NCBI RefSeq assembly: GCF_002283555.1
Contig: NZ_MVOI01000002.1
Span: 186,001-250,000, forward strand
Origin: Rubrivirga sp. SAORIC476
GTDB lineage: Bacteria > Bacteroidota > Rhodothermia > Rhodothermales > Rubricoccaceae
DNA: 64,000 nucleotides
Reading direction: 5' to 3'
Every line of letters begins with the position of its first letter. The first letter of the stretch is position 1. Below are positions 1 to 64,000 of this stretch, one piece after another. The notes below the pieces were generated by a model. It made no database searches. It was not told the DNA's origin and was given only the letters and a program-made list of their open reading frames with translations. Position numbers and translations under genes: made by a program.

Positions 1-321
1 TGGTGGGGCCGAGGCCGGGTCGTAGTCGGGGTGGAGCGCCCCAGCGTAACGGCCTGCTGACTGGTCTGCGAGGGCGCCAGTCACGGTGCTGGGCGACAAC
101 CCCACCGCCTTGGCGTACGACTGCAAGAACGCCTTCAGGTAGACCTGATTGAAGGTCGGGTCGCTCACGAGATCTCCGGCCTCGAACCGCCTGAGGACAT
201 CGACGGGGATGCGGGTCTGCTGCTGAATGTCGTCGAGCGACAGGCCTCGGGCCTCACGAGTCGCGCGGAGATCGGCTTCGAACGTTCCGGAGGGCACAGG
301 CGAGATGGCGGGGCGTCTCAA
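1..321 (-). CDS. RodZ-like helix-turn-helix protein (N-terminal part, runs off left edge)
   Basis: The reading frame stays open from 321 to the window edge, giving about 107 N-terminal residues. The first 70 residues look like the HTH_25 domain of RodZ-type proteins: an ARGLSLDDIQQQTRIP recognition segment, then VDVLRRFEAGDL, then a VYLKAFLQSYAKAVGLSP helix. In RodZ this cytoplasmic domain is followed by a membrane helix and a periplasmic part and takes part in cell-shape control with MreB; those parts would lie outside the window, so the assignment rests on the HTH only. I chose the TTG at 321 because a good ribosome binding site (GAGGAGG) sits 7 bases before it, which is unusual in this window. 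A generic HTH regulator is the alternative. Confidence 0.65.
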   Translation of the reverse strand, partial: MRRPAISPVPSGTFEADLRATREARGLSLDDIQQQTRIPVDVLRRFEAGDLVSDPTFNQVYLKAFLQSYAKAVGLSPSTVTGALADQSAGRYAGALHPDYDPASAPP

Positions 322-372
322 ACTAGCGCCTCCTCTGCGTCGGGGGGAACGGGAGTGTGAAGCGCGTCAACG

Positions 373-403
373 AAAACCGCCCGGCTCGATGTGAGCCGGG
401 CGG
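373..403 (-). terminator. Rho-independent terminator after tRNA-Pro
   Basis: A perfect 10-bp inverted repeat (CCGCCCGGCT / AGCCGGGCGG, 7-nt loop) lies just downstream of the tRNA. On the minus strand it is followed by TTTTCG, the classic intrinsic terminator layout. Confidence 0.8.
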
Positions 404-409
404 TCGGTG

Positions 410-483
410 TCGGGTAGGCGGGATTTGAACCCACGACCCCCAAGCCCCCAGCTTGGTGCGCTACCTGGCTGCGCCACTACCCG
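410..483 (-). tRNA. tRNA-Pro (anticodon GGG)
   Basis: On the minus strand the 7-bp acceptor stem CGGGTAG pairs perfectly with CTACCCG. The anticodon arm is CCAAG / CTTGG around the 7-nt loop CTGGGGG, which gives anticodon GGG (reads CCC and CCU, proline). The T arm is GTGGG / CCCGC around TTCAAAT. The discriminator base is A at 410, and the 3' CCA is not encoded. The gene lies between its own promoter-like element (505-536) and a strong terminator (373-403), so it is probably an independent transcript. Confidence 0.95.
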
Positions 484-504
484 TGATCCGCGTTTGCGGG
501 AGGC

Positions 505-536
505 CAAAACTAGGACCAGCCTCAGAGCGCCCGCAA
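505..536 (-). promoter_or_regulatory. Bacteroidota-type promoter for tRNA-Pro
   Basis: The minus strand carries TAGTTTTG (512 to 505), an exact match to the Bacteroidota -7 consensus TAnnTTTG. A TTGC sits 20 bases upstream (536 to 533), close to the usual -33 position. It lies 22 bases before the tRNA 5' end and just before the merR stop codon. Confidence 0.6.
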
Positions 537-863
537 CACGTCCGCCAAAAACGCACGCAGGTCCACGAGGTCCTCACGCGACAGCTCGGAGACGGCGGCC
601 TCGAAGGCCTCTTCCCCGTCGGCCTCGCGCGCGAGCACCTGCCGGGCGCCCTCCAGGGTGTACTTGTCGTCGTGGACGAGGCGCTGGATGCGACGGACGA
701 GGTCGATGTCGGGATCGGTGTAGGCCCGGTTGCCCGCCCGGTTCTTCTTGGGCCGGAGTTGTTCGAACTCGCTCTCCCAGTAGCGGAGGACATGCGGCTT
801 GAGACCCGTCATGTCGCTGACTTCGCGGATGGAGTAGTAGAGCTTTCGGATCCCGGAGGCCAT
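522..863 (-). CDS. MerR-family transcriptional regulator
   Basis: The 113-residue protein opens with a MerR winged helix-turn-helix: YYSIREVSDMTGLKPHVLRYWE (about residues 9-30; the diagnostic core is VLRYWE), then a wing with NRAYTDPDIDLVRRIQRLV (about 45-63), a short helix, and a C-terminal helix rich in Leu and acidic residues. There is no cysteine, so it is not a classical metal sensor. It resembles the short MerR proteins that many Bacteroidota carry beside housekeeping genes, whose ligand is unknown. The gene is divergent from the EamA transporter with an 83-bp gap, so it could regulate that gene, but I see no long inverted repeat there to prove it. Confidence 0.85.
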   Translation of the reverse strand: MASGIRKLYYSIREVSDMTGLKPHVLRYWESEFEQLRPKKNRAGNRAYTDPDIDLVRRIQRLVHDDKYTLEGARQVLAREADGEEAFEAAVSELSREDLVDLRAFLADVLRAL

Positions 864-917
864 GGTGAGGATCGCGTGCGGACCCGGCCGTCGCGGACTC
901 GCCGGGAGCGGGCGGGG

Positions 918-925
918 TACGTTCG
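918..925 (+). promoter_or_regulatory. Putative -7 element of the EamA transporter gene
   Basis: TACGTTCG fits the TAnnTTTG-like pattern and lies 21 bases before the GTG start. No clear -33 TTTG is visible. Confidence 0.35.
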
Positions 926-946
926 GCGCGTCCTTCCTCTGAACCT

Positions 947-1876
947 GTGCCGCGCGTCTCGCTCGCTCCCGAAGTCGGCCTGCTGGTCGTGGTCGTGGTG
1001 TGGGGAATCAACTTCGCGATCATCAAGCTACCACTGGAGGTCGCGCCGCCATTCACGGTCAACCTGCTTCGGTTTCTGGTGTCGGCCGCGGTGCTGGGCA
1101 CGCTGCACGTGCGGCAGGCGCGGACGCGAGGCGTCTCGCCGCTGTCAACGTTCGACGCAGGGGCCGGTCGGGTCATCGGCATCGGCCTGCTCGGCATCCT
1201 CGCCTATCAGGCACTGTTCATCGTCGGCATCGACCGGGTGTCGGCGGGCACGGGGGCGCTGCTGATCGCGTCCAGCCCGGCCTGGACGGCGGTGACCGCC
1301 CACACGCTGGGCCACGAGCGGCTCCTCCCTCTCGGATGGATCGGCACAGCGACGAGCCTGATCGGCGTCGCGCTGGTGGTGGCGGGCAACCCCGGCGCGG
1401 CGTTCGAGGCGGACGGCTCCGGGGTGGTCTTGATGCTGGGGTCCGCGCTGGCGTGGGGCCTCTACACGGCGCTCTCCCGCCCCCTCATGCAGCGAGGCGC
1501 CTCCGCGCTCGGGCTCACGTTCTGGGGAATCGTGGTTTCGGCTCCCGGCCTCCTGCTCCTGGCAGCCCCTCAGTTGCCGACCGTGACGTGGTCGGCCTTC
1601 GGTCCGGCGGAGATCGGCGCGATCCTCTTCTCGGGCGGGCTGTCGACGGGTCTCGCATACGCCATCTGGAACGAGTCCGTGCGGACCGTGGGTGCGTCGA
1701 AGACGGCGGCGTTCTCGAATCTGGTGCCGGTCGTCGGCGTCCTCGCAGGGATCGTGCTGCGCGGGGAGCAGGTGACCCTGCTCCAGATCCTGGGGGGCCT
1801 GCTCATCGTGCTGGGCGTGGTGGTGGTGCGGCGTCGCGGCGTCGCGGCTCCGGCAGGGGTCCCCGCCGTGACCTGA
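947..1876 (+). CDS. EamA/DMT-family transporter
   Basis: The 309-residue inner membrane protein is almost entirely hydrophobic helices and matches the ten-helix layout of the drug/metabolite transporter superfamily, with two EamA repeats (about residues 5-145 and 155-295). Typical landmarks are WGINFAIIK in helix 1, the conserved NP in helix 5 (VVAGNPG), ALAWGLYTALSRPL at the start of repeat two, and NLVPVVGVLAGIVLRGE before the last helix. Members export amino acids, metabolites or drugs, but the substrate cannot be read from the sequence. The start is GTG, with a promoter-like TACGTTCG shortly upstream. A divergent merR gene is its neighbour. The downstream curli genes appear to have their own promoter. 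Confidence 0.9.
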   Translation: MPRVSLAPEVGLLVVVVVWGINFAIIKLPLEVAPPFTVNLLRFLVSAAVLGTLHVRQARTRGVSPLSTFDAGAGRVIGIGLLGILAYQALFIVGIDRVSAGTGALLIASSPAWTAVTAHTLGHERLLPLGWIGTATSLIGVALVVAGNPGAAFEADGSGVVLMLGSALAWGLYTALSRPLMQRGASALGLTFWGIVVSAPGLLLLAAPQLPTVTWSAFGPAEIGAILFSGGLSTGLAYAIWNESVRTVGASKTAAFSNLVPVVGVLAGIVLRGEQVTLLQILGGLLIVLGVVVVRRRGVAAPAGVPAVT

Positions 1877-1919
1877 TCTCCGGAAACGGATCGGACGCAC
1901 CGGCGCCGCCGGCCGGCGG

Positions 1920-1927
1920 TAGGTTGA
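1920..1927 (+). promoter_or_regulatory. Putative -7 element of the csgEFG operon
   Basis: TAGGTTGA resembles TAnnTTTG and ends only 4 bases before the csgE ATG. If used, the csgE transcript would be nearly leaderless. The call rests on the motif alone. Confidence 0.3.
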
Positions 1928-1931
1928 GGCC

Positions 1932-2417
1932 ATGCGCTCGCTCGTCCTTCTGACCGTCGGAACCGCCGCCCTGGTGCTCTCGCCCTCTGCGATGGGACAG
2001 GAGGCCCGCGCCGACTCGACGGAGTCGTTCGCGTACGGCACGGTGCTGACGTACCGCGCGATGCTCGCCCAGAGCCGGGAGTTGCGCCTGATCCCCACGG
2101 ACCCGACCGTCCGACCCGACGACTCCGATCCGTTTATGGGCATCGGCCGGCTGGTCGTCGACGAGACGCTGTCGCGGACGGGGAGCTACTTCTACGACGT
2201 CTTCTACCGACTGTGGCAGCCTCCGGAGGGCGCACGGTTCGTGAGCGTGATCCTGTCGGAGCAGCCCCTTCCGGGCCAGGGCACCCTCGTGTCGGTTCGC
2301 CTCGACGGCGAGTTGGTGTTCCAGTCCCGACTGTCGCCCCGGGAGGAAGACGCCGAGGCCCTGGCACAGCAGGCGGTCGGCTTCACCCTCCGCCGTTTGC
2401 CGCAGGGCGACGGGTGA
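1932..2417 (+). CDS. csgE: Curli secretion chaperone CsgE
   Basis: The 161-residue protein has a signal peptide (cleavage expected after SAMGQ, about residue 22). Its core matches CsgE: MGIGRLVVDETLSRTG, then the family signature SYFYDVFYRLWQPP (compare DFYxxFxxxW), a stretch of beta strands (FVSVILSEQPLPGQGTL, LVSVRLDGELVFQSRL) and a C-terminal helix. In E. coli, CsgE is a periplasmic specificity factor that caps the CsgG pore and guides curlin subunits to it. It is first of csgE-csgF-csgG, 64 bp before csgF and on the same strand, the same gene order as in other Bacteroidota curli loci. Confidence 0.88.
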   Translation: MRSLVLLTVGTAALVLSPSAMGQEARADSTESFAYGTVLTYRAMLAQSRELRLIPTDPTVRPDDSDPFMGIGRLVVDETLSRTGSYFYDVFYRLWQPPEGARFVSVILSEQPLPGQGTLVSVRLDGELVFQSRLSPREEDAEALAQQAVGFTLRRLPQGDG

Positions 2418-2481
2418 TGCGACGGGCCTTGCCCGCCTATGCCCCCACCCGTATCGTCCCCCACCCCACTCTTGCCTGTCC

Positions 2482-2898
2482 ATGCGTCGCCTCTTCTCCG
2501 CCGCCCTCGCGCTCGGGCTCTTCGCCGTCGCGGCTCCCGCCTCTGCCCAGCAGCTGGTCTACCAGCCGACCAACCCGGCGTTCGGGGGCTCGCCGCTGAA
2601 CTACAACTGGCTCCTCCAGTCCGCGCAGCTGCAGAACCAGTATGAGGACGAGGGGGGCGCGTCTCAGAACTCGACGATCAACAACTTCGCCGACACGCTC
2701 CAGCGCCAGATCCTGAATCAGCTCTCGCGAGAGCTGATCACGAACCGGTTCGGCGACCTCGATCTGACCCAGCCGGGCACGTTCACGCTGGGGGACTTCC
2801 AGATCGACATCACTCCGGGTCTCGACGGCGTCTCGATTCGCCTCTTCAACCTGCTTACCGGGGAGGAGACCATCGTGTCCATCCCCAACAGCCTCTAG
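2482..2898 (+). CDS. csgF: Curli assembly protein CsgF
   Basis: The 138-residue protein has a signal peptide ending near APASAQ (residue 22). The mature N-terminus QLVYQPTNPAFGGSPLN is the CsgF hallmark: in E. coli this segment inserts into the CsgG pore and forms a second constriction. It is followed by a Gln/Asn-rich helix (LLQSAQLQNQYE), and the C-terminal half is beta-rich (FGDLDLTQPGTFTLGDFQIDI). CsgF couples secretion to nucleation at the outer surface. The gene is 11 bp before csgG and starts without a Shine-Dalgarno sequence after a CT-rich leader. Confidence 0.9.
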   Translation: MRRLFSAALALGLFAVAAPASAQQLVYQPTNPAFGGSPLNYNWLLQSAQLQNQYEDEGGASQNSTINNFADTLQRQILNQLSRELITNRFGDLDLTQPGTFTLGDFQIDITPGLDGVSIRLFNLLTGEETIVSIPNSL

Positions 2899-2909
2899 CT
2901 CTCTCGTCT

Positions 2910-4277
2910 GTGCGCGCTCTCCTCCTCGCCGTCGTCTCGCTGACTCTGTTCGCAGGGTGCTCGGCCCGATTCCTCCAGCCCTACCACGTGGAGTCGCCAC
3001 GGGTGGCCGCGCCGCGGACCACCGTCGCCGACCTGCTGGATGCCGTGCCAGCGCCCGTCGACCCGGTGGTGGTAGCGGTGTACCGGTTCCGGGACCAGAC
3101 CGGCCAGTACCGGGCTCTCGAAAACCTGTCCACCTTCTCCACCTCGGTGACGCAGGGGGCGACGAGCATCCTGATGCGCGCCCTGGAACAGTCTGGGTTT
3201 TTCGTCCCCATCGAGCGCGAGGGGCTGTCGAACCTCCTCAACGAGCGTCAGATCATCTCCTCGACCCGTCAGCAGTACACCGGCCCGGAGGGTGAAGGGC
3301 TTGGGCCGCTGCCTCCGCTCCTGTACGCGGGGGTCCTGCTGGAAGGCGGCATCGTGGGCTACGATTCGAACGTGCTGACCGGTGGTGCGGGCGCCCGACT
3401 CCTCGGGGCCGGCGGGAGCGGCCAGTTCCGGCAGGATCAGGTGACGGTGTACCTCCGCGCCGTCTCCGTGCAGAACGGCCGCGTGCTGAAGTCGGTCTAC
3501 ACGACCAAGACGCTCATCTCGCAGAAGCTCGACGGGGGACTCTTCCGCTTCGTCGACACGGACGCGCTGCTGGAGACCGAGGCGGGCTACTCCACCAACG
3601 AGCCGCCCGTGCTGGCGGTCACGGCAGCCATCGAGGAGGCCGTCATCGCCCTGGTGGTCGAGGGCTCGCGGGATGGGCTCTGGGCCTTCCAGGGGCCGAA
3701 CGACTCCAACACGCAGGACTTCCTCTCGGCGTACGATGCGCGAGCGGCCGAGGACGCCTCCCGCGACCTCTATGACCGGGCGCCTCTCGACGCGTCCAGC
3801 GACGGGCTCGCCGTGGGGCTGTCGGCGGGGATCGGGCGGATCGAGAGCGATTATGCCTCCCCGGGCATCCAGCCCGTCGGCGCGGTCTCGCTGGACTACC
3901 CGATCGGCAACGGGGTTTCGGTGGGCGTTCGCGGAGAAGGCGGGCTGATCGACGTGAACGGCACCGGCGAGCGGTTCGGAGCCGGTGCGCTCACCCTCCG
4001 CTCCCGCCTCGTCCCGTCTGCGCAGACATCGCCGACGTTCACCGTCGGGCTGGGCGGGCTGTTCTCCCCCGACGTCCCCAACTCGCCCTCCTCCTACCTG
4101 TATGCGACCGCGCTGGCGGGCATCGAGAGCCGGATCCGCCCCTCCCTCGGACTCTTCCTCGAGGCGGGCGTCGACTATCCGTTCTACGAGGGTCTCGACG
4201 GCCTTCAGGGGTCCGGCAGCGTCAACGACAACATCTGGGTCGGCCGAGGGGGCTTCGTCTTCTACACATCGTTCTAG
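2910..4277 (+). CDS. csgG: Curli secretion pore CsgG with a C-terminal extension
   Basis: This is the 455-residue outer membrane lipoprotein that forms the curlin export channel. The lipobox LFAGC places the lipidated cysteine at residue 17. Residues about 50-275 match the CsgG domain, with VYRFRDQTGQYR, VTQGATSILMRAL, FFVPIEREGLSNLLNERQ and the LLYAGVLLEGGIVGYDSN region. The protein is much longer than E. coli CsgG (277 residues): after a linker near 275-300 there are about 150 more residues made of alternating beta strands that end in an aromatic residue (VFYTSF), like a small beta barrel or beta sandwich. I chose the GTG at 2910, directly at the signal peptide. csgE and csgF lie upstream, and a 1-kb gap separates it from the curlin subunit genes. 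Confidence 0.92.
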   Translation: MRALLLAVVSLTLFAGCSARFLQPYHVESPRVAAPRTTVADLLDAVPAPVDPVVVAVYRFRDQTGQYRALENLSTFSTSVTQGATSILMRALEQSGFFVPIEREGLSNLLNERQIISSTRQQYTGPEGEGLGPLPPLLYAGVLLEGGIVGYDSNVLTGGAGARLLGAGGSGQFRQDQVTVYLRAVSVQNGRVLKSVYTTKTLISQKLDGGLFRFVDTDALLETEAGYSTNEPPVLAVTAAIEEAVIALVVEGSRDGLWAFQGPNDSNTQDFLSAYDARAAEDASRDLYDRAPLDASSDGLAVGLSAGIGRIESDYASPGIQPVGAVSLDYPIGNGVSVGVRGEGGLIDVNGTGERFGAGALTLRSRLVPSAQTSPTFTVGLGGLFSPDVPNSPSSYLYATALAGIESRIRPSLGLFLEAGVDYPFYEGLDGLQGSGSVNDNIWVGRGGFVFYTSF

Positions 4278-4686
4278 ACCTCGCATTCCCCCTCACGTCT
4301 GAGGACGGCATCTGTAAGAACGGTGGCAGCGCCAGGACGCGAGCTCCCCGATTTCGGCCAGCGTCATATTCCGTTAGGTTCCGATTCCTTCTTCTCGTTC
4401 GGAGGTCACATCGCGCGGCCCTGTTCGCCGACGCCCCCCGTCCAGCGACTGCCTTTTGACCGTCCGGAGGAGTCCGCCACGAGACCACCCCCCGGGAGCG
4501 CTTCCGGCGCCACGGGCTGCAACTCCATAGTATTGGGCATATAGCAAGCCACCATGCGCGGAGCGGCCGCAGGGGTGGTTCGAGGATCCTTTCCGCAATC
4601 GTCTCCAGGCACCAGTGCCGTAGGAGGCCGGAATGAGACGGGCCGGGAATTCAGAAGGTCTGAGCGCTTGCACGTTTACAATTCTT

Positions 4687-4702
4687 GCCGTTAACTAACG
4701 GC
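4687..4702. promoter_or_regulatory. Palindromic operator candidate upstream of curlin genes
   Basis: GCCGTTA-AC-TAACGGC is a perfect inverted repeat with 7-bp arms, set in an AT-rich patch (4670-4700) within otherwise G+C-rich DNA. Its size and symmetry suit a dimeric regulator site. No regulator gene is adjacent. Confidence 0.35.
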
Positions 4703-5134
4703 GTGCTACGCACGGTACGCCTCTCTCAGAGGCTGCTGACACATCCAGACACCCTGGCCCTCTGAGCGGCTTCCGCTCCCACCACCTGAGGCACCACGGG
4801 CGACGCCACTCCGGCTATGCCTGTCCTTCCCAACGCCTCGACCTCCATGCCCGCTCGCCCGACATCCGAAGCTTCGACGGCTTCGAGGGGTTCTGAGGCC
4901 ACCGGGCGCCGTGCGGCGTGGACGCGCCCGATTCCAGAAGGCGCTGTGGCTTCTTCGGATCGTGTGATCAGAGGACGCGCCCCGTCCCGTCGGACGGCAG
5001 CTTCGACATGGACCGGCTCGTCGCGCCCGGTCGCCTCCGAGAGGGCTCGGGCGCACATGGACCGCTCTGGAGCACGAGGCTCCGATGAACCTGCTCGCTG
5101 TTTCCCTCCTGGGCGCTACCCTGCCTGACCCCGG

Positions 5135-5162
5135 GCGGGAGGCCGGTAACACGTCCTCCCGC
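5135..5162 (+). promoter_or_regulatory. GTAAnA-loop hairpin 1, before the first curlin gene
   Basis: An 11-position stem with one mismatch (GCGGGAGGCCG / CGTCCTCCCGC) encloses the loop GTAACA. Similar hairpins with other stem sequences and a GTAACA or GTAAGA loop occur before the next two curlin genes. It lies 107 bp before the ATG at 5270. No T run follows, so it is not a typical intrinsic terminator. Confidence 0.5.
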
Positions 5163-5269
5163 TCCTTCCCATACCCGGCGTCTTTGCCGAGGGGTCCCCA
5201 CCCCATGGGATCTGCGGACCTCCGCATCCTTCAGCCTTCGGGCACTCTTCCCCACTCTCCTTGGTAGCC

Positions 5270-7453
5270 ATGCGCAACCTCCTTCCCTTCGCTATCGCGT
5301 TTGGCCTCGTCGGCACCGCGAGCGCGCAGAACACGTCCTCGACTGTCCAGTCGGGGTCGGGTCACACGATTAGCATCGTGCAGAATCCGTTCATGAACGA
5401 CGCCTCCGTCGATCAGTCCGGCCTCGACAACATCGCCGACATTCTCCAGACCGGCGCCAACGTCGCCGAAGTGGAGCAGGGCGGTACGGCCGACAACGCC
5501 GACATCGACCAGGACGGCACGGGCAACGAAGCCGTCGCGCTCCTGAGCACCTTCTTCACGGGTGGCGGCGACATCGACGCGGTCATCAACCAGCTCGGCA
5601 ACGACAACTTCGGCCGGGTCTTCAACGACGGCGTGAACGTCGACGCGACGATCAACCAGACCGGCGACAACAACCTCGCTGACGTCGTCTCTGGCCTCAA
5701 CTCGGCGGACGTCGACATCCTCGCGACCGTCGACCAGCTCGGCAACGGGAACGCGGCCTTCGTCGGCCAGACTGGTACCAACCAGCTCTCGACGATCGTC
5801 CAGACCGGCGACGACAACACGGCGGACGTCTCCCAGTCGGGCGACAGCAACGTCTCGACGATTGACCAGACCGACACGAACCACCTCGCCATCACGTCAG
5901 ACGGCGGCTCGAACCAGATCGGCACGATCACGCAGTCGGGCGACGCCAACCAGGCGCGCACCCAGCTCGGCACGTTCTTCGGCGCCAACAACGACGGCAC
6001 GATCACGCAGTCGGGTGACACCAACGTCGGTGACATCTTCAATGACGGCGACAACAACGACGCGACGATCACGCAGTCGGGCTCCGGCAACTACGCCGAG
6101 GTGATCGCTGGCTTCTCGACGACCGACGCCAACAGCGTCGCGACCGTGGACCAGACCGGCACGGGCGACTTCAGCTCGTCGTTCCAGCAGGGAGAGGGCC
6201 AGGACGCCCAGATCTTCCAGAACGGTGACAACGACATTGCGGAGACCGATCAGGACGGTACCGGCAACCTCGCCATCATCGACCAGGGCGCGTCGTTCTC
6301 GCCGCTGTCCAACAGCTACGCGGGGATCGGCCAGAACGGTCGCACCAACCAGGCGCTCGTCCTCCAGGGCCCCGGTGATGCGCTCAACGGCCTCGTCCTC
6401 CAGACGGGTGACAACGGCGTCTCGGTCGTCGATCAGTTCGGCACGAACCAGACGGCCACGCTGACCCAGGTCTCCGGCGACGGCAACCAGTCGCAGGCCC
6501 GTCAGTGGGGTGGCGACGGCAACACCGGCGACGCCACGCAGACCGGCGACGGCAACCTCGCGCTGATCGACCAGTTCGGCGACACCGGCGCGGCGAGCAT
6601 CACGCAGGACGGCGACGGCAACGGCGCCCTCGTCGCTCAGGATGGCGCGGATCAGTCCGGCTCGGTGTCCCAGACCGGGACCGCCAACGACGCCACCCTC
6701 GAGCTCGGCCTGTTCTTCGGTGATGGCAACAGCTCCACCGCCGTCCAGGAGGGTACCGGTAACACGGCATACCACAGCATCGACGGCACGACGAACACGT
6801 CGAGCTCGACGCAGTCCGGCACCACCAACGACGCGACCATCCTGGTGGCTGCACTCGTGAGCGACACCAACAACGACGCGTCGGTCGAGCAGAACGGCTC
6901 GGACAACGTGGCGTTGATCGTCCAGTCGGGCTCGGAGCACACCGCCTCGATCAAGCAGGTCGGCGCCCGGAACAACTCGACCCTTACCCAGGACGGGTTC
7001 AACAACTCGGCGGCGGATCGCACCACCCGCGGTGATGACAACGTCCTGACGATCGATCAGGTGGACAGCGGCAACGCCGTCATCTACCACATCTGGGGTG
7101 ACCGCAACAGCGCGGCCATCACGCAGAGCGGCAACGACAACCGCATCCGCATCGACGGCCGTCGCAACACGACCATCCCGGTGCTCGGTGTCGATGACAA
7201 CGTGATGACGATCGACCAGTTCGGCGGCGACCGCAACACGATCAACGGCTGGATCGAGGACGGTGCCTCCGGCAACACGATCACGATCACGCAGAACGGC
7301 TCCGACAACAGCGTGAACGGCGGTCCGTTCGGCCCGGGCCTCTACGTTGAGGGCAACCTCAACACGATCACGATCAGCCAGACGGGCGTCGGCCACTCGG
7401 CGAACGCGGCCGCGCTCGGCGACGGCAACACCGTCACGATCACGCAGAACTAA
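5270..7453 (+). CDS. Large curlin-repeat protein (major curli subunit candidate)
   Basis: The 727-residue secreted protein has a signal peptide ending in GTASAQ (about residue 20). The rest is dozens of curlin half-repeats of about 11 residues of the type xxATIxQxGxxN (for example DATINQTGDNN, GTITQSGDAN), which fold as the strand-turn-strand units of the curli amyloid. It is several times longer than E. coli CsgA (about 150 residues). The last 180 residues are different: they contain ADRTTRGDDN, HIWGDRN, DGRRNTT and GPFGPGLYVEG, a module shared almost unchanged with the curlin at 8257-9312. A TTG at 5261 is possible, but the ATG at 5270 begins the signal peptide directly. It should be exported through CsgG. 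Confidence 0.88.
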   Translation: MRNLLPFAIAFGLVGTASAQNTSSTVQSGSGHTISIVQNPFMNDASVDQSGLDNIADILQTGANVAEVEQGGTADNADIDQDGTGNEAVALLSTFFTGGGDIDAVINQLGNDNFGRVFNDGVNVDATINQTGDNNLADVVSGLNSADVDILATVDQLGNGNAAFVGQTGTNQLSTIVQTGDDNTADVSQSGDSNVSTIDQTDTNHLAITSDGGSNQIGTITQSGDANQARTQLGTFFGANNDGTITQSGDTNVGDIFNDGDNNDATITQSGSGNYAEVIAGFSTTDANSVATVDQTGTGDFSSSFQQGEGQDAQIFQNGDNDIAETDQDGTGNLAIIDQGASFSPLSNSYAGIGQNGRTNQALVLQGPGDALNGLVLQTGDNGVSVVDQFGTNQTATLTQVSGDGNQSQARQWGGDGNTGDATQTGDGNLALIDQFGDTGAASITQDGDGNGALVAQDGADQSGSVSQTGTANDATLELGLFFGDGNSSTAVQEGTGNTAYHSIDGTTNTSSSTQSGTTNDATILVAALVSDTNNDASVEQNGSDNVALIVQSGSEHTASIKQVGARNNSTLTQDGFNNSAADRTTRGDDNVLTIDQVDSGNAVIYHIWGDRNSAAITQSGNDNRIRIDGRRNTTIPVLGVDDNVMTIDQFGGDRNTINGWIEDGASGNTITITQNGSDNSVNGGPFGPGLYVEGNLNTITISQTGVGHSANAAALGDGNTVTITQN

Positions 7454-7480
7454 CGTTCTTCCGGTCCCTCGGGACCTCCT

Positions 7481-7513
7481 GGGCTGGCGACCGGTAACAC
7501 GGTCGCCAGACCC
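7481..7513 (+). promoter_or_regulatory. GTAAnA-loop hairpin 2, between first and second curlin genes
   Basis: A perfect 10-bp stem (CTGGCGACCG / CGGTCGCCAG) encloses the loop GTAACA and is extended by GGG/CCC across a one-base bulge. A pyrimidine-rich tract follows, without a T run. It lies 28 bp after the stop of the first curlin and 41 bp before the next ATG. It could tune readthrough or mRNA processing between the major and minor subunit genes. Confidence 0.55.
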
Positions 7514-7553
7514 ATTTCTCCTCGCCGGTTCCCATCCTTATCCGGCCTTCTCT

Positions 7554-8096
7554 ATGCGCACTTTCCTCCTTCTTACTGCGGCCCTGGCGGCTCCCCTGGT
7601 CTCGGCCCAATCGAGCGAGACCTACATCCAGCAAGCTGGGGTGTCTCTGGGTCAATCCGCGCAGGACATCGCGCTGACGAGTGCCGTCGCCGGCCAGGCC
7701 CTGGATCGCTCGCTCGTCGGAACGGGGTTCGATTCCAACACCGCGTCCGTCTCGGTCCAGGGCGACGGCAACGTCGCTCTCGTGAGTCAGCGCGGCTACG
7801 GCAACCGACTCGGCCTCGACATCACCGGTTCGTTCAACGAAGTCGATCTGTACCAGCGGGGCGTCGACAACCTTCTCCTCGCCGACATCACCGGCGACGG
7901 CAACCGCCTCGTCGACTCGTTCCAGGCTGGCAGCGACAACGTCTACCGTCTTCGCCTCGACGGGGTCGACAACACCGAGCACTCGATCCGTCAGTACGGC
8001 CCCGGGAACACGGCCTCGCAGGTCGTCGGCGCAGGGATGACGCCCGCCTCGATCGAGCAGTACGGAGGCGCCGAGATTTCCATCATTCGTCGGTAG
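7554..8096 (+). CDS. CsgB-like minor curlin (nucleator candidate)
   Basis: The 180-residue secreted protein has a signal peptide (MRTFLLLTAALAAPLVSAQ). Residues about 60-175 form five or so curlin repeats with QGDGNVALVSQRGYGN, LYQRGVDN, FQAGSDN and IRQYGPGN. Compared with the two large curlins it is short and richer in arginine within the repeats, and it ends in a basic tail (SIIRR). Small size and a basic C-terminus are features of CsgB, the membrane-bound nucleator of E. coli curli, which also ends in a basic repeat. It sits between the two large subunit genes, so it probably shares their transcript. The CsgB role is inferred from these features; a second minor subunit is the alternative. 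Confidence 0.75.
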   Translation: MRTFLLLTAALAAPLVSAQSSETYIQQAGVSLGQSAQDIALTSAVAGQALDRSLVGTGFDSNTASVSVQGDGNVALVSQRGYGNRLGLDITGSFNEVDLYQRGVDNLLLADITGDGNRLVDSFQAGSDNVYRLRLDGVDNTEHSIRQYGPGNTASQVVGAGMTPASIEQYGGAEISIIRR

Positions 8097-8117
8097 ATCC
8101 CGACAGGCTTCAGGGTT

Positions 8118-8140
8118 GCGACGCCGGTAAGACGGATCGC
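8118..8140 (+). promoter_or_regulatory. GTAAnA-loop hairpin 3, before the third curlin gene
   Basis: The stem GCGA-CG-CCG / CGG-A-TCGC has an internal loop and encloses GTAAGA. The loop, the closing CCG/CGG pairs and the outer GCGA/TCGC agree with hairpin 2, while other stem positions differ. It lies 116 bp before the ATG at 8257. Confidence 0.45.
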
Positions 8141-8256
8141 CGCCCCTTCCCGTGCCAGCCAGACAGCTGACTCAGCGGGAGTTAGTCCCGAACGTGGAAG
8201 GCGTTTCTAGCCACGAACACCACGCGGGCCCCTGTTTTCCCTTCCCCCACATCTTC

Positions 8257-9312
8257 ATGCGCTCACTACTCACTCTCACGCTCGCGCTCGGCCTCACTGG
8301 GGTCGTCCACGCACAGAGCACATCTACGACGATCCAGTCTGGTACTGGCCACACCATCGACCTGAACCAGTCGGGTTCGAACGACGCCTACGTCGAGCAG
8401 TCCGGCATGGACAACACGACTGACATCGACCAGGACGGCGCCATCAACGATGCCACCTCGATTCAGTCCGGATCCAACAACCTGGCTGTGATCGATCAGG
8501 GCGTTACCCTCCCCGGCCTCGGCGGTAGCTCGGCGACGGTGGTCCAGAGCGGCTCGACGAACGACGGCCGTGTCGCTCAGGGCGACGGGGCGAGCCTCGT
8601 CGGCTTCGTCGACCAGGCCGGTGACAACGGGTTCGCCACGGTGAACCAGTCCGGCCTTGGCCACATGGCCTCGGTGGAGCAGCTCGCCGGAACCAACAAC
8701 ACTGGCACGTCCAACCAGGACGGCGGCGCTTACAACGAGTCTGGCATCGTCCAGGACGGTGACGACAACGCTGCGGACATCCTCCAGACCGGCAACGAGC
8801 ACACCGCTACGGTGAAGCAGGTCGGCGACCGCAACGTGTCCACGATCACGCAGGACGGCTTCAACAACCGGGCTGCCGACCGCACCACCCGCGGCAACGA
8901 CAACGTCCTGACGATCGACCAGATCGACAGCGACAACATCGCCGTGTCGCACATCTGGGGCGACCGCAACACCATCACGGTGACGCAGAGCGGCAACAAC
9001 CAGGAGGTCGATCTCGATGGCCGTCGCAACACGACGGCTCCGGTGCTCGGCGTCAACGACAACGTGATCGACTTCGATCAGGCGGGCGGTGACAACTTCA
9101 TCGGTGGCTGGCTCGAGGATGGTGCCTCCGGCAACATGATCACGGTTTCCCAGGACGGCAGCAACAACTCCGTCTCCGGTGGTCCCTTCGGACCGGGCCT
9201 CTACGTGGAGGGTGACATGAACACCATCACCATCACGCAGACTGGCGTCGGCAGCACCGCCAACGCGGCGGCGCTGGGTGACGGCAACTCGGTGACCATC
9301 ACCCAGTTCTAG
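8257..9312 (+). CDS. Second large curlin-repeat protein
   Basis: The 351-residue secreted protein has a signal peptide (MRSLLTLTLALGLTGVVHAQ). Residues about 20-170 are curlin half-repeats such as HTIDLNQSGSND, TTDIDQDGAIND and FATVNQSGLGH. Residues about 175-351 repeat the C-terminal module of the 727-residue curlin, with TTRGNDNVLTIDQ, HIWGDRN, DGRRNTTAPVLGVNDN, GPFGPGLYVEG and a final NSVTITQF. The two genes clearly arose by duplication, and the protein differs mainly in having fewer N-terminal repeats. I start at the ATG at 8257, at the signal peptide, not at upstream in-frame starts. A strong terminator follows, so this ends the curlin transcript. Confidence 0.87.
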   Translation: MRSLLTLTLALGLTGVVHAQSTSTTIQSGTGHTIDLNQSGSNDAYVEQSGMDNTTDIDQDGAINDATSIQSGSNNLAVIDQGVTLPGLGGSSATVVQSGSTNDGRVAQGDGASLVGFVDQAGDNGFATVNQSGLGHMASVEQLAGTNNTGTSNQDGGAYNESGIVQDGDDNAADILQTGNEHTATVKQVGDRNVSTITQDGFNNRAADRTTRGNDNVLTIDQIDSDNIAVSHIWGDRNTITVTQSGNNQEVDLDGRRNTTAPVLGVNDNVIDFDQAGGDNFIGGWLEDGASGNMITVSQDGSNNSVSGGPFGPGLYVEGDMNTITITQTGVGSTANAAALGDGNSVTITQF

Positions 9313-9330
9313 GACGCGCCTACGGGCCAC

Positions 9331-9374
9331 ACGAGCCGACGGTCTGTGATTCACGGCCGTCGGCTCGTTCATTT
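9331..9374 (+). terminator. Rho-independent terminator after the curlin genes
   Basis: A perfect 12-bp inverted repeat (ACGAGCCGACGG / CCGTCGGCTCGT, 14-nt loop) ends at 9368 and runs into TCATTTT. A second, shorter palindrome (9380-9396, CCGGCCT / AGGCCGG) follows before the next gene. Confidence 0.8.
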
Positions 9375-9419
9375 TCTGCCCGGCCTGCCAGGCCGGTTCT
9401 GCTCCCCTTCCCTGCTGCG

Positions 9420-9794
9420 ATGATGCGTCTGCTCGTGCTGCTGGGTGCTCTGTTCGCGTGTATGTCCTCCCCATCGCCGCTCCCGAGCCGGTCGGCTCAG
9501 ATCCACGTGGAGCGAGGCGTCACCTACGTTCTCTCTGCCGTCGCCGAGGCGGATGGACCGGCGCGTGGCGCATACGACATCGAGGTGAGGCGCCAAGGCG
9601 CGGCCGGATCGTCCGTTGCTCGTCAGAGCGGCGCGTTCGAGCTTCTGGACGCCGGGACGCGCACGCTGTCGACCCAGTCCGTGTCGGCGGCTCCAGGCGA
9701 CCACATCGTCGTGTCGTTGACCGTCACATGGGCCGACGGGCAGATCTCGCGGGACGCCCTGGACGAGACGGTCGGAGACGCTCCGGCGCGATAA
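9420..9794 (+). CDS. CsgH-like curli chaperone
   Basis: The 124-residue secreted protein has a hydrophobic signal (LLVLLGALFACMSS). The mature part is all beta and resembles CsgH, the CsgC-like inhibitor of premature curlin polymerisation known mainly from Alphaproteobacteria. The family-like elements are GAYDIEVRRQGAAGSS followed by VARQSGAFEL, then a strand pair ending in VVSLTVTWADGQ. It has no CxC pair as in E. coli CsgC, which also fits CsgH. If correct, it would act in the periplasm to keep curlins soluble before export. It lies directly after the curlin terminator. ATG at 9420 and 9423 are both possible. The call rests on remembered family patterns, not on an alignment. Confidence 0.65.
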   Translation: MMRLLVLLGALFACMSSPSPLPSRSAQIHVERGVTYVLSAVAEADGPARGAYDIEVRRQGAAGSSVARQSGAFELLDAGTRTLSTQSVSAAPGDHIVVSLTVTWADGQISRDALDETVGDAPAR

Positions 9795-9822
9795 CTTCCG
9801 CAGCCCCCCTCCCCGGTTCCTC

Positions 9823-10461
9823 ATGACGTTGAAATCCTTCGCCCTCCTCGCCCTCGCGGCCCTCTCGCTCACCGCCTGCAAGGACGGCCTGGTCGAGCCC
9901 GAGCGATTCGGCAGCATCGAAGGCGTCGTGGTGGACTTCGACACCGGCGCGGCGATCCCGAGTGCGGGCATCACCACCAGCCCGGCCACCGATGCGATCA
10001 CCGCGGATGGGGAAGGCCGGTTCTCGGTTCCGAACGTCCTTACGGGCACGTACGTGATCTCCGCCTCGCGCAGCGGCTACCGCACCAGCACGGTCACCGT
10101 GTCGGTCCGCGAAGGTCGTACCGCGCAGGCGACGCTCTTCATGACAGCCGTAGAGGAAGGCGAAGAGTCCATGCTCACGGCCGAGGTGCTCGGCTTCACC
10201 AACGAAGCGGTGAGCGCCGATACTTCCTTCGTGACGGTCGAGTACCGCGCGCAGAACACCGGCGGCGAGACCATCGCCACCTATGAGGTCTACTTCCGGA
10301 TCGACACCGACCAGGGGCCTTACTACCAGGAGGTGAACGGCGAAGACCTGACGCCTGGCGAGCAGGACGTGAGCACGTTCAGGAAGGCCCTCCTCGGGGC
10401 GGTGGCGAGCGGGGTCGTGCTCGAGGGATCCAGCACAGAGACCGTTACGCCAGGGACCTGA
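9823..10461 (+). CDS. Lipoprotein with carboxypeptidase-regulatory-like domain
   Basis: The 212-residue protein has a lipoprotein signal with lipobox LTAC (cysteine at residue 19). Residues about 30-105 form a CarboxypepD_reg-like beta sandwich: GSIEGVVVDFDTGAAIPSAGI, then GEGRFSVPNVLTGTYVISASRSGY. Residues about 125-212 form a second beta domain (FVTVEYRAQNTGGETIATYEVYFRI) like the domains that mediate surface contacts. Such lipoproteins are common on the outer membrane of Bacteroidota. The gene follows the csgH-like gene by 28 bp on the same strand, so it may belong to the curli locus, perhaps as a surface anchor, but this is only positional. It converges on sbcC with a 10-bp gap. Confidence 0.7.
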   Translation: MTLKSFALLALAALSLTACKDGLVEPERFGSIEGVVVDFDTGAAIPSAGITTSPATDAITADGEGRFSVPNVLTGTYVISASRSGYRTSTVTVSVREGRTAQATLFMTAVEEGEESMLTAEVLGFTNEAVSADTSFVTVEYRAQNTGGETIATYEVYFRIDTDQGPYYQEVNGEDLTPGEQDVSTFRKALLGAVASGVVLEGSSTETVTPGT

Positions 10462-10471
10462 CGGCGGGGGC

Positions 10472-13400
10472 TCAGACGCCCACGACCTCGAAGGTCGAGC
10501 CCGTGACGGGCTCCTTTCGCACCTCGATGCGGACGGGGAAGGCCGCCTTCAACTCGTCCAGGTGGGTGATGACGAGGATGGTCTCGAAGTCGTCCTGGAT
10601 CGCGCGGATGGCGCCGATCAGCCGCTGTAGCCCCTCGGCGTCCTGGGTGCCGAACCCCTCGTCGATCACGAGGGTCCGGATCTGAGTCCCGGACCGTTCG
10701 GCGAGGATCTGGCTCAGCGCGATGCGGAGCGCGAAGTTGACCCGAAAGGCCTCGCCTCCCGAATACGTCTCGTACGCTCGCGCTACGCCCTGGTCGTCCG
10801 TGATCCGGATGTCGAGTGTTTCGCGCGTGCCTCCGCCCGTCTTCTTGTCCTTTAGGGTCTCGAGAGCGACGCGCGTCCGGCCGCGGCTCAGGCGCTCCAG
10901 CAACGCATTGGCGCGGGCCTCGATCTCGGGAAGGGTCTCCTCAATGATGAGAGAGGGAATCCCATTCTTCCCGAAGGCGCGGCGGAGGTGCCCGTAGAGG
11001 GCTCGCTCCCGCTTGACCTCTTTGAGCTCAGCGCGGACCTCCGTCCGCAGGGCCCGGTCCCGGCTCGCCTTCGCCAGGCGCTCGGTGAGCGCGCCGAGGC
11101 GTTCCTGCGCCTGCGCGAGCCGCGCTGCGGCACTCCGGCGGTCCGCCTCGGCGGCGTCCCGGACGCGCTCCGCCTCGGGCCGGGCTGCGAGACGGTCCTG
11201 AAGTGCGGCGAGTGCCTCCGCCTGAGCCCCCCGGTCACGCTCCACGCGAGCTCGCTCCTCGACCCGCGCGGCGCGGCGCTCGCCCAGCTCTGCACGCTGC
11301 CGCCGGGCGTCGAGGAGTTCGGCCAACCGTCGGGGTGCGTCGGCCAGGGCGTCGAATGCTTTGCCGACCCGCTCGTGCTCGGCAGGGTCAAACTCGAGAC
11401 GTTCGACCTGCGCGTCCAGTGCGGCCATGCGTTGGGCTCGCTCCGCGTTGTGGTCGTTACGATCGAGGGCCGCGCGGCGGTCCGCGAGCGCTGTCACGCG
11501 GCGCGTTCGGTCGGCGGTCGCCTGCGAGAGCCGCTCCGAGGCGAGCGACAGCGTTCGCACCTGGCGTGCCCAGTGGTCGAGGAGTTTCGCCTCGGCGCGG
11601 GCAGCGGCGTGCCCCGTGGGGTCGTAGTCCACGCCCGCGAGGGTCTCCTGCAGCTCCGTGCGCTCGGCGCGGGCCTTCGGGCTGTAGTCCTCCGCATCGA
11701 TCTGCTTCTGGAGCCGCCGGACGTCGGCACGAAGTTCTTCGAGGCGCGCCTGCATGGCCTCCGCCCGCTCGGCACGGTCGCGGGCTGCCCGGAGGTCGCG
11801 GGTCGCCACGTCACCGGCCTCGACGACCGTACCGAGGCGGACGTACTCGGCGCGGAGTCGGTCCCGCGTCGCGACCGCCTCGTCGCGGTCCGCCGTTACT
11901 GCCGCCTGTGCGTCCGCCAGGGCCTGCAGCGACTCGGCATATCCTGCGAGGACGTCCGCGCGGTGCGCGTCGGAAAGATCCGTCCCACACGTCGGGCAGG
12001 TGTCGTCTTCCGAGTCGACCAGCCTACGACGCTTCTCCTCGACGGCTGCCCGTTCGGCGGCGAGCGCCTGGAGCCGCCCCTCGAACGCGCCAACCGCACG
12101 CGACGCCTCGGTGCCCTCGGCCTGGAGGTGCTCGCGCCGCGTCGCCGCGTCCTGGCCTGCGGTGACCGCCGTCTGGAGCGCGTCCAGTTCCACTGGCTGC
12201 GCCGCGGCGACCTCTGCGGCGAGCCGTTTGCCTTCTTCCACGATCCGAGCCCGCGTCCCCTCCAGCGCGCCCTTGTCGGCGGCGAGTTGCTTGTCGAGGG
12301 CCTCGATCCTCTTCTCGATCCCGGCCCGCTCGGTGGCGACGGCCTCGAACCGCTGGAGATCGTCGACTGCGGCCAGGGCGCGGGCGTGGGCAGCCTCCGC
12401 CGCAGCCAGTCCCGCCGCGGCCTCAGTGTCGGCCTCGATCTGCCGGTCCAGGGTGGCGAGTGCCCCCTCCTGAGACACGATCTCCGCGCGAGCCTCCGCC
12501 GTCTGCTGTTGCATCTCTAGCCGGAGCGCGTGGCGCTGCGCATCGACCCCGCGGAAGAGGGCGGCCTTCTCGTCGAGTGCCGCGCGTTCACGCCGCAGCG
12601 CCTCGTAGCGCGCGTGGTCCGCCTCGATCTCCTCGGAGCGAGCGAGGAGCGCGTCCGCCGTCTCGATGCGCTGGGCGACGGTGACGAGGTCGCGGTCGAG
12701 CGCCGCGAGCCGTCCACCCAGCGACGCGAGCGCCTCCTCGCGCGTGGTCGCCTCCCGGCTGGCCGCATCGAGCCCGGCGAGCGTGGCCGTGGCCTGCGCC
12801 AGCGCGGCGGCGGCGGCCTCGACCGCCTGGGTGGCCCTCCCCACCTCGGCCTCGACCTCCGCCCTCTCGGCCTCCCACTCCCCGACCGGCTCCAGCGAGA
12901 CGTCGAGGCGGGTGCCCTCAGCCTCCAGCGCGGTCGCCCGCTCGCGCAGACGTGACCACCGCTGGCCTGCGCGAGCAGCCATCGCGTCGTACCGCCCCAG
13001 CGCGAGGATCTTGCCCAGGATCTCCTTCCGCTCGCCGGGCTTCTTCTTGGTGAACTCGTCGCTGCGGCCCTGGAGCAGGAACGTCGAGTTGATGAACGTC
13101 TCGTAGTCGATCCCGACGCGCTCGTCGATGGCCGCCTGGGTGGCGCGCACCGACTCGGCGGTGAGCGGGCGCCACGCGTCGCCGTCGCGGATCTGGAATT
13201 CGAGCCCCGGCTTGGAGGTCTTGCCACTCGCCGACCGGGTGTAGCTCCGCACCACGCGGTGGTCCACCCCGCCGATCCGAAAGGAGAAGTCGACCACCAT
13301 CGCGCGCGTGCCGACCCGGAGGAGTTCGTCGTCCGGCTTGCGGGACTCGCCCGACTTGCGTGCCTCGCCCCAGATCGCCCAGGTCATGGCGTCCAGCAGG

Positions 13401-13522
13401 GCGCTCTTCCCCTGCCCGTTCCCCCCCGACAGACACGCCACGTGGATGCCTTCCAGATCCAGGACGGGTGCGTTCTCCCCATAGGAGAGGAAGTTGGACA
13501 GGTGGAGGCGAAGCGGGATCAT
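10472..13522 (-). CDS. sbcC: SbcC/Rad50-type DNA repair ATPase
   Basis: The 1016-residue SMC-like protein has an N-terminal ATPase half (Walker A GGNGQGKSALLD near residue 34, then WAIWGEARK and the Q-loop FLLQGRSDEFTKKKPGERKE cut at 20 residues), two very long Ala/Glu/Arg-rich coiled-coil arms, a zinc-hook CPTCG near residue 507, and a C-terminal half with signature TYSGGEAFRVNFALRIALSQ and Walker B TLVIDEGFGTQD. SbcC works with the nuclease SbcD to cut hairpins and double-strand ends during recombination and repair. The usual neighbour sbcD is not in this window: upstream there is a LON-domain gene, and downstream a convergent lipoprotein. Length and motifs are complete, so the gene should be functional. 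Confidence 0.92.
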   Translation of the reverse strand: MIPLRLHLSNFLSYGENAPVLDLEGIHVACLSGGNGQGKSALLDAMTWAIWGEARKSGESRKPDDELLRVGTRAMVVDFSFRIGGVDHRVVRSYTRSASGKTSKPGLEFQIRDGDAWRPLTAESVRATQAAIDERVGIDYETFINSTFLLQGRSDEFTKKKPGERKEILGKILALGRYDAMAARAGQRWSRLRERATALEAEGTRLDVSLEPVGEWEAERAEVEAEVGRATQAVEAAAAALAQATATLAGLDAASREATTREEALASLGGRLAALDRDLVTVAQRIETADALLARSEEIEADHARYEALRRERAALDEKAALFRGVDAQRHALRLEMQQQTAEARAEIVSQEGALATLDRQIEADTEAAAGLAAAEAAHARALAAVDDLQRFEAVATERAGIEKRIEALDKQLAADKGALEGTRARIVEEGKRLAAEVAAAQPVELDALQTAVTAGQDAATRREHLQAEGTEASRAVGAFEGRLQALAAERAAVEEKRRRLVDSEDDTCPTCGTDLSDAHRADVLAGYAESLQALADAQAAVTADRDEAVATRDRLRAEYVRLGTVVEAGDVATRDLRAARDRAERAEAMQARLEELRADVRRLQKQIDAEDYSPKARAERTELQETLAGVDYDPTGHAAARAEAKLLDHWARQVRTLSLASERLSQATADRTRRVTALADRRAALDRNDHNAERAQRMAALDAQVERLEFDPAEHERVGKAFDALADAPRRLAELLDARRQRAELGERRAARVEERARVERDRGAQAEALAALQDRLAARPEAERVRDAAEADRRSAAARLAQAQERLGALTERLAKASRDRALRTEVRAELKEVKRERALYGHLRRAFGKNGIPSLIIEETLPEIEARANALLERLSRGRTRVALETLKDKKTGGGTRETLDIRITDDQGVARAYETYSGGEAFRVNFALRIALSQILAERSGTQIRTLVIDEGFGTQDAEGLQRLIGAIRAIQDDFETILVITHLDELKAAFPVRIEVRKEPVTGSTFEVVGV

Positions 13523-13624
13523 GCGCGACTCGGACGGGACGCCAAGATCACCCCGCCCAGGGTCGCCCGTGTGTCACGGGGACCGAAGAACGTGGTCATG
13601 CCTCCTCCCTCCTCCCCGGCTCGG

Positions 13625-14260
13625 CTATACATCCAGATCGGGCAGTCCGGAGGCGTGGCCGTCTCCGCGTGCGAGGTCGCGGTACTCCCGCGCCTTCTCC
13701 AGGCGCACCAGCAGCGCGCCGAGGTGGTTGGCCAGGAACTGGATGCGCTCGGACTCGAGCGCCATTTCCAGCAACCGCTGCTTCTCGGAGAGGTCCAGTC
13801 CTGCGTTCCGCCCGATGAGGAACGACACAGGGAGAGAGTGATCATAGCGCGACGGCGACGGCGCCTCGCCCGCCATCTCGAGCAGTTTCATGTGGCGTGC
13901 GATGGCCGTCTCGCGTGCCGCGGTGTCGGTCTCCCCCCCGGCGTCCTCCACCGCATGCACGTTCGCTGACAGGTACTCCAGGTCCCGGTGGATCTCATCC
14001 ACGGCGAACCGCTGCTCGCCCACGGCCACGATGTCGAGGCGGCCGTCCTCGTAGCGCGCCGCGACGCGCTCGATGCGCGCGGTGCAGCCGACATCGGCGA
14101 GCTTCTCCTCGGAGGCGTACACGATCCCGAACGGCCGGTCTCCGTCGATGCAGACGCGGACCATCTCCTTGTATCTGGGCTCGAAGATGTGCAGGGGAAC
14201 GGGCTCGCCGGGCAGGAGCACGATCCCGAGGGGGAACAGGGGGAGACGTTCGTCGAACAT
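13625..14260 (-). CDS. LON substrate-binding-domain protein
   Basis: The 211-residue protein matches the N-terminal substrate-binding domain of Lon protease standing alone. It begins LPLFPLGIVLLPGEPVPLHIFEPRY, of which LPLFPL and PLHIFEPRY are diagnostic, continues with GIVYASEEKLADVGCTARIE and ends with a helical part (EKQRLLEMALESERIQFLANHL). There is no AAA or protease domain. Such proteins are widespread, but their role is not settled; peptide or protein recognition is likely from the fold. I start at the ATG at 14260 because the region upstream in this frame does not look like protein. sbcC follows 102 bp downstream on the same strand. Confidence 0.82.
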   Translation of the reverse strand: MFDERLPLFPLGIVLLPGEPVPLHIFEPRYKEMVRVCIDGDRPFGIVYASEEKLADVGCTARIERVAARYEDGRLDIVAVGEQRFAVDEIHRDLEYLSANVHAVEDAGGETDTAARETAIARHMKLLEMAGEAPSPSRYDHSLPVSFLIGRNAGLDLSEKQRLLEMALESERIQFLANHLGALLVRLEKAREYRDLARGDGHASGLPDLDV

Positions 14261-14320
14261 GGTGGGACGGAGGCATGGGCCTACCATGCCGTTCGCGTGA
14301 GGTTCTGTGTCGAGCAAGGG

Positions 14321-14328
14321 TAGCTTGT
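14321..14328 (+). promoter_or_regulatory. Putative -7 element of the barrel protein gene
   Basis: TAGCTTGT resembles TAnnTTTG and lies 17 bases before the GTG at 14346. It supports that start over the GTG at 14307, which would lie upstream of the promoter. Confidence 0.4.
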
Positions 14329-14345
14329 CCCGCCCTCCTCGATCC

Positions 14346-15698
14346 GTGCGCGCGTCCCGCTTCCTGCTCCTCCTCGTCCTGTGCGCGCCGCTGGCCGCCC
14401 AGCCTGTCGCGTTCGGCTCGTCCGACGATCCGCTGGAGTGGGGCAGCACGCTCCGCCCGGAAGACGGGCTCGCAGTCGGCGCAGGCGTGGGACCGGCCTA
14501 CCTGCCCGACGAGTGGCGGGCGGGCGCCCACGCGTCGCTGGACGCCTCCACAGGACGCTTCAGCCTCGGACTCGGCCAGACGATCCACTCGGGCGACTCG
14601 GGGCTGTATGGACCAGAAGACGACGAACTGTACGACCTCGCGCGTGTCCTGCGATACGCCCGGTGGAACGCCGTGCCGGGGCAGGCGAGCTATGCCCGCC
14701 TCGGGCCGACGCAGCGCGTGTCGCTCGGCGTCGGCGCGCTGGTGAGCCGATACCGGACGACGACGGCGTGGGACGAGCGGCGCATCGGCGCGGAAGGGTC
14801 CGCCGGGACCCGCACGGTGCGTGCGACGGCGTTCGTGGACGACGTCCTCCGCGCCGACGGGATCGTGGGCGGGGAGGTCACGCTCCGCAGCGGCCTCCGG
14901 GTCGGTCCGGTGACCGATCTCGGCCTGACGCTCGGCGGCGTCCACGACCTCGGCCAGTCGGGGCTGTCCGGCGACTCGTCGCTGACGGGCGTCGAGGCGA
15001 CCGTGCGTGGCGCGTACGCAGGGCTCGGTCCAGTCCTGCTGCGCCCGTTCGTGACCCATGCCCAGTACCTCGGGAAGGGCGGCACGGTCGGCGTGGGGGT
15101 GGACGTGGGGGCGCCCAACATCGGTGACCAGGCGCGGGCGCGGGCACGGGTGGCCGTGTTCGCCTCATCCGGCCGCTTCGTGCCAGGCCACGTCGGCCCG
15201 TTCTACTCGATCTCGAACGCCACCGACCGGATCGTGGACGACGGCTCGTTCTACGCCCCCGGCGTGGCGTCGGAACTGGCGGGGACGCCGCTCGACAGCC
15301 TCTCGGGCGGGGTCGACCTGGTGGCCGACCTGCGGCTGATCGTGTTCGGGCGGCTGGAGGTGTCGCAGTACGCCCGGCGCCACATCGGCGACGAGCGGGC
15401 GAGCTCGTACAGCCTCCGCCTCGCGGCCCGGCTTCCCGACAACGGACTCGTGGAGTTCGGGCTGGAACGCCAGGACTTCCGAGGCTTCTTCGACCTCATC
15501 CAGGACCTCGGGGCGCTGAACACGCTCGTCCTCAACGTCCACGTGCCGGTCGGCAACCGGGGCATGGTGTTCGTCCGCTCGCGGTACGGCTACCGCCGCC
15601 TCACCGAGGCGGACGGGGCGGAGTACGCCGACGGGCCGCCGCGCTTCCTGGTCGAGCGACGCTTCGAGCCGATGGTGGGCCTACGGTTCGGGCGGTAG
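14346..15698 (+). CDS. Outer membrane beta-barrel protein of unknown function
   Basis: The 450-residue protein has a signal peptide (ASRFLLLLVLCAPLAAQ). After it come alternating strands of 8-12 residues with aromatic ends and Gly/Asp-rich turns throughout (RFSLGLGQTIHS, RVSLGVGALVSRYR, LGLTLGGVHDLG, GLVEFGLERQDFRGFFD), as expected for an outer membrane barrel. I do not recognise a named family. Some Bacteroidota genomes carry similar hypothetical barrels. GTG at 14346 is preferred because a promoter-like TAGCTTGT lies just before it and because it begins the signal peptide directly. It is divergent from the LON-domain gene and alone on its strand. Confidence 0.7.
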   Translation: MRASRFLLLLVLCAPLAAQPVAFGSSDDPLEWGSTLRPEDGLAVGAGVGPAYLPDEWRAGAHASLDASTGRFSLGLGQTIHSGDSGLYGPEDDELYDLARVLRYARWNAVPGQASYARLGPTQRVSLGVGALVSRYRTTTAWDERRIGAEGSAGTRTVRATAFVDDVLRADGIVGGEVTLRSGLRVGPVTDLGLTLGGVHDLGQSGLSGDSSLTGVEATVRGAYAGLGPVLLRPFVTHAQYLGKGGTVGVGVDVGAPNIGDQARARARVAVFASSGRFVPGHVGPFYSISNATDRIVDDGSFYAPGVASELAGTPLDSLSGGVDLVADLRLIVFGRLEVSQYARRHIGDERASSYSLRLAARLPDNGLVEFGLERQDFRGFFDLIQDLGALNTLVLNVHVPVGNRGMVFVRSRYGYRRLTEADGAEYADGPPRFLVERRFEPMVGLRFGR

Positions 15699-15797
15699 CG
15701 GTCGGCGGAACGGCCCGGGGACGTGTCGAGACTGGCCGTCCCCTGGACTGCGCCGGCCTCGGCACCGCGGCCGGGAGACCCGTCGGTGGCCCCGGCC

Positions 15798-16808
15798 CTA
15801 CTTGACGCCCTCGCTCATGTCCAGCATCCGCTCGATGGGCTTGAGGGCGGCGACGCGCATCGCCTCGTCCATGTGGAGTTCCGGCTGGCCGTGCTTGAGG
15901 CACAGGTAGAGCTTCTCCAGCGTGTTGAGCTTCATGTGCGGGCAGTCGTTGCAGGCGCAGCCGTTGTCCGGGGGCGCGGCGACGAACGTCTTGCCGGGGT
16001 TGTCCTTCTGCATCTGGTGCAGGATGCCGGACTCGGTGGCGACGATGAACGTGTCGGCGTCCGACTCCGCGGCGAAGCGGCGGATGGACGACGTGCTGCC
16101 GATGTGGTCGGCCAGCCGCAGGACGGGCTCCTCGCACTCGGGGTGGGCGAGGACCGGCGCTCCGGGATAGCGCCCTTTCAGGCGTGCCAGCTTCTGCTCG
16201 GAAAAGATCTCGTGGACGATACAGGCGCCGTCCCAGAGCAACATGTCGCGACCGGTCTGCTTCATCAGCCAGCGGCCCAGGTTGCGGTCGGGCGCGAACA
16301 GAATCGGCTGGTCGGCGGGGATTTGGCGGACGATGTGCTCGGCGTTGGACGACGTGCAGATGATGTCCGTCTGCGCCTTGATGGCGGCCGAGCAGTTGAT
16401 GTAGCTGATGACGAGGTGGTCCGGGTGCTGGGCGCGGAAGGCGGCGAACTCGTCGGGCGGGCAGGAGTCGGCGAGGGAGCAGCCGGCGTGGAGGTCGGGC
16501 AGGAGGACCGTCTTCGTCGGGTTGAGGATCTTGGCGGTCTCCGCCATGAAGTGGACGCCGGCGAAGACGATGATCTCGGCCTCGGTGCGGGCCGCCTCGC
16601 GGGCGAGGCCGAGGGAGTCGCCGATGTAGTCGGCGATGTCCTGGATGTCGCCCTCCTGGTAATAGTGGGCGAGCAAGACAGCGTTCTTCTCGCGCTTGAG
16701 GCGCTCGATCTCCTCGAACAGGTCGAGCGTGGGGTCGATGTCCTCGCGGACGAAGCCGACGCGGGCGATCTCGGCGGGGAGGGTCGGGAGGGCGAGCGTC
16801 TCGGTCAT
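15798..16808 (-). CDS. nadA: Quinolinate synthase NadA
   Basis: The 336-residue enzyme condenses iminoaspartate and dihydroxyacetone phosphate to quinolinate in NAD biosynthesis. It has the NadA order of motifs: [20 protein letters not shown] near residue 40, [33 protein letters not shown], the internal repeat cores [20 protein letters not shown] and [20 protein letters not shown], the HPECEEPV cysteine, and [20 protein letters not shown] near the end. The cysteines in AGCSLADSC, in the ICTSSN loop and in the CACNDC segment supply the expected 4Fe-4S cluster ligands. nadB and nadC are not adjacent, so the gene is monocistronic here. Confidence 0.95.
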
Positions 16809-17068
16809 GGGGGCGCGGGGACGGGGCTGGCTGTACGCCGGTCGGGGGATGGGGATTCTGTCGGCGTGGGTGGGGTGTCCAGAAAAGAGGTCAAAATCGA
16901 TGTTCGAGGGGTCCTAATCGGCGTCCGGGGGCCTAGGGCTGTGGGCCTTGGTGAGGAGTTGGGGCGGGTCTCGAGGGAGCGGCTCTGCCGGGGAGGCGGC
17001 CGAGGCAGGTGGGGACGCGTCGTGGGTCTCGACTTTTGGCACCTCCAGCGGTGCGGTGGGCCGCCCGG

Positions 17069-17443
17069 CTAGATGTGGAAGACCTCTTTGACCCACTCCG
17101 GCTCCCGGCCAGCCCCATAGGGGCCGTGAATCGTCTTGAAGCACCCCTTGCTCTCCACCTCTCGGTGAAGGTCCGTCACTAACCAATCGATGAAGACCTT
17201 GCCGTCGTAGACCTCCTTGACCGTTCCCAGCGCTTTGATGGTAATGGTGTCTGCCCCACGCCCTCGCATGGACTTGATGGCGACCCGATCTCCTGCTTCC
17301 ATTCGGTCACGACGCGCAGCGAAGTTGGGCTTCTCCGAATCGCTGTAGCCGATCTCCCAATAGCCTCGACGGTAGAAGGCTTCGGCCTGGTCATCTCCGC
17401 TCCAGTTCGCACCGACGAGCCAGTACTTGCGTTCTGCGTTCAT
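17069..17443 (-). CDS. EVE/PUA-like small protein
   Basis: The 124-residue protein resembles EVE-type PUA-like domains, which bind modified bases in DNA or RNA and often occur in restriction systems. It opens with KYWLVGANWSGDDQAEAFYR, then GYWEIGY, a central DRMEAGDRVAIKSMRGRGAD that corresponds to the usual MxxGDxVxxY element, a strand TITIKALGTV, and a final WVKEVFHI. It is a stand-alone domain; no nuclease or AAA gene lies next to it. I start at the ATG at 17443 because the upstream in-frame residues look unlike protein. The surrounding 1.6 kb has lower G+C than the rest of the window, which suggests acquired DNA. Confidence 0.55.
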   Translation of the reverse strand: MNAERKYWLVGANWSGDDQAEAFYRRGYWEIGYSDSEKPNFAARRDRMEAGDRVAIKSMRGRGADTITIKALGTVKEVYDGKVFIDWLVTDLHREVESKGCFKTIHGPYGAGREPEWVKEVFHI

Positions 17444-17545
17444 GGATCGGTCGGAAGGCGATGAACAGACAGGGGGCCGCTTTGCCGCGACGGGCGGCGA
17501 CTGTAGGAGGACGAGCACAAGGATACGCCGACGCTCGGACGAGGT

Positions 17546-17586
17546 GAGGGCGCTCGCTCCCGGCGTCTGCCTACAGCGGCGAGTTA
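17546..17586. repeat. Interspersed repeat, copy A
   Basis: This stretch of about 40 bp resembles 18204-18244. Both share CGCTCCCGG and CCTACAGCGGCGRGTT with a few differences between. The stop codon of the gene at 17571-18101 lies inside this copy. Confidence 0.5.
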
Positions 17587-18101
17587 GGCAACTGTGGTAC
17601 CGAGTTGATCTGCTTCGAAAGAAAGCCGACGCCGCCGACCTCGACGATCACAAGTGGCGAAGACAACTCGCCCTTGTCCTCGAATACGAACAGAGCGCAT
17701 CCAGACTGCGACTCATTAGGACGCAGATAGATGTCCTGCGGAAGCCGCCTGAGGTCTGGAAACGGTGGTGACACGTCATCGAACCCGCTACTGTGTACGT
17801 ATGACTCAGCATCAATCTTGGAATCCGAAAAGGTCGGGTAGCTCAGGCTGATCAGTGGAACCCTGGAGGCTCTGGATTTACCAAAATCGATCGTTATGTC
17901 CGTAATCGACCTGGGCCTGTCGGACTCATTGGTCACGGCTATGAAAGCCAGCGCTGCTCCCCTCCCCAAGTGCGTGCTACCGATCACAAACTGCTTGACT
18001 CTCAGACTGACTCCCACCGCCCCCTTCTCCATTGAGTCGCGGATCTGAATCCCAGTGCTCAAAGCTCCTAGCGCTGTTGATACGGCTTCTGCTATCGGCA
18101 T
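17571..18101 (-). CDS. Hypothetical protein in low-G+C patch
   Basis: I do not recognise this 176-residue protein. It begins with a short amphipathic helix (AEAVSTALGALSTGIQIRDS) followed by strand-rich sequence (VSLRVKQFVIGS, ALAFIAVTNESDRPRSITDI) that reads like an immunoglobulin-like or beta-sandwich domain often seen in proteins of defence or mobile islands. A Pro-rich segment and LVIVEVGGVGFL close it. There is no signal peptide and no long membrane segment. Base composition is clearly lower in G+C than the neighbouring housekeeping genes. Its last codons are supplied by repeat copy A. Function unknown. Confidence 0.5.
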   Translation of the reverse strand: MPIAEAVSTALGALSTGIQIRDSMEKGAVGVSLRVKQFVIGSTHLGRGAALAFIAVTNESDRPRSITDITIDFGKSRASRVPLISLSYPTFSDSKIDAESYVHSSGFDDVSPPFPDLRRLPQDIYLRPNESQSGCALFVFEDKGELSSPLVIVEVGGVGFLSKQINSVPQLPNSPL

Positions 18102-18203
18102 AAGAGATATGGGAAGGCTGCCGAACAGGGGGACGCTTAGCCGCCAGGGCTGACGGCGCGGCGGGTGGACGGGAGAAAGTAGGCGCCGTTGTTCGGGCGA
18201 GCC

Positions 18204-18244
18204 AAGAGCGCTGACGCTCCCGGTCGGCCTACAGCGGCGGGTTC
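18204..18244. repeat. Interspersed repeat, copy B
   Basis: This is the second copy of the element at 17546-17586. On the minus strand it contains GAGCG-TCAG-CGCTC-like hairpin potential next to the shared CGCCGCTGTAGGC. It lies 28 bp beyond the stop of the frameshifted lipoprotein. Confidence 0.5.
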
Positions 18245-18272
18245 TACGGCCGGGGGAGACGCAACTACGATG

Positions 18273-18649
18273 CTACTTCCTCGCGAGGATGGGTCTATTC
18301 GTACGGCAGTCGAAGTCCTCATCCACGATTACCTCGACTTTCCCCGGTGCGATGCCCGTCTCGGCATTCCTGCTACAGGTCGTAACCACGGCGGTATCGT
18401 CGACGAGGTCGAGATCGAAGAAGACCTCAGAGCTGTACAGCGTATCGGCGTCGCCACCGTCACGGGGGACTCTTACCAAGTAGTGGTCGCTTGTGCTCGT
18501 GATGTACGACTCGAAGAAGGTGTAGTAGAGGTCCCCGAGGCGGACTCCGCCTCCTGTGTGACGAGTTGGTCCACGTCCAGCGGGTCGAGGTCGAAACAGG
18601 AGCAGAGCATGACGCTCAGCACAGCCAATGTCAGGAGAAAGCGAACCAT
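18273..18649 (-). pseudogene. Small lipoprotein gene with an apparent frameshift
   Basis: From the ATG at 18649 the minus strand encodes a lipoprotein signal, MVRFLLTLAVLSVMLCSC, followed by FDLDPLDVDQLVTQEAESAS. This frame soon turns to Ser/Thr-rich nonsense and stops. A different frame continues from the same point with sensible protein (GDLYYTFFESYITSTSDHY, VRVPRDGGDADTLYSSEVFF) to a stop at 18273. Adding one G to the run of four at 18533-18536 (CCCC on plus) joins the two parts into a lipoprotein of about 125 residues. It is therefore a recent pseudogene, a phase-variable gene or a sequencing error. I do not recognise the family; the mature part contains a Cys pair (TTCSRN, DFDCRT). Confidence 0.55.
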
Positions 18650-18837
18650 CGAGGGCGGTGCTGACCGGGAGGCCGTAGAACCAGTACTTGTGCGGCAGGC
18701 AGAGTGACTGGATGCAGAGACCGCTCTCCAAATCTAGTGACGCCTCTCCCTATGTAATGACCTCAGACCGCCTCGGCTGCGGAACGGGCCCACCCGGCGA
18801 CCGCTGCCCCCTCCGACGCCGGAACGAGAGGCCCAGG

Positions 18838-19685
<848 letters not shown>

Positions 19686-19689
<4 letters not shown>

Positions 19690-21059
19690 TCCGGCCTCTC
19701 GATGTTGAGGTCCTTCAGCTTGTTGTAGAGGTGCGACCGCTGGATGCCGATCAGCTCGGCCGTCGCGGAGACGTTCCAGTCGTTCTCGTCCAGCTTGCGC
19801 TCGATGAACAGCTTCTCGGCGTGATCGCGGAACTCGAAGAGCGTGTCGTAGCGGTCGATCAGGCCCGCCGCCGATCCGCCCGAGCCGGACGGAATCACGT
19901 AGCGCTCGACGTCGGCCGCGGTGATCTCGTCGCCGTCGGACAGGATGAGGAGGCGCTCGACGACGTTGCGCAGTTCACGCACGTTGCCGCGCCACTCCTG
20001 CTGCCCGAGGCGGGTCAGCGCGCCGTCGGCGAAGGACTTGTCGGTCATGCCGTTGCGACGCATGACCTGCCCGAGGATGAAGCGGGCGATGTCCGGGATG
20101 TCGCCACGACGCTCGCGGAGCGGCGGGACGTGGATGAGGATGACCGAGAGGCGGTGGTAGAGGTCCTCCCGGAATCGCTTCTCGTCGACCTGCTGGAGCA
20201 GATCCCGGTTGGTGGCTGCCACCACGCGGACGTTGACCGAGATCGAGCGGTCGCCGCCGACGCGGGTGATGCGGCTCTCCTGGAGGGCGCGGAGCACCTT
20301 GGCCTGTGCGTCGAGCGACATGTCGCCGATCTCGTCCAGGAAGAGCGTCCCGCCATCCGCCTGCTCGAACTTGCCGATGCGCTGCTTGGTGGCGCCGGTG
20401 AACGAGCCCTTCTCGTGACCGAACAGTTCGGACTCGATCAGCTCCGACGGGATCGCGGCGCAGTTGACCTCCACGAGCGGACCGTCGGCCCGCGGGCTCT
20501 GGGCGTGCAGGTGCCGGGCGACGAGTTCCTTGCCGGTGCCGGGCTCGCCGGTGATGAGCACGCGCGCCTCCGACGGCGCGACCCGCTCGATGGTCTGCTG
20601 GATGCGCCCGATGGCCGGGCTGTCGCCCACGATGGGCGTCAGGTCCGACGTGCCGGCGTCCCGGACGACCTGCTTCAGGCGGACGTTCTCGACCTTGAGC
20701 TGCCCCCGCGCAAGCGCCCCGCGGACGGTGACGAGCAGCCGGTTCAGGTCCGGCGGCTTCTCCAGGAAGTCGACCGCGCCGAGTTGGGTCGCCTCGACGG
20801 CCGTCTCGACGGTGCCGTGGCCCGAGATCATCACCACCGGGACCGTGGACTCGGCGTCGTGGAGGGCCTGGAGCACCTCCATGCCGTCCCGCTTTGGCAT
20901 CTTGATGTCAAGCAGGAGCAGGTCGATGCCCGACCGCGCCTTCTCCAGCGCCTCGTCGCCGTCGACAGCTTCTTCGACGGTGTATCCCTCGAACTCGAGG
21001 ATCTCCCGGAGCGCCCGCCGGATGGCGGGCTCGTCGTCGGCGATGAGGACAGTCGGCAT
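19686..21059 (-). CDS. NtrC-family sigma-54-dependent response regulator
   Basis: The 457-residue regulator has three parts. Residues 1-120 are a receiver domain with the acidic pair ADDEP, phospho-acceptor Asp in [13 protein letters not shown] (about residue 53), Ser/Thr in VVMISGHG and Lys in LEKPPD. Residues about 145-380 are an AAA+ sigma-54 activator with Walker [11 protein letters not shown], the sigma-54 contact loop GSFTGA (usually GAFTGA), Walker [13 protein letters not shown] and an arginine finger region. Residues about 415-457 are a Fis-type HTH ([20 protein letters not shown]). It activates RpoN promoters on phosphorylation. No histidine kinase gene is adjacent, so it is an orphan here. 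A -7-like TAGCTTCG lies 20 bases upstream, and lolD overlaps its end. Confidence 0.93.
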
Positions 21060-21079
21060 GGCGGCGCGAGAAGGGATGC

Positions 21080-21087
21080 CGAAGCTA
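21080..21087 (-). promoter_or_regulatory. Putative -7 element of the response regulator gene
   Basis: The minus strand reads TAGCTTCG here, 20 bases before the ATG at 21059. The same octamer at the same distance precedes hpt (33266-33273). Confidence 0.45.
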
Positions 21088-21120
21088 CGGCCTGCTCCCG
21101 CTCGCGATCCGTCGTCCGGC

Positions 21121-21927
21121 CTACTGCTCGGCGGGCGAGGGGACCGGGACCGGCGCCGAGGGGGCAGCGGCGGAGTCCGGCGTGGCCGGTGCCGCCATCA
21201 CGTCGCCCGTGGGCGTGCCGGTGGCGGTGGCGGTGGCCTGGACCTCGCCCAGTTCCACGAGCGCCGTACGGACCTCCGGGGCCGCCTCCCACTCGTCGAT
21301 CACGCGCATGAGCGCGGACTCGGCCGCCTCGGTGTCGCCCGCGGCGAGGTGAGCGCGCGCGGCGTCGAGGAGGTAACCCGGCGTCGAGGCCGGGGAGACG
21401 AACTCAGAGGCCGCCTGCTCGTAGAGACGGGCCGCCTTGGCGTCATCACCCTGCTCCTCGGCAATGGCCGCCTGGCCGCCGATGGCGCTGGCAGCGAGGA
21501 GCCCGTCGCCGTCGTAGTCCTCGAACAGCTCCAAGGCGCGGTCCATGTCGCCGAGTTGGTAGAGGGCGTCAGCAGCGAAGAAGGTGGCCTGCTCGCCCGT
21601 GGCCGTGGAGCCATACTGATCGGCGATTTCGAGGAGGCCCGGCATGTCGCCGGTGCCATCGAGGGCCGTCTGGAGGTTGCCCGCCTCGTACTCAGTCAGG
21701 ATGGCGCCGAGGAGCTCCTGGCCCTCGGCCGACCGGTTCGCCTGGTACGCGCGCCAGCCGATGACGGCGAGCGAGAGGACCACGATGCCGACGATCACGC
21801 CGATGACCGCGTTGCGGTGGTCCTCGAAGAACTCGGCACCGCGCGACGCGGAGGTCGCAAGGGCATCCTCCCGGAGGTCGTGGGGATGCGAGGCGGTGAG
21901 CGTCTTCGGCGGGTTGATCTGGGCCAT
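21121..21927 (-). CDS. TPR-repeat membrane protein (YfgM-like)
   Basis: The 268-residue protein has a short cytoplasmic N-terminus, one membrane helix (AVIGVIVGIVVLSLAVIGW, about residues 40-58) and a periplasmic part of helical TPR-like repeats (about 70-220), with phrases such as ATFFAADALYQLGDMDRALELF, ARLYEQA and YLLDAARAHLAAGDTEAAE. The tail is Pro/Ala/Thr-rich. The layout matches the YfgM/TPR_21 family, which supports assembly of periplasmic and outer membrane proteins with the Sec machinery. I start at the ATG at 21927, where MAQINPPKT opens the protein and a -7-like TACCTTTC lies 49 bases upstream; the longer frame is implausible. Confidence 0.78.
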   Translation of the reverse strand: MAQINPPKTLTASHPHDLREDALATSASRGAEFFEDHRNAVIGVIVGIVVLSLAVIGWRAYQANRSAEGQELLGAILTEYEAGNLQTALDGTGDMPGLLEIADQYGSTATGEQATFFAADALYQLGDMDRALELFEDYDGDGLLAASAIGGQAAIAEEQGDDAKAARLYEQAASEFVSPASTPGYLLDAARAHLAAGDTEAAESALMRVIDEWEAAPEVRTALVELGEVQATATATGTPTGDVMAAPATPDSAAAPSAPVPVPSPAEQ

Positions 21928-21975
21928 CGGGGGAGGTCGGAGAGTCGGGACAGCGCGGCCGACGCCGCGAACCGC

Positions 21976-21983
21976 GAAAGGTA
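21976..21983 (-). promoter_or_regulatory. Putative -7 element of the TPR protein gene
   Basis: The minus strand reads TACCTTTC, close to TAnnTTTG, 48 bases before the ATG at 21927. Confidence 0.4.
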
Positions 21984-21984
21984 G

Positions 21985-23151
<1,167 letters not shown>

Positions 23152-23159
23152 CGAGTCCA

Positions 23160-23220
23160 GAGTTCAGGGTTCGGGGCTCAGAGTCGACTCCCCGAACTCC
23201 GAACTCCGAACGCTGAACTC
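23160..23220 (+). repeat. Hairpin-forming spacer with heptamer repeats between gap and pgk
   Basis: The arms GAGTTCAG and GTTCGGGG pair with CCCCGAAC and CTGAACTC. The right arm is interrupted by tandem copies of a CCGAACT-type heptamer (three in a row, the last CCGAACG). It may lower readthrough or stabilise the gap mRNA. Confidence 0.55.
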
Positions 23221-23226
23221 AATCCG

Positions 23227-24396
23227 ATGAACACCCTCTCCGACCTCGACCTGTCCGGCCGCCGCGTCCTCGTCCGCGTGGACTTCAACGTCCCGATGGA
23301 CGGCGACACAGTGACCGACGACACGCGCATCCGGGGCGCGCTGCCCACGATCCAGGCCATCCTGGACGCGGGCGGCACGCCGGTGCTGATGTCGCACCTC
23401 GGCCGCCCCAAGGGCGCGCCGGACCCGGCCTACTCGCTGCGTCCGGTCGCCGCCGTGCTGGACGCACTCCTCGACGCGCCCGTCGTGTTCTGCGACGAGA
23501 CCGTCGGCGACGCCGCCGAGGCGTGCGTGGACGGGGCCGCTGCGGGATCGGTGGTGCTGCTCGAGAACACGCGCTTCCTGCCGGGCGAGACGGCCAACGA
23601 CGCCGACCTCTCGGCCCAGATGGCCCGCCTCGGGGACGTGTTCGTGTCGGACGCCTTCGGGTCGGTCCACCGCGCGCACGCATCCACCGCAGGCGTCGCG
23701 GCGCAGCTCCCGCACGCCGCGGGCAAGCTCTTGGAGCGCGAGGTCACGTTCCTGACGAAGGCCCTCGACGATCCCGAGCGTCCGTTCGTGGCCGTGCTCG
23801 GCGGTGCGAAGGTGTCCGACAAGATCGGCGTCATCGAAGCGCTCGCGCCCAAGGTGGACCACCTGCTGATCGGCGGCGCGATGGCCTACACGTTCCTCGC
23901 CGGGCTCGGCCACTCGGTCGGCACCTCGCTGGTCGAGGCCGACCGGACCGACGACGCCTTCCGGCTCTACGAGCAGTTCAAGGACACGCTCGTGCTGCCC
24001 AGCGATCACGTCGTCGCGGACGCCTTCTCGGCCGACGCGGAGACTCGGGTCGTCTCGGGTGAGATTCCGGACGGTTGGATGGGCCTCGACATCGGCCCGG
24101 CCTCCCGCGAGCGCTACGCCGAGCTGATCGGTACCGCTCGGACGGTCATCTGGAACGGACCGATGGGCGTGTTCGAACTCGCTCCCTACGCAGGGGGCAC
24201 GCTCGCGGTCGCCCAGGCCCTGGCCGACGCGACCGCCGACCACGACGCGCTGACCGTCGTCGGCGGGGGCGACTCCGTGGCGGCCCTCAACCAGTCCGGC
24301 CTCGCGGACGCCGTCACGCACGTCTCGACGGGCGGCGGCGCGATGCTGGAGTTCATGGAAGGCCAGACGCTGCCCGGGCTCGCCGCGCTCGATTGA
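23227..24396 (+). CDS. pgk: Phosphoglycerate kinase
   Basis: The 389-residue glycolytic enzyme transfers the acyl phosphate of 1,3-bisphosphoglycerate to ADP. The N-terminal substrate domain shows GRRVLVRVDFNVPMDG, the DDTRIRGALPTIQ segment, LMSHLGRPKG and LLENTRFLPGE. The C-terminal nucleotide domain shows VAVLGGAKVSDKIGVIEAL, NGPMGVFE and VVGGGDSVAALNQ, followed by STGGGAMLEFMEG. Length and all motifs are normal. It follows gap by 75 bp, and its stop codon overlaps the TTG start proposed for the next gene, so translation of that gene may depend on pgk. Confidence 0.97.
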   Translation: MNTLSDLDLSGRRVLVRVDFNVPMDGDTVTDDTRIRGALPTIQAILDAGGTPVLMSHLGRPKGAPDPAYSLRPVAAVLDALLDAPVVFCDETVGDAAEACVDGAAAGSVVLLENTRFLPGETANDADLSAQMARLGDVFVSDAFGSVHRAHASTAGVAAQLPHAAGKLLEREVTFLTKALDDPERPFVAVLGGAKVSDKIGVIEALAPKVDHLLIGGAMAYTFLAGLGHSVGTSLVEADRTDDAFRLYEQFKDTLVLPSDHVVADAFSADAETRVVSGEIPDGWMGLDIGPASRERYAELIGTARTVIWNGPMGVFELAPYAGGTLAVAQALADATADHDALTVVGGGDSVAALNQSGLADAVTHVSTGGGAMLEFMEGQTLPGLAALD

Positions 24397-25016
24397 GCGA
24401 CGTGCTGACGGCCCTCGATCTCGTGGGGACGTTCGTGTTCGCGCTCTCCGGCGCGTTCAAGGGCGTCCGCAACCAACTCGACTGGCTGGGCATCGCGGTC
24501 CTCGCTGTGCTGACCGGCGTGGGCGGGGGGCTGATCCGGGATGTGCTCCTGGGCGACACGCCTCCCGCGGTGTTCCGCGACGAGCGGTTCTTCCTGGCCT
24601 GCCTCGCCGGAGCCGTCGCCGTGATCGTGGCCGCCCGCCCTATCGCGGCGCGCTGGAACCGCGTGATGGTCGCCGACGCGCTCGGCCTCGGGCTGTTCGC
24701 AGCCCTCGGGGCGCTCAAAGGCGCCCAGGCCGGGCTCGGCCCGCTCGGCGTGGTGATGATGGGCTCGCTGACGGCCGTCGGCGGCGGCGTCATCCGCGAC
24801 GTGCTCGTCGGCGAGCGCCCGGCGGTGCTGGACCGCGGCTTCTACGCGACCGCCGCCGTCATCGGCAGCGCGCTGCTGGTCGGCCTCGACACCCTCGGCG
24901 CGACGGTGCCGGTCCAGATCGGGGTGGCGGCCGTGGCGACGTCCGCGCTCCGCTTCCGGGCCATGCTCACCTCCATGCACCTCCCTCGCCCTTCTCCCCC
25001 CGACGCCTCGCTCTGA
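24393..25016 (+). CDS. TRIC-type channel family protein (YicG/UPF0126)
   Basis: The 207-residue membrane protein has seven hydrophobic helices arranged as two repeats. Each repeat carries the family signature of a Gly-rich turn followed by IRD: GVGGGLIRDVLLGDTPPAVF (about residues 40-60) and AVGGGVIRDVLVGERPAVL (about 128-146). Bacterial TRIC channels of this family conduct small cations as trimers in the inner membrane. The natural start seems to be the TTG at 24393, which overlaps the pgk stop (TTGA) and gives MSDVLTALDLVGTFVFALSG; a GTG at 24402 is the alternative. The following MscS gene begins 1 bp after the stop, so both channels are probably co-expressed. Confidence 0.85.
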   Translation: MSDVLTALDLVGTFVFALSGAFKGVRNQLDWLGIAVLAVLTGVGGGLIRDVLLGDTPPAVFRDERFFLACLAGAVAVIVAARPIAARWNRVMVADALGLGLFAALGALKGAQAGLGPLGVVMMGSLTAVGGGVIRDVLVGERPAVLDRGFYATAAVIGSALLVGLDTLGATVPVQIGVAAVATSALRFRAMLTSMHLPRPSPPDASL

Positions 25017-25017
25017 C

Positions 25018-25995
25018 ATGCAGTTCTCGACTCCGCCCTCCGACACGACGACCGCCGTGACGGACTCTACGCTGGGCATCACCGCCCAGGATGTGGCCCA
25101 GGCCGCCAATGCGGTGATCTCGCCCGAGTTCTGGCTCGGCGTGGGGATGACCGCGCTCCGCGTCGGCCTGACGATCGCGCTGGCGCTGCTCGCCATCGGC
25201 GTGGTCACGCGCATCAAGAAGCGATGGGTGGCATCGGTCCAGGACGACCCGGCGACCGACAAGCGCCGCCAGCGGGTCCTGACGACCTCCGACCTGCTCG
25301 GGTCGGTCGCCCGCTACGTGATCTGGGCCATCACCATCGTGACGGTGCTCGCGATGATCGGGTTCGACGTGCGGGCGCTGCTCGCGGGCGCAGGCATCGC
25401 GGGCCTGGCCATTGGCTTCGGTGCGCAGACGCTCGTGAAGGACGTGATCTCGGGCTTCTTCCTGCTGTTCGACGACACGCTCGGCAACGGCGACCTGATT
25501 CGCATCGGGGCCGACACCGGGACGGTCGAGTACGTCGGCCTTCGGCTGATCAAGGTGCGCAAGTTCGACGGCGAGCTGCTGATGGTCCCGGCGGGCGAGC
25601 TGCGGACGTTCGGCAACAAGTCGGTCGGCTACGCCCGCGCCATCGTCGAGGTGGGACTGAGCTACGAGCAGAACGCCACCGAGGCGCTGCGGGTGCTGGA
25701 GGAGGTCGCCGAGGAGTGGGCCGCCACGGACCACGCCCGGGAGGTGATGGTCGAGGAGGCGCCGCAGGTGCAGGCGCTCCTCGCACTGGGCGATTCGGCC
25801 GTCACCGCGCGGGTGGTCGTGCAGGTCCAACCCGGCGAGCAGTTCCCCGCCGAGCGCCAGCTCCGGTCCCTCATCAAGACGCGGTTCGACGAGCGCGGCA
25901 TCGAGATCCCGTTCCCGCGCCGGACGGTCTACGTCAAATCCGCCGACGGCGGCCCGGGCGTGTCGGACGCCGACGCCGCGGCGGCCGGGGCGTAG
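25018..25995 (+). CDS. MscS-family mechanosensitive channel
   Basis: The 325-residue protein has an N-terminal segment, two to three membrane helices (about residues 40-130), the Gly/Ala-rich pore helix ALLAGAGIAGLAIGFGAQTL followed by VKDVISGFFLLFDD (about 120-160), and the cytoplasmic beta domain with GDLIRIGADTGTVEYVGLRL and VPAGELRTFGNKS. These are the MscS landmarks. The channel opens on membrane tension and releases solutes during osmotic downshock, which suits a marine bacterium. The C-terminus ends in an Ala/Asp-rich tail. It follows the TRIC-type gene with no gap. Confidence 0.93.
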   Translation: MQFSTPPSDTTTAVTDSTLGITAQDVAQAANAVISPEFWLGVGMTALRVGLTIALALLAIGVVTRIKKRWVASVQDDPATDKRRQRVLTTSDLLGSVARYVIWAITIVTVLAMIGFDVRALLAGAGIAGLAIGFGAQTLVKDVISGFFLLFDDTLGNGDLIRIGADTGTVEYVGLRLIKVRKFDGELLMVPAGELRTFGNKSVGYARAIVEVGLSYEQNATEALRVLEEVAEEWAATDHAREVMVEEAPQVQALLALGDSAVTARVVVQVQPGEQFPAERQLRSLIKTRFDERGIEIPFPRRTVYVKSADGGPGVSDADAAAAGA

Positions 25996-26031
25996 CGCGC
26001 AACTTCGCAGCCGAGAAGGCGTCAGGCGGCC

Positions 26032-26985
26032 ATGACCGACCTCGCCATCGACACCACCGGGCTGGCCAAGACGTACCGCGGGCGCCCACCTGTCGAGGCG
26101 CTGAAGCCGCTCGACCTCCAGATCGCCGCCGGGGAGACGTTCGGCCTCCTCGGTCCCAACGGCGCGGGCAAGACGACGCTCGTCAAGCTGCTTCTCGGGC
26201 TCGTCCGCCCGACCGCCGGGAGGGCCACCATGTTTGGCCGCGACATCGGCACCCCCGAGGCTCGGCGCCCGGTCGGGTACCTGCCCGAAGGCCACCGCTT
26301 CCCACTGTTCCTGACCGCCCGGCAGACGCTCGACGTGTTCGGACAGATGGCGGGCGTCGAGGCCGCCGACCGTCCGGCGCGCGCCGACGAACTGCTCGGC
26401 CTCGTCCACCTTGATGGGGCAGCCGACCGAGCCGTTGGGACGTTTTCGAAGGGGATGCTCCAGCGCCTCGGCATCGCGCAGGCGCTCATGAACCGTCCGC
26501 GGCTGGTGTTCCTGGACGAGCCCACCGACGGCGTCGACCCGGTGGGCCGTCGCGAGATCCGGACTCTCATCGAGCGCCTCCGGGACGATGGGGTGACGGT
26601 GTTTCTGAACTCCCACCTGCTGAGCGAGGTCGAGCGCGTCTGCACCCGCGTCGCCATCCTCAAGGGCGGCGTCCCGATCCGCATGGGCACCGTGGACGAC
26701 CTCACGCGCCAGGGCCGCGCGTGGCGGCTGGTCACCTCTCCCCTCCCACCCGACACCCTGGACGCGCTGGGCCCGGCGCTGGACGCCTCCGCCGTGGATC
26801 ACCCGGACGGACTCGTCCGCTCCCTGCTCACCCTCCCCGACCGCACCGCGCTGAATCATGCGCTGGACCGCCTCCGCGCGGACGGCGTCGAGGTGGAGGC
26901 GCTCGAACCCGCCCGTCAGTCGCTCGAGGATCTGTTCGTGGAGGTCGTCCAGGACGAGACGCTCGGCCCGCTTCCCCCCCGCTGA
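26032..26985 (+). CDS. ABC transporter ATP-binding protein
   Basis: The 317-residue ATPase has Walker A GPNGAGKTTLVKLLLG, Q-loop GYLPEGHRFP, signature FSKGMLQRLGIAQALMNRP (FSKGM instead of LSGGQ, usual for this exporter subfamily), Walker B LVFLDEPTDGVDP and H-loop NSHLLSEV. It is close in type to the NosF/CcmA-like ATPases that pair with a separate permease. The last 90 residues are an accessory domain. The next gene, a permease, starts inside its stop codon (TGATG), so the two form an ABC exporter. Confidence 0.92.
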   Translation: MTDLAIDTTGLAKTYRGRPPVEALKPLDLQIAAGETFGLLGPNGAGKTTLVKLLLGLVRPTAGRATMFGRDIGTPEARRPVGYLPEGHRFPLFLTARQTLDVFGQMAGVEAADRPARADELLGLVHLDGAADRAVGTFSKGMLQRLGIAQALMNRPRLVFLDEPTDGVDPVGRREIRTLIERLRDDGVTVFLNSHLLSEVERVCTRVAILKGGVPIRMGTVDDLTRQGRAWRLVTSPLPPDTLDALGPALDASAVDHPDGLVRSLLTLPDRTALNHALDRLRADGVEVEALEPARQSLEDLFVEVVQDETLGPLPPR

Positions 26986-27902
26986 TGCTCGGCCTCTTCT
27001 TGCTCACCCTCCGCGAACTGCGCGCCCGCAAGGTCGTCATCGGCCTCTTTCTCGTGGCGACCGTGGTGTGGGTCGCGTTCACCTTCGCCCTCCAACTGGA
27101 CGTGGTCGACGGCACCCTGGCGGGCGCCCGGCTCTTCGGCCAGGAAGCCGTCGACGGGTCGGTCGATCCAGACGCGCCGCTCCTCGACGAGGAGGGGAAC
27201 GTGATTCTGAACGCCGACGGCGAACCGCGGACGGCGCGGGACGACATGCCCCCGTTCGGAGACACGATGCTGGAGAGCGTCGTGTTCGGCGCGCAGGCCT
27301 TCGTAGCCGGGGCCGCCTACTGGGTCGGCATCCTACTGGCGCTGTTCGCGACCGGGGGGCTGGTGGCGTCTCTCACCGAGCGCGGCGTGGTGGACGTGCT
27401 GCTGACGAAGCCGCTCTCCCGGTCGGCGGTGCTCGCGGGGCGTCTGCTGGCCGTGATGGCGGTCATGCTCGTGTTGCTCGTCTACCTGTTCGGGGCGGTC
27501 TGGCTCGTCATGTCGATCAAGTCAGGCCTGTGGGCGCCGGGCTTTCTGCTCGCCATCCCCGTCGTGTTCGGCATGTTCGTGGTGGTGTACGGCGTCGTGA
27601 CGCTCGTCGGCGTGTGGAGCGGGAGCGGCCCGCTGTCGTTCATCGTGACCCTGGGCGTGCTGTTCGTGAGTCTGATCCTGGCCATCCCCGAACTGGCCGT
27701 CCAGGTGGACGCGACGTGGCGTCCGCTCGTCACCGGCGCGTACTGGGCCCTCCCCAACTTCGGCGGCGTGGGCACGCAGGTGGTGCCGCAACTCGCCACC
27801 GGAGCGGCCGTAGGGTCGCCGTGGCTGCTGGGCTCCTCGCTCGCATTCGGCGCGGCGTGCTACGGCCTGGCCTTCTTCCTCTTCTCTCGTACCGACTTCT
27901 AG
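26985..27902 (+). CDS. ABC-2 type permease
   Basis: The 305-residue membrane protein starts with a cytoplasmic RELRARK element and a first helix (VVIGLFLVATVVWVAF), then a periplasmic loop of about 80 residues rich in Asp (about residues 40-105), then five helices including ALFATGGLVASLTERGVVD, LLTKPLSRSAVLAGRLL (the coupling segment typical of ABC-2/NosY permeases), VMLVLLVYLFGAVWLVM and a final GAACYGLAFFLF. The start ATG overlaps the ATPase stop, so subunits are produced in balance. The substrate is unknown. Confidence 0.85.
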   Translation: MLGLFLLTLRELRARKVVIGLFLVATVVWVAFTFALQLDVVDGTLAGARLFGQEAVDGSVDPDAPLLDEEGNVILNADGEPRTARDDMPPFGDTMLESVVFGAQAFVAGAAYWVGILLALFATGGLVASLTERGVVDVLLTKPLSRSAVLAGRLLAVMAVMLVLLVYLFGAVWLVMSIKSGLWAPGFLLAIPVVFGMFVVVYGVVTLVGVWSGSGPLSFIVTLGVLFVSLILAIPELAVQVDATWRPLVTGAYWALPNFGGVGTQVVPQLATGAAVGSPWLLGSSLAFGAACYGLAFFLFSRTDF

Positions 27903-27906
27903 TCCC

Positions 27907-28905
27907 ATGCTCGCGACTCCCTCCCGCATCCCGCGCATCGTGCTCGCCAGTGTCCTCGGCGCCCTGCTGCTCGCGGGCCTCGCCCTGCTGGCGACCGGAT
28001 GCAGCGACTCGGTGGCCGCAGCCGGCATCGGCACGTCGTCGCAGACGACCGACGCGCTCGCGGTCCTGCCGTCCGACGCCGACGTGTACGGCATGACCAA
28101 CCTCGCAGAGGCACGGGGCAGCGACGCCCTCGCCACGGCTCTCGGTGGCAGCGGCCTCGGCATGGTCAGCGAGCGCGGGTCGGCCGACTTCCAGGACTTC
28201 GTGCGCATGACGGGCTTCGACCCGGCCGAAGACCTCGACCGCATGTACGTGGCCGTAAGCGACGGCATGGACGAGCGGGCGGCGTTCGTGGCCTACGGTC
28301 GGTTCGACCGGGAGCGCATCGAGCGGTACCTCGCCGACTCCGACGAGGCGGACTTCGAGGTCACACAGATCGAGGGCACCGCGGTCTACCTCACCACGTC
28401 CGAGGACGGCCGACGGGGCGGCTTCGCCCTGGCGAGCGACCAGATGGTGCTGGCAGGCGACGAGGCCACGCTGACCGGCATGGTCCAACGCCTCGGGACC
28501 ACGGCTCGTCCGGCCGGGCCGGACCTCCAGGCCCTTTTCGACCGCGTCGCCTTCCCCGACGACGCGTGGTTCGTCGCCCGCGGGCTGGACCGTGTGACGG
28601 GCGAGATCCCGGCCGAGGCCGGTCCGTCGGCGCTCGCCGCTCGCGCAGCGGCCGGGTTCGTGCTGTCGATGCGCTTCGACGACGACGGCGTCCCCGTCCG
28701 CGCCTTCCTGGCCACCAAGCCCGAAGCCAACCCCGACGATGTCGGGGACGTGGTGCGCGCCGGCCTGTCCGCCATGCGCATCGGCATGAAGGATGAGCCG
28801 TCGGCCCTGGACGTGCTGGACGGCGTGGACGTGACCGCCGAGGCCGAGGGCGTCCGCGTGGAGGGCTTCCTGACGCCTGCCTTCCTCGCCTCGGCGCAGC
28901 GGTAA
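27907..28905 (+). CDS. Lipoprotein of unknown function
   Basis: The 332-residue protein has a lipoprotein signal with a long hydrophobic stretch and lipobox LLATGC (cysteine near residue 32). The mature part begins with a Ser/Ala-rich linker, then DALAVLPSDADVYGMTNLAEAR, a FDPAEDLDRMYVAVSDG segment and a repeated alpha/beta fold (RFDRERIERYLADS, VYLTTSEDGRRGGFALASDQ) that recalls DUF3352-like periplasmic proteins. I cannot name the family with certainty. It starts 4 bp after the ABC permease and so probably belongs to the same transcript, perhaps as an accessory lipoprotein of that exporter. Confidence 0.6.
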   Translation: MLATPSRIPRIVLASVLGALLLAGLALLATGCSDSVAAAGIGTSSQTTDALAVLPSDADVYGMTNLAEARGSDALATALGGSGLGMVSERGSADFQDFVRMTGFDPAEDLDRMYVAVSDGMDERAAFVAYGRFDRERIERYLADSDEADFEVTQIEGTAVYLTTSEDGRRGGFALASDQMVLAGDEATLTGMVQRLGTTARPAGPDLQALFDRVAFPDDAWFVARGLDRVTGEIPAEAGPSALAARAAAGFVLSMRFDDDGVPVRAFLATKPEANPDDVGDVVRAGLSAMRIGMKDEPSALDVLDGVDVTAEAEGVRVEGFLTPAFLASAQR

Positions 28906-28922
28906 GGGCGACACGGGCGGGG

Positions 28923-28930
28923 TACCTTCT
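28923..28930 (+). promoter_or_regulatory. Putative -7 element of the amidinotransferase-family gene
   Basis: TACCTTCT within GGGGTACCTTC lies 21 bases before the ATG at 28952. The same GGTACCTTC core precedes the gene at 40768. Confidence 0.45.
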
Positions 28931-28951
28931 CGCGCCCTGCCCCTCCTGCCG

Positions 28952-29842
28952 ATGTCGCCAGACGCCCTCCTCCCCGACGCCTTCTCGCTGGACGCGATCC
29001 CCGCCATCCCGCGGCCGGGGCGCGTCCTGATGACCACGCCCGAGCACTTCGCGGTCGAGTACGTCATCAACCCCCACATGGAGGGCAACGTGGGCGACGT
29101 CGACCCCGCGCGGGCGCGCGCCCAGTGGGACGCCCTGAAGGACGCCTACGAGCGCCTCGGCGTCGAGGTGGTGGAAGTCGCGGGCGTGGCAGACCTGCCC
29201 GACATGGTGTTCTGTGCCAACCAGACGCTCCCGTACCAGACGCCGGGCGGGGAGCGCGGCGTCATCCTGAGTCGGATGCACGCGCCCCAACGGAAGCCTG
29301 AGGTCGAGCATTACGAGCGCTTCTTCGGGGGCGAGGGGTACGAGGTCCACGCGCTCGACGCCGACCTGCCCGGCGACTTCGAGGGCATGGGCGACGCGCT
29401 GTGGCACCCCGGCCGCTACCTCCTCTGGGGCGGCTACGGCTACCGCACCGACCGGCAGGTGTACACCCGGTTCGCCGACACCCTCGGCTTTCCGATCGTG
29501 GCGCTGGAGCTGACCGACCCGGACTTCTATCACCTCGACACCTGCCTCTGCCCACTCGACGAGGAGACCGCGCTCTACTACCCCGGTGCGTTCACCGACG
29601 AAGGCATCGCTGCGATCCGTCAGCACTTCCGGCGCGTCATCGAGGCGCCCGAGGCCGATGCCCGTGAGCGGTTCGCCTGCAACGCCCACTCGCCCGACGG
29701 CCGCCACGTCCTCATCCAGAAGGGATGCACGGACACCAACGAGTTGCTCCGCGCGGCCGGGTTCGAGCCTGTCGAGATGGACACGAGCGAGTTCCTGAAG
29801 TCCGGCGGCTCGGTGTTCTGCATGAAGCTGATGTTCTGGTAA
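28952..29842 (+). CDS. Amidinotransferase / dimethylarginine hydrolase-family enzyme
   Basis: The 296-residue enzyme belongs to the guanidino-group-modifying superfamily (arginine deiminase, dimethylargininase, amidinotransferase). Visible landmarks are VLMTTPEHFAVEYVINPHM at the N-terminus, DLPDMVFCANQTL (acidic loop), FEGMGDALWHPGRYLLWGGYG (the FEGxGD motif), the His in DFYHLDTCLCPLDEET, and the catalytic Cys in LKSGGSVFCMKLMF close to the C-terminus. The enzyme attacks a guanidinium carbon through that Cys. Family members with this exact ending are often annotated as N-dimethylarginine dimethylaminohydrolase, but I cannot tell hydrolysis from amidino transfer. It has its own promoter-like element. 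Confidence 0.82.
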   Translation: MSPDALLPDAFSLDAIPAIPRPGRVLMTTPEHFAVEYVINPHMEGNVGDVDPARARAQWDALKDAYERLGVEVVEVAGVADLPDMVFCANQTLPYQTPGGERGVILSRMHAPQRKPEVEHYERFFGGEGYEVHALDADLPGDFEGMGDALWHPGRYLLWGGYGYRTDRQVYTRFADTLGFPIVALELTDPDFYHLDTCLCPLDEETALYYPGAFTDEGIAAIRQHFRRVIEAPEADARERFACNAHSPDGRHVLIQKGCTDTNELLRAAGFEPVEMDTSEFLKSGGSVFCMKLMFW

Positions 29843-29907
29843 GAGCCAGGCGGGGTGGCTGCGCCTGCTGGACAGTCGGATCTTCGCTCGCCCTGCCTCC
29901 CCCTGCC

Positions 29908-30636
29908 CTGTCCGCGCCCCCCCTGGTCTCGATCGTCGTCCCGGCTCTGAACGAGGTCGGGGGCATCGGCGCGGCGCTCGTGAGCGTGGCTCGCCAGTCT
30001 CGCCCGTACGAGATTCTGGTCGCGGTGGGGGATTCCGACGACGGTACGGCCGAGGCGGCGCAGAGGACCATGCCGGAGGCCCGTGTCGTGTGCGGAGACC
30101 GGGGCCGAGCGCGTCAGATGAACGACGGCGCGGCACCGGCCACCGGAGACCTGCTGCTGTTCCTCCACGCCGACACCCGGCTCCCCCCCGGCGCCCTCGA
30201 TGCCCTGCGCGATGCGATGGCGGACCCAGCGGTGTCCGGGGGCTGCTTCCGCACGACCTTCGACCTGGACCCGGGCCGGGATGGGTTCAGCCCGTTCGGC
30301 CGCGCGTTCATGCGGCTTTGGGAGTCGCGCCTCTGGATGCAGTGGCATCGGTTCGCGTTCGGCGACCGCGCGCTGTTCGTCCGGCGGAGCGTGTTCGAGG
30401 CCATGGGCGGCTTTCCAGACCAGCCGATCTTCGAGGACCTCGACGCCGTCCGGGCGATGCGGCAGCATGGGCGGTTCGTCTTCCTCGACATGGAGGTCAC
30501 CACCTCGGCCCGCCGGTTCCGCGAAGTCGGGGCCGTCCGCCAGCAGCTTCGCAACCTGGCGCTCTGGACGGCCTGGAACGTCGGCGTCTCGCCGTCTCGC
30601 CTGAAGCGATTCTACAGCGACCACGACCGCGGCTGA
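29908..30636 (+). CDS. Family 2 glycosyltransferase (TIGR04283-like)
   Basis: The 242-residue GT-A protein begins PLVSIVVPALNEVGGIGAAL, followed by VAVGDSDDGTAEAA, the RGRARQMNDGAAPATGD segment, LLFLHADTRLPPGALD (the metal-binding DxD-type motif HADT) and a C-terminal RRFREVGAVRQQLRNLALW. The pattern with RArQMN and FLHADT is that of the TIGR04283 transferases that occur near radical SAM/selenium-associated genes; the acceptor is unknown. The start is uncertain: the only ATG, GTG or TTG in frame is the ATG at 29725, which would overlap the previous gene by 118 bp and add unlikely sequence, while CTG codons at 29893 and 29908 fit the protein start. I give 29908. Confidence 0.78.
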   Translation: MSAPPLVSIVVPALNEVGGIGAALVSVARQSRPYEILVAVGDSDDGTAEAAQRTMPEARVVCGDRGRARQMNDGAAPATGDLLLFLHADTRLPPGALDALRDAMADPAVSGGCFRTTFDLDPGRDGFSPFGRAFMRLWESRLWMQWHRFAFGDRALFVRRSVFEAMGGFPDQPIFEDLDAVRAMRQHGRFVFLDMEVTTSARRFREVGAVRQQLRNLALWTAWNVGVSPSRLKRFYSDHDRG

Positions 30637-30756
30637 CGACTCCGGCGGGTTTTGAGGACCCGCGGCGTCACGGGAGCATTGCAGGGAGACCGTGTATACT
30701 GGACTCCAAACGGTTCGGTGCGGCGTTGCCCTGCGGACGCCTGCCCCCCTCTGCCC

Positions 30757-32616
30757 ATGCGGATTCTCTTTGCTCTCGCCCTGCTCCTCCTCGCCCCGAC
30801 GGCCACGGGGCAGACCACCTTTCGGCTCGTCGATCCCCTTCTGTCGGTCGACGGGGATCGCCTGACGACGGTCGGCACGCCGCTGGTGCAGCAGCCGTTC
30901 GGCATCCTCACGATCTCCGTCCCCGGTGAGGGCACCTACACGATTTCGGAGCGCCCCTTCGCCGGCGCGCGGCGAGCGGGCCAGTTCGACGGGTCCGGGC
31001 TCTACTTCGCGACCGGCGGCCGGAGCGTCCGCCTCCTCTCGCGTGAGCCCATCCTCTCGCTGTCCGGCCCGACGACCGCATACGTGACCTTCGAGCCGTC
31101 GCGGAGCCGCTCCCGAGGTCCGGCGCGCTTTGCCATCGCCGACGACGTGTCCGGACGGGGGCGCCGGAGCACCCTCCCCGAGCAGTCGTCCCAGAGGGAG
31201 CGGGCCTCCGGGCCCCGTCCGACTTTGTCGAGCCGTCCGGCCGCGCAGTACTTGCAGGACACCGAAATCAGCCGCCTGCGGAGCGAACTGGACCGCCTCG
31301 TGGCCGACCGGGAGCGCCTCGCCGTCGAGCGAGACCGTCTCGCGGGGGAGCGCGACGCCGCCCTCCGCGCGCAGGCGCTCTCGGCCTCGGCGACGCAGGA
31401 GACCGCCGCGCTCAATGCGTCGCTGGCTCGGCTCGCAGGAGAACGGGACCGGCTGGCCCAGGAAGCGACGCGCCTCCGGGCCGAACGCGACCAGCTCTCC
31501 GACGCCCTCGCGGCCTCACAGGCCGAGCGGGACCGCCTCGCGGCGGAGTTCGGCAGCGTCCGCCAGCGCGCGGAGCAGGCCGAGGCCTCGGCGGCCGGCT
31601 GGGCACGGAGCCGCGAGCAGATGACCCCGCTTCAGGAGGAACTCGCCCAGCTCCGCGCCGACCTCCAGGCCCGCGACCGTGCCATCGACCTGCTGCGCGC
31701 GGAGCAGGCCGACCGCGCATCCCGGCTGCCCGTCGCAGAGTCGTCGCTGGATGCGATGCAGGCCCGGCTCGTGGCCCTCCAAGCCGAGCGGGACCGCGCA
31801 CTGGCCGACCGCGACCGTGCCTACCGCCTCCGGGACGATGCGGTCGCCGCCCTCGACCGGTCAGTGGCTGAGGTGACGGCCCTCCGGATCGAGCGCGACC
31901 AACTAGTCGTCGAGCGCGACCGGCTCCGCGTGGCCCCGTCGCCGGCCACCGCTCCTTCTGCCTCGATGGAAGAACTCGCACGGGAGCGCGCGGCCCTGGA
32001 TGCCGAGCGGGCTGCCCTCGTTCGGGACCGCGCCCTCCTCGACGCCGACCGCGCGGCCCTCGCCGCCGAGCGCGCCGCCTTCGAGTCGCTCCGTGGGGAC
32101 GCCCCGATGACACCGGCGCCTGTAGCGGCGACCCTGGACGACCGTGCCGCTCTCCTCGACCAGCTCGCCGCTGCCCAGTCCGAGCGCGAGGCCCTCGCCG
32201 CCGAGCGCGACCGACTCGCCAGCGAGTTGGCCGTGCTCCGGACCGAAGCTCCGGCCCCCGTGGCCCCTCGCCCCGCCCCACAGACCGTCCGCACGCCCAG
32301 CCTCCCGTCCGACGGCGCCGTCGCGTTCCTGCCCGGCTTCGACTTCGGCCGCCTCGGCAACCCCGACGTGATCCGGCGGCGCCTGGACGAGGCCGAGTAC
32401 CCGCGGTGGGCCACGGTGGGTCGCATCGAGGGCGACGTGCTGGTTCTCTTCCAGACCGACCGCACCGGGCGCGTGGTGACGACGGCCGTCCCGACCCCCA
32501 TCGGCGGTGGGCTCGACGGGCTCGCCGAGGAGATCGTCCGCGAGATGCGGTTCGCTCCCTCGCCCGACAGCCCGTCCGGTGTGCGCTCCCAGGTCGTCGT
32601 CCGGTTCGAGTTGTAG
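30757..32616 (+). CDS. Secreted coiled-coil protein with TonB-like C-terminal domain
   Basis: The 619-residue protein has a signal peptide (MRILFALALLLLAPTATGQ), an N-terminal beta domain of about 110 residues (ILTISVPGEGTYTISERPF), a Ser/Arg-rich linker, a very long coiled coil (about residues 165-490) built on ERDRLA/AERAAL heptads, a Pro-rich linker, and a C-terminal domain (about 530-619) like TonB_C: RRLDEAEYPRWATVGRIEGD, VLVLFQTDRTGRVVTTAVP, GLDGLAEEIVREMRFAP and VVVRFEL. TonB normally has an uncleaved N-terminal membrane anchor to contact ExbBD; here the N-terminus looks cleavable. It may bridge periplasmic layers or bind outer membrane receptors. ATG at 30757 begins the signal peptide; the upstream in-frame ATG at 30652 does not. 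Confidence 0.7.
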   Translation: MRILFALALLLLAPTATGQTTFRLVDPLLSVDGDRLTTVGTPLVQQPFGILTISVPGEGTYTISERPFAGARRAGQFDGSGLYFATGGRSVRLLSREPILSLSGPTTAYVTFEPSRSRSRGPARFAIADDVSGRGRRSTLPEQSSQRERASGPRPTLSSRPAAQYLQDTEISRLRSELDRLVADRERLAVERDRLAGERDAALRAQALSASATQETAALNASLARLAGERDRLAQEATRLRAERDQLSDALAASQAERDRLAAEFGSVRQRAEQAEASAAGWARSREQMTPLQEELAQLRADLQARDRAIDLLRAEQADRASRLPVAESSLDAMQARLVALQAERDRALADRDRAYRLRDDAVAALDRSVAEVTALRIERDQLVVERDRLRVAPSPATAPSASMEELARERAALDAERAALVRDRALLDADRAALAAERAAFESLRGDAPMTPAPVAATLDDRAALLDQLAAAQSEREALAAERDRLASELAVLRTEAPAPVAPRPAPQTVRTPSLPSDGAVAFLPGFDFGRLGNPDVIRRRLDEAEYPRWATVGRIEGDVLVLFQTDRTGRVVTTAVPTPIGGGLDGLAEEIVREMRFAPSPDSPSGVRSQVVVRFEL

Positions 32617-32654
32617 CGGACGCGGCCCTCGCCTCGGTGCCGAGGCGGGTGAGG

Positions 32655-33245
32655 TCAGGCCGACGCCTCCTCCTCGGACTCCTCGTCCAGGATGTAGATC
32701 GCCCGCAGGTTGCGCGCCAGCTGGCCGTAGTCGAGGCCATACCCGATCACGAACAGATTGTCGATGTCGAAGCCGACGTAGTCGACCGAGACCTCGACCT
32801 TGGCCGCATCGGGCTTGCGGAGGAGCGTGGCCGCGCGGAGCGACGCCGGGTTGCGGGCCGTGATCTGGTCGATGACGTACTTCATCGAGAGGCCCGTGTC
32901 CACGATGTCCTCCACCACGATCACATGTCGCCCCTCCAGCTTGGCGTCGATGTCCTTGAGTTCGGTCACCTGCCCGCTGGACACCTTCCGCTCGCCATAG
33001 CTGGAGAGCTTGTAGAAGTCCACCTCGGAATCGCCCGGGATGGCGCGCATCAGGTCGGCGGTGAAGATGAACGCGCCGTTGAGCACCCCGATCAGGATGG
33101 GGACGCCGAGATCGGCGTAGTCGGTCGCGATCTGTTCGCCGAGCGCGCGGATCCGGGTCTGGATCTCCTCTTCGCTGAGGTAGAGCCGAAAGCGCTCCCC
33201 CTGGCAGTGAACGATGTCGGGGGCGGCGGCAGCGGTCTCGGGCAT
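32655..33245 (-). CDS. hpt: Hypoxanthine phosphoribosyltransferase
   Basis: The 196-residue purine-salvage enzyme makes IMP or GMP from hypoxanthine or guanine and PRPP. It has FRLYLSEEEIQTRIRALGEQ at the start, LIGVLNGAFIFTADLMRAIP, the flexible loop KLSSYGERKVSSG, and the PRPP-binding motif HVIVVEDIVDTGLSMKYV. VDYVGFDIDNLFVIGYGLDY near the C-terminus matches the base-recognition region. It has its own -7-like element 20 bases upstream. The gene downstream on the opposite strand converges with it. Confidence 0.95.
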   Translation of the reverse strand: MPETAAAAPDIVHCQGERFRLYLSEEEIQTRIRALGEQIATDYADLGVPILIGVLNGAFIFTADLMRAIPGDSEVDFYKLSSYGERKVSSGQVTELKDIDAKLEGRHVIVVEDIVDTGLSMKYVIDQITARNPASLRAATLLRKPDAAKVEVSVDYVGFDIDNLFVIGYGLDYGQLARNLRAIYILDEESEEEASA

Positions 33246-33265
33246 GAGGCAGTCGGGAGCGAGAC

Positions 33266-33273
33266 CGAAGCTA
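33266..33273 (-). promoter_or_regulatory. Putative -7 element of hpt
   Basis: The minus strand reads TAGCTTCG, 20 bases before the ATG at 33245. Octamer and spacing are identical to the element before the response regulator gene (21080-21087). Confidence 0.45.
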
Positions 33274-34563
33274 CCCCGCCCCCTCGCTCCGGCGCCACGC
33301 CCATTCCAGAACTCCGCGTGTCTCTGCCGTCACGGCGACCCGGGCGGACAGGCGGTGACCCACCACCCAGGCGACCTCGCCCTCCACCAACACCACCGGC
33401 ACATGCGCCCGGTCGGCACGTGCCACTCCTCGCTCGCGGAGCAGGTCGGACACGAGCCGGCTACCGACCATCCCGACAGGCTGGATCCGGTCCCCCTCGC
33501 GCCACCCCCGCACCTGCACGCTGCCAGAGACGCGGTCGACGTCCACCACCTCGGTGAACCGGTCGGCGGGGAAGGAGTCGGGTGTCTCCAGGAGCGGCGT
33601 CGAGACCAGCATTCCATCCAGGACAGGCGCGGCCGACGTCTCGAACCGCACCGCGGCCCACTCACGCCACACGCGGAGTCCGCCGCTCTCGACACAGGCG
33701 CCCACCTCCGCGTCGACCAGCGTCGCCAGCCTCGCGACCACCGAGGCGGACCGCCCGGCCTCGGGCGCCCACTGGGCCGCGGCCTCGGCGAGGACGAGCG
33801 ACTGAGCGTCCCGCGACAGCGCGCGGAGGCCCTCGACAGCCAGCCGACCGGTGCCGACCGTCAGCGCCTGGAGCCGCTCCTGAACGAGCCCCAGCGCAGC
33901 GCGGGCGGCGGTCGCCGACTCGGCGATGCGAAGGTCGACGCCGTCACCGTGTTCGGCCTCCATCCACGGCAGCACGTCGGCGCGCAGGCGGTTGCGGCGG
34001 TAGGCCCGGCCCGCGTTGGACGCGTCTTCGCGCCACGACCAGCGGCGCGTGGCCGCCTCGGACTCGACGGCTGTGCGCGAGACGGCCAGCATCGGGCGGA
34101 CCAGCGTCACGCCAGGGCCGAGGGGCCGGACGAGCGGCATCCCTGCCAGCCCGCGCAAGCCTGCGCCTCGGGCGAGCGCCGCCAGCACCGTCTCGGCCTG
34201 GTCGGAGGCGGTGTGCGCGGTCACCACCCACCGGCAGCCGTGCCGGTCTGCGGCCTCCGCGAGAGAGGCGTAACGGGCGCGGCGCGCCTCTGCCTGCACG
34301 TTCCCGTCGGCGACCTCGACAGACAGGCCCTCGAAGTCTGCCCCGAGGTCCCTGGCGAGAGCGGCGACGAACGCGGCGTCCTCGTGCCCACTCGAGCGAA
34401 GCTGGTGATCGACGTGCAGGGCGACGAGGTCCCGCCCGAGGGCGGCGCACGTCCGCAGGAGCACCATCGAATCGAGCCCGCCGCTCACGGCGACCGCCAG
34501 CCGGCCCGCCTCCTCGACACCCGCAGCACGAAGGCCGTCGTGGACCTGCGCGGCGAGCGTCAC
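33271..34563 (-). CDS. tilS: tRNA(Ile)-lysidine synthetase
   Basis: The 430-residue enzyme modifies C34 of the tRNA-Ile that reads AUA, changing its specificity from methionine to isoleucine. It shows the N-type ATP pyrophosphatase P-loop VAVSGGLDSMVLL near residue 25, LHVDHQLRSSGHEDAAFV, RRARYASLAEAADRHGCRWV, the GGLRGLAG-like segment RGAGLRGLAGMPLVRPL, DASNAGRAYRRNRLRADVLP, and a C-terminal TilS domain (VSGSVQVRGWREGDRIQPVG, RVPVVLVEG-like). The start overlaps the mutL stop (ATGA), so tilS is translated after mutL on one transcript. Confidence 0.95.
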   Translation of the reverse strand: MTLAAQVHDGLRAAGVEEAGRLAVAVSGGLDSMVLLRTCAALGRDLVALHVDHQLRSSGHEDAAFVAALARDLGADFEGLSVEVADGNVQAEARRARYASLAEAADRHGCRWVVTAHTASDQAETVLAALARGAGLRGLAGMPLVRPLGPGVTLVRPMLAVSRTAVESEAATRRWSWREDASNAGRAYRRNRLRADVLPWMEAEHGDGVDLRIAESATAARAALGLVQERLQALTVGTGRLAVEGLRALSRDAQSLVLAEAAAQWAPEAGRSASVVARLATLVDAEVGACVESGGLRVWREWAAVRFETSAAPVLDGMLVSTPLLETPDSFPADRFTEVVDVDRVSGSVQVRGWREGDRIQPVGMVGSRLVSDLLRERGVARADRAHVPVVLVEGEVAWVVGHRLSARVAVTAETRGVLEWAWRRSEGAG

Positions 34564-36497
34564 CGCGGCCGAAAGCGGCGGTCGATCTCGTCCGTCGACC
34601 AGCGGGTCATCGTTGGGCGTCCGGCCGGGTCGCTGAAGGGGTCGTCGCAGCCAAACAACTGGTCGACGAGCAGCTTCGCCTCGGCGGGCCCGAGCGGGTG
34701 GCCGGGCCGGATGGCGCTGCGCGCGGCCATGCTCCGGGCGAGGTTCTCCCGGGCCGACAGCCGGAGCCCGTGGTTGCGACGGAACTGGGCGAGCAGGTCG
34801 TCCAGCACGGCCCGTTCGTCACCCAGCGTCACGTCGGCCGGGACGCCGCGGACGAGGACGGGCTGCCCGTCGGGGGCCTCCATCTGAAAGCCGAGCGCCT
34901 GGAGGTCGCCGAGGATCTCGCTCAGCAGCGCCCGGTCGGTCGGCGACAGGTCGACGGTGAACGGGAAGAGCAGCTGCTGGCTGATCGACATGCCGCTCGC
35001 CATCGTGGCCAGGGCACGCTCGTAGAGGATCCGCTCGTGCGCCGCGCGCTGGTCGACGACCAGCAGGCCGGAGCGCACCGGCGAGAGCAGGTACCGCCCG
35101 TGGAGTTGCCAGAAGGTGCGGTCGGCATCGCTGGCGTCCAGTTCCAGGTCGTCGCCCACGTCGAACGCGGGGCCGAGGCGGGCGGGGATCGGCCCGACCG
35201 TCGGGTCGGGGATCGTGGGTGGGACAGGCTCCAGGTCGCCACGGTCGGGAAGCGGCGGCATCGCCCCGAGCCCGGAGCCGGCTTCGAGGCGGAACGTGGG
35301 GACGGACGCTGGCATCGCGGGGCGCGACGAGCCGTCGCCCCGGGCGGGCACCGTCGCCGCCGACGGGATGGGGCCCTCCAGGTCCGACGAGGCCGGTGGA
35401 GGCTCGAACGAAGGAGACGGAGGCGGGTCGGACGGGCCCACCGGACGCGCCAGCGGGTCGAACGACAGCCCCAGCCCGCTCTCGGCGAGACACCGCTTCA
35501 CGACGGCCTTGACGAAGCTGTACACCCCCCGGTCATCGTCGAACTTGACCTCCGTTTTGGTCGGGTGGACGTTCACGTCCACGTGCCGAGGGTCGACGTC
35601 GAGGAAGAGCGCGTAGAGGGCATGCTGCCGCTCGGGAAGGAGCGCCCCGAAGGCGGACACCACGGCGTGGTCGAGCGCGCGGCTCTTGACGAAGCGACCG
35701 TTGACGAACAGGTACTGCTCCCCCCGGCTGCGTCGCGACCGCTCGGGCGATGCCACGAGCCCGTGCATGGAGAGGTAGCTCGTCGCCTCCTCCACCGGGA
35801 CCAGCTTCCCTTCCAGCCCCCCACCCGCCAGCGCGTCGAGGCGGACCGCAAGCGCGTCGGGGCCGTCGGTGGCGGGCAGGCGCCACACCTCGGTGTCGTC
35901 GTGGACCAGCGTGAAGCCCACCGTCGGGTGCGACAGCGCCAGCGCCTGGAAGGCCTCGACGAGGTGCTTGAACTCGGTGGCGGGGCTCTTGAGGAACGCC
36001 CGCCGCGCCGGGACGTTGAAGAACAGGTTGCGGACCGCGATGCAGGTGCCGTTCGGCGCCGCCGCAGGGGCCACGTCCTCCAGATCGCCACCGTTCACGC
36101 GCACGCGGACGGCTTCCTCGTCTCCCTGCCGCCGCGTGGTCAGCTCCACCTGCGCGACCGAGGCGATGGACGCCAGAGCCTCGCCGCGGAAGCCGAGCGT
36201 GCGGAGGTGCTCCAGATCCTCGAAGCGCCGCAGCTTGCTGGTCGCATGGCGCCCGAAGCTGGCGACCGCGTCGCCCGGGCCCATGCCGCAGCCATCGTCG
36301 GTGACCTGGATCAGCTCACTGCCGGCCTTCTTGAGGACCACCTCGACGGACGAGCCCCCGGCGTCGAGAGCGTTCTCGATCAGCTCCTTGAGGGCGTTGG
36401 CCGGGCGTTGCACGACCTCGCCCGCCGCGATCTTGCTCGCGAGCGTGTCGGGGAGGGCCTGGATGAGCCCGTCGGTCGAGGCGTCGGGCGTGCGCAT
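34560..36497 (-). CDS. mutL: DNA mismatch repair protein MutL
   Basis: The 645-residue GHKL ATPase has IQALPDTLASKIAAGEVVQR at the start, ELIENALDAGGSSVEV, DDGCGM, SFGRHATSKL, the TLGFRGEALASIASV loop, and GTCIAVRNLFFNVPARRAFL. A Pro/Ser-rich linker (about residues 350-445) leads to the dimerisation domain with the endonuclease-type motif DQRAAHERILYE near residue 490; the first part is DQRA rather than the usual DQHA. The end has CDDPFSDPAGRPT. MutL links mismatch recognition to strand incision. A small membrane protein gene lies 7 bp upstream, and tilS overlaps downstream; mutS is not in the window. Confidence 0.96.
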   Translation of the reverse strand: MRTPDASTDGLIQALPDTLASKIAAGEVVQRPANALKELIENALDAGGSSVEVVLKKAGSELIQVTDDGCGMGPGDAVASFGRHATSKLRRFEDLEHLRTLGFRGEALASIASVAQVELTTRRQGDEEAVRVRVNGGDLEDVAPAAAPNGTCIAVRNLFFNVPARRAFLKSPATEFKHLVEAFQALALSHPTVGFTLVHDDTEVWRLPATDGPDALAVRLDALAGGGLEGKLVPVEEATSYLSMHGLVASPERSRRSRGEQYLFVNGRFVKSRALDHAVVSAFGALLPERQHALYALFLDVDPRHVDVNVHPTKTEVKFDDDRGVYSFVKAVVKRCLAESGLGLSFDPLARPVGPSDPPPSPSFEPPPASSDLEGPIPSAATVPARGDGSSRPAMPASVPTFRLEAGSGLGAMPPLPDRGDLEPVPPTIPDPTVGPIPARLGPAFDVGDDLELDASDADRTFWQLHGRYLLSPVRSGLLVVDQRAAHERILYERALATMASGMSISQQLLFPFTVDLSPTDRALLSEILGDLQALGFQMEAPDGQPVLVRGVPADVTLGDERAVLDDLLAQFRRNHGLRLSARENLARSMAARSAIRPGHPLGPAEAKLLVDQLFGCDDPFSDPAGRPTMTRWSTDEIDRRFRPR

Positions 36498-36504
36498 CGG
36501 AGGG

Positions 36505-36738
36505 TTAGCCGAAGAACCATCCCCCGAACGCGGTCACGCGCTCGACGATCGTCTCGATGTTGATGTAGAAGTAGAACGCGAGCACCAGCCCCAGGCCGAC
36601 CGCCACGAACTGCGGCTGCTTGGTCTTGCGCTGGCGCTTGTCGCTGGGGCGGACGAACTGAAGCTGCCGCTTCCGGCGCGCGTCCGCCTCGGGGTCGTAG
36701 AAGCGAGGCTGGTACGAGTAGCCGCGCGGCTTGGCCAT
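36505..36738 (-). CDS. Small single-helix membrane protein upstream of mutL
   Basis: The 77-residue protein has a basic N-terminal half (YSYQPRFYDPEADARRKRQL, then DKRQRKTKQPQ) and one membrane helix (FVAVGLGLVLAFYFYIN, about residues 47-63), with a short tail GGWFFG. I do not recognise a named family; similar short proteins with a YxPRFYDP motif occur in Bacteroidota. The ATG at 36738 is preferred over the upstream ATG at 36825, because a -7-like TATCTTTC (36783-36790) lies between them. It is 7 bp before mutL and probably co-transcribed with it. Confidence 0.65.
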   Translation of the reverse strand: MAKPRGYSYQPRFYDPEADARRKRQLQFVRPSDKRQRKTKQPQFVAVGLGLVLAFYFYINIETIVERVTAFGGWFFG

Positions 36739-36782
36739 CCGGCCGCTGTTCAGTCCGAGCATGAATCCCTTCGTCGTGTAAG

Positions 36783-36790
36783 GAAAGATA
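36783..36790 (-). promoter_or_regulatory. Putative -7 element of the small protein-mutL-tilS operon
   Basis: The minus strand reads TATCTTTC, near TAnnTTTG, 44 bases before the ATG at 36738. It rules out the upstream in-frame ATG as the main start. Confidence 0.45.
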
Positions 36791-36915
36791 ACGCCGCGGC
36801 TGCGCCATCCGTACCCGGTCATCACCCCAAGCTCGCCCGCCTCGGTGCGAGAGTCGGGGCCCTGGGGGGGCGCAGTCCAGCCCCCACCCTATCGCAGTCG
36901 GACGACGAGACGCCC

Positions 36916-39030
36916 TTACTCCGCGTCCGCGAGGCGGGAGGAAACGAGCGTTTGCTGCACGTCGCGGGGCACCGGGTCGTAGTGGCTCGGGCGGGCGCGG
37001 TGGAGGCCGCGGCCCTGGGTCATCGAGCGGAGCGAGGTCGAGTAGCGGTACAGTTCCGCCTCCGGTACGTGCGCCGTGATCTTCTGGAACGGCCCCTCGG
37101 CCTCCATCCCCTGGATGCGCGCGCGGCGCGTGTTGAGGTCGCCCAACACGTCCCCCATGTAGTCGCCCGGCACCAGCACCTCCAGTTCGACGACCGGCTC
37201 CAGGATCGCGGGCTTGGCGTCTCGGAATCCGTCCCGGAAGGCCATCTTGGCCGCCGTCTTGAAGGCGTTCTCGTTCGAGTCGACCGAGTGCATCGAGCCG
37301 TCGAACACCACCACCCGCACGTCGCCGACCGGGTAGCCCGCCACCGGTCCCTCGCGGAGCATGTCGGCGACGCCCTTCTGGATGGCGCCGAAGAAGCGCT
37401 GCATGTCGATCACCCCGCCCACGATGGCGTCGACGAAGTGGACGCGGCTGCCCCACTCCGTCTCCGCCGTGTGCTCGTTGCGGATCTTCATCTGCCCGTC
37501 CGGCACGAAGTCCCGGTCCATGGGCTCGACGAGCATCGCGATCTCGGCGAACTGCCCGGCGCCGCCCGTCTGCTTCTTGTGGCGGTACTTCGCCTCGGCC
37601 CGTCCGCGGACGGTCTCCCGGTAGCTGATCTTGGGCCGGTCGAAGGCGACCTCCACGTTGGCGCGGTGCGCCAGCCGGTACTTGGCGATGTCGAGGTGCA
37701 TCTCGCCCTGTCCCGCCAGCGTGACCTGCCCGAGGTGGGCGTCGTGCTCCACGACCAGCGCGGGGTCCTCCTTCACGATCTGTGCGAGGCCCTGCGCCAG
37801 CTTGTCCTCTTCGCCGGTGTGGACCGCGTGGATGGCGAGCCGCATCCGAGGCTCGGGGTACTCGACCGGGGTCACGACGGCGTCCGAGCCTCGCGCGCGG
37901 AGCGTGTCGCCCGTGCTGGTGTGCTTCAGCTTGACGGTCACGCCGATGTCGCCAGCGACCAACTGGGGGACGCCGTCGCGGTCCTTGCCGTTGACGGCGA
38001 ACAGCGCGCCGAGACGCTCCATTGAGCCGTCGTGGGCGTTCTCCAGGTCCATGCCGCCCGTCAGCATGCCGTCGTAGACCTTGAGGTAGGAGTACTCGCC
38101 GACGTGCTCCTCGGCCATGGTGCGGAACACGAATGCGACCGGGCTCGCCTGGGCGTCCACGTGGACCTCGCCCGCGTCCATGTGCGGGGGCTCCATCTCC
38201 GTCGGGTTCGGGCAGACGTTGTCGATGAAGCTCATCAGGCGCGACACGCCGACGTTCTCGCTCGCCACAGTCAGGAAGACCGGGAAGAGTTCACGGGCGA
38301 TCATGGCCTTGTGGAGCCCCGTCCGCATCTCCGCCTCGGACAGTTCGCCCTTCTCGAAGTAGAGCTCCATCAGCCCCTCGTCGTTCTCCGCGATGCTCTC
38401 CACGAGGTCGTTGTGGAGCTGGGCGGCCCGCGCCGCGAAGGCCTCGTCGATAGGCTCAAAGTGCGCCTGGCCGGACTCGTCGAACCGAATCTGCTTCATC
38501 AGCAGCACGTCGATGATGGTCCGCGTACCCGTACCGCCGGGAAGCTGGATCGGGATCGCCGCACGCCCGAAGCGGTCCTGAATGCGCTCCAGGGTGGTGG
38601 CGAAGTCGGAGTCCGCCGTGTCGAGCTTGTTGAGCACGAACAGGGCCGGCGTCTCCGTCATGGCGGCATAGGTCCACGCGAGCTCCGTGCCCACCTGAAT
38701 GCCCTCGGCGGCGTCGACCACGAACGCGGCGGTGTCCGCCACCTTGAGGGCCGTGATGGTCTCGGCCGAGAAGTCGAGGTAGCCGGGCGTGTCGAGCACG
38801 TTGATCTTGTGCCCCTCCCACTCGGCGTGGAGCACCGACGTAAAGACCGACATGCCGCGCTCGCGCTCCGACTCGTGGAAGTCGCTCACGGTGGAGCCGT
38901 CCTCCACAGTCCCCATGCGCGGGACCGCCCCGGCGCTGTAGAGCATCGCCTCGGCGAGCGTCGTCTTCCCGCAGCCCTGGTGGCCCACGAGGGCGACGTT
39001 GCGGATGTGAGCGGCGTCGTAGACGGTCAT
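36916..39030 (-). CDS. Elongation factor G-like GTPase
   Basis: The 704-residue protein has the full EF-G domain set. GTPase motifs are G1 GHQGCGKTTLAEAML, the switch-I region ESERERGMSVFTS, G3 DTPGYLDF and G4 NKLD. These are followed by domain II (DTLRARGSDAVVT), domains III-V with FDRPKISYRETVRGRAEAKY and a final SMTQGRG. In canonical EF-G, G1 is GHxDxGKTT; here the Asp position is Gly-Cys, as in the second EF-G type (FusA2) of many bacteria. It is not next to rpsG or tufA, which also points to a paralogue. It may act on ribosomes in recycling or under stress, but this is not certain. I start at the ATG at 39030. Confidence 0.88.
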   Translation of the reverse strand: MTVYDAAHIRNVALVGHQGCGKTTLAEAMLYSAGAVPRMGTVEDGSTVSDFHESERERGMSVFTSVLHAEWEGHKINVLDTPGYLDFSAETITALKVADTAAFVVDAAEGIQVGTELAWTYAAMTETPALFVLNKLDTADSDFATTLERIQDRFGRAAIPIQLPGGTGTRTIIDVLLMKQIRFDESGQAHFEPIDEAFAARAAQLHNDLVESIAENDEGLMELYFEKGELSEAEMRTGLHKAMIARELFPVFLTVASENVGVSRLMSFIDNVCPNPTEMEPPHMDAGEVHVDAQASPVAFVFRTMAEEHVGEYSYLKVYDGMLTGGMDLENAHDGSMERLGALFAVNGKDRDGVPQLVAGDIGVTVKLKHTSTGDTLRARGSDAVVTPVEYPEPRMRLAIHAVHTGEEDKLAQGLAQIVKEDPALVVEHDAHLGQVTLAGQGEMHLDIAKYRLAHRANVEVAFDRPKISYRETVRGRAEAKYRHKKQTGGAGQFAEIAMLVEPMDRDFVPDGQMKIRNEHTAETEWGSRVHFVDAIVGGVIDMQRFFGAIQKGVADMLREGPVAGYPVGDVRVVVFDGSMHSVDSNENAFKTAAKMAFRDGFRDAKPAILEPVVELEVLVPGDYMGDVLGDLNTRRARIQGMEAEGPFQKITAHVPEAELYRYSTSLRSMTQGRGLHRARPSHYDPVPRDVQQTLVSSRLADAE

Positions 39031-39155
39031 GGTGAGGGGGTCGACAAAGAGGACCAGGGACGGCGGAGCGCCAAGATGCCGGGCCGTGAAGGAAATGTCA
39101 AGAAGCGCTTCCAACTCCTTCCGAACCGTGCGCTCCGGTGGTCGTTCCGGAGACC

Positions 39156-39806
39156 ATGCTCACCCTCGGACTCGACACCGCCACCGACCTCTGTGCCCTC
39201 GCCCTCGTGGACGACGGCCGCGTCCGCTTCGAGGCGACGCTGGACGTACCGCGCTCGCACGGCACCCGCCTCGCAATGCTCGTGGAGCAGGCCTTCGAGC
39301 ACACGGGGCGCCGGCCTGCCGACCTCGACCTGATCGCCGTCTCTGCCGGGCCCGGCTCGTACACGGGCCTCCGGATCGGGATGAGCCTGGCAAAGGGCCT
39401 CGCCTTGAGCACCGGCGCCGCCGTGGTCGCGGTCCCCACGCTGCACGCGCTCGCCGCCTCGGCCTCCGCCCACGGCCCCCTCGTCGCCGTCCTCCCGTCC
39501 CGTCGGGGGGAGGTCTACGCGGCCGTGGTCGACCAGGGCGAGGAGACCGCCGAGGCCTCGGCCCTCGCGATAGCCGACGTGGATCGGTGGCTCCCCTCCA
39601 CCGTGGTCGCGCTGGGCGGCCCGGGCGCGGACCGGCTGGATGGCATCCGCCCCGAGGTCCCGCGTATCGTCCTGCGTCCCTCCGCCGTCGCGGTCGCCCG
39701 CCTGGGAGAACGACTCCACGCGTCGGCCGAGGCCGAGGATCTCGCGAGCCTGGAGCCGCTCTACCTCAAGCCCGTGGCGACGTCACAGCCCCGAGGTATC
39801 TTGTGA
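39156..39806 (+). CDS. tsaB: tRNA threonylcarbamoyladenosine protein TsaB
   Basis: The 216-residue protein belongs to the ASKHA fold and is the non-catalytic partner of TsaD in making t6A37 in tRNA. It starts TLGLDTATDLCALALVDDGR, then SHGTRLAMLVEQAFEHTGR, and carries the hallmark DLIAVSAGPGSYTGLRIGMS near residues 58-77. LVAVLPSRRGEVYAAVVDQG and LEPLYLKPVA are also family-like. I start at the ATG at 39156. It is divergent from the EF-G-like gene, and accD follows 33 bp downstream with its own promoter-like element inside the tsaB end. Confidence 0.93.
   Translation: MLTLGLDTATDLCALALVDDGRVRFEATLDVPRSHGTRLAMLVEQAFEHTGRRPADLDLIAVSAGPGSYTGLRIGMSLAKGLALSTGAAVVAVPTLHALAASASAHGPLVAVLPSRRGEVYAAVVDQGEETAEASALAIADVDRWLPSTVVALGGPGADRLDGIRPEVPRIVLRPSAVAVARLGERLHASAEAEDLASLEPLYLKPVATSQPRGIL
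39797..39804 (+). promoter_or_regulatory. Putative -7 element of accD
   Basis: TATCTTGT, near TAnnTTTG, lies at the very end of tsaB and 35 bases before the accD ATG. Confidence 0.4.
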
Positions 39807-39839
39807 CTTTCGAACCTATGACGGCGCTCCGTCCCATTC

Positions 39840-40715
39840 ATGGCCTGGTTTAAGCGAGACACGGCGGGGATCCAGACGGACCGTCGGGACCGGAACGAGA
39901 CGCCCGAGGGCTACTGGCAGAAGTGCCCGTCCTGCGACACCATCACGAGCCAGCGGGAGCTTGAGGAGAACCTCCTGGTGTGTCCCAGCTGCGGCCACCA
40001 CTTCCCGATGTCCGGCCTGGGCTACCTCGGGCTGCTGTTCGACGAGGGCGTCTACACGCGCCACGACGCGGGGCTCCACTCGGGCGACCCGCTGGACTTC
40101 GTTGACAAGAAGGCCTACACGGACCGGATCGTAGCTGCGGAGCGCAAGACGGGGCTCAACGACGCCGTGGTGAGCGGAACCGGCCGGATCGGCGGCCAGC
40201 CGGCCTCGGTGGCGGCGATGGACTTCTCGTTCATCGGCGGATCGATGGGCTCGGTGGTCGGCGAGGTGATCTCGCGGGCCGTCCGGCGGGCCGTGGACGA
40301 GGAGCGCGCGTGCGTCGTCATCAGCCAGTCGGGCGGCGCCCGCATGATGGAGGGCGCCCTCTCGCTGATGCAGATGGCGAAGACCAGCGCCAACCTTGCC
40401 GTGCTCGCCGAGCGCGGCCTGCCCTACGTCTCCGTGCTTACCCACCCGACGACCGGCGGCGTCACGGCCTCGTTCGCGATGCTGGGCGACGTCAACTTCG
40501 CCGAGCCGGGCGCGCTGATCGGGTTCGCCGGGCCGCGCGTCATCCGGGAGACCATCGGGCGCGACCTGCCGAAGGGGTTCCAGACGGCCGAGTTCCTGGT
40601 CGAGAAGGGCTTCGTGGACCGGATCGTGCCGCGCCCGACGCTGCGCCCCACCCTCGCCACGCTCTTCGCGTGGGCGTTCGAGGGCCGCGAAGCGCCTGCC
40701 GAGGCCGAAGGCTAG
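39840..40715 (+). CDS. accD: Acetyl-CoA carboxylase carboxyltransferase subunit beta
   Basis: The 291-residue subunit catalyses carboxyl transfer from carboxybiotin to acetyl-CoA, the first step of fatty acid synthesis. An N-terminal zinc ribbon is visible as CPSC ... CPSCGHHF (two Cys pairs about 18 residues apart, near residues 29-51). The crotonase-fold part has MDFSFIGGSMGSVVGE, VVISQSGGARMMEGALSLMQ, VLTHPTTGGVTASFAMLGD and AEPGALIGFAGPRVI, then ETIGRDLPKGFQTAEF. Length and order are normal. accA is not adjacent. Confidence 0.97.
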   Translation: MAWFKRDTAGIQTDRRDRNETPEGYWQKCPSCDTITSQRELEENLLVCPSCGHHFPMSGLGYLGLLFDEGVYTRHDAGLHSGDPLDFVDKKAYTDRIVAAERKTGLNDAVVSGTGRIGGQPASVAAMDFSFIGGSMGSVVGEVISRAVRRAVDEERACVVISQSGGARMMEGALSLMQMAKTSANLAVLAERGLPYVSVLTHPTTGGVTASFAMLGDVNFAEPGALIGFAGPRVIRETIGRDLPKGFQTAEFLVEKGFVDRIVPRPTLRPTLATLFAWAFEGREAPAEAEG

Positions 40716-40741
40716 CGCGAGGAACCGCGCAGCGGACCGGG

Positions 40742-40749
40742 TACCTTCC
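40742..40749 (+). promoter_or_regulatory. Putative -7 element of the Wzi/RemB-like gene
   Basis: TACCTTCC within GGGTACCTTC lies 18 bases before the ATG at 40768, the same core as before the gene at 28952. Confidence 0.45.
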
Positions 40750-40767
40750 GGGAGCCTCCCCCCGCTC

Positions 40768-42453
40768 ATGCGCCGCCTTCTCTCCCTCCTCCTCCTCCTC
40801 TCGGCCGCCGCCTCGGCCCAGGTCGATGAGGGCCTCCTCCCCCTCGACGACCCGCTCCAGCGGTTCCTCCAGCATCAGCAAACCGCGGGTGCACTGGACG
40901 GGGAGTTGCTGACCACGTTTCCGTTCTCGGCGTACGAGGCCCAGCGGATGCTCGACTCCCTCGCCGGGCGCGTCGAGGCGGGCGAGGTGGCACTGTCCCG
41001 GGCCGACCGGGCGCGGCTGGATCGGTACCGTGGCATCACTCCGGCACCCGGCGCCGAAGCCGCGCGGCGCCTCCTCGGCACCAACGTCTACGGCGACGGC
41101 GAGTCGCTGCTGGCGGTCGACGGCGAGGACTACGCGTTCCGCCTCCAGCCGCTGATCTACACCGACCTCGGGCTCTCCAACCGGACCGAAACCCCGACGC
41201 AGGACCCGCGGACGATCACGTACCGCGCGTCGCGCGGCGTCCGAGCAGCCGGCCACATCGGGCCGATCTTCCTCGAGTCGCGGGTGACCGAGAATCAGGT
41301 CCGCCCGTCGCGGGTGCAGTGGGAGCAGTTCACGGCCTCCCGGCTCGGCTTCACCAAACTCGTCGGCGACGACGACGTGTACGACTACCTCGACGCGACC
41401 GGTGTGCTGGGGCTGTCGACGAAGTACTTCGAGGTCCGCGCCGGGCGAGAGCGTGCCAACTACGGCTTTGGGGAGGGATCGCTGGAGCTGTCCGACTACG
41501 CGGCGCCGCAGGACCACGTCGAGATCCGGACTCGGTTCTGGCGCCTGCGCTACACGAACCGCTACTCGCGCCGCATTCGCCCCGTGGAGCGCGTCCCGGG
41601 CCAGCCTCAACTGTACCCGCGCAGCTACACCGCCCTCCATCAGATCGCGGTCGACCTACCCGGCAACGTGCAGGCCGAGATCTTCGAGATGCTCGTCTTC
41701 GCCGACGACTCGACTGGCGGGGCGCGGTCAGGCTTCGAGGTGGCGTACCTCAACCCGGTCGTTTTCTACCGCGCCATCGAGGGCGACCTCGGGACGTTCG
41801 ACAACGCCCTGCTCGGCGGCGGACTGGCCTGGAACGCGGCGCCCGGCTACCGGCTCTACGGGCAACTCCTCATCGACGAGCTCCGCACGAGCCGCCTGAC
41901 CGACGACTGGTGGGGCAACAAGTGGGGGTTGCTCGGGGGCGTCCACCTCGTCGACCCCGGCTGGGGAGACGCGCGCGTCCGCGGCCTGTCGGTGCGCGCC
42001 GAGTACGCGCGGCAGCGGCCGTATCTGTACTCGCACCGGTCGGAGTCGAGCGCCTACGTCCACTACAACGACCCCCTGGGCCATCCCGCCGGACCGAACA
42101 CGTCGGACCTGTCGACGTGGATCCTCTACGCGCCCTTCCCTCGGCTGGAAGTCGGGCTGCACGCGTCCCACACCGTCCGCGGGCGCAACACGGCCACCGA
42201 GAACTTCGGCTCCGACGCGACGCTCTCGTACGACACGCGCGTGTCCAACGAGGGCATCGTGACGCTCCAGGGGGTCCGCCAGCGCGAGTCGATCCTGGAA
42301 GGCTGGGCGAGCCTGGAGGTGCTGCCAGAGGTCCACCTCGGCGGCGGGCTCGTGTACCACAGCCTGGACGACGAGGAGGATGGCCGCAACCGCTCCGCGA
42401 CGGGATTCCTGCAGCTACGCTGGGGCCTCCCTTACCAGACGATTCGGTATTGA
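40768..42453 (+). CDS. Wzi/RemB-like outer membrane beta-barrel protein
   Basis: The 561-residue protein has a signal peptide (LLSLLLLLSAAASAQ). A short helical N-terminal part (PLQRFLQHQQTAGALDGELL) precedes a long barrel. Landmarks shared with the Bacteroidota Wzi/RemB-type family include NPVVFYRAIEGDLGTFDNAL, GYRLYGQLLIDE, DDWWGNKWGLLGGVHLVD and RPYLYSHRSESSAYVHYNDP followed by LGHPAGPN. Wzi of E. coli is a lectin that holds capsule at the cell surface, while RemB takes part in gliding in Flavobacterium. It lies 3 kb from the polysaccharide locus, so a role in attaching that polymer is plausible. It has its own promoter-like element, and a strong hairpin follows at 42559-42586. Confidence 0.75.
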   Translation: MRRLLSLLLLLSAAASAQVDEGLLPLDDPLQRFLQHQQTAGALDGELLTTFPFSAYEAQRMLDSLAGRVEAGEVALSRADRARLDRYRGITPAPGAEAARRLLGTNVYGDGESLLAVDGEDYAFRLQPLIYTDLGLSNRTETPTQDPRTITYRASRGVRAAGHIGPIFLESRVTENQVRPSRVQWEQFTASRLGFTKLVGDDDVYDYLDATGVLGLSTKYFEVRAGRERANYGFGEGSLELSDYAAPQDHVEIRTRFWRLRYTNRYSRRIRPVERVPGQPQLYPRSYTALHQIAVDLPGNVQAEIFEMLVFADDSTGGARSGFEVAYLNPVVFYRAIEGDLGTFDNALLGGGLAWNAAPGYRLYGQLLIDELRTSRLTDDWWGNKWGLLGGVHLVDPGWGDARVRGLSVRAEYARQRPYLYSHRSESSAYVHYNDPLGHPAGPNTSDLSTWILYAPFPRLEVGLHASHTVRGRNTATENFGSDATLSYDTRVSNEGIVTLQGVRQRESILEGWASLEVLPEVHLGGGLVYHSLDDEEDGRNRSATGFLQLRWGLPYQTIRY

Positions 42454-42558
42454 CGGTCGGATTCGGACCCCGGGCATCTCTCGACGGCCCCTCCAGGTCT
42501 CGCCGACCACCGGCCCGAGGCACACGGGATGAGCGGCGGGGCCGACAGAAACGAACGA

Positions 42559-42586
42559 GTCGGCGGCCGGGTGACCGGCCGCCGAC
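42559..42586 (-). terminator. Terminator hairpin between convergent genes
   Basis: A perfect 12-bp stem (GTCGGCGGCCGG / CCGGCCGCCGAC, loop GTGA on plus) lies 37 bp after the curlin gene stop on the minus strand. There it is followed by TCGTTCGTTTCTG. It can also stop transcription of the Wzi/RemB-like gene from the other side. Confidence 0.7.
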
Positions 42587-42622
42587 CCAGACAGCGAGGC
42601 TGTCCCCACACGCGAAGGCGCG

Positions 42623-44287
42623 CTAGTTCTGCGTGACGGTCGCCGAGTTGCTGACGGCCGTCTGGTTGATGGTCGACGTGTTGTAGCTCCCGCCCTGCGA
42701 CAGCGTCGCCGAGTGGCCGACACCGTCCTGGATGATCGTGGACAGGCCGTAGTCACCCATCTGGGTGGAGAGCGCCACGTTGCCCGAGGCGGTCGCGTCG
42801 ATCAGCGAGTTCGTCTGCGAGATGAAGCTGTTGTTGCCGGTGCCGCTCTGAACCGAGGTGGCGTCCATGAGCCGCGCGCTCTGCGTGTCATTCCCCCCGA
42901 ACTGAACGATGGTGCTCGAATGGTCCGAGCCCGCCTGTTCGATGGAGGCGGTCGACACCAGCGGGTCGGGGCCACCGGCCGGGTTCGGCGCGTTGTTGAC
43001 GCTCTGCGTGATCGAGGCGAACCCGTAGTCCCCCATCTGATCCACGAGCGCGGACGACAGCTGGCCGCTCTGCGTGATGGTGCTCTCGTTGAAGGCGCCA
43101 CTCTGGTTCACCCCCGCGGCGAGCGACCCGATGTCCCCGGACTCGTTGGCGAAACCGGACTGCACCGCCGTCGACACGTTCACGTCTCCCGACTGGAAGA
43201 CCACCAACTCGCCGGAGGAGCCGGTCTGTGTCGCGAACGACGAGTTCGAGTCACCCGTCTGGAGAATCAAGGCTTCCTGCCCGTTCGTCTGGTACGCGGT
43301 CCCAGCGGTCCGCCCCTGGGTGACCTCAGAGGCGTTGTAGGACCCTTCCTGGGTCACATCCGCGATCGCGTTGAGCGCGTTCTGGGTCACGTTGGACGTG
43401 TTGAACTGGCTGCCAGACACGCCATTGCCCTGGCGGACGGTCGCGGTGGCTCCAGCGTCATCCTGCTGCGTCACGAACGAGGTCTGGTTGTTCCCCGTCT
43501 GGTCGACAGTCGCCATCGCATCCTCAGCGGACTGGGTCAGGGTCGAGGCGTGGTTGTCGCCGTCCTGGGACACGGCCGCCGTGTTGTCCTGCCCATTCTG
43601 CGTGAGCGCTGACGAGTTGAAGTTGCCATCCTGGAGGACGGAGGCGTCCAGACGCGCGTTGTTCGTCGAACTGGTCTGGGTGACGTTCGACGCGTTGTGG
43701 TCCCCCAGCTGATCCACGTTCGCGGTCGAGCGGTTGCCGCCCGCACCACCGGTCACTTCCTGGATCACGGTCGACCCGTTGAAGTTGCCCGTCTGATCGA
43801 CGTTGGTCGTGGCATACGTCGAGGGGTCCTGGTCCACCAGGGAGGTGTTGTTGTCGCCTGTCTGGATCACCCCCGCGGCCGAGCCATTCAGCGGGTTGCC
43901 GACCTGGCTGCTGTTGCCTCGCTGCAGAACCTGCGAATCGTTGAAGTCGCCCGTCTGCCGGACCTCCGCGCCGAGCGACGTTCCCGTCTGCTCGACCAGC
44001 GAGGCGTTGTCACCGTTCTGGATGACCTCCGCCTCGTTGCGGTCTGACCCGGCCTGCGACACCGTCGACGATGCGCCGGCGCCATCCTGAGTGACGCGCA
44101 CCCGGTTCATGCGTGAGTCATTGGTCCCGTTGCCCGACTGGGTCACGGTGCTGGTAGCGGCAGATCCGTTTTGATCGACGACTGCATCGTTGTGTTGGTT
44201 CGACTGGGTAATCGTCGACGTGTTGCTCTGTGCGCTGGCCGCTCCTGCGAGACCGAGTGCGAGGGCGAGAACGAGGAAGTACCTCAT
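42623..44287 (-). CDS. Stand-alone large curlin-repeat protein
   Basis: The 554-residue secreted protein has a signal peptide (LVLALALGLAGAASAQ). The mature part is curlin half-repeats throughout (STITQSNQHNDAVVDQNGSA, SQAGSDRN, TVDQTGNNQTSFV, TINQTAVSNSATVTQN at the end). It lacks the special C-terminal module of the two large curlins at 5-9 kb. Ser and Thr are frequent next to the Asn (NASNVTQ, FNSSALTQ). It should also depend on CsgG, but is encoded 33 kb away from that operon, facing the end of the polysaccharide locus. An AT-rich upstream region (44376-44439) suggests separate and possibly strong or condition-dependent expression. Confidence 0.87.
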   Translation of the reverse strand: MRYFLVLALALGLAGAASAQSNTSTITQSNQHNDAVVDQNGSAATSTVTQSGNGTNDSRMNRVRVTQDGAGASSTVSQAGSDRNEAEVIQNGDNASLVEQTGTSLGAEVRQTGDFNDSQVLQRGNSSQVGNPLNGSAAGVIQTGDNNTSLVDQDPSTYATTNVDQTGNFNGSTVIQEVTGGAGGNRSTANVDQLGDHNASNVTQTSSTNNARLDASVLQDGNFNSSALTQNGQDNTAAVSQDGDNHASTLTQSAEDAMATVDQTGNNQTSFVTQQDDAGATATVRQGNGVSGSQFNTSNVTQNALNAIADVTQEGSYNASEVTQGRTAGTAYQTNGQEALILQTGDSNSSFATQTGSSGELVVFQSGDVNVSTAVQSGFANESGDIGSLAAGVNQSGAFNESTITQSGQLSSALVDQMGDYGFASITQSVNNAPNPAGGPDPLVSTASIEQAGSDHSSTIVQFGGNDTQSARLMDATSVQSGTGNNSFISQTNSLIDATASGNVALSTQMGDYGLSTIIQDGVGHSATLSQGGSYNTSTINQTAVSNSATVTQN

Positions 44288-45399
44288 GGGATGTTGGGGA
44301 AGGAGTGAAACGATGCCCGGAGTGGGCGGAGAGTGCGGCGGTCGCCGCAGACCCTAGGGCCAGAAGACCCGAAGGAAAAACATGTGTTTTTTAGTTTCTC
44401 AATTACATACAATATGAAAAGAATACAGCTGTCATATACGACCCTCTACATGCCTACCTGACAGCACGCTTGAACCCGCCAAAACACAGGTGGAGCGTCG
44501 GCCGCCTCAGGTCTCGCTAGTCACTGCTCTAGGCAAGCCTCTTGGGACACCGCCCGGGGTGCGTTCCGGACTCTGCCCCTGTCCACAGCGGGTACAGATC
44601 TCGACCGCCCGCGTCGTCCGCAGGCCACCCGCCAGGGACTCCGCTCCGATGAGCACCTTCGCGATGGCAACCCGTGAGATCCCAGCGGGGCCTCTACGCC
44701 CGCCAACGCGCTCATTCGCCCGGACTCTGGCAGGGGAGCGCAGCCCAAGTACGCGAACTCGATTGGGACCTCCGGCTCCTGATGCGATCGCACGGGGGCT
44801 TTCGGATGTCCGCTGGTATGGGTCGAGGACGACGGACGCCCCTGGAGCGCTGCGCGGGACCAGCCATGAACAATCGGCCCTCACCTCAGCTTGAACTTGG
44901 CTCAACATATGGCGACAACTGACTGCGCCATGTTCTTCGATTGACGTTACACGCATGGAGGCCTGGCACCTAGAAATAGGAGACCGCGCGGACGCGGATG
45001 GAAGCCTCAGGTGGTGGTAGCGCGGAGCGCTCTGAGCATGGCCCTTCAGGGCCCTTTGCAGATCTGAAGTCGTAGACAACTCACACTGCTCAGTGGCCAC
45101 ATAGATACGCGGCATGCCCCATGCGCGCTAGCCCCCTCTCACCACCGAAGCCCGGCTGAGCCGCCGAATCGGCCCAGCACGCGCGTATCGACTAGTATTC
45201 ATTTCCTATACCGGGCAATCCCCCACTCCCATTCGTCCACTTGAAGGGAGCCAACCACGACACTAACGGACTCTTATTTGACTGTTGATCCTTCTGTCCT
45301 GGTCTGGTTTCTCTGCGAGGGATGCTCCGATCGACGCGGCACCGAGTCACCGTCGGCCGGTGGCGCAGCCGTTCCCGAGTCGACCGACCCTGCGTGCCT
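44288..45399. other. 1.1-kb region without recognisable genes
   Basis: Between the curlin gene and the end of the polysaccharide operon I see no convincing gene. The frame on minus from 45115 to 44507 has no family resemblance, no signal and a base composition unlike coding DNA here. The region holds a strongly AT-rich segment next to the curlin gene (44376-44439), a palindrome GGCCCT-TC-AGGGCC near 45045, and a second AT-richer stretch at 45180-45290 that may contain the operon end or a promoter. It may be a remnant of deleted genes. Confidence 0.55.
44376..44439 (-). promoter_or_regulatory. AT-rich promoter region of the stand-alone curlin gene
   Basis: By my count only 16 of these 64 bases are G or C, far below the surroundings. 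It contains the inverted repeat AAAAACA-TG-TGTTTTT (44376-44391) and starts about 90 bp before the curlin ATG. It may bind a regulator or a nucleoid protein. Confidence 0.5.
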
Positions 45400-46674
45400 C
45401 TACGCCGTCTCGGCGCCGACCTCTTCGGTCACCTCGTCGAGCACCTGCTCCGTGTGCGCTGCCAACAGCTGTGCCCAGCGCTCCGTGAGAACCGGCCGGT
45501 CGAACTCGGTCTCGAAGACGGACCGAGCCCGGGCCCCGATCTCTGCTCGCGTGCCGGGGTCGTCGCCGAGGCGGCGGAGCGCTTCCACCAGGTCAGAAGC
45601 TGTGTCGCCGGCAACCGGGTCGATGACCGCCCCGAGGTCGTGCTCCTGGATCGTCCGGCCGGGCTCCGAGCGCGCGGGGCCGACCATCACGACGGGTCGC
45701 GCGACGGCCATGACGCCGTACAGCTTGCTCGGCACCGCGATGCCCGCCATCTCCTCTTGGAGCGTCAGCAGGTGGATGTCGCCGGTGGACAGCGACGCGG
45801 CGAGGTCCTCGCGGGGGAAGTAGTCGACATACGTGGCGTTCGCCAGGTCGTGCTCGGCGATGAACGCTTCGATGGCCGCACGGCGGGGACCGGAGCCGAC
45901 GAACAGAAACACGAACCGATCGTCGTCACGCAGCATCCGCATGGCCTCCAGCACCTCGTCGAAGCGGTGGGCCAGCCCGGCGTTGCCGGAGTACATCACG
46001 ACCGTCTGGTCGTCCCGGATGCCCAGCGACTGGCGGACCGGGTTGGCGGTGCGCTCGACCGGCGTCACGTCGCCACCGTCGCTCCAGACGCCGAGCGTGA
46101 CCAGTTTGTCCGCCTTGACGCCGCGCTGGGCGATGCGCTCCTTCATCCGGAAGCCGAGGTCCACGACGAGGTCGGCATGGCGGTAGCCCGTGTCGTTGAA
46201 CGCGTGGAGGCGGCGGGCGGGGAGGCTGTCCTCGGCGAGCATCCCGGCAGCGATCTCCGCCTCCGGGTGCAGGTCCATCGACCAGACGGCGTACCGTTGG
46301 CCGCGCACCCGCTTCGCGATGGACGCCGCGTAGCCGAGCAGCGGCGGCGTCGTGAGCACGATGACGAGGTCGTAGCGCGGACCGGTCAGCAGCGACCGGA
46401 GAACACCCAGGTAGTAGCCCGCATAGTCCGCAATTCGGCCCAATTTGGAGCCGCGGCCGAACGAGGTGGTCGCGAGGCGGCGAATGCGAACGCCGTTGCG
46501 GACCTCCTCTGCGGGCGCGTCGAGGCCACCGGAGACGTACTTGGCCTTGCCCGTCAACACCTCGACCTCGAAGCCGCGCGCGGCGCAGTGCTCGGCGAGG
46601 TCCGTCAGGATCTGGCCGGTCGCGGCGACGTCGGGCCAGTAGTGCTGGTTGACGAACAGGAGGCGCTTCGCCAT
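45400..46674 (-). CDS. GT4-family glycosyltransferase (WbuB/WcaI-like)
   Basis: The 424-residue GT-B protein begins LLFVNQHYWPDVAATGQILT with a TGQ element and HCAARGFEVEVLTG, typical of WbuB/WcaI-type exopolysaccharide transferases. The C-terminal half has VVMYSGNAGLAHRFDEVLEA, FLFVGSGPRRAAIEAFI, YFPREDLAASLSTGDIHLL and a GAVIDPVAGDTASDL loop; the EX7E-like region lies around PSKLYGVMAVARPVV. It should add a sugar to a lipid-linked repeat unit on the cytoplasmic side. It is the last gene of the polysaccharide operon, 4 bp after the methyltransferase gene. Confidence 0.88.
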   Translation of the reverse strand: MAKRLLFVNQHYWPDVAATGQILTDLAEHCAARGFEVEVLTGKAKYVSGGLDAPAEEVRNGVRIRRLATTSFGRGSKLGRIADYAGYYLGVLRSLLTGPRYDLVIVLTTPPLLGYAASIAKRVRGQRYAVWSMDLHPEAEIAAGMLAEDSLPARRLHAFNDTGYRHADLVVDLGFRMKERIAQRGVKADKLVTLGVWSDGGDVTPVERTANPVRQSLGIRDDQTVVMYSGNAGLAHRFDEVLEAMRMLRDDDRFVFLFVGSGPRRAAIEAFIAEHDLANATYVDYFPREDLAASLSTGDIHLLTLQEEMAGIAVPSKLYGVMAVARPVVMVGPARSEPGRTIQEHDLGAVIDPVAGDTASDLVEALRRLGDDPGTRAEIGARARSVFETEFDRPVLTERWAQLLAAHTEQVLDEVTEEVGAETA

Positions 46675-46678
46675 CGGG

Positions 46679-47419
46679 TCAGCGCCGCTTGCGCGCGAAA
46701 ACGAAGAACTGGTTCTGGAGCGGCCCCGGCAGCATGCGGTGCATGACCGCGCCGAACCGGTAGGCCAGCGGCGAGAACGTGAAGTACGTCGGCTCCCCGG
46801 CGTGACGGACGATCTCCGTCTCGAAGGCCGGCCCGAGCGCCTTCCGGACCGCGCCCACGGTGTTCATCTTGTAGAACGTCGGAAAGACGTCGTGGCTCTC
46901 GCGGTTCTCCTGCGTCTGGCCCACCACCTTGGCGTGGAGATGGTTCGGGACCACCTGCGCCACCAGCGCGACGTAGCCGAGCTTGTTGGGCGTCCGCGCG
47001 CAGAAGATGCCGCCCGGCTTCAACACGCGGTGCAGTTCGCGAACGTAGGCGTCCGGGTCCTCGACGTGCTCCAGCACGTAGTCCGAGAGGATGAGGTCGA
47101 TGGAGGCGTCCTCGACGGGCCAGTTCTCGATGTCCTCCATGAGCCGGAACTCGTCCAGCGTCGGGTTCTCGGAGGCGCCGGGGTCCACGTCAATGCCGAG
47201 CACGTGATCGCCGAGGCCGCGGAGGTTGCGGAGGTCCCGCCGGAAGGGGACGGCGTTCTCGACGCTCTTGCCGCGCCCGCAGCCCACATCCAGGACCTTC
47301 ATCCCCGGGTGCACGAGCGCGCGGACGCGTGTGTAGAACGCGACGGTACCATCCACACGGGAGAAGCCGCCGAAGCGGGCCTCGGGGTAGGCGCTTTGAT
47401 GGAGACTGGGGTTTGCCAT
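46679..47419 (-). CDS. SAM-dependent methyltransferase
   Basis: The 246-residue class I methyltransferase has the SAM-binding motif I VLDVGCGRGKSVEN near residue 41, an acidic motif II (VLGIDVDPG), DLILSDYVLEHVEDPDAYVR and LHRVLKPGGIFCARTPNKLG. The Methyltransf_11-type order is clear. Within a polysaccharide operon it probably methylates a sugar or the end of the chain, but the acceptor is unknown. It is 12 bp from the sulfotransferase gene upstream and 4 bp from the GT4 gene downstream. Confidence 0.88.
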   Translation of the reverse strand: MANPSLHQSAYPEARFGGFSRVDGTVAFYTRVRALVHPGMKVLDVGCGRGKSVENAVPFRRDLRNLRGLGDHVLGIDVDPGASENPTLDEFRLMEDIENWPVEDASIDLILSDYVLEHVEDPDAYVRELHRVLKPGGIFCARTPNKLGYVALVAQVVPNHLHAKVVGQTQENRESHDVFPTFYKMNTVGAVRKALGPAFETEIVRHAGEPTYFTFSPLAYRFGAVMHRMLPGPLQNQFFVFARKRR

Positions 47420-47431
47420 GGGGCCAGGGGC

Positions 47432-48283
47432 TCAGGAGTACCCGAGCTGAGAGCGGAGGGGTTCGAGGAACGGATCGATCTCGGCCGGGTCGAGCTCGTC
47501 CTCGTAGGAGGTGCCGTTGTCCTTGTCGACGAAGGTCCGCGCGTAGTCTCGCACCTCCGTGCTGGGCGGGAGTTCGAAGAACTCCAAGATCATGGACATG
47601 ACGCCTTCAGGGTCGGCCATCACGTCTTCGAAGCGGACCGTCATCTGCTGGTCCTCGGGGACGCCCTCCAGCCCGGCCAGCGCCGCCGAGACGCTCTCGC
47701 GCCACTGGGTCGCGCACGCGCCGAGGACGCCATGCTCCTCCCGCACCTCGCGGATGCCGGGGAACTGGGGGCCCCACACGAACGCCTTGGCCGGGAAGAG
47801 CTGCCGTCCGACCACGTCACGCAGCACGGACGCCGCGTAGAAGGGGGCGTCACGGAGCGGAATCTCCAGGTTGGAGAGCCGCCGCTTGAGCGCCCGCTTG
47901 TCGGGCGTCTTCGTCCACATCCGGAGGGCCGACCGCGTCACGTCCCGGCCGTCACGGACGACGTGGAGGAACTTCGCATCGGGCAGGACGGCGTGGACGA
48001 ACGGGACGCGGAAGCAGTTGCTGGGCGTCTTCTCCATGAACCGCGGCTTGCCCTCCTTCTCGGCGAACGCCTCGAACTGCTTCCGGATGTACTTCCGGAC
48101 GCTCGGCGTCGCCTCGTCGGCTGTGCGGACGTCGTCGGGGGCGAGAGGGCGGCCGACCTTCCACATGTACTTGGGCTCCATCCAGAAGGCCACGTCCGGA
48201 TGGCGCATCAGCACGCGGCTGGTCATGGACGTGCCCGAGCGGGCGGCGCCGAGGACGACGAGGGGCTTGTCGAGGGCGGCCAT
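47432..48283 (-). CDS. Sulfotransferase 4 of the polysaccharide locus
   Basis: The 283-residue protein has the PAPS-binding P-loop-like motif VVLGAARSGTSMTSRVLMRH at residues 8-27 and the 3'-phosphate motif FLHVVRDGRDVTRSALRMW near residue 105. RFEDVMADPEGVMSMILEFF near the end is also typical of Sulfotransfer_3-type enzymes. It should transfer sulfate from PAPS to a hydroxyl or amine of a sugar. Its start overlaps the epimerase stop (ATGA). The upstream in-frame sequence to 48973 is a shadow of the epimerase gene. Confidence 0.87.
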   Translation of the reverse strand: MAALDKPLVVLGAARSGTSMTSRVLMRHPDVAFWMEPKYMWKVGRPLAPDDVRTADEATPSVRKYIRKQFEAFAEKEGKPRFMEKTPSNCFRVPFVHAVLPDAKFLHVVRDGRDVTRSALRMWTKTPDKRALKRRLSNLEIPLRDAPFYAASVLRDVVGRQLFPAKAFVWGPQFPGIREVREEHGVLGACATQWRESVSAALAGLEGVPEDQQMTVRFEDVMADPEGVMSMILEFFELPPSTEVRDYARTFVDKDNGTSYEDELDPAEIDPFLEPLRSQLGYS

Positions 48284-49263
48284 CAGCTGTTCTCTTTGGC
48301 GAGGAACCACGCGGCCGTCTCGTCGACGCCCTGCTCGAAGCCCACGGGCAACGGCCCGCAGACGGCTTCGGTGGCGGAGAGGTCGATCACGTACTCCGTC
48401 AGGATGTTGTTGAGGCGGAACGAGTTGAACGGGAAGCGTCTCAGGCCGGCCGCGTTGAGCAGGTCCCCGGTCTTCGCGAGCGCTCGCGCGAGCGGCAGCG
48501 GCATCGTCGGGATCGGCTTCGCGCCGAGGCGCTTCTGCAGGCCGTCGGTGTAGGCGCGCAGGGAGAGCGGCTCGTAGTCGGCCAGGAAGAACGTCTTGCG
48601 GTGGATCGCCTCCGCGTCCACGAGCAGCATCTGGCGGTACTGGTGCGCGATGTTGGCCGCGTACGCGTACGACTTGTGGAGCGGCGAGCGCCCCGCGTGG
48701 AAGTACCGCCCCTGCTGGATGTAGCGCAGCAGCGACTGATAGTGCTCGCTCATGTGCGGCCCCCAGACGGTGGTCGGGCGCGTGATGCACCACGTGACGC
48801 CGCCGCCATCCTCCTCGCGGGTGATCTGCTCGGTCCGCACCTTGCTCTCCCCGTACACCGTCGTCGGCTTGTAGTCGGTGTCCGAGGCAGGCGTGTAGCC
48901 GATCTCGCAGACGAGCTGCGACGACGTGTAGATGGCGCGCTGTACCGAGCCCGTCGCCCGGACGGCATCGCACATGTTGCGGACGCCCGTGATGTTGTCG
49001 TCGTAGTCCTTGAGCGTCTCCCCGTCCAGGTCCGTCCGCGCCGCGAGGTGGACGACCGCCTCGGGCTGCTCGGCGGCGAAGAGCGCCAGGAGCCCGTCGC
49101 GGTCGAGGATGTTGAGGACGTGCTTGTCGTAGCCGGGGCGGCTCTCGGTCAGGTCGCGCTTGTCGACGCCGATGACGTGGTGGCCTTCGGCGACCAGCAG
49201 GTCGGTGACCCAGCGGCCGACCATGCCGTCGGTGCCGGTGACCAGGATGCGGTGCGGGGTCAT
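48283..49263 (-). CDS. NAD-dependent sugar epimerase/dehydratase
   Basis: The 326-residue extended SDR enzyme starts RILVTGTDGMVGRWVTDLL, with the TGxxGxxG cofactor loop, then VIGVDKRDLTE (acidic residue for NAD selectivity), VVHLAARTDLDGE, a Ser/Thr in IYTSSQLVCEIG, and the catalytic YGESK near residue 144. The C-terminal part gives substrate specificity and cannot be assigned by eye; UDP-glucose/galactose type epimerisation or another nucleotide-sugar conversion are possible. It is embedded in the operon with stop-start overlaps on both sides. The true start is the ATG at 49263; the upstream open frame is a shadow. Confidence 0.87.
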   Translation of the reverse strand: MTPHRILVTGTDGMVGRWVTDLLVAEGHHVIGVDKRDLTESRPGYDKHVLNILDRDGLLALFAAEQPEAVVHLAARTDLDGETLKDYDDNITGVRNMCDAVRATGSVQRAIYTSSQLVCEIGYTPASDTDYKPTTVYGESKVRTEQITREEDGGGVTWCITRPTTVWGPHMSEHYQSLLRYIQQGRYFHAGRSPLHKSYAYAANIAHQYRQMLLVDAEAIHRKTFFLADYEPLSLRAYTDGLQKRLGAKPIPTMPLPLARALAKTGDLLNAAGLRRFPFNSFRLNNILTEYVIDLSATEAVCGPLPVGFEQGVDETAAWFLAKENS

Positions 49264-50438
49264 GCGGAGGCGGGCAGCAGCGAGGAGAAGATCTCGTCCC
49301 AGGTGGACGCGTACCGGTCGAGGCTGAAGGTGGTCCGCACGCGGTCGAGGCCCGCCTGCGCGAGCGACGCCCGGAGGTCGGCGTCGCGGACGAGCCGCTC
49401 GATGGCGTCGGCGATGGCGACGGGGGTGGTCTCGTCGAGCAGGAGCGCGGTCCCCTCCCCCAGCGTCGACGGGATCTCGCCGACGGTGCTGGAGATGAGC
49501 GCGCAGCCGCTCGCCATGGCTTCGAGCAGCACGAGCGGCTGGGCCTCGACGGGGAACTGGCTCGGGAAGACGAACACCTGCGCGTTCTCGAACAGCGCCT
49601 CCTTCGCCTCTCCCCGCGCGCCCGGGATCCAGGTCGCCGAGACCGAGTCGGACGCGTTGATGGCCGCCAACCGCTCCTCGATCCAAGCGGCCTTCGACTC
49701 GACGGTCGTGAACCGCGTGCAGAACGACGTGAACGAGGGCGGGCCGCACAGGACCGCCTCGACGCGCCGCCCGAGGTCGCGGGTGCCGAGGATCTCCAGC
49801 GCCTCCAGGTACTCCGGGTAGCCCTTCGACTCCACGAGCAGGCTCAGGTGCAGCAGCCGGACCGGCTCCTGCTCTGCGGCATGCTGCTTTGCAATAACGG
49901 CGTCGTCCGAGACGGGTGTCAGTTCGGACGTGTTCTCCACGATCCGCACCCGGTCTACCTGGATGCCCCACTCGACCAGACGGGCGCGCTGAACGGGTCC
50001 GAGGACCGTCACCACGTCGGCCGCGCGCAGGATCCGGAGGAAGGCCTGCGCCTCGCTCTGGTCGCGCTCCCACGACATGAACACGCTCCCGTGCAGCGAC
50101 ACCACCACCGGCACGCCGGAGCGCACGGACTCGATCAGCCGCAGCGGCCAGCCCATCTTCGCGAACGCGACCGGGCTCTGCGGCAGGTTGATGTGCAGGA
50201 TCGTCCCCGGCCTGGCCCGCAGGGCGAGCGCCGCCCAGCACCGCGCCGTCTTCGCGGCATAGCTCGCGTAGCGCTTCAGCGTCCCAGCGGTCCGGTCCAG
50301 GGCCGGGTACTCGACCGCCTGAAAGGTCCAGTCGCTGTCGGCCAGCGTGTCGCGGATCAGCGCGGTCGCGGCGTACTGGCCCGAAAAGCTGATCGGGCTG
50401 TCGTAGACGAGAGTGACCGTTCCGCCGCGACTACTCAT
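49260..50438 (-). CDS. GT4-family glycosyltransferase
   Basis: The 392-residue GT-B protein has a less typical N-terminal half (VTLVYDSPISFSGQYAATAL, ILHINLPQSPVAFAKMGWPL, VVVSLHGSVFMSWERDQ, ADVVTVLGPVQRARLVEWGI) and a standard GT4 C-terminal half: LLHLSLLVESKGYPEYLEAL, VFVFPSQFPVEAQPLVLLEA with MASGCALISS (EX7E motif), IPSTLGEGTALLLDE and RVRTTFSLDRYAS. It should build the polysaccharide repeat unit. It overlaps sulfotransferase 3 by 8 bp and the epimerase by 4 bp. Only two glycosyltransferases are visible in the locus, so others must act from outside. Confidence 0.88.
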   Translation of the reverse strand: MSSRGGTVTLVYDSPISFSGQYAATALIRDTLADSDWTFQAVEYPALDRTAGTLKRYASYAAKTARCWAALALRARPGTILHINLPQSPVAFAKMGWPLRLIESVRSGVPVVVSLHGSVFMSWERDQSEAQAFLRILRAADVVTVLGPVQRARLVEWGIQVDRVRIVENTSELTPVSDDAVIAKQHAAEQEPVRLLHLSLLVESKGYPEYLEALEILGTRDLGRRVEAVLCGPPSFTSFCTRFTTVESKAAWIEERLAAINASDSVSATWIPGARGEAKEALFENAQVFVFPSQFPVEAQPLVLLEAMASGCALISSTVGEIPSTLGEGTALLLDETTPVAIADAIERLVRDADLRASLAQAGLDRVRTTFSLDRYASTWDEIFSSLLPASA

Positions 50439-51210
50439 ACAGATCGAAGCCGTACGTGTCGCAGAGCTGGCGGTAGTACGTGAGCGCGCGCTCGTCGAAG
50501 TGCTCCTGCCACTGGCCCGCCGTCGCCTTGCGGGCGAAGACGAAGTTCGGATCGTGGTTCTTGAACGACTCCGTGCTCGCCTTCTGGGCGTCGCGCATGC
50601 GCTGGACGCTCGACTTCTCCAGGGCCGCCTCGATGGCCTCCACGTCGGCGTCGAGGCCGAGGTAGGCGCAGATGCCGCCGAATGCCTCGATCGGCTCGTC
50701 CTTCAGGTCCTCGTAGCGGACGATGTGACCGGCGCGGGGCTTCCACGAGGCGAAGTGCTTGAAGAATGGCTCCATGCCCATCTCCTCGTCGTAGATGAGG
50801 TCATGGATGGTGCCCTCCATCTCCAGCGTCTTCTTGGCCTTGGCGTAGTGGTAGAGCGACACCATGATGTCGCGCGGGTCGCGGACCGTCAGCATCACGC
50901 GGTTGGAGCCGAAGAGCACCGGCGAGAACGGCAGGTGCGTCTTGACCAGCCGCGGCCCCTCGAACGGCCAGGGCGTGAACATCGTCGGGTTGCCGTACTC
51001 CGGCATCGCCGCGTTGACCTCGTCGAACGTGGCCTGCGACGCGCTGCCGGTCAGGATGTTGTAGAGGAAGAAGCGGACCCAGGTGGAGCCGGTCTTCGGG
51101 TAGAACGCGAGCAGGACATCCTCGCGGTCCATCGTGAGTCGGCTGCGCCCGTAGAGGGCCAGCTTCTGGAGCACGTAGGACGGCTTGGTGAGATTGCGGC
51201 GGTGCTGCAT
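50431..51210 (-). CDS. Sulfotransferase 3 of the polysaccharide locus (SULT-like)
   Basis: The 259-residue protein resembles the cytosolic SULT group more than the other three. It has DVLLAFYPKTGSTWVRFFLY (PAPS 5'-phosphosulfate loop, with YPKTGSTW) near residue 32, VKTHLPFSP with the expected catalytic His near 90, the 3'-phosphate motif VMLTVRDPRDIMVSLYHYAK near 105, and RYEDLKDEPIEAFGGICAYL near 165. The usual C-terminal RKGxxG loop is replaced by ARKATAGQWQEHF. All catalytic elements are present. ATGA overlap with sulfotransferase 2 implies coupled translation. Confidence 0.9.
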   Translation of the reverse strand: MQHRRNLTKPSYVLQKLALYGRSRLTMDREDVLLAFYPKTGSTWVRFFLYNILTGSASQATFDEVNAAMPEYGNPTMFTPWPFEGPRLVKTHLPFSPVLFGSNRVMLTVRDPRDIMVSLYHYAKAKKTLEMEGTIHDLIYDEEMGMEPFFKHFASWKPRAGHIVRYEDLKDEPIEAFGGICAYLGLDADVEAIEAALEKSSVQRMRDAQKASTESFKNHDPNFVFARKATAGQWQEHFDERALTYYRQLCDTYGFDLYE

Positions 51211-52094
51211 CAGGTCCAGAGGTCGGTGAGGTCGGTGGTCACGGGCCGGTTGGCCTCCGGCAAGCGCGCGAGCACGGCCTCGGTGTGGCGGATGTGCGGC
51301 TCGAACCGAGCCAGCAGGTCGGCGCGCTGGCGGTCGGTCATCTCCTTAGGCGGCTCGGACACCTTCGACAGCAGGCGGTGCATCCGGTCGGTCACGCGCG
51401 CCAGCTTGCGGCCTTTCGTGAGGCGCTCCAGCGCGATCACCGCCCGGTTGCGTGTGTTGACCTTCGGGCGCGTCCCCAGGCTGTCCGGCACGAATGCCGG
51501 GTCGACGCCGATGTGGCGGTAGACGCGCTCGACGACGCGCGCCGGGTCCTCCTTGACCTCGTCGTAGAGGATCACGAGCAGGCTGTCCTCGCCGAACCGG
51601 TCGATGTACGGCTCCAGCTGCTGGCCGTAGAAGCCGCGCGTCACGAGCTCGTCCACGAACCGGTTCTGGTGACGCTCCGGGAAGCCGACGCCCTGGTTCA
51701 GGAAGAAGCCGAGGTGCGTGTCGAGGGGCTCGTTGTCGAGCTGGTTCTTGCGGAGCGACCAGAAGTAGGCCGAGACGAGGCGGTCCACGGGGTTGCGGAG
51801 CAGCGCGACGAGGCGCGGGGCCTCGACATGGGCCGCGATGGCCGCGGGCGCGTCCGGGTCGAGGAGGTAGTCCACCGCCACGTCGCCGCCGACGGCGCCC
51901 GCGGGCGCCTCAGGGAAGCGGTCGAGGTACCACGCGTGGCCCTTCTCCTCGTAGAGCGGGCTGCCCAGGTAGCCGTGCTCGATCTTGGCCGACGGCAGGA
52001 CCACCTCGGGGTGGTCGCGGAGGCAGTAGTACAGCCACGACGTGGCCGACTTCTGGGCGCCGAGGACGAAGAACCGGAGGTCGGCGTCGGTCAT
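51210..52094 (-). CDS. Sulfotransferase 2 of the polysaccharide locus
   Basis: The 294-residue protein begins RFFVLGAQKSATSWLYYCLR with the PAPS loop (GAQKSATSWL), DHPEVVLPSAKIEHGYL, and has the 3'-phosphate motif LVALLRNPVDRLVSAYFWSL near residue 105 and LLVILYDEVKEDPARVVERV near 170, then YRHIGVDPAFVP. This is the pattern of the heparan sulfate NDST/HS-type Sulfotransfer_1 group. It should sulfate a polysaccharide or precursor using PAPS. It starts in the stop of the SGNH-like gene (ATGA). The longer upstream frame is a shadow. Confidence 0.9.
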   Translation of the reverse strand: MTDADLRFFVLGAQKSATSWLYYCLRDHPEVVLPSAKIEHGYLGSPLYEEKGHAWYLDRFPEAPAGAVGGDVAVDYLLDPDAPAAIAAHVEAPRLVALLRNPVDRLVSAYFWSLRKNQLDNEPLDTHLGFFLNQGVGFPERHQNRFVDELVTRGFYGQQLEPYIDRFGEDSLLVILYDEVKEDPARVVERVYRHIGVDPAFVPDSLGTRPKVNTRNRAVIALERLTKGRKLARVTDRMHRLLSKVSEPPKEMTDRQRADLLARFEPHIRHTEAVLARLPEANRPVTTDLTDLWT

Positions 52095-53041
52095 GGAGTC
52101 GGCTCGGTGAGGGTCGTGTCGGCGGGCGCCGCGGAGTCGAGGTCGAAGAGGCCGTCGGCGACGAGGATCGGCGTCAGCTGGCGGGCCCCGCGGTAGTTCA
52201 TGTGGACGCGGTCGGCGAACGCGGTCTCGTCGTCGATGGCTAGCGAGTAGTCCCAGACGCGCATCCCGCCTGCGGCCTCGCGCACGCTCGCGACCCACTC
52301 GTCATAGGCGGGGATGCGCTCGCGGTAGATCGGCAGGTACGGCCCGATCACGAGCCGCAGTTCGATGTCGTTCGCCTCGCAGAAGGCCACGATCTCTTGC
52401 AGCGCGGCGAGGTTCTCGGGGTTCGACCGCAGCGGCTCGGGCGTCTCGCGGCGCGTCGACGCGATCAGACCCGGCGAGATCGTGTACCGGTTGATCTCGC
52501 CCTGGTCGGTCGCCCCCGCCGCGGCCAGCGACCGGAAGAGCATCTCGCCGTTGTAGTTGTACAGGTGAAACAGCCGCCGCGCAGTCGCCACCGTCGGCGA
52601 GACCGCCTCGTTCAGGTAGGCGTCGAGGCGGGCGGACTCGCTGCCGAACGGGAAGAAGTTCTGGAGCTGGTTGACGCCCGCCGCGAGGCCGGTCACCTCC
52701 AGCACCACCAGCCGCGGCGTCGGGTTGCGCTCGACGTAGTCCCGCAGGATCACCTTCGCGAACTGCGTCGAGGTGCCGTTGAAGCTGGCGTTGAACACGG
52801 GCCGGTCGATGGCCTCCTCGATGGTCGGCTGGTGGAAGGTGTTGACGCCGCGCGAGTTGCCCAGCAGCAGGACGCCGCCCGGCGCCTCGCCGCGGTAGAT
52901 CACCGCATACCGGTTGCCCGTGCCCATCATGGCCGCGTTCAGCCCGGCCGCCATCACGCGGTCGCCTACGAAGATGACCGCCACGAGCGCGAGCCCCCAG
53001 GCGACGCGCTTCCAGACGGGAGAGGTGTCGGTGGCGCTCAT
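52091..53041 (-). CDS. SGNH-like acyltransferase partner (AlgX/DltD-like)
   Basis: The 316-residue protein has an N-terminal membrane helix (VAWGLALVAVIFVGDRVMAA) and a periplasmic SGNH-like fold. The nucleophile block reads GGVLLLGNSRGVNTFHQ near residue 55, and the Asp-His pair is in FADRVHMNYRGARQLTP near residue 285. In alginate, cellulose and teichoic-acid systems such proteins take acyl groups passed through an MBOAT protein and place them on the polymer. The MBOAT gene lies directly upstream (stop TAG next to the ATG), which supports this role. The substrate and acyl group are not known; the sequence is far from AlgX itself. Confidence 0.72.
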   Translation of the reverse strand: MSATDTSPVWKRVAWGLALVAVIFVGDRVMAAGLNAAMMGTGNRYAVIYRGEAPGGVLLLGNSRGVNTFHQPTIEEAIDRPVFNASFNGTSTQFAKVILRDYVERNPTPRLVVLEVTGLAAGVNQLQNFFPFGSESARLDAYLNEAVSPTVATARRLFHLYNYNGEMLFRSLAAAGATDQGEINRYTISPGLIASTRRETPEPLRSNPENLAALQEIVAFCEANDIELRLVIGPYLPIYRERIPAYDEWVASVREAAGGMRVWDYSLAIDDETAFADRVHMNYRGARQLTPILVADGLFDLDSAAPADTTLTEPTP

Positions 53042-54469
53042 CTAGAACTGGAAGTAGATGAACCGTCCGCCGTCGAAGGCGCCGAACAGGAAGATGATCC
53101 AGAGCGCCGCCGCGTAGGCCAGCGTCCGGAAAACCGGGCGGTCCAGCACCACCGAGGGCAGCACCACGCGCTTGCTCCAGACCTCGACGGCGACCAGCAT
53201 CCCGATCAGCAGGAAGCCCTTCAGCACGGTCACCTTGAGCTGGATGTCCGCCGGACGCAGGCTGTCGAGTGACGCGATCTGCGCGATGACCTCGGCGGAG
53301 GTGGAGAAGTCCGGGCTACGGAAGAAGATCCAGGCGAAGCAGGTCAGCAGGAACACGACCAGCATCATCAGCCCGTCCGAGACCAGCCTGGGTACCCTCA
53401 GCCGGTCCACGAGGCGGCCGTAGCTGGGGCCAAGCAGGCGCTGGACCACGAGATAGAGCCCGTGGAGCGCTCCCCACACGACAAAATTCCAGCTCGCACC
53501 GTGCCACAGTCCGCCGAGCAGCATCGTGAGCGAGAGGTTGCGGTATGTCTTGAGCGTCCCCCCGCGGTTGCCGCCGAGCGGGATGTAGAGGTAGTCGCGC
53601 AGCCAGCTCGACAGCGAGATGTGCCAGCGGGTCCAGAACTCGCTGAAGCTCTTCGAGAAGTACGGCGTGTCGAAGTTGACCCCGAAGTCGAAGCCCAGCA
53701 TCCGCGCCAGCCCGATGGCGATGTCCGAGTAGCCCGAGAAGTCGCAGTAGATCTGGAAGGCGTAGAAGAACACCCCGATGGCCACGCTGATGGGTGTGAA
53801 CGCCTCCGGGGCGTCGAACACCCGGTCCACGAACGGCGCCAGCGAGTCGGCGATGGCCACCTTCTTGACGTACCCCAGCAGCACCTGCCCGAGGCCGAGG
53901 AGGAAGCCGCTCCAGAGGAACGGGTGGTCCCGCTTGAGCTGGGGCAGCAGCAGGCTCGCCCGCACGATGGGCCCGGCCACCAGCTGCGGGAAGAAGGCCA
54001 CGTAGGTCGCGAACCGGAGCAGGTTGCGCTCCACCTCGATGGACCCGCGATACAGGTCGATCGAGTAGCTCAGCGTCTGGAACGTGTAGAACGAGATGCC
54101 GACCGGCAGGATCACCTGCAGGAACATCGGCGACTCGCTGAAGCCGAACACCGCCGTCGCCCGGTAGACCGAGTCGAGGAAGAAGTTGAAGTACTTGAAG
54201 ACGGCCAGCAGCCCCAGGTTGCTCACCAGGCTCAGCATCAGCCATCGCTTCTTGACCGCCTGCGCCTCCGCCTCGACGATCTTGATGCCGACGCTGTAGT
54301 CGATGCCCGTCGAGAGCGCGATCAGCCCCAGGAAGCGCCAGTCCCACCAGCCATAGAACAGGTAGCTCGCCGCGAGGCAGACCACGATGCGCGCCGTCCC
54401 CCGGGTCGCGAAGTAGGCGACCAGGAACAGCGGGAGGAAGACCAGGAACGGGATGCTGTTAAACAGCAT
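53042..54469 (-). CDS. MBOAT-family O-acyltransferase (AlgI-like)
   Basis: The 475-residue membrane protein has many hydrophobic helices and the AlgI/DltB landmarks: FLPLFLVAYFATRGTARI at the start, SIDLYRGSIEVERNLLRFAT, FPQLVAGPIVRASLLLPQLK, FDFGVNFDTPYFSKSFSEFW (RW-type motif with WTRWHISLSSWLRDYLYIPL), and the catalytic-His segment LGGLWHGASWNFVVWGALHG. It should carry acyl groups, most often acetyl, across the inner membrane for transfer to the polysaccharide by the SGNH-like partner encoded next. It overlaps the Wzy-like gene by 11 bp. Confidence 0.92.
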   Translation of the reverse strand: MLFNSIPFLVFLPLFLVAYFATRGTARIVVCLAASYLFYGWWDWRFLGLIALSTGIDYSVGIKIVEAEAQAVKKRWLMLSLVSNLGLLAVFKYFNFFLDSVYRATAVFGFSESPMFLQVILPVGISFYTFQTLSYSIDLYRGSIEVERNLLRFATYVAFFPQLVAGPIVRASLLLPQLKRDHPFLWSGFLLGLGQVLLGYVKKVAIADSLAPFVDRVFDAPEAFTPISVAIGVFFYAFQIYCDFSGYSDIAIGLARMLGFDFGVNFDTPYFSKSFSEFWTRWHISLSSWLRDYLYIPLGGNRGGTLKTYRNLSLTMLLGGLWHGASWNFVVWGALHGLYLVVQRLLGPSYGRLVDRLRVPRLVSDGLMMLVVFLLTCFAWIFFRSPDFSTSAEVIAQIASLDSLRPADIQLKVTVLKGFLLIGMLVAVEVWSKRVVLPSVVLDRPVFRTLAYAAALWIIFLFGAFDGGRFIYFQF

Positions 54470-55955
54470 GCGACCTCGGGCCCTGCCGGACGCGCACGAA
54501 GAAGATGATGGCCAGCAGCGGGACGACGGCGACGCCCAGCGCCACCATCATCTGGCTGAACCCGCCTGTGATCGTGGTCCAACTCACGGGGATGAGCGTG
54601 ACCGCGTACAGCGACGCACCCGACGCGGTGTGCAGCACCGGCCTGAAGAGCTCATAGCACCATCGCAGGCCCACCCCGATCAGGAACGGGCAGAACAGCA
54701 CCCCCAGGTAACCGAAGTTCAGGAACGCCTCGGCGATCATACCTGGTGGCACGCCCGCCCGCTGCATCCCGAAGATCTGCTGCCCGATGATGGGCCCGGC
54801 CCCGAGCGCCGGCTTGTCGAGCCAGACGGTGCGCGGGACCGGCATGAACACCCACGCGACGTAAGTCATCCCGTACTGGTAGGTCAACTGATCCGGGACC
54901 CCCTCGATGATGTGCGAGGTCTTGGTGAGGTCCAGAAAGTGCCGGCTCCCGACGGTGGTCTCCAATAGCGCGTTGACGCCGAGGAAGTCTCCGAAGCTGC
55001 TCACCTCGGCAGCTTTCGGGCGCAGCGCCGTCAGCAGGAGCAGGAGCGCCAGCATGCCGATGCCTATGGCGGTCACCATCCAGGTGGGGATCCGGCCGCG
55101 GACGCACTTCCAGATCACCAGCGCCTCCAGCAGGATCATCAGGACCTTGGTGCGGCTGCTGTTGAAGAAAGGAAACACGACCGACATGAACACCAGCAGA
55201 CCGATGAACACCATCTCCACCTTGCCGATCTTGGCCTTCCGCCCGAGCGCCCACGCCAGCACGAACAGGAACACCGGCCCGACCACCGAGGCGGCGGTGC
55301 GGTAGTACCCGAGGGCACTCCGCTCGAACTCGGCCCCCTCGACCTCATAGAACCGCTTGCGCGAGAAGTCCTCGATCACGCCCGAGAGCCCGAGCTTTCC
55401 GATGTAGAGGTACATCGCCGCCAGCGCGATCGCCATGCTGACGAAGCCGACCAGCACCAACCGATCCCGGCTCCAGACCGGCGTGGCAAACACACGCAGC
55501 CGACTCAGGCCGGGGCGGGGCAGCACGAGGAGGTAGCCCACGCTGAGCATCGACAGCCCCACCAGCGCCAGGAACGCCCCATTCAGCAGGAACGCGGGCT
55601 CCTGGCGGTTCAGCAGCAGGTACCCTTCCATGTACTCCGGGCCGAACGCGATGTAGGCGGGCTTCAGCGTGATCCCGACCAGGACCGCCAGCATCACGAA
55701 GCTCAGCGGCTCGATGGGCTGGTAGTCGGGCTTGAGGAACGGCACCCAGAGCAGCACCGCCAGGCAACAGGCCCCCGCCACGTTGAGCAGCGCATAGTCC
55801 ACCGATCCGAGCGCCACCACCGACGCAACGGCCGCCCCCAGCACGAATACGATCACGGCAGACCCCACGAGCAGGATCACGCGGCGAGCGCCCGAGATGC
55901 GTTGGCGCGGGCGAGCGCCAGTCTGGGCTCGGAGGGTGGGGGCGCTAGGGAGCAT
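54459..55955 (-). CDS. Wzy-like polysaccharide polymerase
   Basis: The 498-residue protein has 11 or so membrane helices and a large loop in the second half (FSRKRFYEVEGAEFERSAL earlier, and the LTKTSHIIEGVPDQLTYQYG and VPRTVWLDKPALGAGPIIGQ region). This layout and position between a flippase and acylation genes fit an O-antigen/oligosaccharide repeat-unit polymerase. Such proteins share little sequence, so topology and context carry the call. It would join lipid-linked repeats at the periplasmic face. It overlaps the flippase gene by 11 bp and the MBOAT gene by 11 bp. Confidence 0.78.
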   Translation of the reverse strand: MLPSAPTLRAQTGARPRQRISGARRVILLVGSAVIVFVLGAAVASVVALGSVDYALLNVAGACCLAVLLWVPFLKPDYQPIEPLSFVMLAVLVGITLKPAYIAFGPEYMEGYLLLNRQEPAFLLNGAFLALVGLSMLSVGYLLVLPRPGLSRLRVFATPVWSRDRLVLVGFVSMAIALAAMYLYIGKLGLSGVIEDFSRKRFYEVEGAEFERSALGYYRTAASVVGPVFLFVLAWALGRKAKIGKVEMVFIGLLVFMSVVFPFFNSSRTKVLMILLEALVIWKCVRGRIPTWMVTAIGIGMLALLLLLTALRPKAAEVSSFGDFLGVNALLETTVGSRHFLDLTKTSHIIEGVPDQLTYQYGMTYVAWVFMPVPRTVWLDKPALGAGPIIGQQIFGMQRAGVPPGMIAEAFLNFGYLGVLFCPFLIGVGLRWCYELFRPVLHTASGASLYAVTLIPVSWTTITGGFSQMMVALGVAVVPLLAIIFFVRVRQGPRSHAV

Positions 55956-57489
55956 CCGCGGTGGGGGGACGGGAGGAGGCGCCGGGCATCAAACGGCCGA
56001 CCAGCGGCAACCGACTCAAGGCGTCGCGGTCGACGAGAGACTCGCCCGGCCAGCCCAGGAGCGCGAGCGGGAAAGCTAGACACAGGCCCAGTTTCGCAAG
56101 GACGCCCAGGACAGAAGGTTCGTTGAACACCAGCCCCCCCACGACGCCGAGGCCGATCGCCACAGCCGATCCTACGCCCACCTTGCGCCACTCCACCGCC
56201 ACCGGGTAGCTCCGCTTCGCGAAGTACAGCGACGAGCCCGAGGCGGCCAGATAGGCCATAATGGTCGCCAGCGCCGCGCCGACGATGCCGAGCCACGGAA
56301 CCAGGACAACGAGCCCGACGACGTTGGCCAGCAGGCCCAGCCCGGTGGACGTCGAGATGTGCTTCGTCTTCTTGACCAGGAAGAGTGGCAGCATGAAGAA
56401 CTGGTTCGCCGCGTGGAAGACGTGAGCGACCACCACCAGTTGCAGGATCAGCACCGACCCGGCGTACTCCCGGCTCGCCACCACGGCGATGATCTCGGGG
56501 GCGAACAGGAACAGCCCCAGGGAGATGAACAGGATCAGCAGGAAGATGGTCGTGAAGGTCGTCGTGAACATCCTCGGCCCCCGCTCCGTCTCGCCCGTCC
56601 GGAAGAACTGGGCGAGCCACGCGTTCGAGATCGAGATGCTGACGATCGTCAGCAGCGTCCCCATCTGGTAGCCGATGCCATAGACTCCTAACGCCTCCAG
56701 GCTAACCTTCGATTCCAGCACGAGCCGGTCGGCGAACGTGATGCCCCAGATGAACAGGAGGTGCGGCAGCAGCACGATCGAGTAGCGGAACGCCTCGCCG
56801 AGCTTGCCGAACGTCGGCTTCAGGCGCGCAGGAGCGTTGATCAGCACGCCCGAGATGACCGCCCACGCTGCGTAGCCGATCACCTGCCCCCAGAGCACGC
56901 CCTCGACCCCCATCCCCCGGCCCGCGACGAGGTAGATGATCGCCCCGGTGATGGTCACCATCTGGAGGATCGTGAACACCGTGTTGGCGGTCGGCTGCTG
57001 GCGGACGATGTAGCGCATCAGCGGGATCGTGGCGCTCCCCTGCAACGCTGCGATCAGGATCGACAGGACCAGATAGGAGGGTTTGATCTGGGAGCCGACG
57101 TACTGGCCCCACAGCGGCACGCTCAGGATCAGCAGCACCGACAGCGCGACGGCCACCGCCGTCACCACCCACCAGATCCCTGCCGTGAACCGGTCGGCGT
57201 CTCGCTCGACCTCGAAGTCGACGTAGTACCGTTTGATGGCCTGCCCGAGGCCGAGGGGGTACACCCGCGCCAGCGCGTAGGAGACCGCCTGCAGGAACAC
57301 CACGATCCCCACCTCGGCCTGCGTGAGGTAGCGGACGTAGAACGGGACGAGGAGGAACTTGGCGAGGTTCGTTACCAGCGCCCCGGCGACGTAGATCACC
57401 GACGCGCTCCCCATCCGCTTGCCCAGCCCCCTGCCGGCTCGCGTGGGGGCCTGCGTCGATGGCTCGTCGGTCGCTTCGGGCGAGGTCAC
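55945..57489 (-). CDS. Wzx-like lipopolysaccharide/oligosaccharide flippase
   Basis: The 514-residue protein has about 14 hydrophobic helices with the MATE/Wzx polysaccharide-exporter pattern: SASVIYVAGALVTNLAKFLL followed by VPFYVRYLTQAEVGIVVF, LGLGQAIKRYYVDFE, VILLPHLLFIWGITFADRLV, and VHFxANQF-like HVFHAANQFFMLPLFLVKKT. It should flip lipid-linked repeats across the inner membrane for the Wzy-like polymerase. The GTG start at 57489 overlaps the sulfotransferase 1 stop (GTGA). The next gene overlaps its end by 11 bp. Confidence 0.88.
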   Translation of the reverse strand: MTSPEATDEPSTQAPTRAGRGLGKRMGSASVIYVAGALVTNLAKFLLVPFYVRYLTQAEVGIVVFLQAVSYALARVYPLGLGQAIKRYYVDFEVERDADRFTAGIWWVVTAVAVALSVLLILSVPLWGQYVGSQIKPSYLVLSILIAALQGSATIPLMRYIVRQQPTANTVFTILQMVTITGAIIYLVAGRGMGVEGVLWGQVIGYAAWAVISGVLINAPARLKPTFGKLGEAFRYSIVLLPHLLFIWGITFADRLVLESKVSLEALGVYGIGYQMGTLLTIVSISISNAWLAQFFRTGETERGPRMFTTTFTTIFLLILFISLGLFLFAPEIIAVVASREYAGSVLILQLVVVAHVFHAANQFFMLPLFLVKKTKHISTSTGLGLLANVVGLVVLVPWLGIVGAALATIMAYLAASGSSLYFAKRSYPVAVEWRKVGVGSAVAIGLGVVGGLVFNEPSVLGVLAKLGLCLAFPLALLGWPGESLVDRDALSRLPLVGRLMPGASSRPPTADAP

Positions 57490-58433
57490 CGGGTCGCCTC
57501 GGGGGAGGCCGGGGGCGTCTTACCGGCTGCCTCGGTCGGGTGGATCGCACGCCACGACGGGCGTGGCCGACCGACCCACTGCTCGATGAACCGGATGTCC
57601 TCCTCGAACCGCTCGATGAGCGTCGCCCGGAGGTCAGGCTCCAGCGGCGGGTACGCGTTGGGGACTGAGAGCCGCCGCTCCAGCTTCCGCTGCGTCCGCC
57701 CGAACGCCTGGCGGACCGGGTGCGGCAGCGCGACGCCGACCGTCGCCCGGAGACGCTCCGAGAGGCGGCGGATCCAGGGGAAGCGCGGCAGCCGCTGCAC
57801 GTTGAACCGGTTTCCAATGGACGCCGGCCGGAATGCGGGGTCGACGCCGATGAAGCGGAAGACCTCCTCGAGGATCCGCTCGGGCTCGTTGTCGAGGTCT
57901 TCCTTCACGATGACCATGATCTGGTCCCGGTCGAAGTGCTCCAGAAAGCGCTCGATGTTGGCCTTGTAGTGGCTCGTCGTCTCGAAGTAGCGCTCGCGCG
58001 GGTGGTCCGTGTCGACGAGGTCGCGGAACGGCCCCATGTCCCAGCCCGCCTTCTGCTCCTGCCAGTAGTGCGAATACATGCGGTCGGCGGGGTCGCGGAC
58101 CATCATGATCAGGCGCACATCCGGCACGTGCTGCCGGATCAGCCGTGGCGCGTCCTGGGCGACGAAGTAGATCGTGGACGCCTCGCCCCGCGTGCCACCC
58201 TCGGGCGCGTCGCGCCACAGCTCGTCGTACCAGTCCCAGCCACGGTGGTAGGTGCCCGAGCGCGGGATCGCAGCGTCCACGACGCCGTGCGCCATGCCGC
58301 CCTTGGCCTCGGTGAAGAAGCGCGGCTCCTTGATATACGTCATCCCCACCTCGGGATGCGCGTCGAGGTAGTGCCAGAGCGCGGTCGTGCCGCACTTCGC
58401 GGCGCCAGCGATGATGAAGTCAGGCGTGGCCAC
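57486..58433 (-). CDS. Sulfotransferase 1 of the polysaccharide locus
   Basis: The 315-residue protein (from the GTG at 58433) begins [20 protein letters not shown] with the PAPS loop GAAKCGTTAL, then YLDAHPEVGMTYIKEPRFF, the 3'-phosphate motif RLIMMVRDPADRMYSHYWQE near residue 115, and IMVIVKEDLDNEPERILEEV near 180 followed by FRFIGVDPAFRP. It belongs to the NDST/HS-like Sulfotransfer_1 group. GTG codons at 58460 and 58478 are alternative starts; 58433 gives the usual family N-terminus and only 14 bp overlap with the dehydrogenase gene. Its end overlaps the flippase start. Confidence 0.9.
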   Translation of the reverse strand: MATPDFIIAGAAKCGTTALWHYLDAHPEVGMTYIKEPRFFTEAKGGMAHGVVDAAIPRSGTYHRGWDWYDELWRDAPEGGTRGEASTIYFVAQDAPRLIRQHVPDVRLIMMVRDPADRMYSHYWQEQKAGWDMGPFRDLVDTDHPRERYFETTSHYKANIERFLEHFDRDQIMVIVKEDLDNEPERILEEVFRFIGVDPAFRPASIGNRFNVQRLPRFPWIRRLSERLRATVGVALPHPVRQAFGRTQRKLERRLSVPNAYPPLEPDLRATLIERFEEDIRFIEQWVGRPRPSWRAIHPTEAAGKTPPASPEATR

Positions 58434-59736
58434 CGGGGTGCTCTGGGTCAGGGTGATCACTCGCCGGGACCGGGCCACGGGAGTTGAGGAAGACGTCGGT
58501 CGAGGCGGCCAGGCGCGCGGGATCGTACCCCGCGTGGTCCGTCACCAGGAGGACCGCGTCGGCCGCGCCGAGCGCGACGTCGAGGTCGGCGACGCTCGTG
58601 AGCGCCATGTGGTTGTGCTGGAGCGCGGGCACGTGCGGGTCATGGTACTGGACATCGGCCCCCTTCTCGTCGAGAAGCGCGAGAATGTCGAGCGCAGGCG
58701 ACTCCCGGAGGTCGGCGACGTCCGGCTTGTAGGCGACGCCGAGCACGAGGACCGTGCTGCCGCGGACCGCCTTGCCCTGCTCGTTGAGCGCGTCCTGCAC
58801 CTTGCGCAGCCAGAAGCGAGGCATCGAGGTATTGACCTCACTCGCCAGTTCGATGAACCGCGCCGTGTAGTCGAGCCCGCGCAGCTTCCACGACAGGTAG
58901 TGGGGGTCGACGGGCAGGCAGTGGCCGCCGAGACCGGGCCCGGGCGTGAACCGCATGAAGCCGAACGGCTTCGTCGCCGCCGCCTCGATCACCTCCCAGG
59001 CGTCCAGCCCGAGGCGGTCGCACATGAGCAGCAGTTCGTTCGCCAGCCCGATGTTGACCGCGCGGAAGGTGTTCTCGAAGATCTTCGTCAGTTCCGCGAC
59101 CTCGGGCGAGCTGACCGGGACGACGGTGTCTACGGCCGCCGCGTAGAGCGCGGTGCCCACGTCGAGGCACGCGGGCGTCATGCCCCCCATCACCTTCGGG
59201 GTCGTGCGTGTGGTCCAGTCGGTGCGACCCGGGTCCACGCGCTCGGGCGAGAAGACCACGAAGGCGTCCTCCCCCACCGTCAGCCCGCGGGCGTCGAGCA
59301 GCGGCACCAGCACCTCGCGGGTCGTGCCCGGGTAGGTGGTGCTCTCCAGCACGACCAGCTGGCCCGGCCGCATCCGCTCCGCGACGGCCTCAGAGGCGGC
59401 GAGCACGTGGGAGAGGTCGGGGTCGCGGGTCTTGCGGAGCGGCGTCGGGACGCAGATGGAGATCGCGTCCACGTCGGCGAGGACATCGGGGTCGGTGGTG
59501 ACCCGCATGCCCGCGTCGAGGGCGGCGCGAAGCGTGGCGTCCGCCACGTCCTCGACATGGGAGCGGCCTGCAGCCAGCTCTGCCACTCGCGCCGCGCTCG
59601 TGTCGAAGCCGACCACGGGGAAGCCTGCTTCGGCGAAGGCGACCGCGAGCGGCAGCCCGACGTACCCGAGGCCGACGATGGCGACCTGCGCGTCGCGCGT
59701 GGCGATCCGATCGAGCAAGCGAGCGTGCAACGTCAC
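58420..59736 (-). CDS. Nucleotide-sugar dehydrogenase (UDP-HexNAc 6-dehydrogenase type)
   Basis: The 438-residue enzyme has an N-terminal Rossmann part [72 protein letters not shown], the central [20 protein letters not shown], the catalytic-Cys region [20 protein letters not shown] near residue 255, and a C-terminal [20 protein letters not shown]. SPERVdPG and the [12 protein letters not shown] pattern fit the WbpA/WecC group, which oxidises UDP-GlcNAc or UDP-ManNAc to the uronic acid, rather than UDP-glucose dehydrogenase. The polymer should therefore contain an acidic amino sugar. The GTG start overlaps the rfbA stop. Confidence 0.88.
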
Positions 59737-60608
59737 GACGAGGCCCCTTCGGCGAGCGCTGCCACGTACGCCCCGTAGTCGTTAGAGGCGAGATCCCGCG
59801 CGAGAACGGCGAGTTGATCGCGCGAGATGAAGCCCTGCCGGAAGGCGATCTCCTCCGGGCAGGCGATCATCAGCCCCTGACGCGCCTGGACCGAGTGGAC
59901 GAACGCGGAGGCATCCAGGAGCGACTCGTGCGTCCCGGCGTCGAGCCACGCGATGCCGCGGCCCAGCACCTCGACATCGAGCGTTCCCTGGTCCAGGTAG
60001 TGGCGGTTCACGTCGGTGATCTCCAACTCCCCCCGCGCCGAGGGGGTCAGCTCGGCGGCGACCTCCACCACGTCCGGGCCGTAGGCGTAGAGCCCGGCGA
60101 CGGCGAGGTTGGAGCGCGGCTGGGTCGGCTTCTCTTCGATGTGAACCGCACGCCTGTCCGTGCCCAACTCGACGACGCCGTAGCGCTCCGGGTCGCGTAC
60201 CGGGTAGGCGAAGATGGTGGCGCCCTCGGTCCGGCCCGCCGCACGCCCGAGGTGGGCGGACAGGCCGCCTCCGTAGATCACGTTGTCGCCCAGGATCATC
60301 ATCACCGGGGCGCCGGCGAGGAAGTCGCGCCCAACGCGGAACGCATCGGCGAGGCCGCGGGGCTGATCCTGGACGGCGTACTGGAGGTCGAGGCCCCAGC
60401 CCGCACCATCGCCGAGGAGTCGGCGAAAGGCGGGGAGGGCGTCGGGCGTCGAGATGACGAGGATCTCCCGGATGCCCGCCAGCATCAGCGTGCTCAGCGG
60501 GTAGTAGATCATCGGCTTGTCGTAGACCGGCAGCAATTGCTTGCTGACGACTGCCGTGGCCGGATTCAGCCGGGTGCCGTGGCCGCCAGCGAGGAGGATG
60601 CCCTTCAT
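59733..60608 (-). CDS. rfbA: Glucose-1-phosphate thymidylyltransferase RfbA
   Basis: The 291-residue enzyme makes dTDP-glucose from glucose 1-phosphate and dTTP, the first step to dTDP-rhamnose and other 6-deoxy sugars. It starts [20 protein letters not shown] followed by [20 protein letters not shown], and has [48 protein letters not shown] and [20 protein letters not shown]. All are typical of the long RfbA group. Its start lies in the rfbB stop (ATGA). rfbC and rfbD, needed for rhamnose, are not in the window. Confidence 0.95.
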
Positions 60609-61639
60609 GCCCCCGCCTCCGCCTCGGCGAGCACGGTCGAGACCCAACTCTGATGATCGAGGTACCAGTCGACGGTCGCCTCCAGGCCCGTCCGGAGCGA
60701 CTGACTCGGCGACCAGCCGAGCGCTTCGATCTTGGCCGTGTCGACGGCGTAGCGGCGGTCGTGGCCGGGCCGGTCGGTCACGAACGTGATCAGGTCCGCG
60801 TGCGGGGCCGACGCCGGGCGCCGCTCGTCGAGGATCGCGCACAGCATCCGCACGAGGTCCAGGTTGCCCACCTCGGCATGGCCTCCGACGTTGTAGGTCT
60901 CCCCGACCGCTCCTCGCTCGATGACCGTCCAGATGGCGTCGCAGTGGTCGTCGACGAAGAGCCAGTCGCGGACGTTGGCGCCGTCGCCATAGACCGGGAT
61001 GGGCTCCCCCGCGAGCGCCCGCTGGAGGACGACCGGGATCAGCTTCTCCGGGTACTGGCGCGGCCCGTAGTTGTTGGAGCAGTTGGTGATCGAGACCGGC
61101 AACCCGTACGTCCGCCCGCTGGCGCGGACCAGATGGTCGGAGCCCGCCTTGGAGGCCGAATACGGCGACGAGGGCGCGTAGGGCGTCTGCTCCGTGAACG
61201 CGGGGTCGTCGGGCCCGAGATCGCCGTAGACCTCATCCGTCGACACGTGGTGGAAGCGGACCCCGTCGGCTCCGTCCCACACCTCGCGGCACGCGTCGAG
61301 GAGGGTCTGGGTGCCGAGCACGTTGGTCTCGACGAAGGCGCTGGGGCCGGAAATCGAGCGATCCACGTGCGACTCGGCCGCGAGGTGGACGACGAGCCCG
61401 ACCGCGTGCTCCCGAAGTAGGTCCCGCACGAGCGCTCCGTCGCGGATGTCGCCGTGCACGAACGTGTGGCGCTCGGCCCCGTCCAGGTCCGCCAGACTGG
61501 CGACCGAGCCCGCGTAGGTCAGCGCGTCGAGCGTAACGACGCGGTGCTCGGGCCGGCGCGCCAGCGCAGACCGGACCATGGCCGACCCGATGAAGCCCGC
61601 CCCGCCGGTGATCAGGACCCCCGGTCGCTGGGAGCGCAT
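60605..61639 (-). CDS. rfbB: dTDP-glucose 4,6-dehydratase RfbB
   Basis: The 344-residue extended SDR enzyme converts dTDP-glucose to dTDP-4-keto-6-deoxyglucose. It has [71 protein letters not shown] with the family Thr-Asp-Glu triad, catalytic [34 protein letters not shown] and the [12 protein letters not shown] segment. The start ATG at 61639 overlaps the stop of the SLBB gene (ATGA); the upstream frame is a shadow. With rfbA next in line, the locus can make the 4-keto intermediate. Confidence 0.96.
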
Positions 61640-62421
61640 CAGTTGCTCGTGTTCAGAAAGCGGATGATCTGCACGACCGCAATCAACCCGGAGGTCGCGA
61701 CGCCCGCCGCCGTCAGCGTGTCGCGCGTGGTCCACCCGGAGTCCGTCACGGAGTCGATCTCGATCACATCGCCGTCCAGCAGGTCGGGCGACGGACCGGA
61801 GAGAAAGGTCGCCAGCGTCTCCTGGTACGTCGGGATTCCGTCGGCCACGTCGCCGCGGTAGATGCGGACCGTGGTCTCGCGCGTCTCGTTGGCGCGGAGC
61901 GGCGTGTAGTCGGGCCCTCCCGCCAGGGCGACGGCGTCGCGCGCCGAGAAGGACGGCCCGACCTCGTAGGTACCGGGCCGGGCCACCGCGCCGACGACCG
62001 CGACTCGGGCTGCCGTCTCATACTCGACCTCGATCACGTCGCCGTACTGGATCGCGGGCGGCTCGGAGGTATTGAGGAACGACTGAAGCGTCGCCTCATA
62101 GACGGGCGTGCCGCGGCCGGCACGGTACAGCCGGAGGACCAGCTCCGGGTCGCCTTCCATGGGCGTGCGCTCGCTCGACACGCCCGCGAGCGTCAGGACC
62201 CCCATCAGGTCGAACTCCGGCCCCAGGTCGTAGACGCCGGGTCGCGCGACGCGCCCCCAGACATTGACGCGGGTGATGGCCTGACCGGGCTGGGCGTTGA
62301 CGAAGTATCCCCCGGGGGTGACCTGGCGTCCCTCGATGACCCCGAGCGAGCCCCCTTGCGTCGGGGGTTGCGCCGAGGCGGACGCGGTCAGGATCAGGGC
62401 GAGGACGGCGAGAGCGCGCAT
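61639..62421 (-). CDS. SLBB-type polysaccharide export protein
   Basis: The 260-residue protein has a signal peptide (LAVLALILTASASAQ) and two SLBB-like beta-grasp units: VNVWGRVARPGVYDLGPEFD with LMGVLTLAGVSS (about residues 53-85) and VAVVGAVARPGTYEVGPSFS with ARDAVALAGGPD (about 138-170). A hydrophobic segment near the C-terminus (TAAGVATSGLIAVVQIIRFL) may anchor it. It lacks the Poly_export domain and lipobox of Wza, so it may be a periplasmic or inner-membrane accessory of the export channel. It lies 63 bp after the Wzc-like gene and overlaps rfbB, placing it first in the tightly packed part of the operon. Confidence 0.82.
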   Translation of the reverse strand: MRALAVLALILTASASAQPPTQGGSLGVIEGRQVTPGGYFVNAQPGQAITRVNVWGRVARPGVYDLGPEFDLMGVLTLAGVSSERTPMEGDPELVLRLYRAGRGTPVYEATLQSFLNTSEPPAIQYGDVIEVEYETAARVAVVGAVARPGTYEVGPSFSARDAVALAGGPDYTPLRANETRETTVRIYRGDVADGIPTYQETLATFLSGPSPDLLDGDVIEIDSVTDSGWTTRDTLTAAGVATSGLIAVVQIIRFLNTSN

Positions 62422-62484
62422 GGAGAGGGCTTCACGGCCATGGAATGGCCTACGGACAGAGGGAGGAAACGACGGGACTCCGCG

Positions 62485-64000
62485 TTATGCGTCGGGCTGG
62501 TCGGCGGCCTTCGGGCTGCCGTATCCGTACGCGTTGCCATAGCGGTAGGCGTACTTGTAGCGGTAGCCGTACGCCTGGCGGACGTCGAACGCGTTGAGCA
62601 CGAGGCCGCTCGGCTTGGTGCCGACGTCCTTCAGCGCGGCCAACGCCGAGTTGAGTTCGAAGTCCTTCGTCTGGCCCGCACGGGCGATCACGAGCGTCGC
62701 GTCGCACTGGGTCGAGAGCAGCACGGCATCGGTCGCGGCCAGCACCGGCGGGGCGTCGAAGATGATGATGTCGAACTTGGTCCGCATGTCCGCGATCAGG
62801 TCGCGCATCCGGCGCGAGCCGATCAGCTCGGACGGGTTCGGGGCGAGCGACCCGGCCGGGAGCACGTAGAGGTCGTCGGCCAGCTGGTCGAGGGTCGTTG
62901 CCTGGATCGACTCGGACGAGAAGAGCTGCTGGACGAGGCCCGGCTCGCGAGAAATGCCCAGCTTCTTGTGGACCGTCGGGCGCCGGAGGTCGGCGTCGAC
63001 CAGGAGCACGCGGCGGCCTGCCTGCGCGAACACGACGGCCAAGTTGGACGACGTGACCGACTTACCCTCACTCGGATTGGAAGAGGTCACCAGGATCGTC
63101 TGGATGACCACGTCCGGGCGGCTGAACTGGATGTTCGTCCGCAGCGCGCGGTAGGACTCAGAGGCGGTGGCCATCGGGTTGAGCAGCGACACGACGTGCG
63201 TGTCCACCATCCGGCCGTTGACCTCGGCGACATCGGCCCCCCCGTACTCCTCCTTCACGAGCGCAGTCGTCGACGGCACCGTGCCGATGATGGCGTGGCC
63301 GAGCTTGGCGAGGTCGTCCGGCGTGTGGATCCGGTGGTCGAGGCGCACCTTGCCGATGGCGAGGAGCGAGCCGAAGACGAGGCCGCAGAGCAGCGCCAGG
63401 ATCGTGTTGCGGGCGCGGAGCGGCGAGAACGGCGCCGGGGTGGGGAACGCCGGGCGGATCACGCGGGCGTAGCCTAGCTGCGACTGCTCGGCGACGCGCG
63501 CCTGCTGGAGGTTCTGCTCCAGGGCGCCGTAGAGCGTCTCGGCGGCCTGCCGCTCGCGCTCCAGCTGCGCCAGCTCGATGGACTGCGCCGGGACGTTGGA
63601 CAGCTCGCTCTCGTACTGCCCGAGCCGGGAGCTGACCTGGCTCACTTCGGCCTCGAGGCCGCGGACGGCGACGCGAGCGGCCGAGATCTGGGCCCGGAGG
63701 TCGGCGGCGCGGACGAATCCGGAGCGTTGATCGTCCGGGCTGGAGCCCGAGGCGAGCGACTGCGCCGAGAGCTGCCGCGCGATGCGCTCCTGGTCCGCCT
63801 CGACGCGCGCGAGCTCCGTGCGGAGACGCGCGATGTTGGCCGGTGGGTTGGTGTCGTTGCGGAGTGCCGGGTTCTGACGGTAGAAGACCTCCAGCTCGGC
63901 GTTCAACTGCTGGATCCGCTCGCGGGCCGCGGCCAGCTCACTGTCGAGGTTGGACGAGAGGCGCGTCCCGAGTTGGCTCTCCAGGCGGGACAGCTCGCTC
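62485..64000 (-). CDS. Wzc-like polysaccharide co-polymerase / tyrosine kinase (C-terminal part)
   Basis: The frame is open to the right edge; 504 residues are visible. First comes a long periplasmic coiled coil (SRLESQLGTRLSSNLDSELA, AAARERIQQLNAELEVFYRQ), then RERQAAETLYGALEQNLQQA as a GNVR-type segment, and a membrane helix NTILALLCGLVFGSLLAIGK. The cytoplasmic BY-kinase domain follows with Walker A SSNPSEGKSVTSSNLA, Walker A' VLLVDADLRRPTVHKKLG and Walker B FDIIIFDAPPVL. The tail is a tyrosine cluster (AYGYRYKYAYRYGNAYGYG), the autophosphorylation site. Wzc controls chain length and export of Wzy-dependent polymers. Its N-terminus lies outside the window. Confidence 0.93.
   Translation of the reverse strand, partial: SELSRLESQLGTRLSSNLDSELAAARERIQQLNAELEVFYRQNPALRNDTNPPANIARLRTELARVEADQERIARQLSAQSLASGSSPDDQRSGFVRAADLRAQISAARVAVRGLEAEVSQVSSRLGQYESELSNVPAQSIELAQLERERQAAETLYGALEQNLQQARVAEQSQLGYARVIRPAFPTPAPFSPLRARNTILALLCGLVFGSLLAIGKVRLDHRIHTPDDLAKLGHAIIGTVPSTTALVKEEYGGADVAEVNGRMVDTHVVSLLNPMATASESYRALRTNIQFSRPDVVIQTILVTSSNPSEGKSVTSSNLAVVFAQAGRRVLLVDADLRRPTVHKKLGISREPGLVQQLFSSESIQATTLDQLADDLYVLPAGSLAPNPSELIGSRRMRDLIADMRTKFDIIIFDAPPVLAATDAVLLSTQCDATLVIARAGQTKDFELNSALAALKDVGTKPSGLVLNAFDVRQAYGYRYKYAYRYGNAYGYGSPKAADQPDA

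Follow-up and report, generated by a model that had tools for sequence, protein, structure and literature searches.

Hairpins with a GTAAnA loop lie between the curlin genes of Rubrivirga curli operons, where they may set the ratios of the subunit mRNAs. In the four Rubrivirga genomes, with operons delimited by their short gaps, the element is present at 9 of the 9 clear curlin-curlin junctions and at 0 of the 5 operon-final curlins. The initial annotation had described the hairpins as preceding curlin genes; the ATG of the next curlin does follow, but all copies with an upstream curlin sit 4-48 nt past its stop codon, which makes the element intercistronic and more than a plain 5′ feature. 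The reading that we prefer, in which the GTAAnA hairpins are intercistronic stem-loops that set subunit mRNA ratios via a 3′-5′ decay block and/or leaky internal termination, has in our judgement an even chance of being right.

The GTAAnA hairpins of the window

The window analysed here is a stretch of 64,000 nucleotides from Rubrivirga sp. SAORIC476, and its curli genes (Table 1) resemble the csgBAC/csgDEFG system of E. coli in comprising csgE, csgF, csgG and curlin-repeat proteins. Curli-type amyloids require an excess of the major subunit over the nucleator, together with matched secretion. To our knowledge no conserved intergenic hairpin family has been described in the E. coli curli operons, and a search of the literature available to us for stem-loops between csgB and csgA found no paper. 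In a survey of curli systems, Bacteroidetes were without csgD, with one exception (PMC3521004). A protein encoded directly past the curlin array, at window 9420-9794, showed sub-threshold similarity to the curlin chaperones CsgH/CsgC.

Table 1. Features of the curli locus and of the stand-alone curlin gene, in window coordinates. L012, L015 and L016 each denote a curlin locus, one from each of three sister genomes within Rubrivirga.
Feature	Position	Strand	Details
csgE, csgF, csgG	1932-4277	+	csgE 1932-2417; csgF 2482-2898; csgG 2910-4277
32-nt motif 5′ of the first curlin	4760-4791	+	CTCTGAGCGG-CTT-CCGCTCCCACCACCTGAGG
Hairpin 1, GTAACA loop	5133-5164	+	loop 5146-5151; orthologues L012:7009, L016:4841, L015:6556
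Structured leader, hairpin 1 to major-curlin ATG	5165-5269	+	short hairpins in series and a GGGAYY linker; kept in two sister genomes, partly in others
Major curlin gene (Curlin_rpt)	5270-7453	+	727 aa
Hairpin 2, GTAACA loop, intercistronic	7481-7513	+	loop 7494-7499; 28 nt past the major-curlin stop (7453), 43 nt ahead of the CsgB-like curlin ATG
CsgB-like short curlin	7554-8096	+	180 aa
Hairpin 3, GTAAGA loop, weaker stem, intercistronic	8118-8140	+	loop 8127-8132; 18 nt past the CsgB-like curlin stop, 113 nt ahead of the next curlin ATG
Third curlin	8257-9312	+	351 aa
Operon-final hairpin past the third curlin, other loop	9332-9377	+	stem 9332-9342/9357-9367, T-rich tail; probable intrinsic terminator; read directly
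Hairpin 3′ of the stand-alone curlin, GTCACC loop	42559-42586	-	stem GTCGGCGGCCG/CGGCCGCCGAC, then TCGTTCGTTTCT; model R2 E = 1.8e-4; probable terminator
Stand-alone curlin gene	42623-44287	-	554 aa
Diverged second copy of the 32-nt motif, upstream of the stand-alone curlin	45005-45036	-	

The three hairpins near the window curlin genes were found where the initial annotation had put them, and its distances of 40-120 bp before a curlin ATG agree with the measured 107, 43 and 113 nt for hairpins 1, 2 and 3. Its statement that none is followed by a T run was also borne out, with 2-4 T in the 8 nt past the stem, and an intrinsic-terminator scan reported 0 of the 3. Folding against dinucleotide shuffles gave z = -3.0, -5.4 and -0.3, respectively; hairpins 1 and 2 are significant alone, while hairpin 3 has a broken stem and is identifiable only via its relatives. 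The pyrimidine tract that follows resembles the usual region ahead of secreted-protein starts in this DNA, for example that of csgF (80% pyrimidine), as far as the noisy gene calls allow. When the window was searched against Rfam at curated thresholds, the hairpins matched no known family and a tRNA was the only match.

Within the 4.48-Mb genome the core CCGGTAAnACGG is matched exactly at three sites: the hairpins account for two, and the third is inside curlin coding sequence at 6756. The looser pattern S-N8-S-GTAAnA-S-N8-S matched 65 sites genome-wide, only three of which can pair at 9 or more of the 10 stem positions, namely those at 5136 and 7484 and one on contig C15. The chance that two of three such sites fall into the approximately 400 nt of curlin gaps is about 6e-9 (3 x (400/8.96e6)^2), a post hoc figure that takes account of position alone.

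Placement at curlin junctions and covariation of the stem

Beyond the window, Rubrivirga copies were located at 9375 and 7009 of L012, at 9763, 7837 and 6556 of L015, at 7193 and 4841 of L016 and at 7791 of L060, the second curlin locus of one sister genome. Their loops are GTAACA, GTAAGA, GTAAAA and once GTAATG. Stems are GC-rich and have 9-12 pairs in most copies, where an intrinsic terminator needs at least 5-6, and copies with an upstream curlin have folding energies of -13 to -29 kcal/mol. Internal copies are U-poor, with 2-5 T in 8 nt, and a T run follows 1 of 11 copies, L015:6556, where it reads TTTTT. At 3 of the 5 operon-final curlins we found a hairpin with another loop and a T-rich tail (window 9332-9377, window 42559 and L060 9205).

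Hairpin 1 lies in a part of the locus that differs between the genomes. In the three sisters its place is the junction between a minor curlin and the major curlin; in the window the minor curlin is absent (4792-5130), and the flanking elements are kept on both sides. BLASTN against the sisters aligned both flanks, at 4773-4840 and 5131-5225, and a search between 4792 and 5130 for a remnant of the minor curlin gave none that was convincing. Judged by synteny only, loss of the minor curlin from the window genome is probable. Given the extra minor curlin upstream in the three sisters, hairpin 1 would also be intercistronic in origin.

The initial annotation had read the conserved loop and the changed but still pairing stems as the mark of a structured RNA under selection, and had proposed a covariance model with a test for covariation. 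In the alignment of ten copies, CGGTAA and the closing CG were invariant in 10 of 10, and the stem had two-sided changes at 4 pairs and 90% of its cells paired, a percentage biased upward in that the sites were partly picked for pairing. The covariation score was 0.337, as against 0.197 for shuffles and no more than 0.161 when slid; 0 of 500 shuffles reached 0.337, making the covariation significant, with moderate weight given that the 10 sequences are related and were partly picked in this way. Compensatory changes were seen within one junction type, that from major to CsgB-like curlin, as A-U versus G-C and U-A versus C-G. The covarying stems and the invariant loop, linked to curlins and recurring in related genomes, uphold the reading as a structured RNA under selection. 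A GNRA tetraloop formed by GUAA and closed within the hexaloop was rejected as the general fold, as its G-C closure is possible for GTAACA and not for GTAAGA; to judge from its letters, GUAAnA could adopt a GNRA-like fold with extruded bases.

Range of the element and associated sequences

Covariance model R2, trained on the Rubrivirga copies including hairpin 3, was searched against the whole of its own genome and gave five significant matches, followed by a gap to E = 2. Three of these are the window hairpins, among them hairpin 3 at E = 1.6e-5, which had itself served to train the model; the other two are a site on contig C15 and the hairpin 3′ of the stand-alone curlin. Seven weaker matches (E > 0.001) were inspected and rejected as ordinary terminators or as lying inside coding sequence. 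The stand-alone curlin had been said to lack the hairpin, which is correct for its 5′ side and incorrect in that the GTCACC-loop hairpin lies 3′ of its stop; the stem of this hairpin is very similar to those of the GTAAnA hairpins and its tail is T-rich. The C15 site (L059 7608-7648, minus strand) has a GTAACA loop on a different stem and is flanked on one side by a gene encoding a type IX secretion tail and on the other by a lipoprotein-like gene. Nearly all own-genome copies are at curlin ends, but with this one strong copy between non-curlin genes the element is not confined to curlins.

Among 245 genomes of the class, true GTAAnA copies were found in the four Rubrivirga genomes only, so that the anticipated recurrence near curlins in related genomes was seen in 4 of 4 Rubrivirga genomes and the GTAAnA form stops at the genus. 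Marginal matches in two genomes outside the genus (G227 and G228) were dismissed as GC-rich chance, with differing loops (GTAA with a longer stem, and GGAC). We also examined 35 curli loci (L068-L102) of other Rhodothermota, Balneolota and Bacteroidota. Of the tandem-curlin gaps outside the genus, 17 of 22 fold with z < -2 (mean z = -3.4); among 89 co-directional gaps of other kinds the share is about 13% (mean z = -0.4), with p = 3e-8, a value that is optimistic given crude gene calls and the relatedness of some loci. The hairpins of these curlin gaps usually come soon past each curlin stop, have diverse loops and in many cases lack a T run; in the sister genus, a hairpin with TTTTT occupies the junction equivalent to that of L015:6556. 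On these predicted folds, the junction hairpin is general for tandem curlins, and its GTAAnA loop is particular to Rubrivirga.

Two further sequences accompany the curlin arrays. The 32-nt motif upstream of the first curlin has the consensus CTCAGAGCGG-n-CCGCTC-CCACCACCTGAGG, in short form CTCAGAGCGG..CCGCTC..CACCACCTGAGG, and when 60 genomes were searched for this pattern, six matches were obtained, all 5′ of curlin arrays, with a single match at each curlin locus. They come from five members of the family, four Rubrivirga and one of the sister genus; none was found away from curlin arrays among these 60 genomes. As 127 of 500 shuffles reached the observed score for pairing within the motif, pairing is weakly supported and the motif may be an operator. 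The second sequence is the leader that runs from hairpin 1 to the major-curlin ATG, and which together with hairpin 1 aligned by BLASTN to L012 (E = 5e-10) and L016 (E = 1e-5). The four main loci have leaders of nearly constant length (107, 111, 113 and 114 nt), and that of L060 measures 126 nt. By eye, a sequence similar to the 3′ part of the leader is present before the stand-alone curlin (44288-44361, minus strand) and also in the sister genus. The second curlin locus of a sister genome (L060 7007-9250) adjoins accD as in the window; besides the 5′ motif it has a junction hairpin with a GTAAGA loop and, at its end, a terminator with TTTTT.

Comparison with known operons and alternative explanations

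In SRPS operons, stem-loops stand at the 3′ ends of abundant cistrons (PMC4423207), where they shield the cistron ahead of them against 3′ exonucleases and were shown to fix the proportions of cellulosome subunits (PMC4423207; in E. coli also, PMC10667835); 28 of the 33 SRPS stem-loops of C. cellulolyticum are without a U run, and their dG ranges from -6.6 to -31.8 (PMC4423207). The curlin-junction hairpins are likewise stable stem-loops just 3′ of an in-operon cistron. As in the cellulolyticum cip-cel operon (PMC4423207), they are intergenic, lie 3′ of chosen cistrons for an extracellular multi-subunit assembly, mostly lack a U run, have similar folding energies and are orthologous between species; unlike there, a single loop recurs unchanged at all the Rubrivirga junctions, and the assembly encoded is an amyloid fibre, in Rhodothermota. 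The internal intrinsic terminators of ABC-importer operons in cellulolytic clostridia also have long GC-rich inter-cistron stems with weak U tails, and no conserved loop is reported for them in the accessible part of that source (PMC9045158). Processing and its effects were measured in cip-cel, and termination was tested in the ABC-importer operons; for the Rubrivirga element both are predictions from sequence.

Since placement, stem strength, weak U tails and the type of protein assembly match the SRPS stem-loops, we favour a ratio-setting role, and among the options of the initial annotation we judge "processing sites that set subunit ratios" the most likely here. With a hairpin closing the 3′ side of every curlin cistron but the last, endonucleolytic cleavage, or RNA polymerase stopping at part of the hairpins, would be followed by shielding of the upstream curlin mRNA by the stem-loop from 3′-5′ exonucleases, and upstream and downstream cistrons would thereby reach unequal levels. 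The hairpin ahead of the approximately 110-nt structured leader may, in addition, serve as a cap at the 5′ side of the major-curlin mRNA once this has been processed. What we infer is the cleavage, the change in mRNA levels and any role of the loop. The weak hairpin 3 and the C15 copy between non-curlin genes speak against such a role.

Leaky termination on its own, in which polymerase stops at a fraction of passes and less downstream curlin is made, with the junction hairpins as terminators of weakened U tract and the operon-final hairpins as the full-strength version, predicts much the same anatomy as decay protection, and sequence cannot separate the two. The TTTTT past L015:6556 and at the same junction in the sister genus fits termination equally well as decay protection, the 3′ hairpin of the stand-alone curlin joins a very similar stem to a T-rich tail, and in the ABC-importer operons internal terminators with long GC-rich stems and U-poor tails set ratios (PMC9045158). 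Most tails, however, have 2-4 T in 8 nt and often read TTCCC, and the operon-final hairpins, which are the expected terminators, are without the GTAAnA loop; we regard this account as possible but doubtful. Neither termination nor decay protection needs an invariant loop, so the invariance of the loop falls outside both accounts. It would be explained if an RNA-binding protein read the GUAAnA loop and controlled processing, read-through or translation of the curlin mRNAs, as a protein-binding or antitermination site. The loop is constant over paralogous junctions whose stems vary, is present at non-final junctions and absent from final ones, and is kept as GTAACA on another stem in the C15 copy; boxB and similar GNRA-like penta-/hexaloops, likewise short hairpins with a conserved purine-rich loop that opens and closes with G...A, are recognised by proteins (PMC12550061). 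Unlike boxB, the Rubrivirga element comes without an N-like protein and without a phage context, the resemblance being one of loop sequence only (PMC12550061). There is no candidate protein, the loop is restricted to the genus although junction hairpins are wider, and shared ancestry could keep it, all of which makes a protein site unlikely.

Shared ancestry as the whole explanation, with an array grown by duplication of gene plus hairpin, an inherited loop and hairpins that are ordinary mRNA ends, draws on the C-terminal region common to curlin paralogues (73% identity between two window curlins) and on hairpins at equivalent junctions. We consider it improbable, as stems have altered with pairing kept and the loop unaltered across C-terminal divergence down to about 37-50% identity, and one copy is at an unrelated locus. 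An element acting at the DNA level, such as a cruciform, a recombination site or a mobile palindromic repeat expanding the curlin array, would account for inverted repeats at gene-array junctions, but it is hard to credit: with about five significant genome copies, nearly all at curlin ends, the element is not repetitive, and at every curlin junction it points the same way with respect to transcription.

For the preferred reading, ratio-setting intercistronic stem-loops, hairpins of this kind are known from other operons, but a version specific to curli and with a fixed loop seems not to have been described. A bolder proposal, to which we give little credence, is that the GUAAnA loop is a signal for a dedicated RNA-binding factor that would flag all curlin junctions but the final ones, either for read-through or for cutting and protection, and, with the 5′ motif and the leader, would form a curli RNA programme replacing CsgD-type control in Rhodothermota. 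The hairpins also make up a compact and clean kit of parts with which the stoichiometry of operons could be tuned. The junction element, together with the wider trend of 3′ hairpins at tandem curlins in Balneolota and Rhodothermota, provides a directly testable mechanism and bears on how bacteria outside the Enterobacteriaceae set the ratios of their curli subunits.
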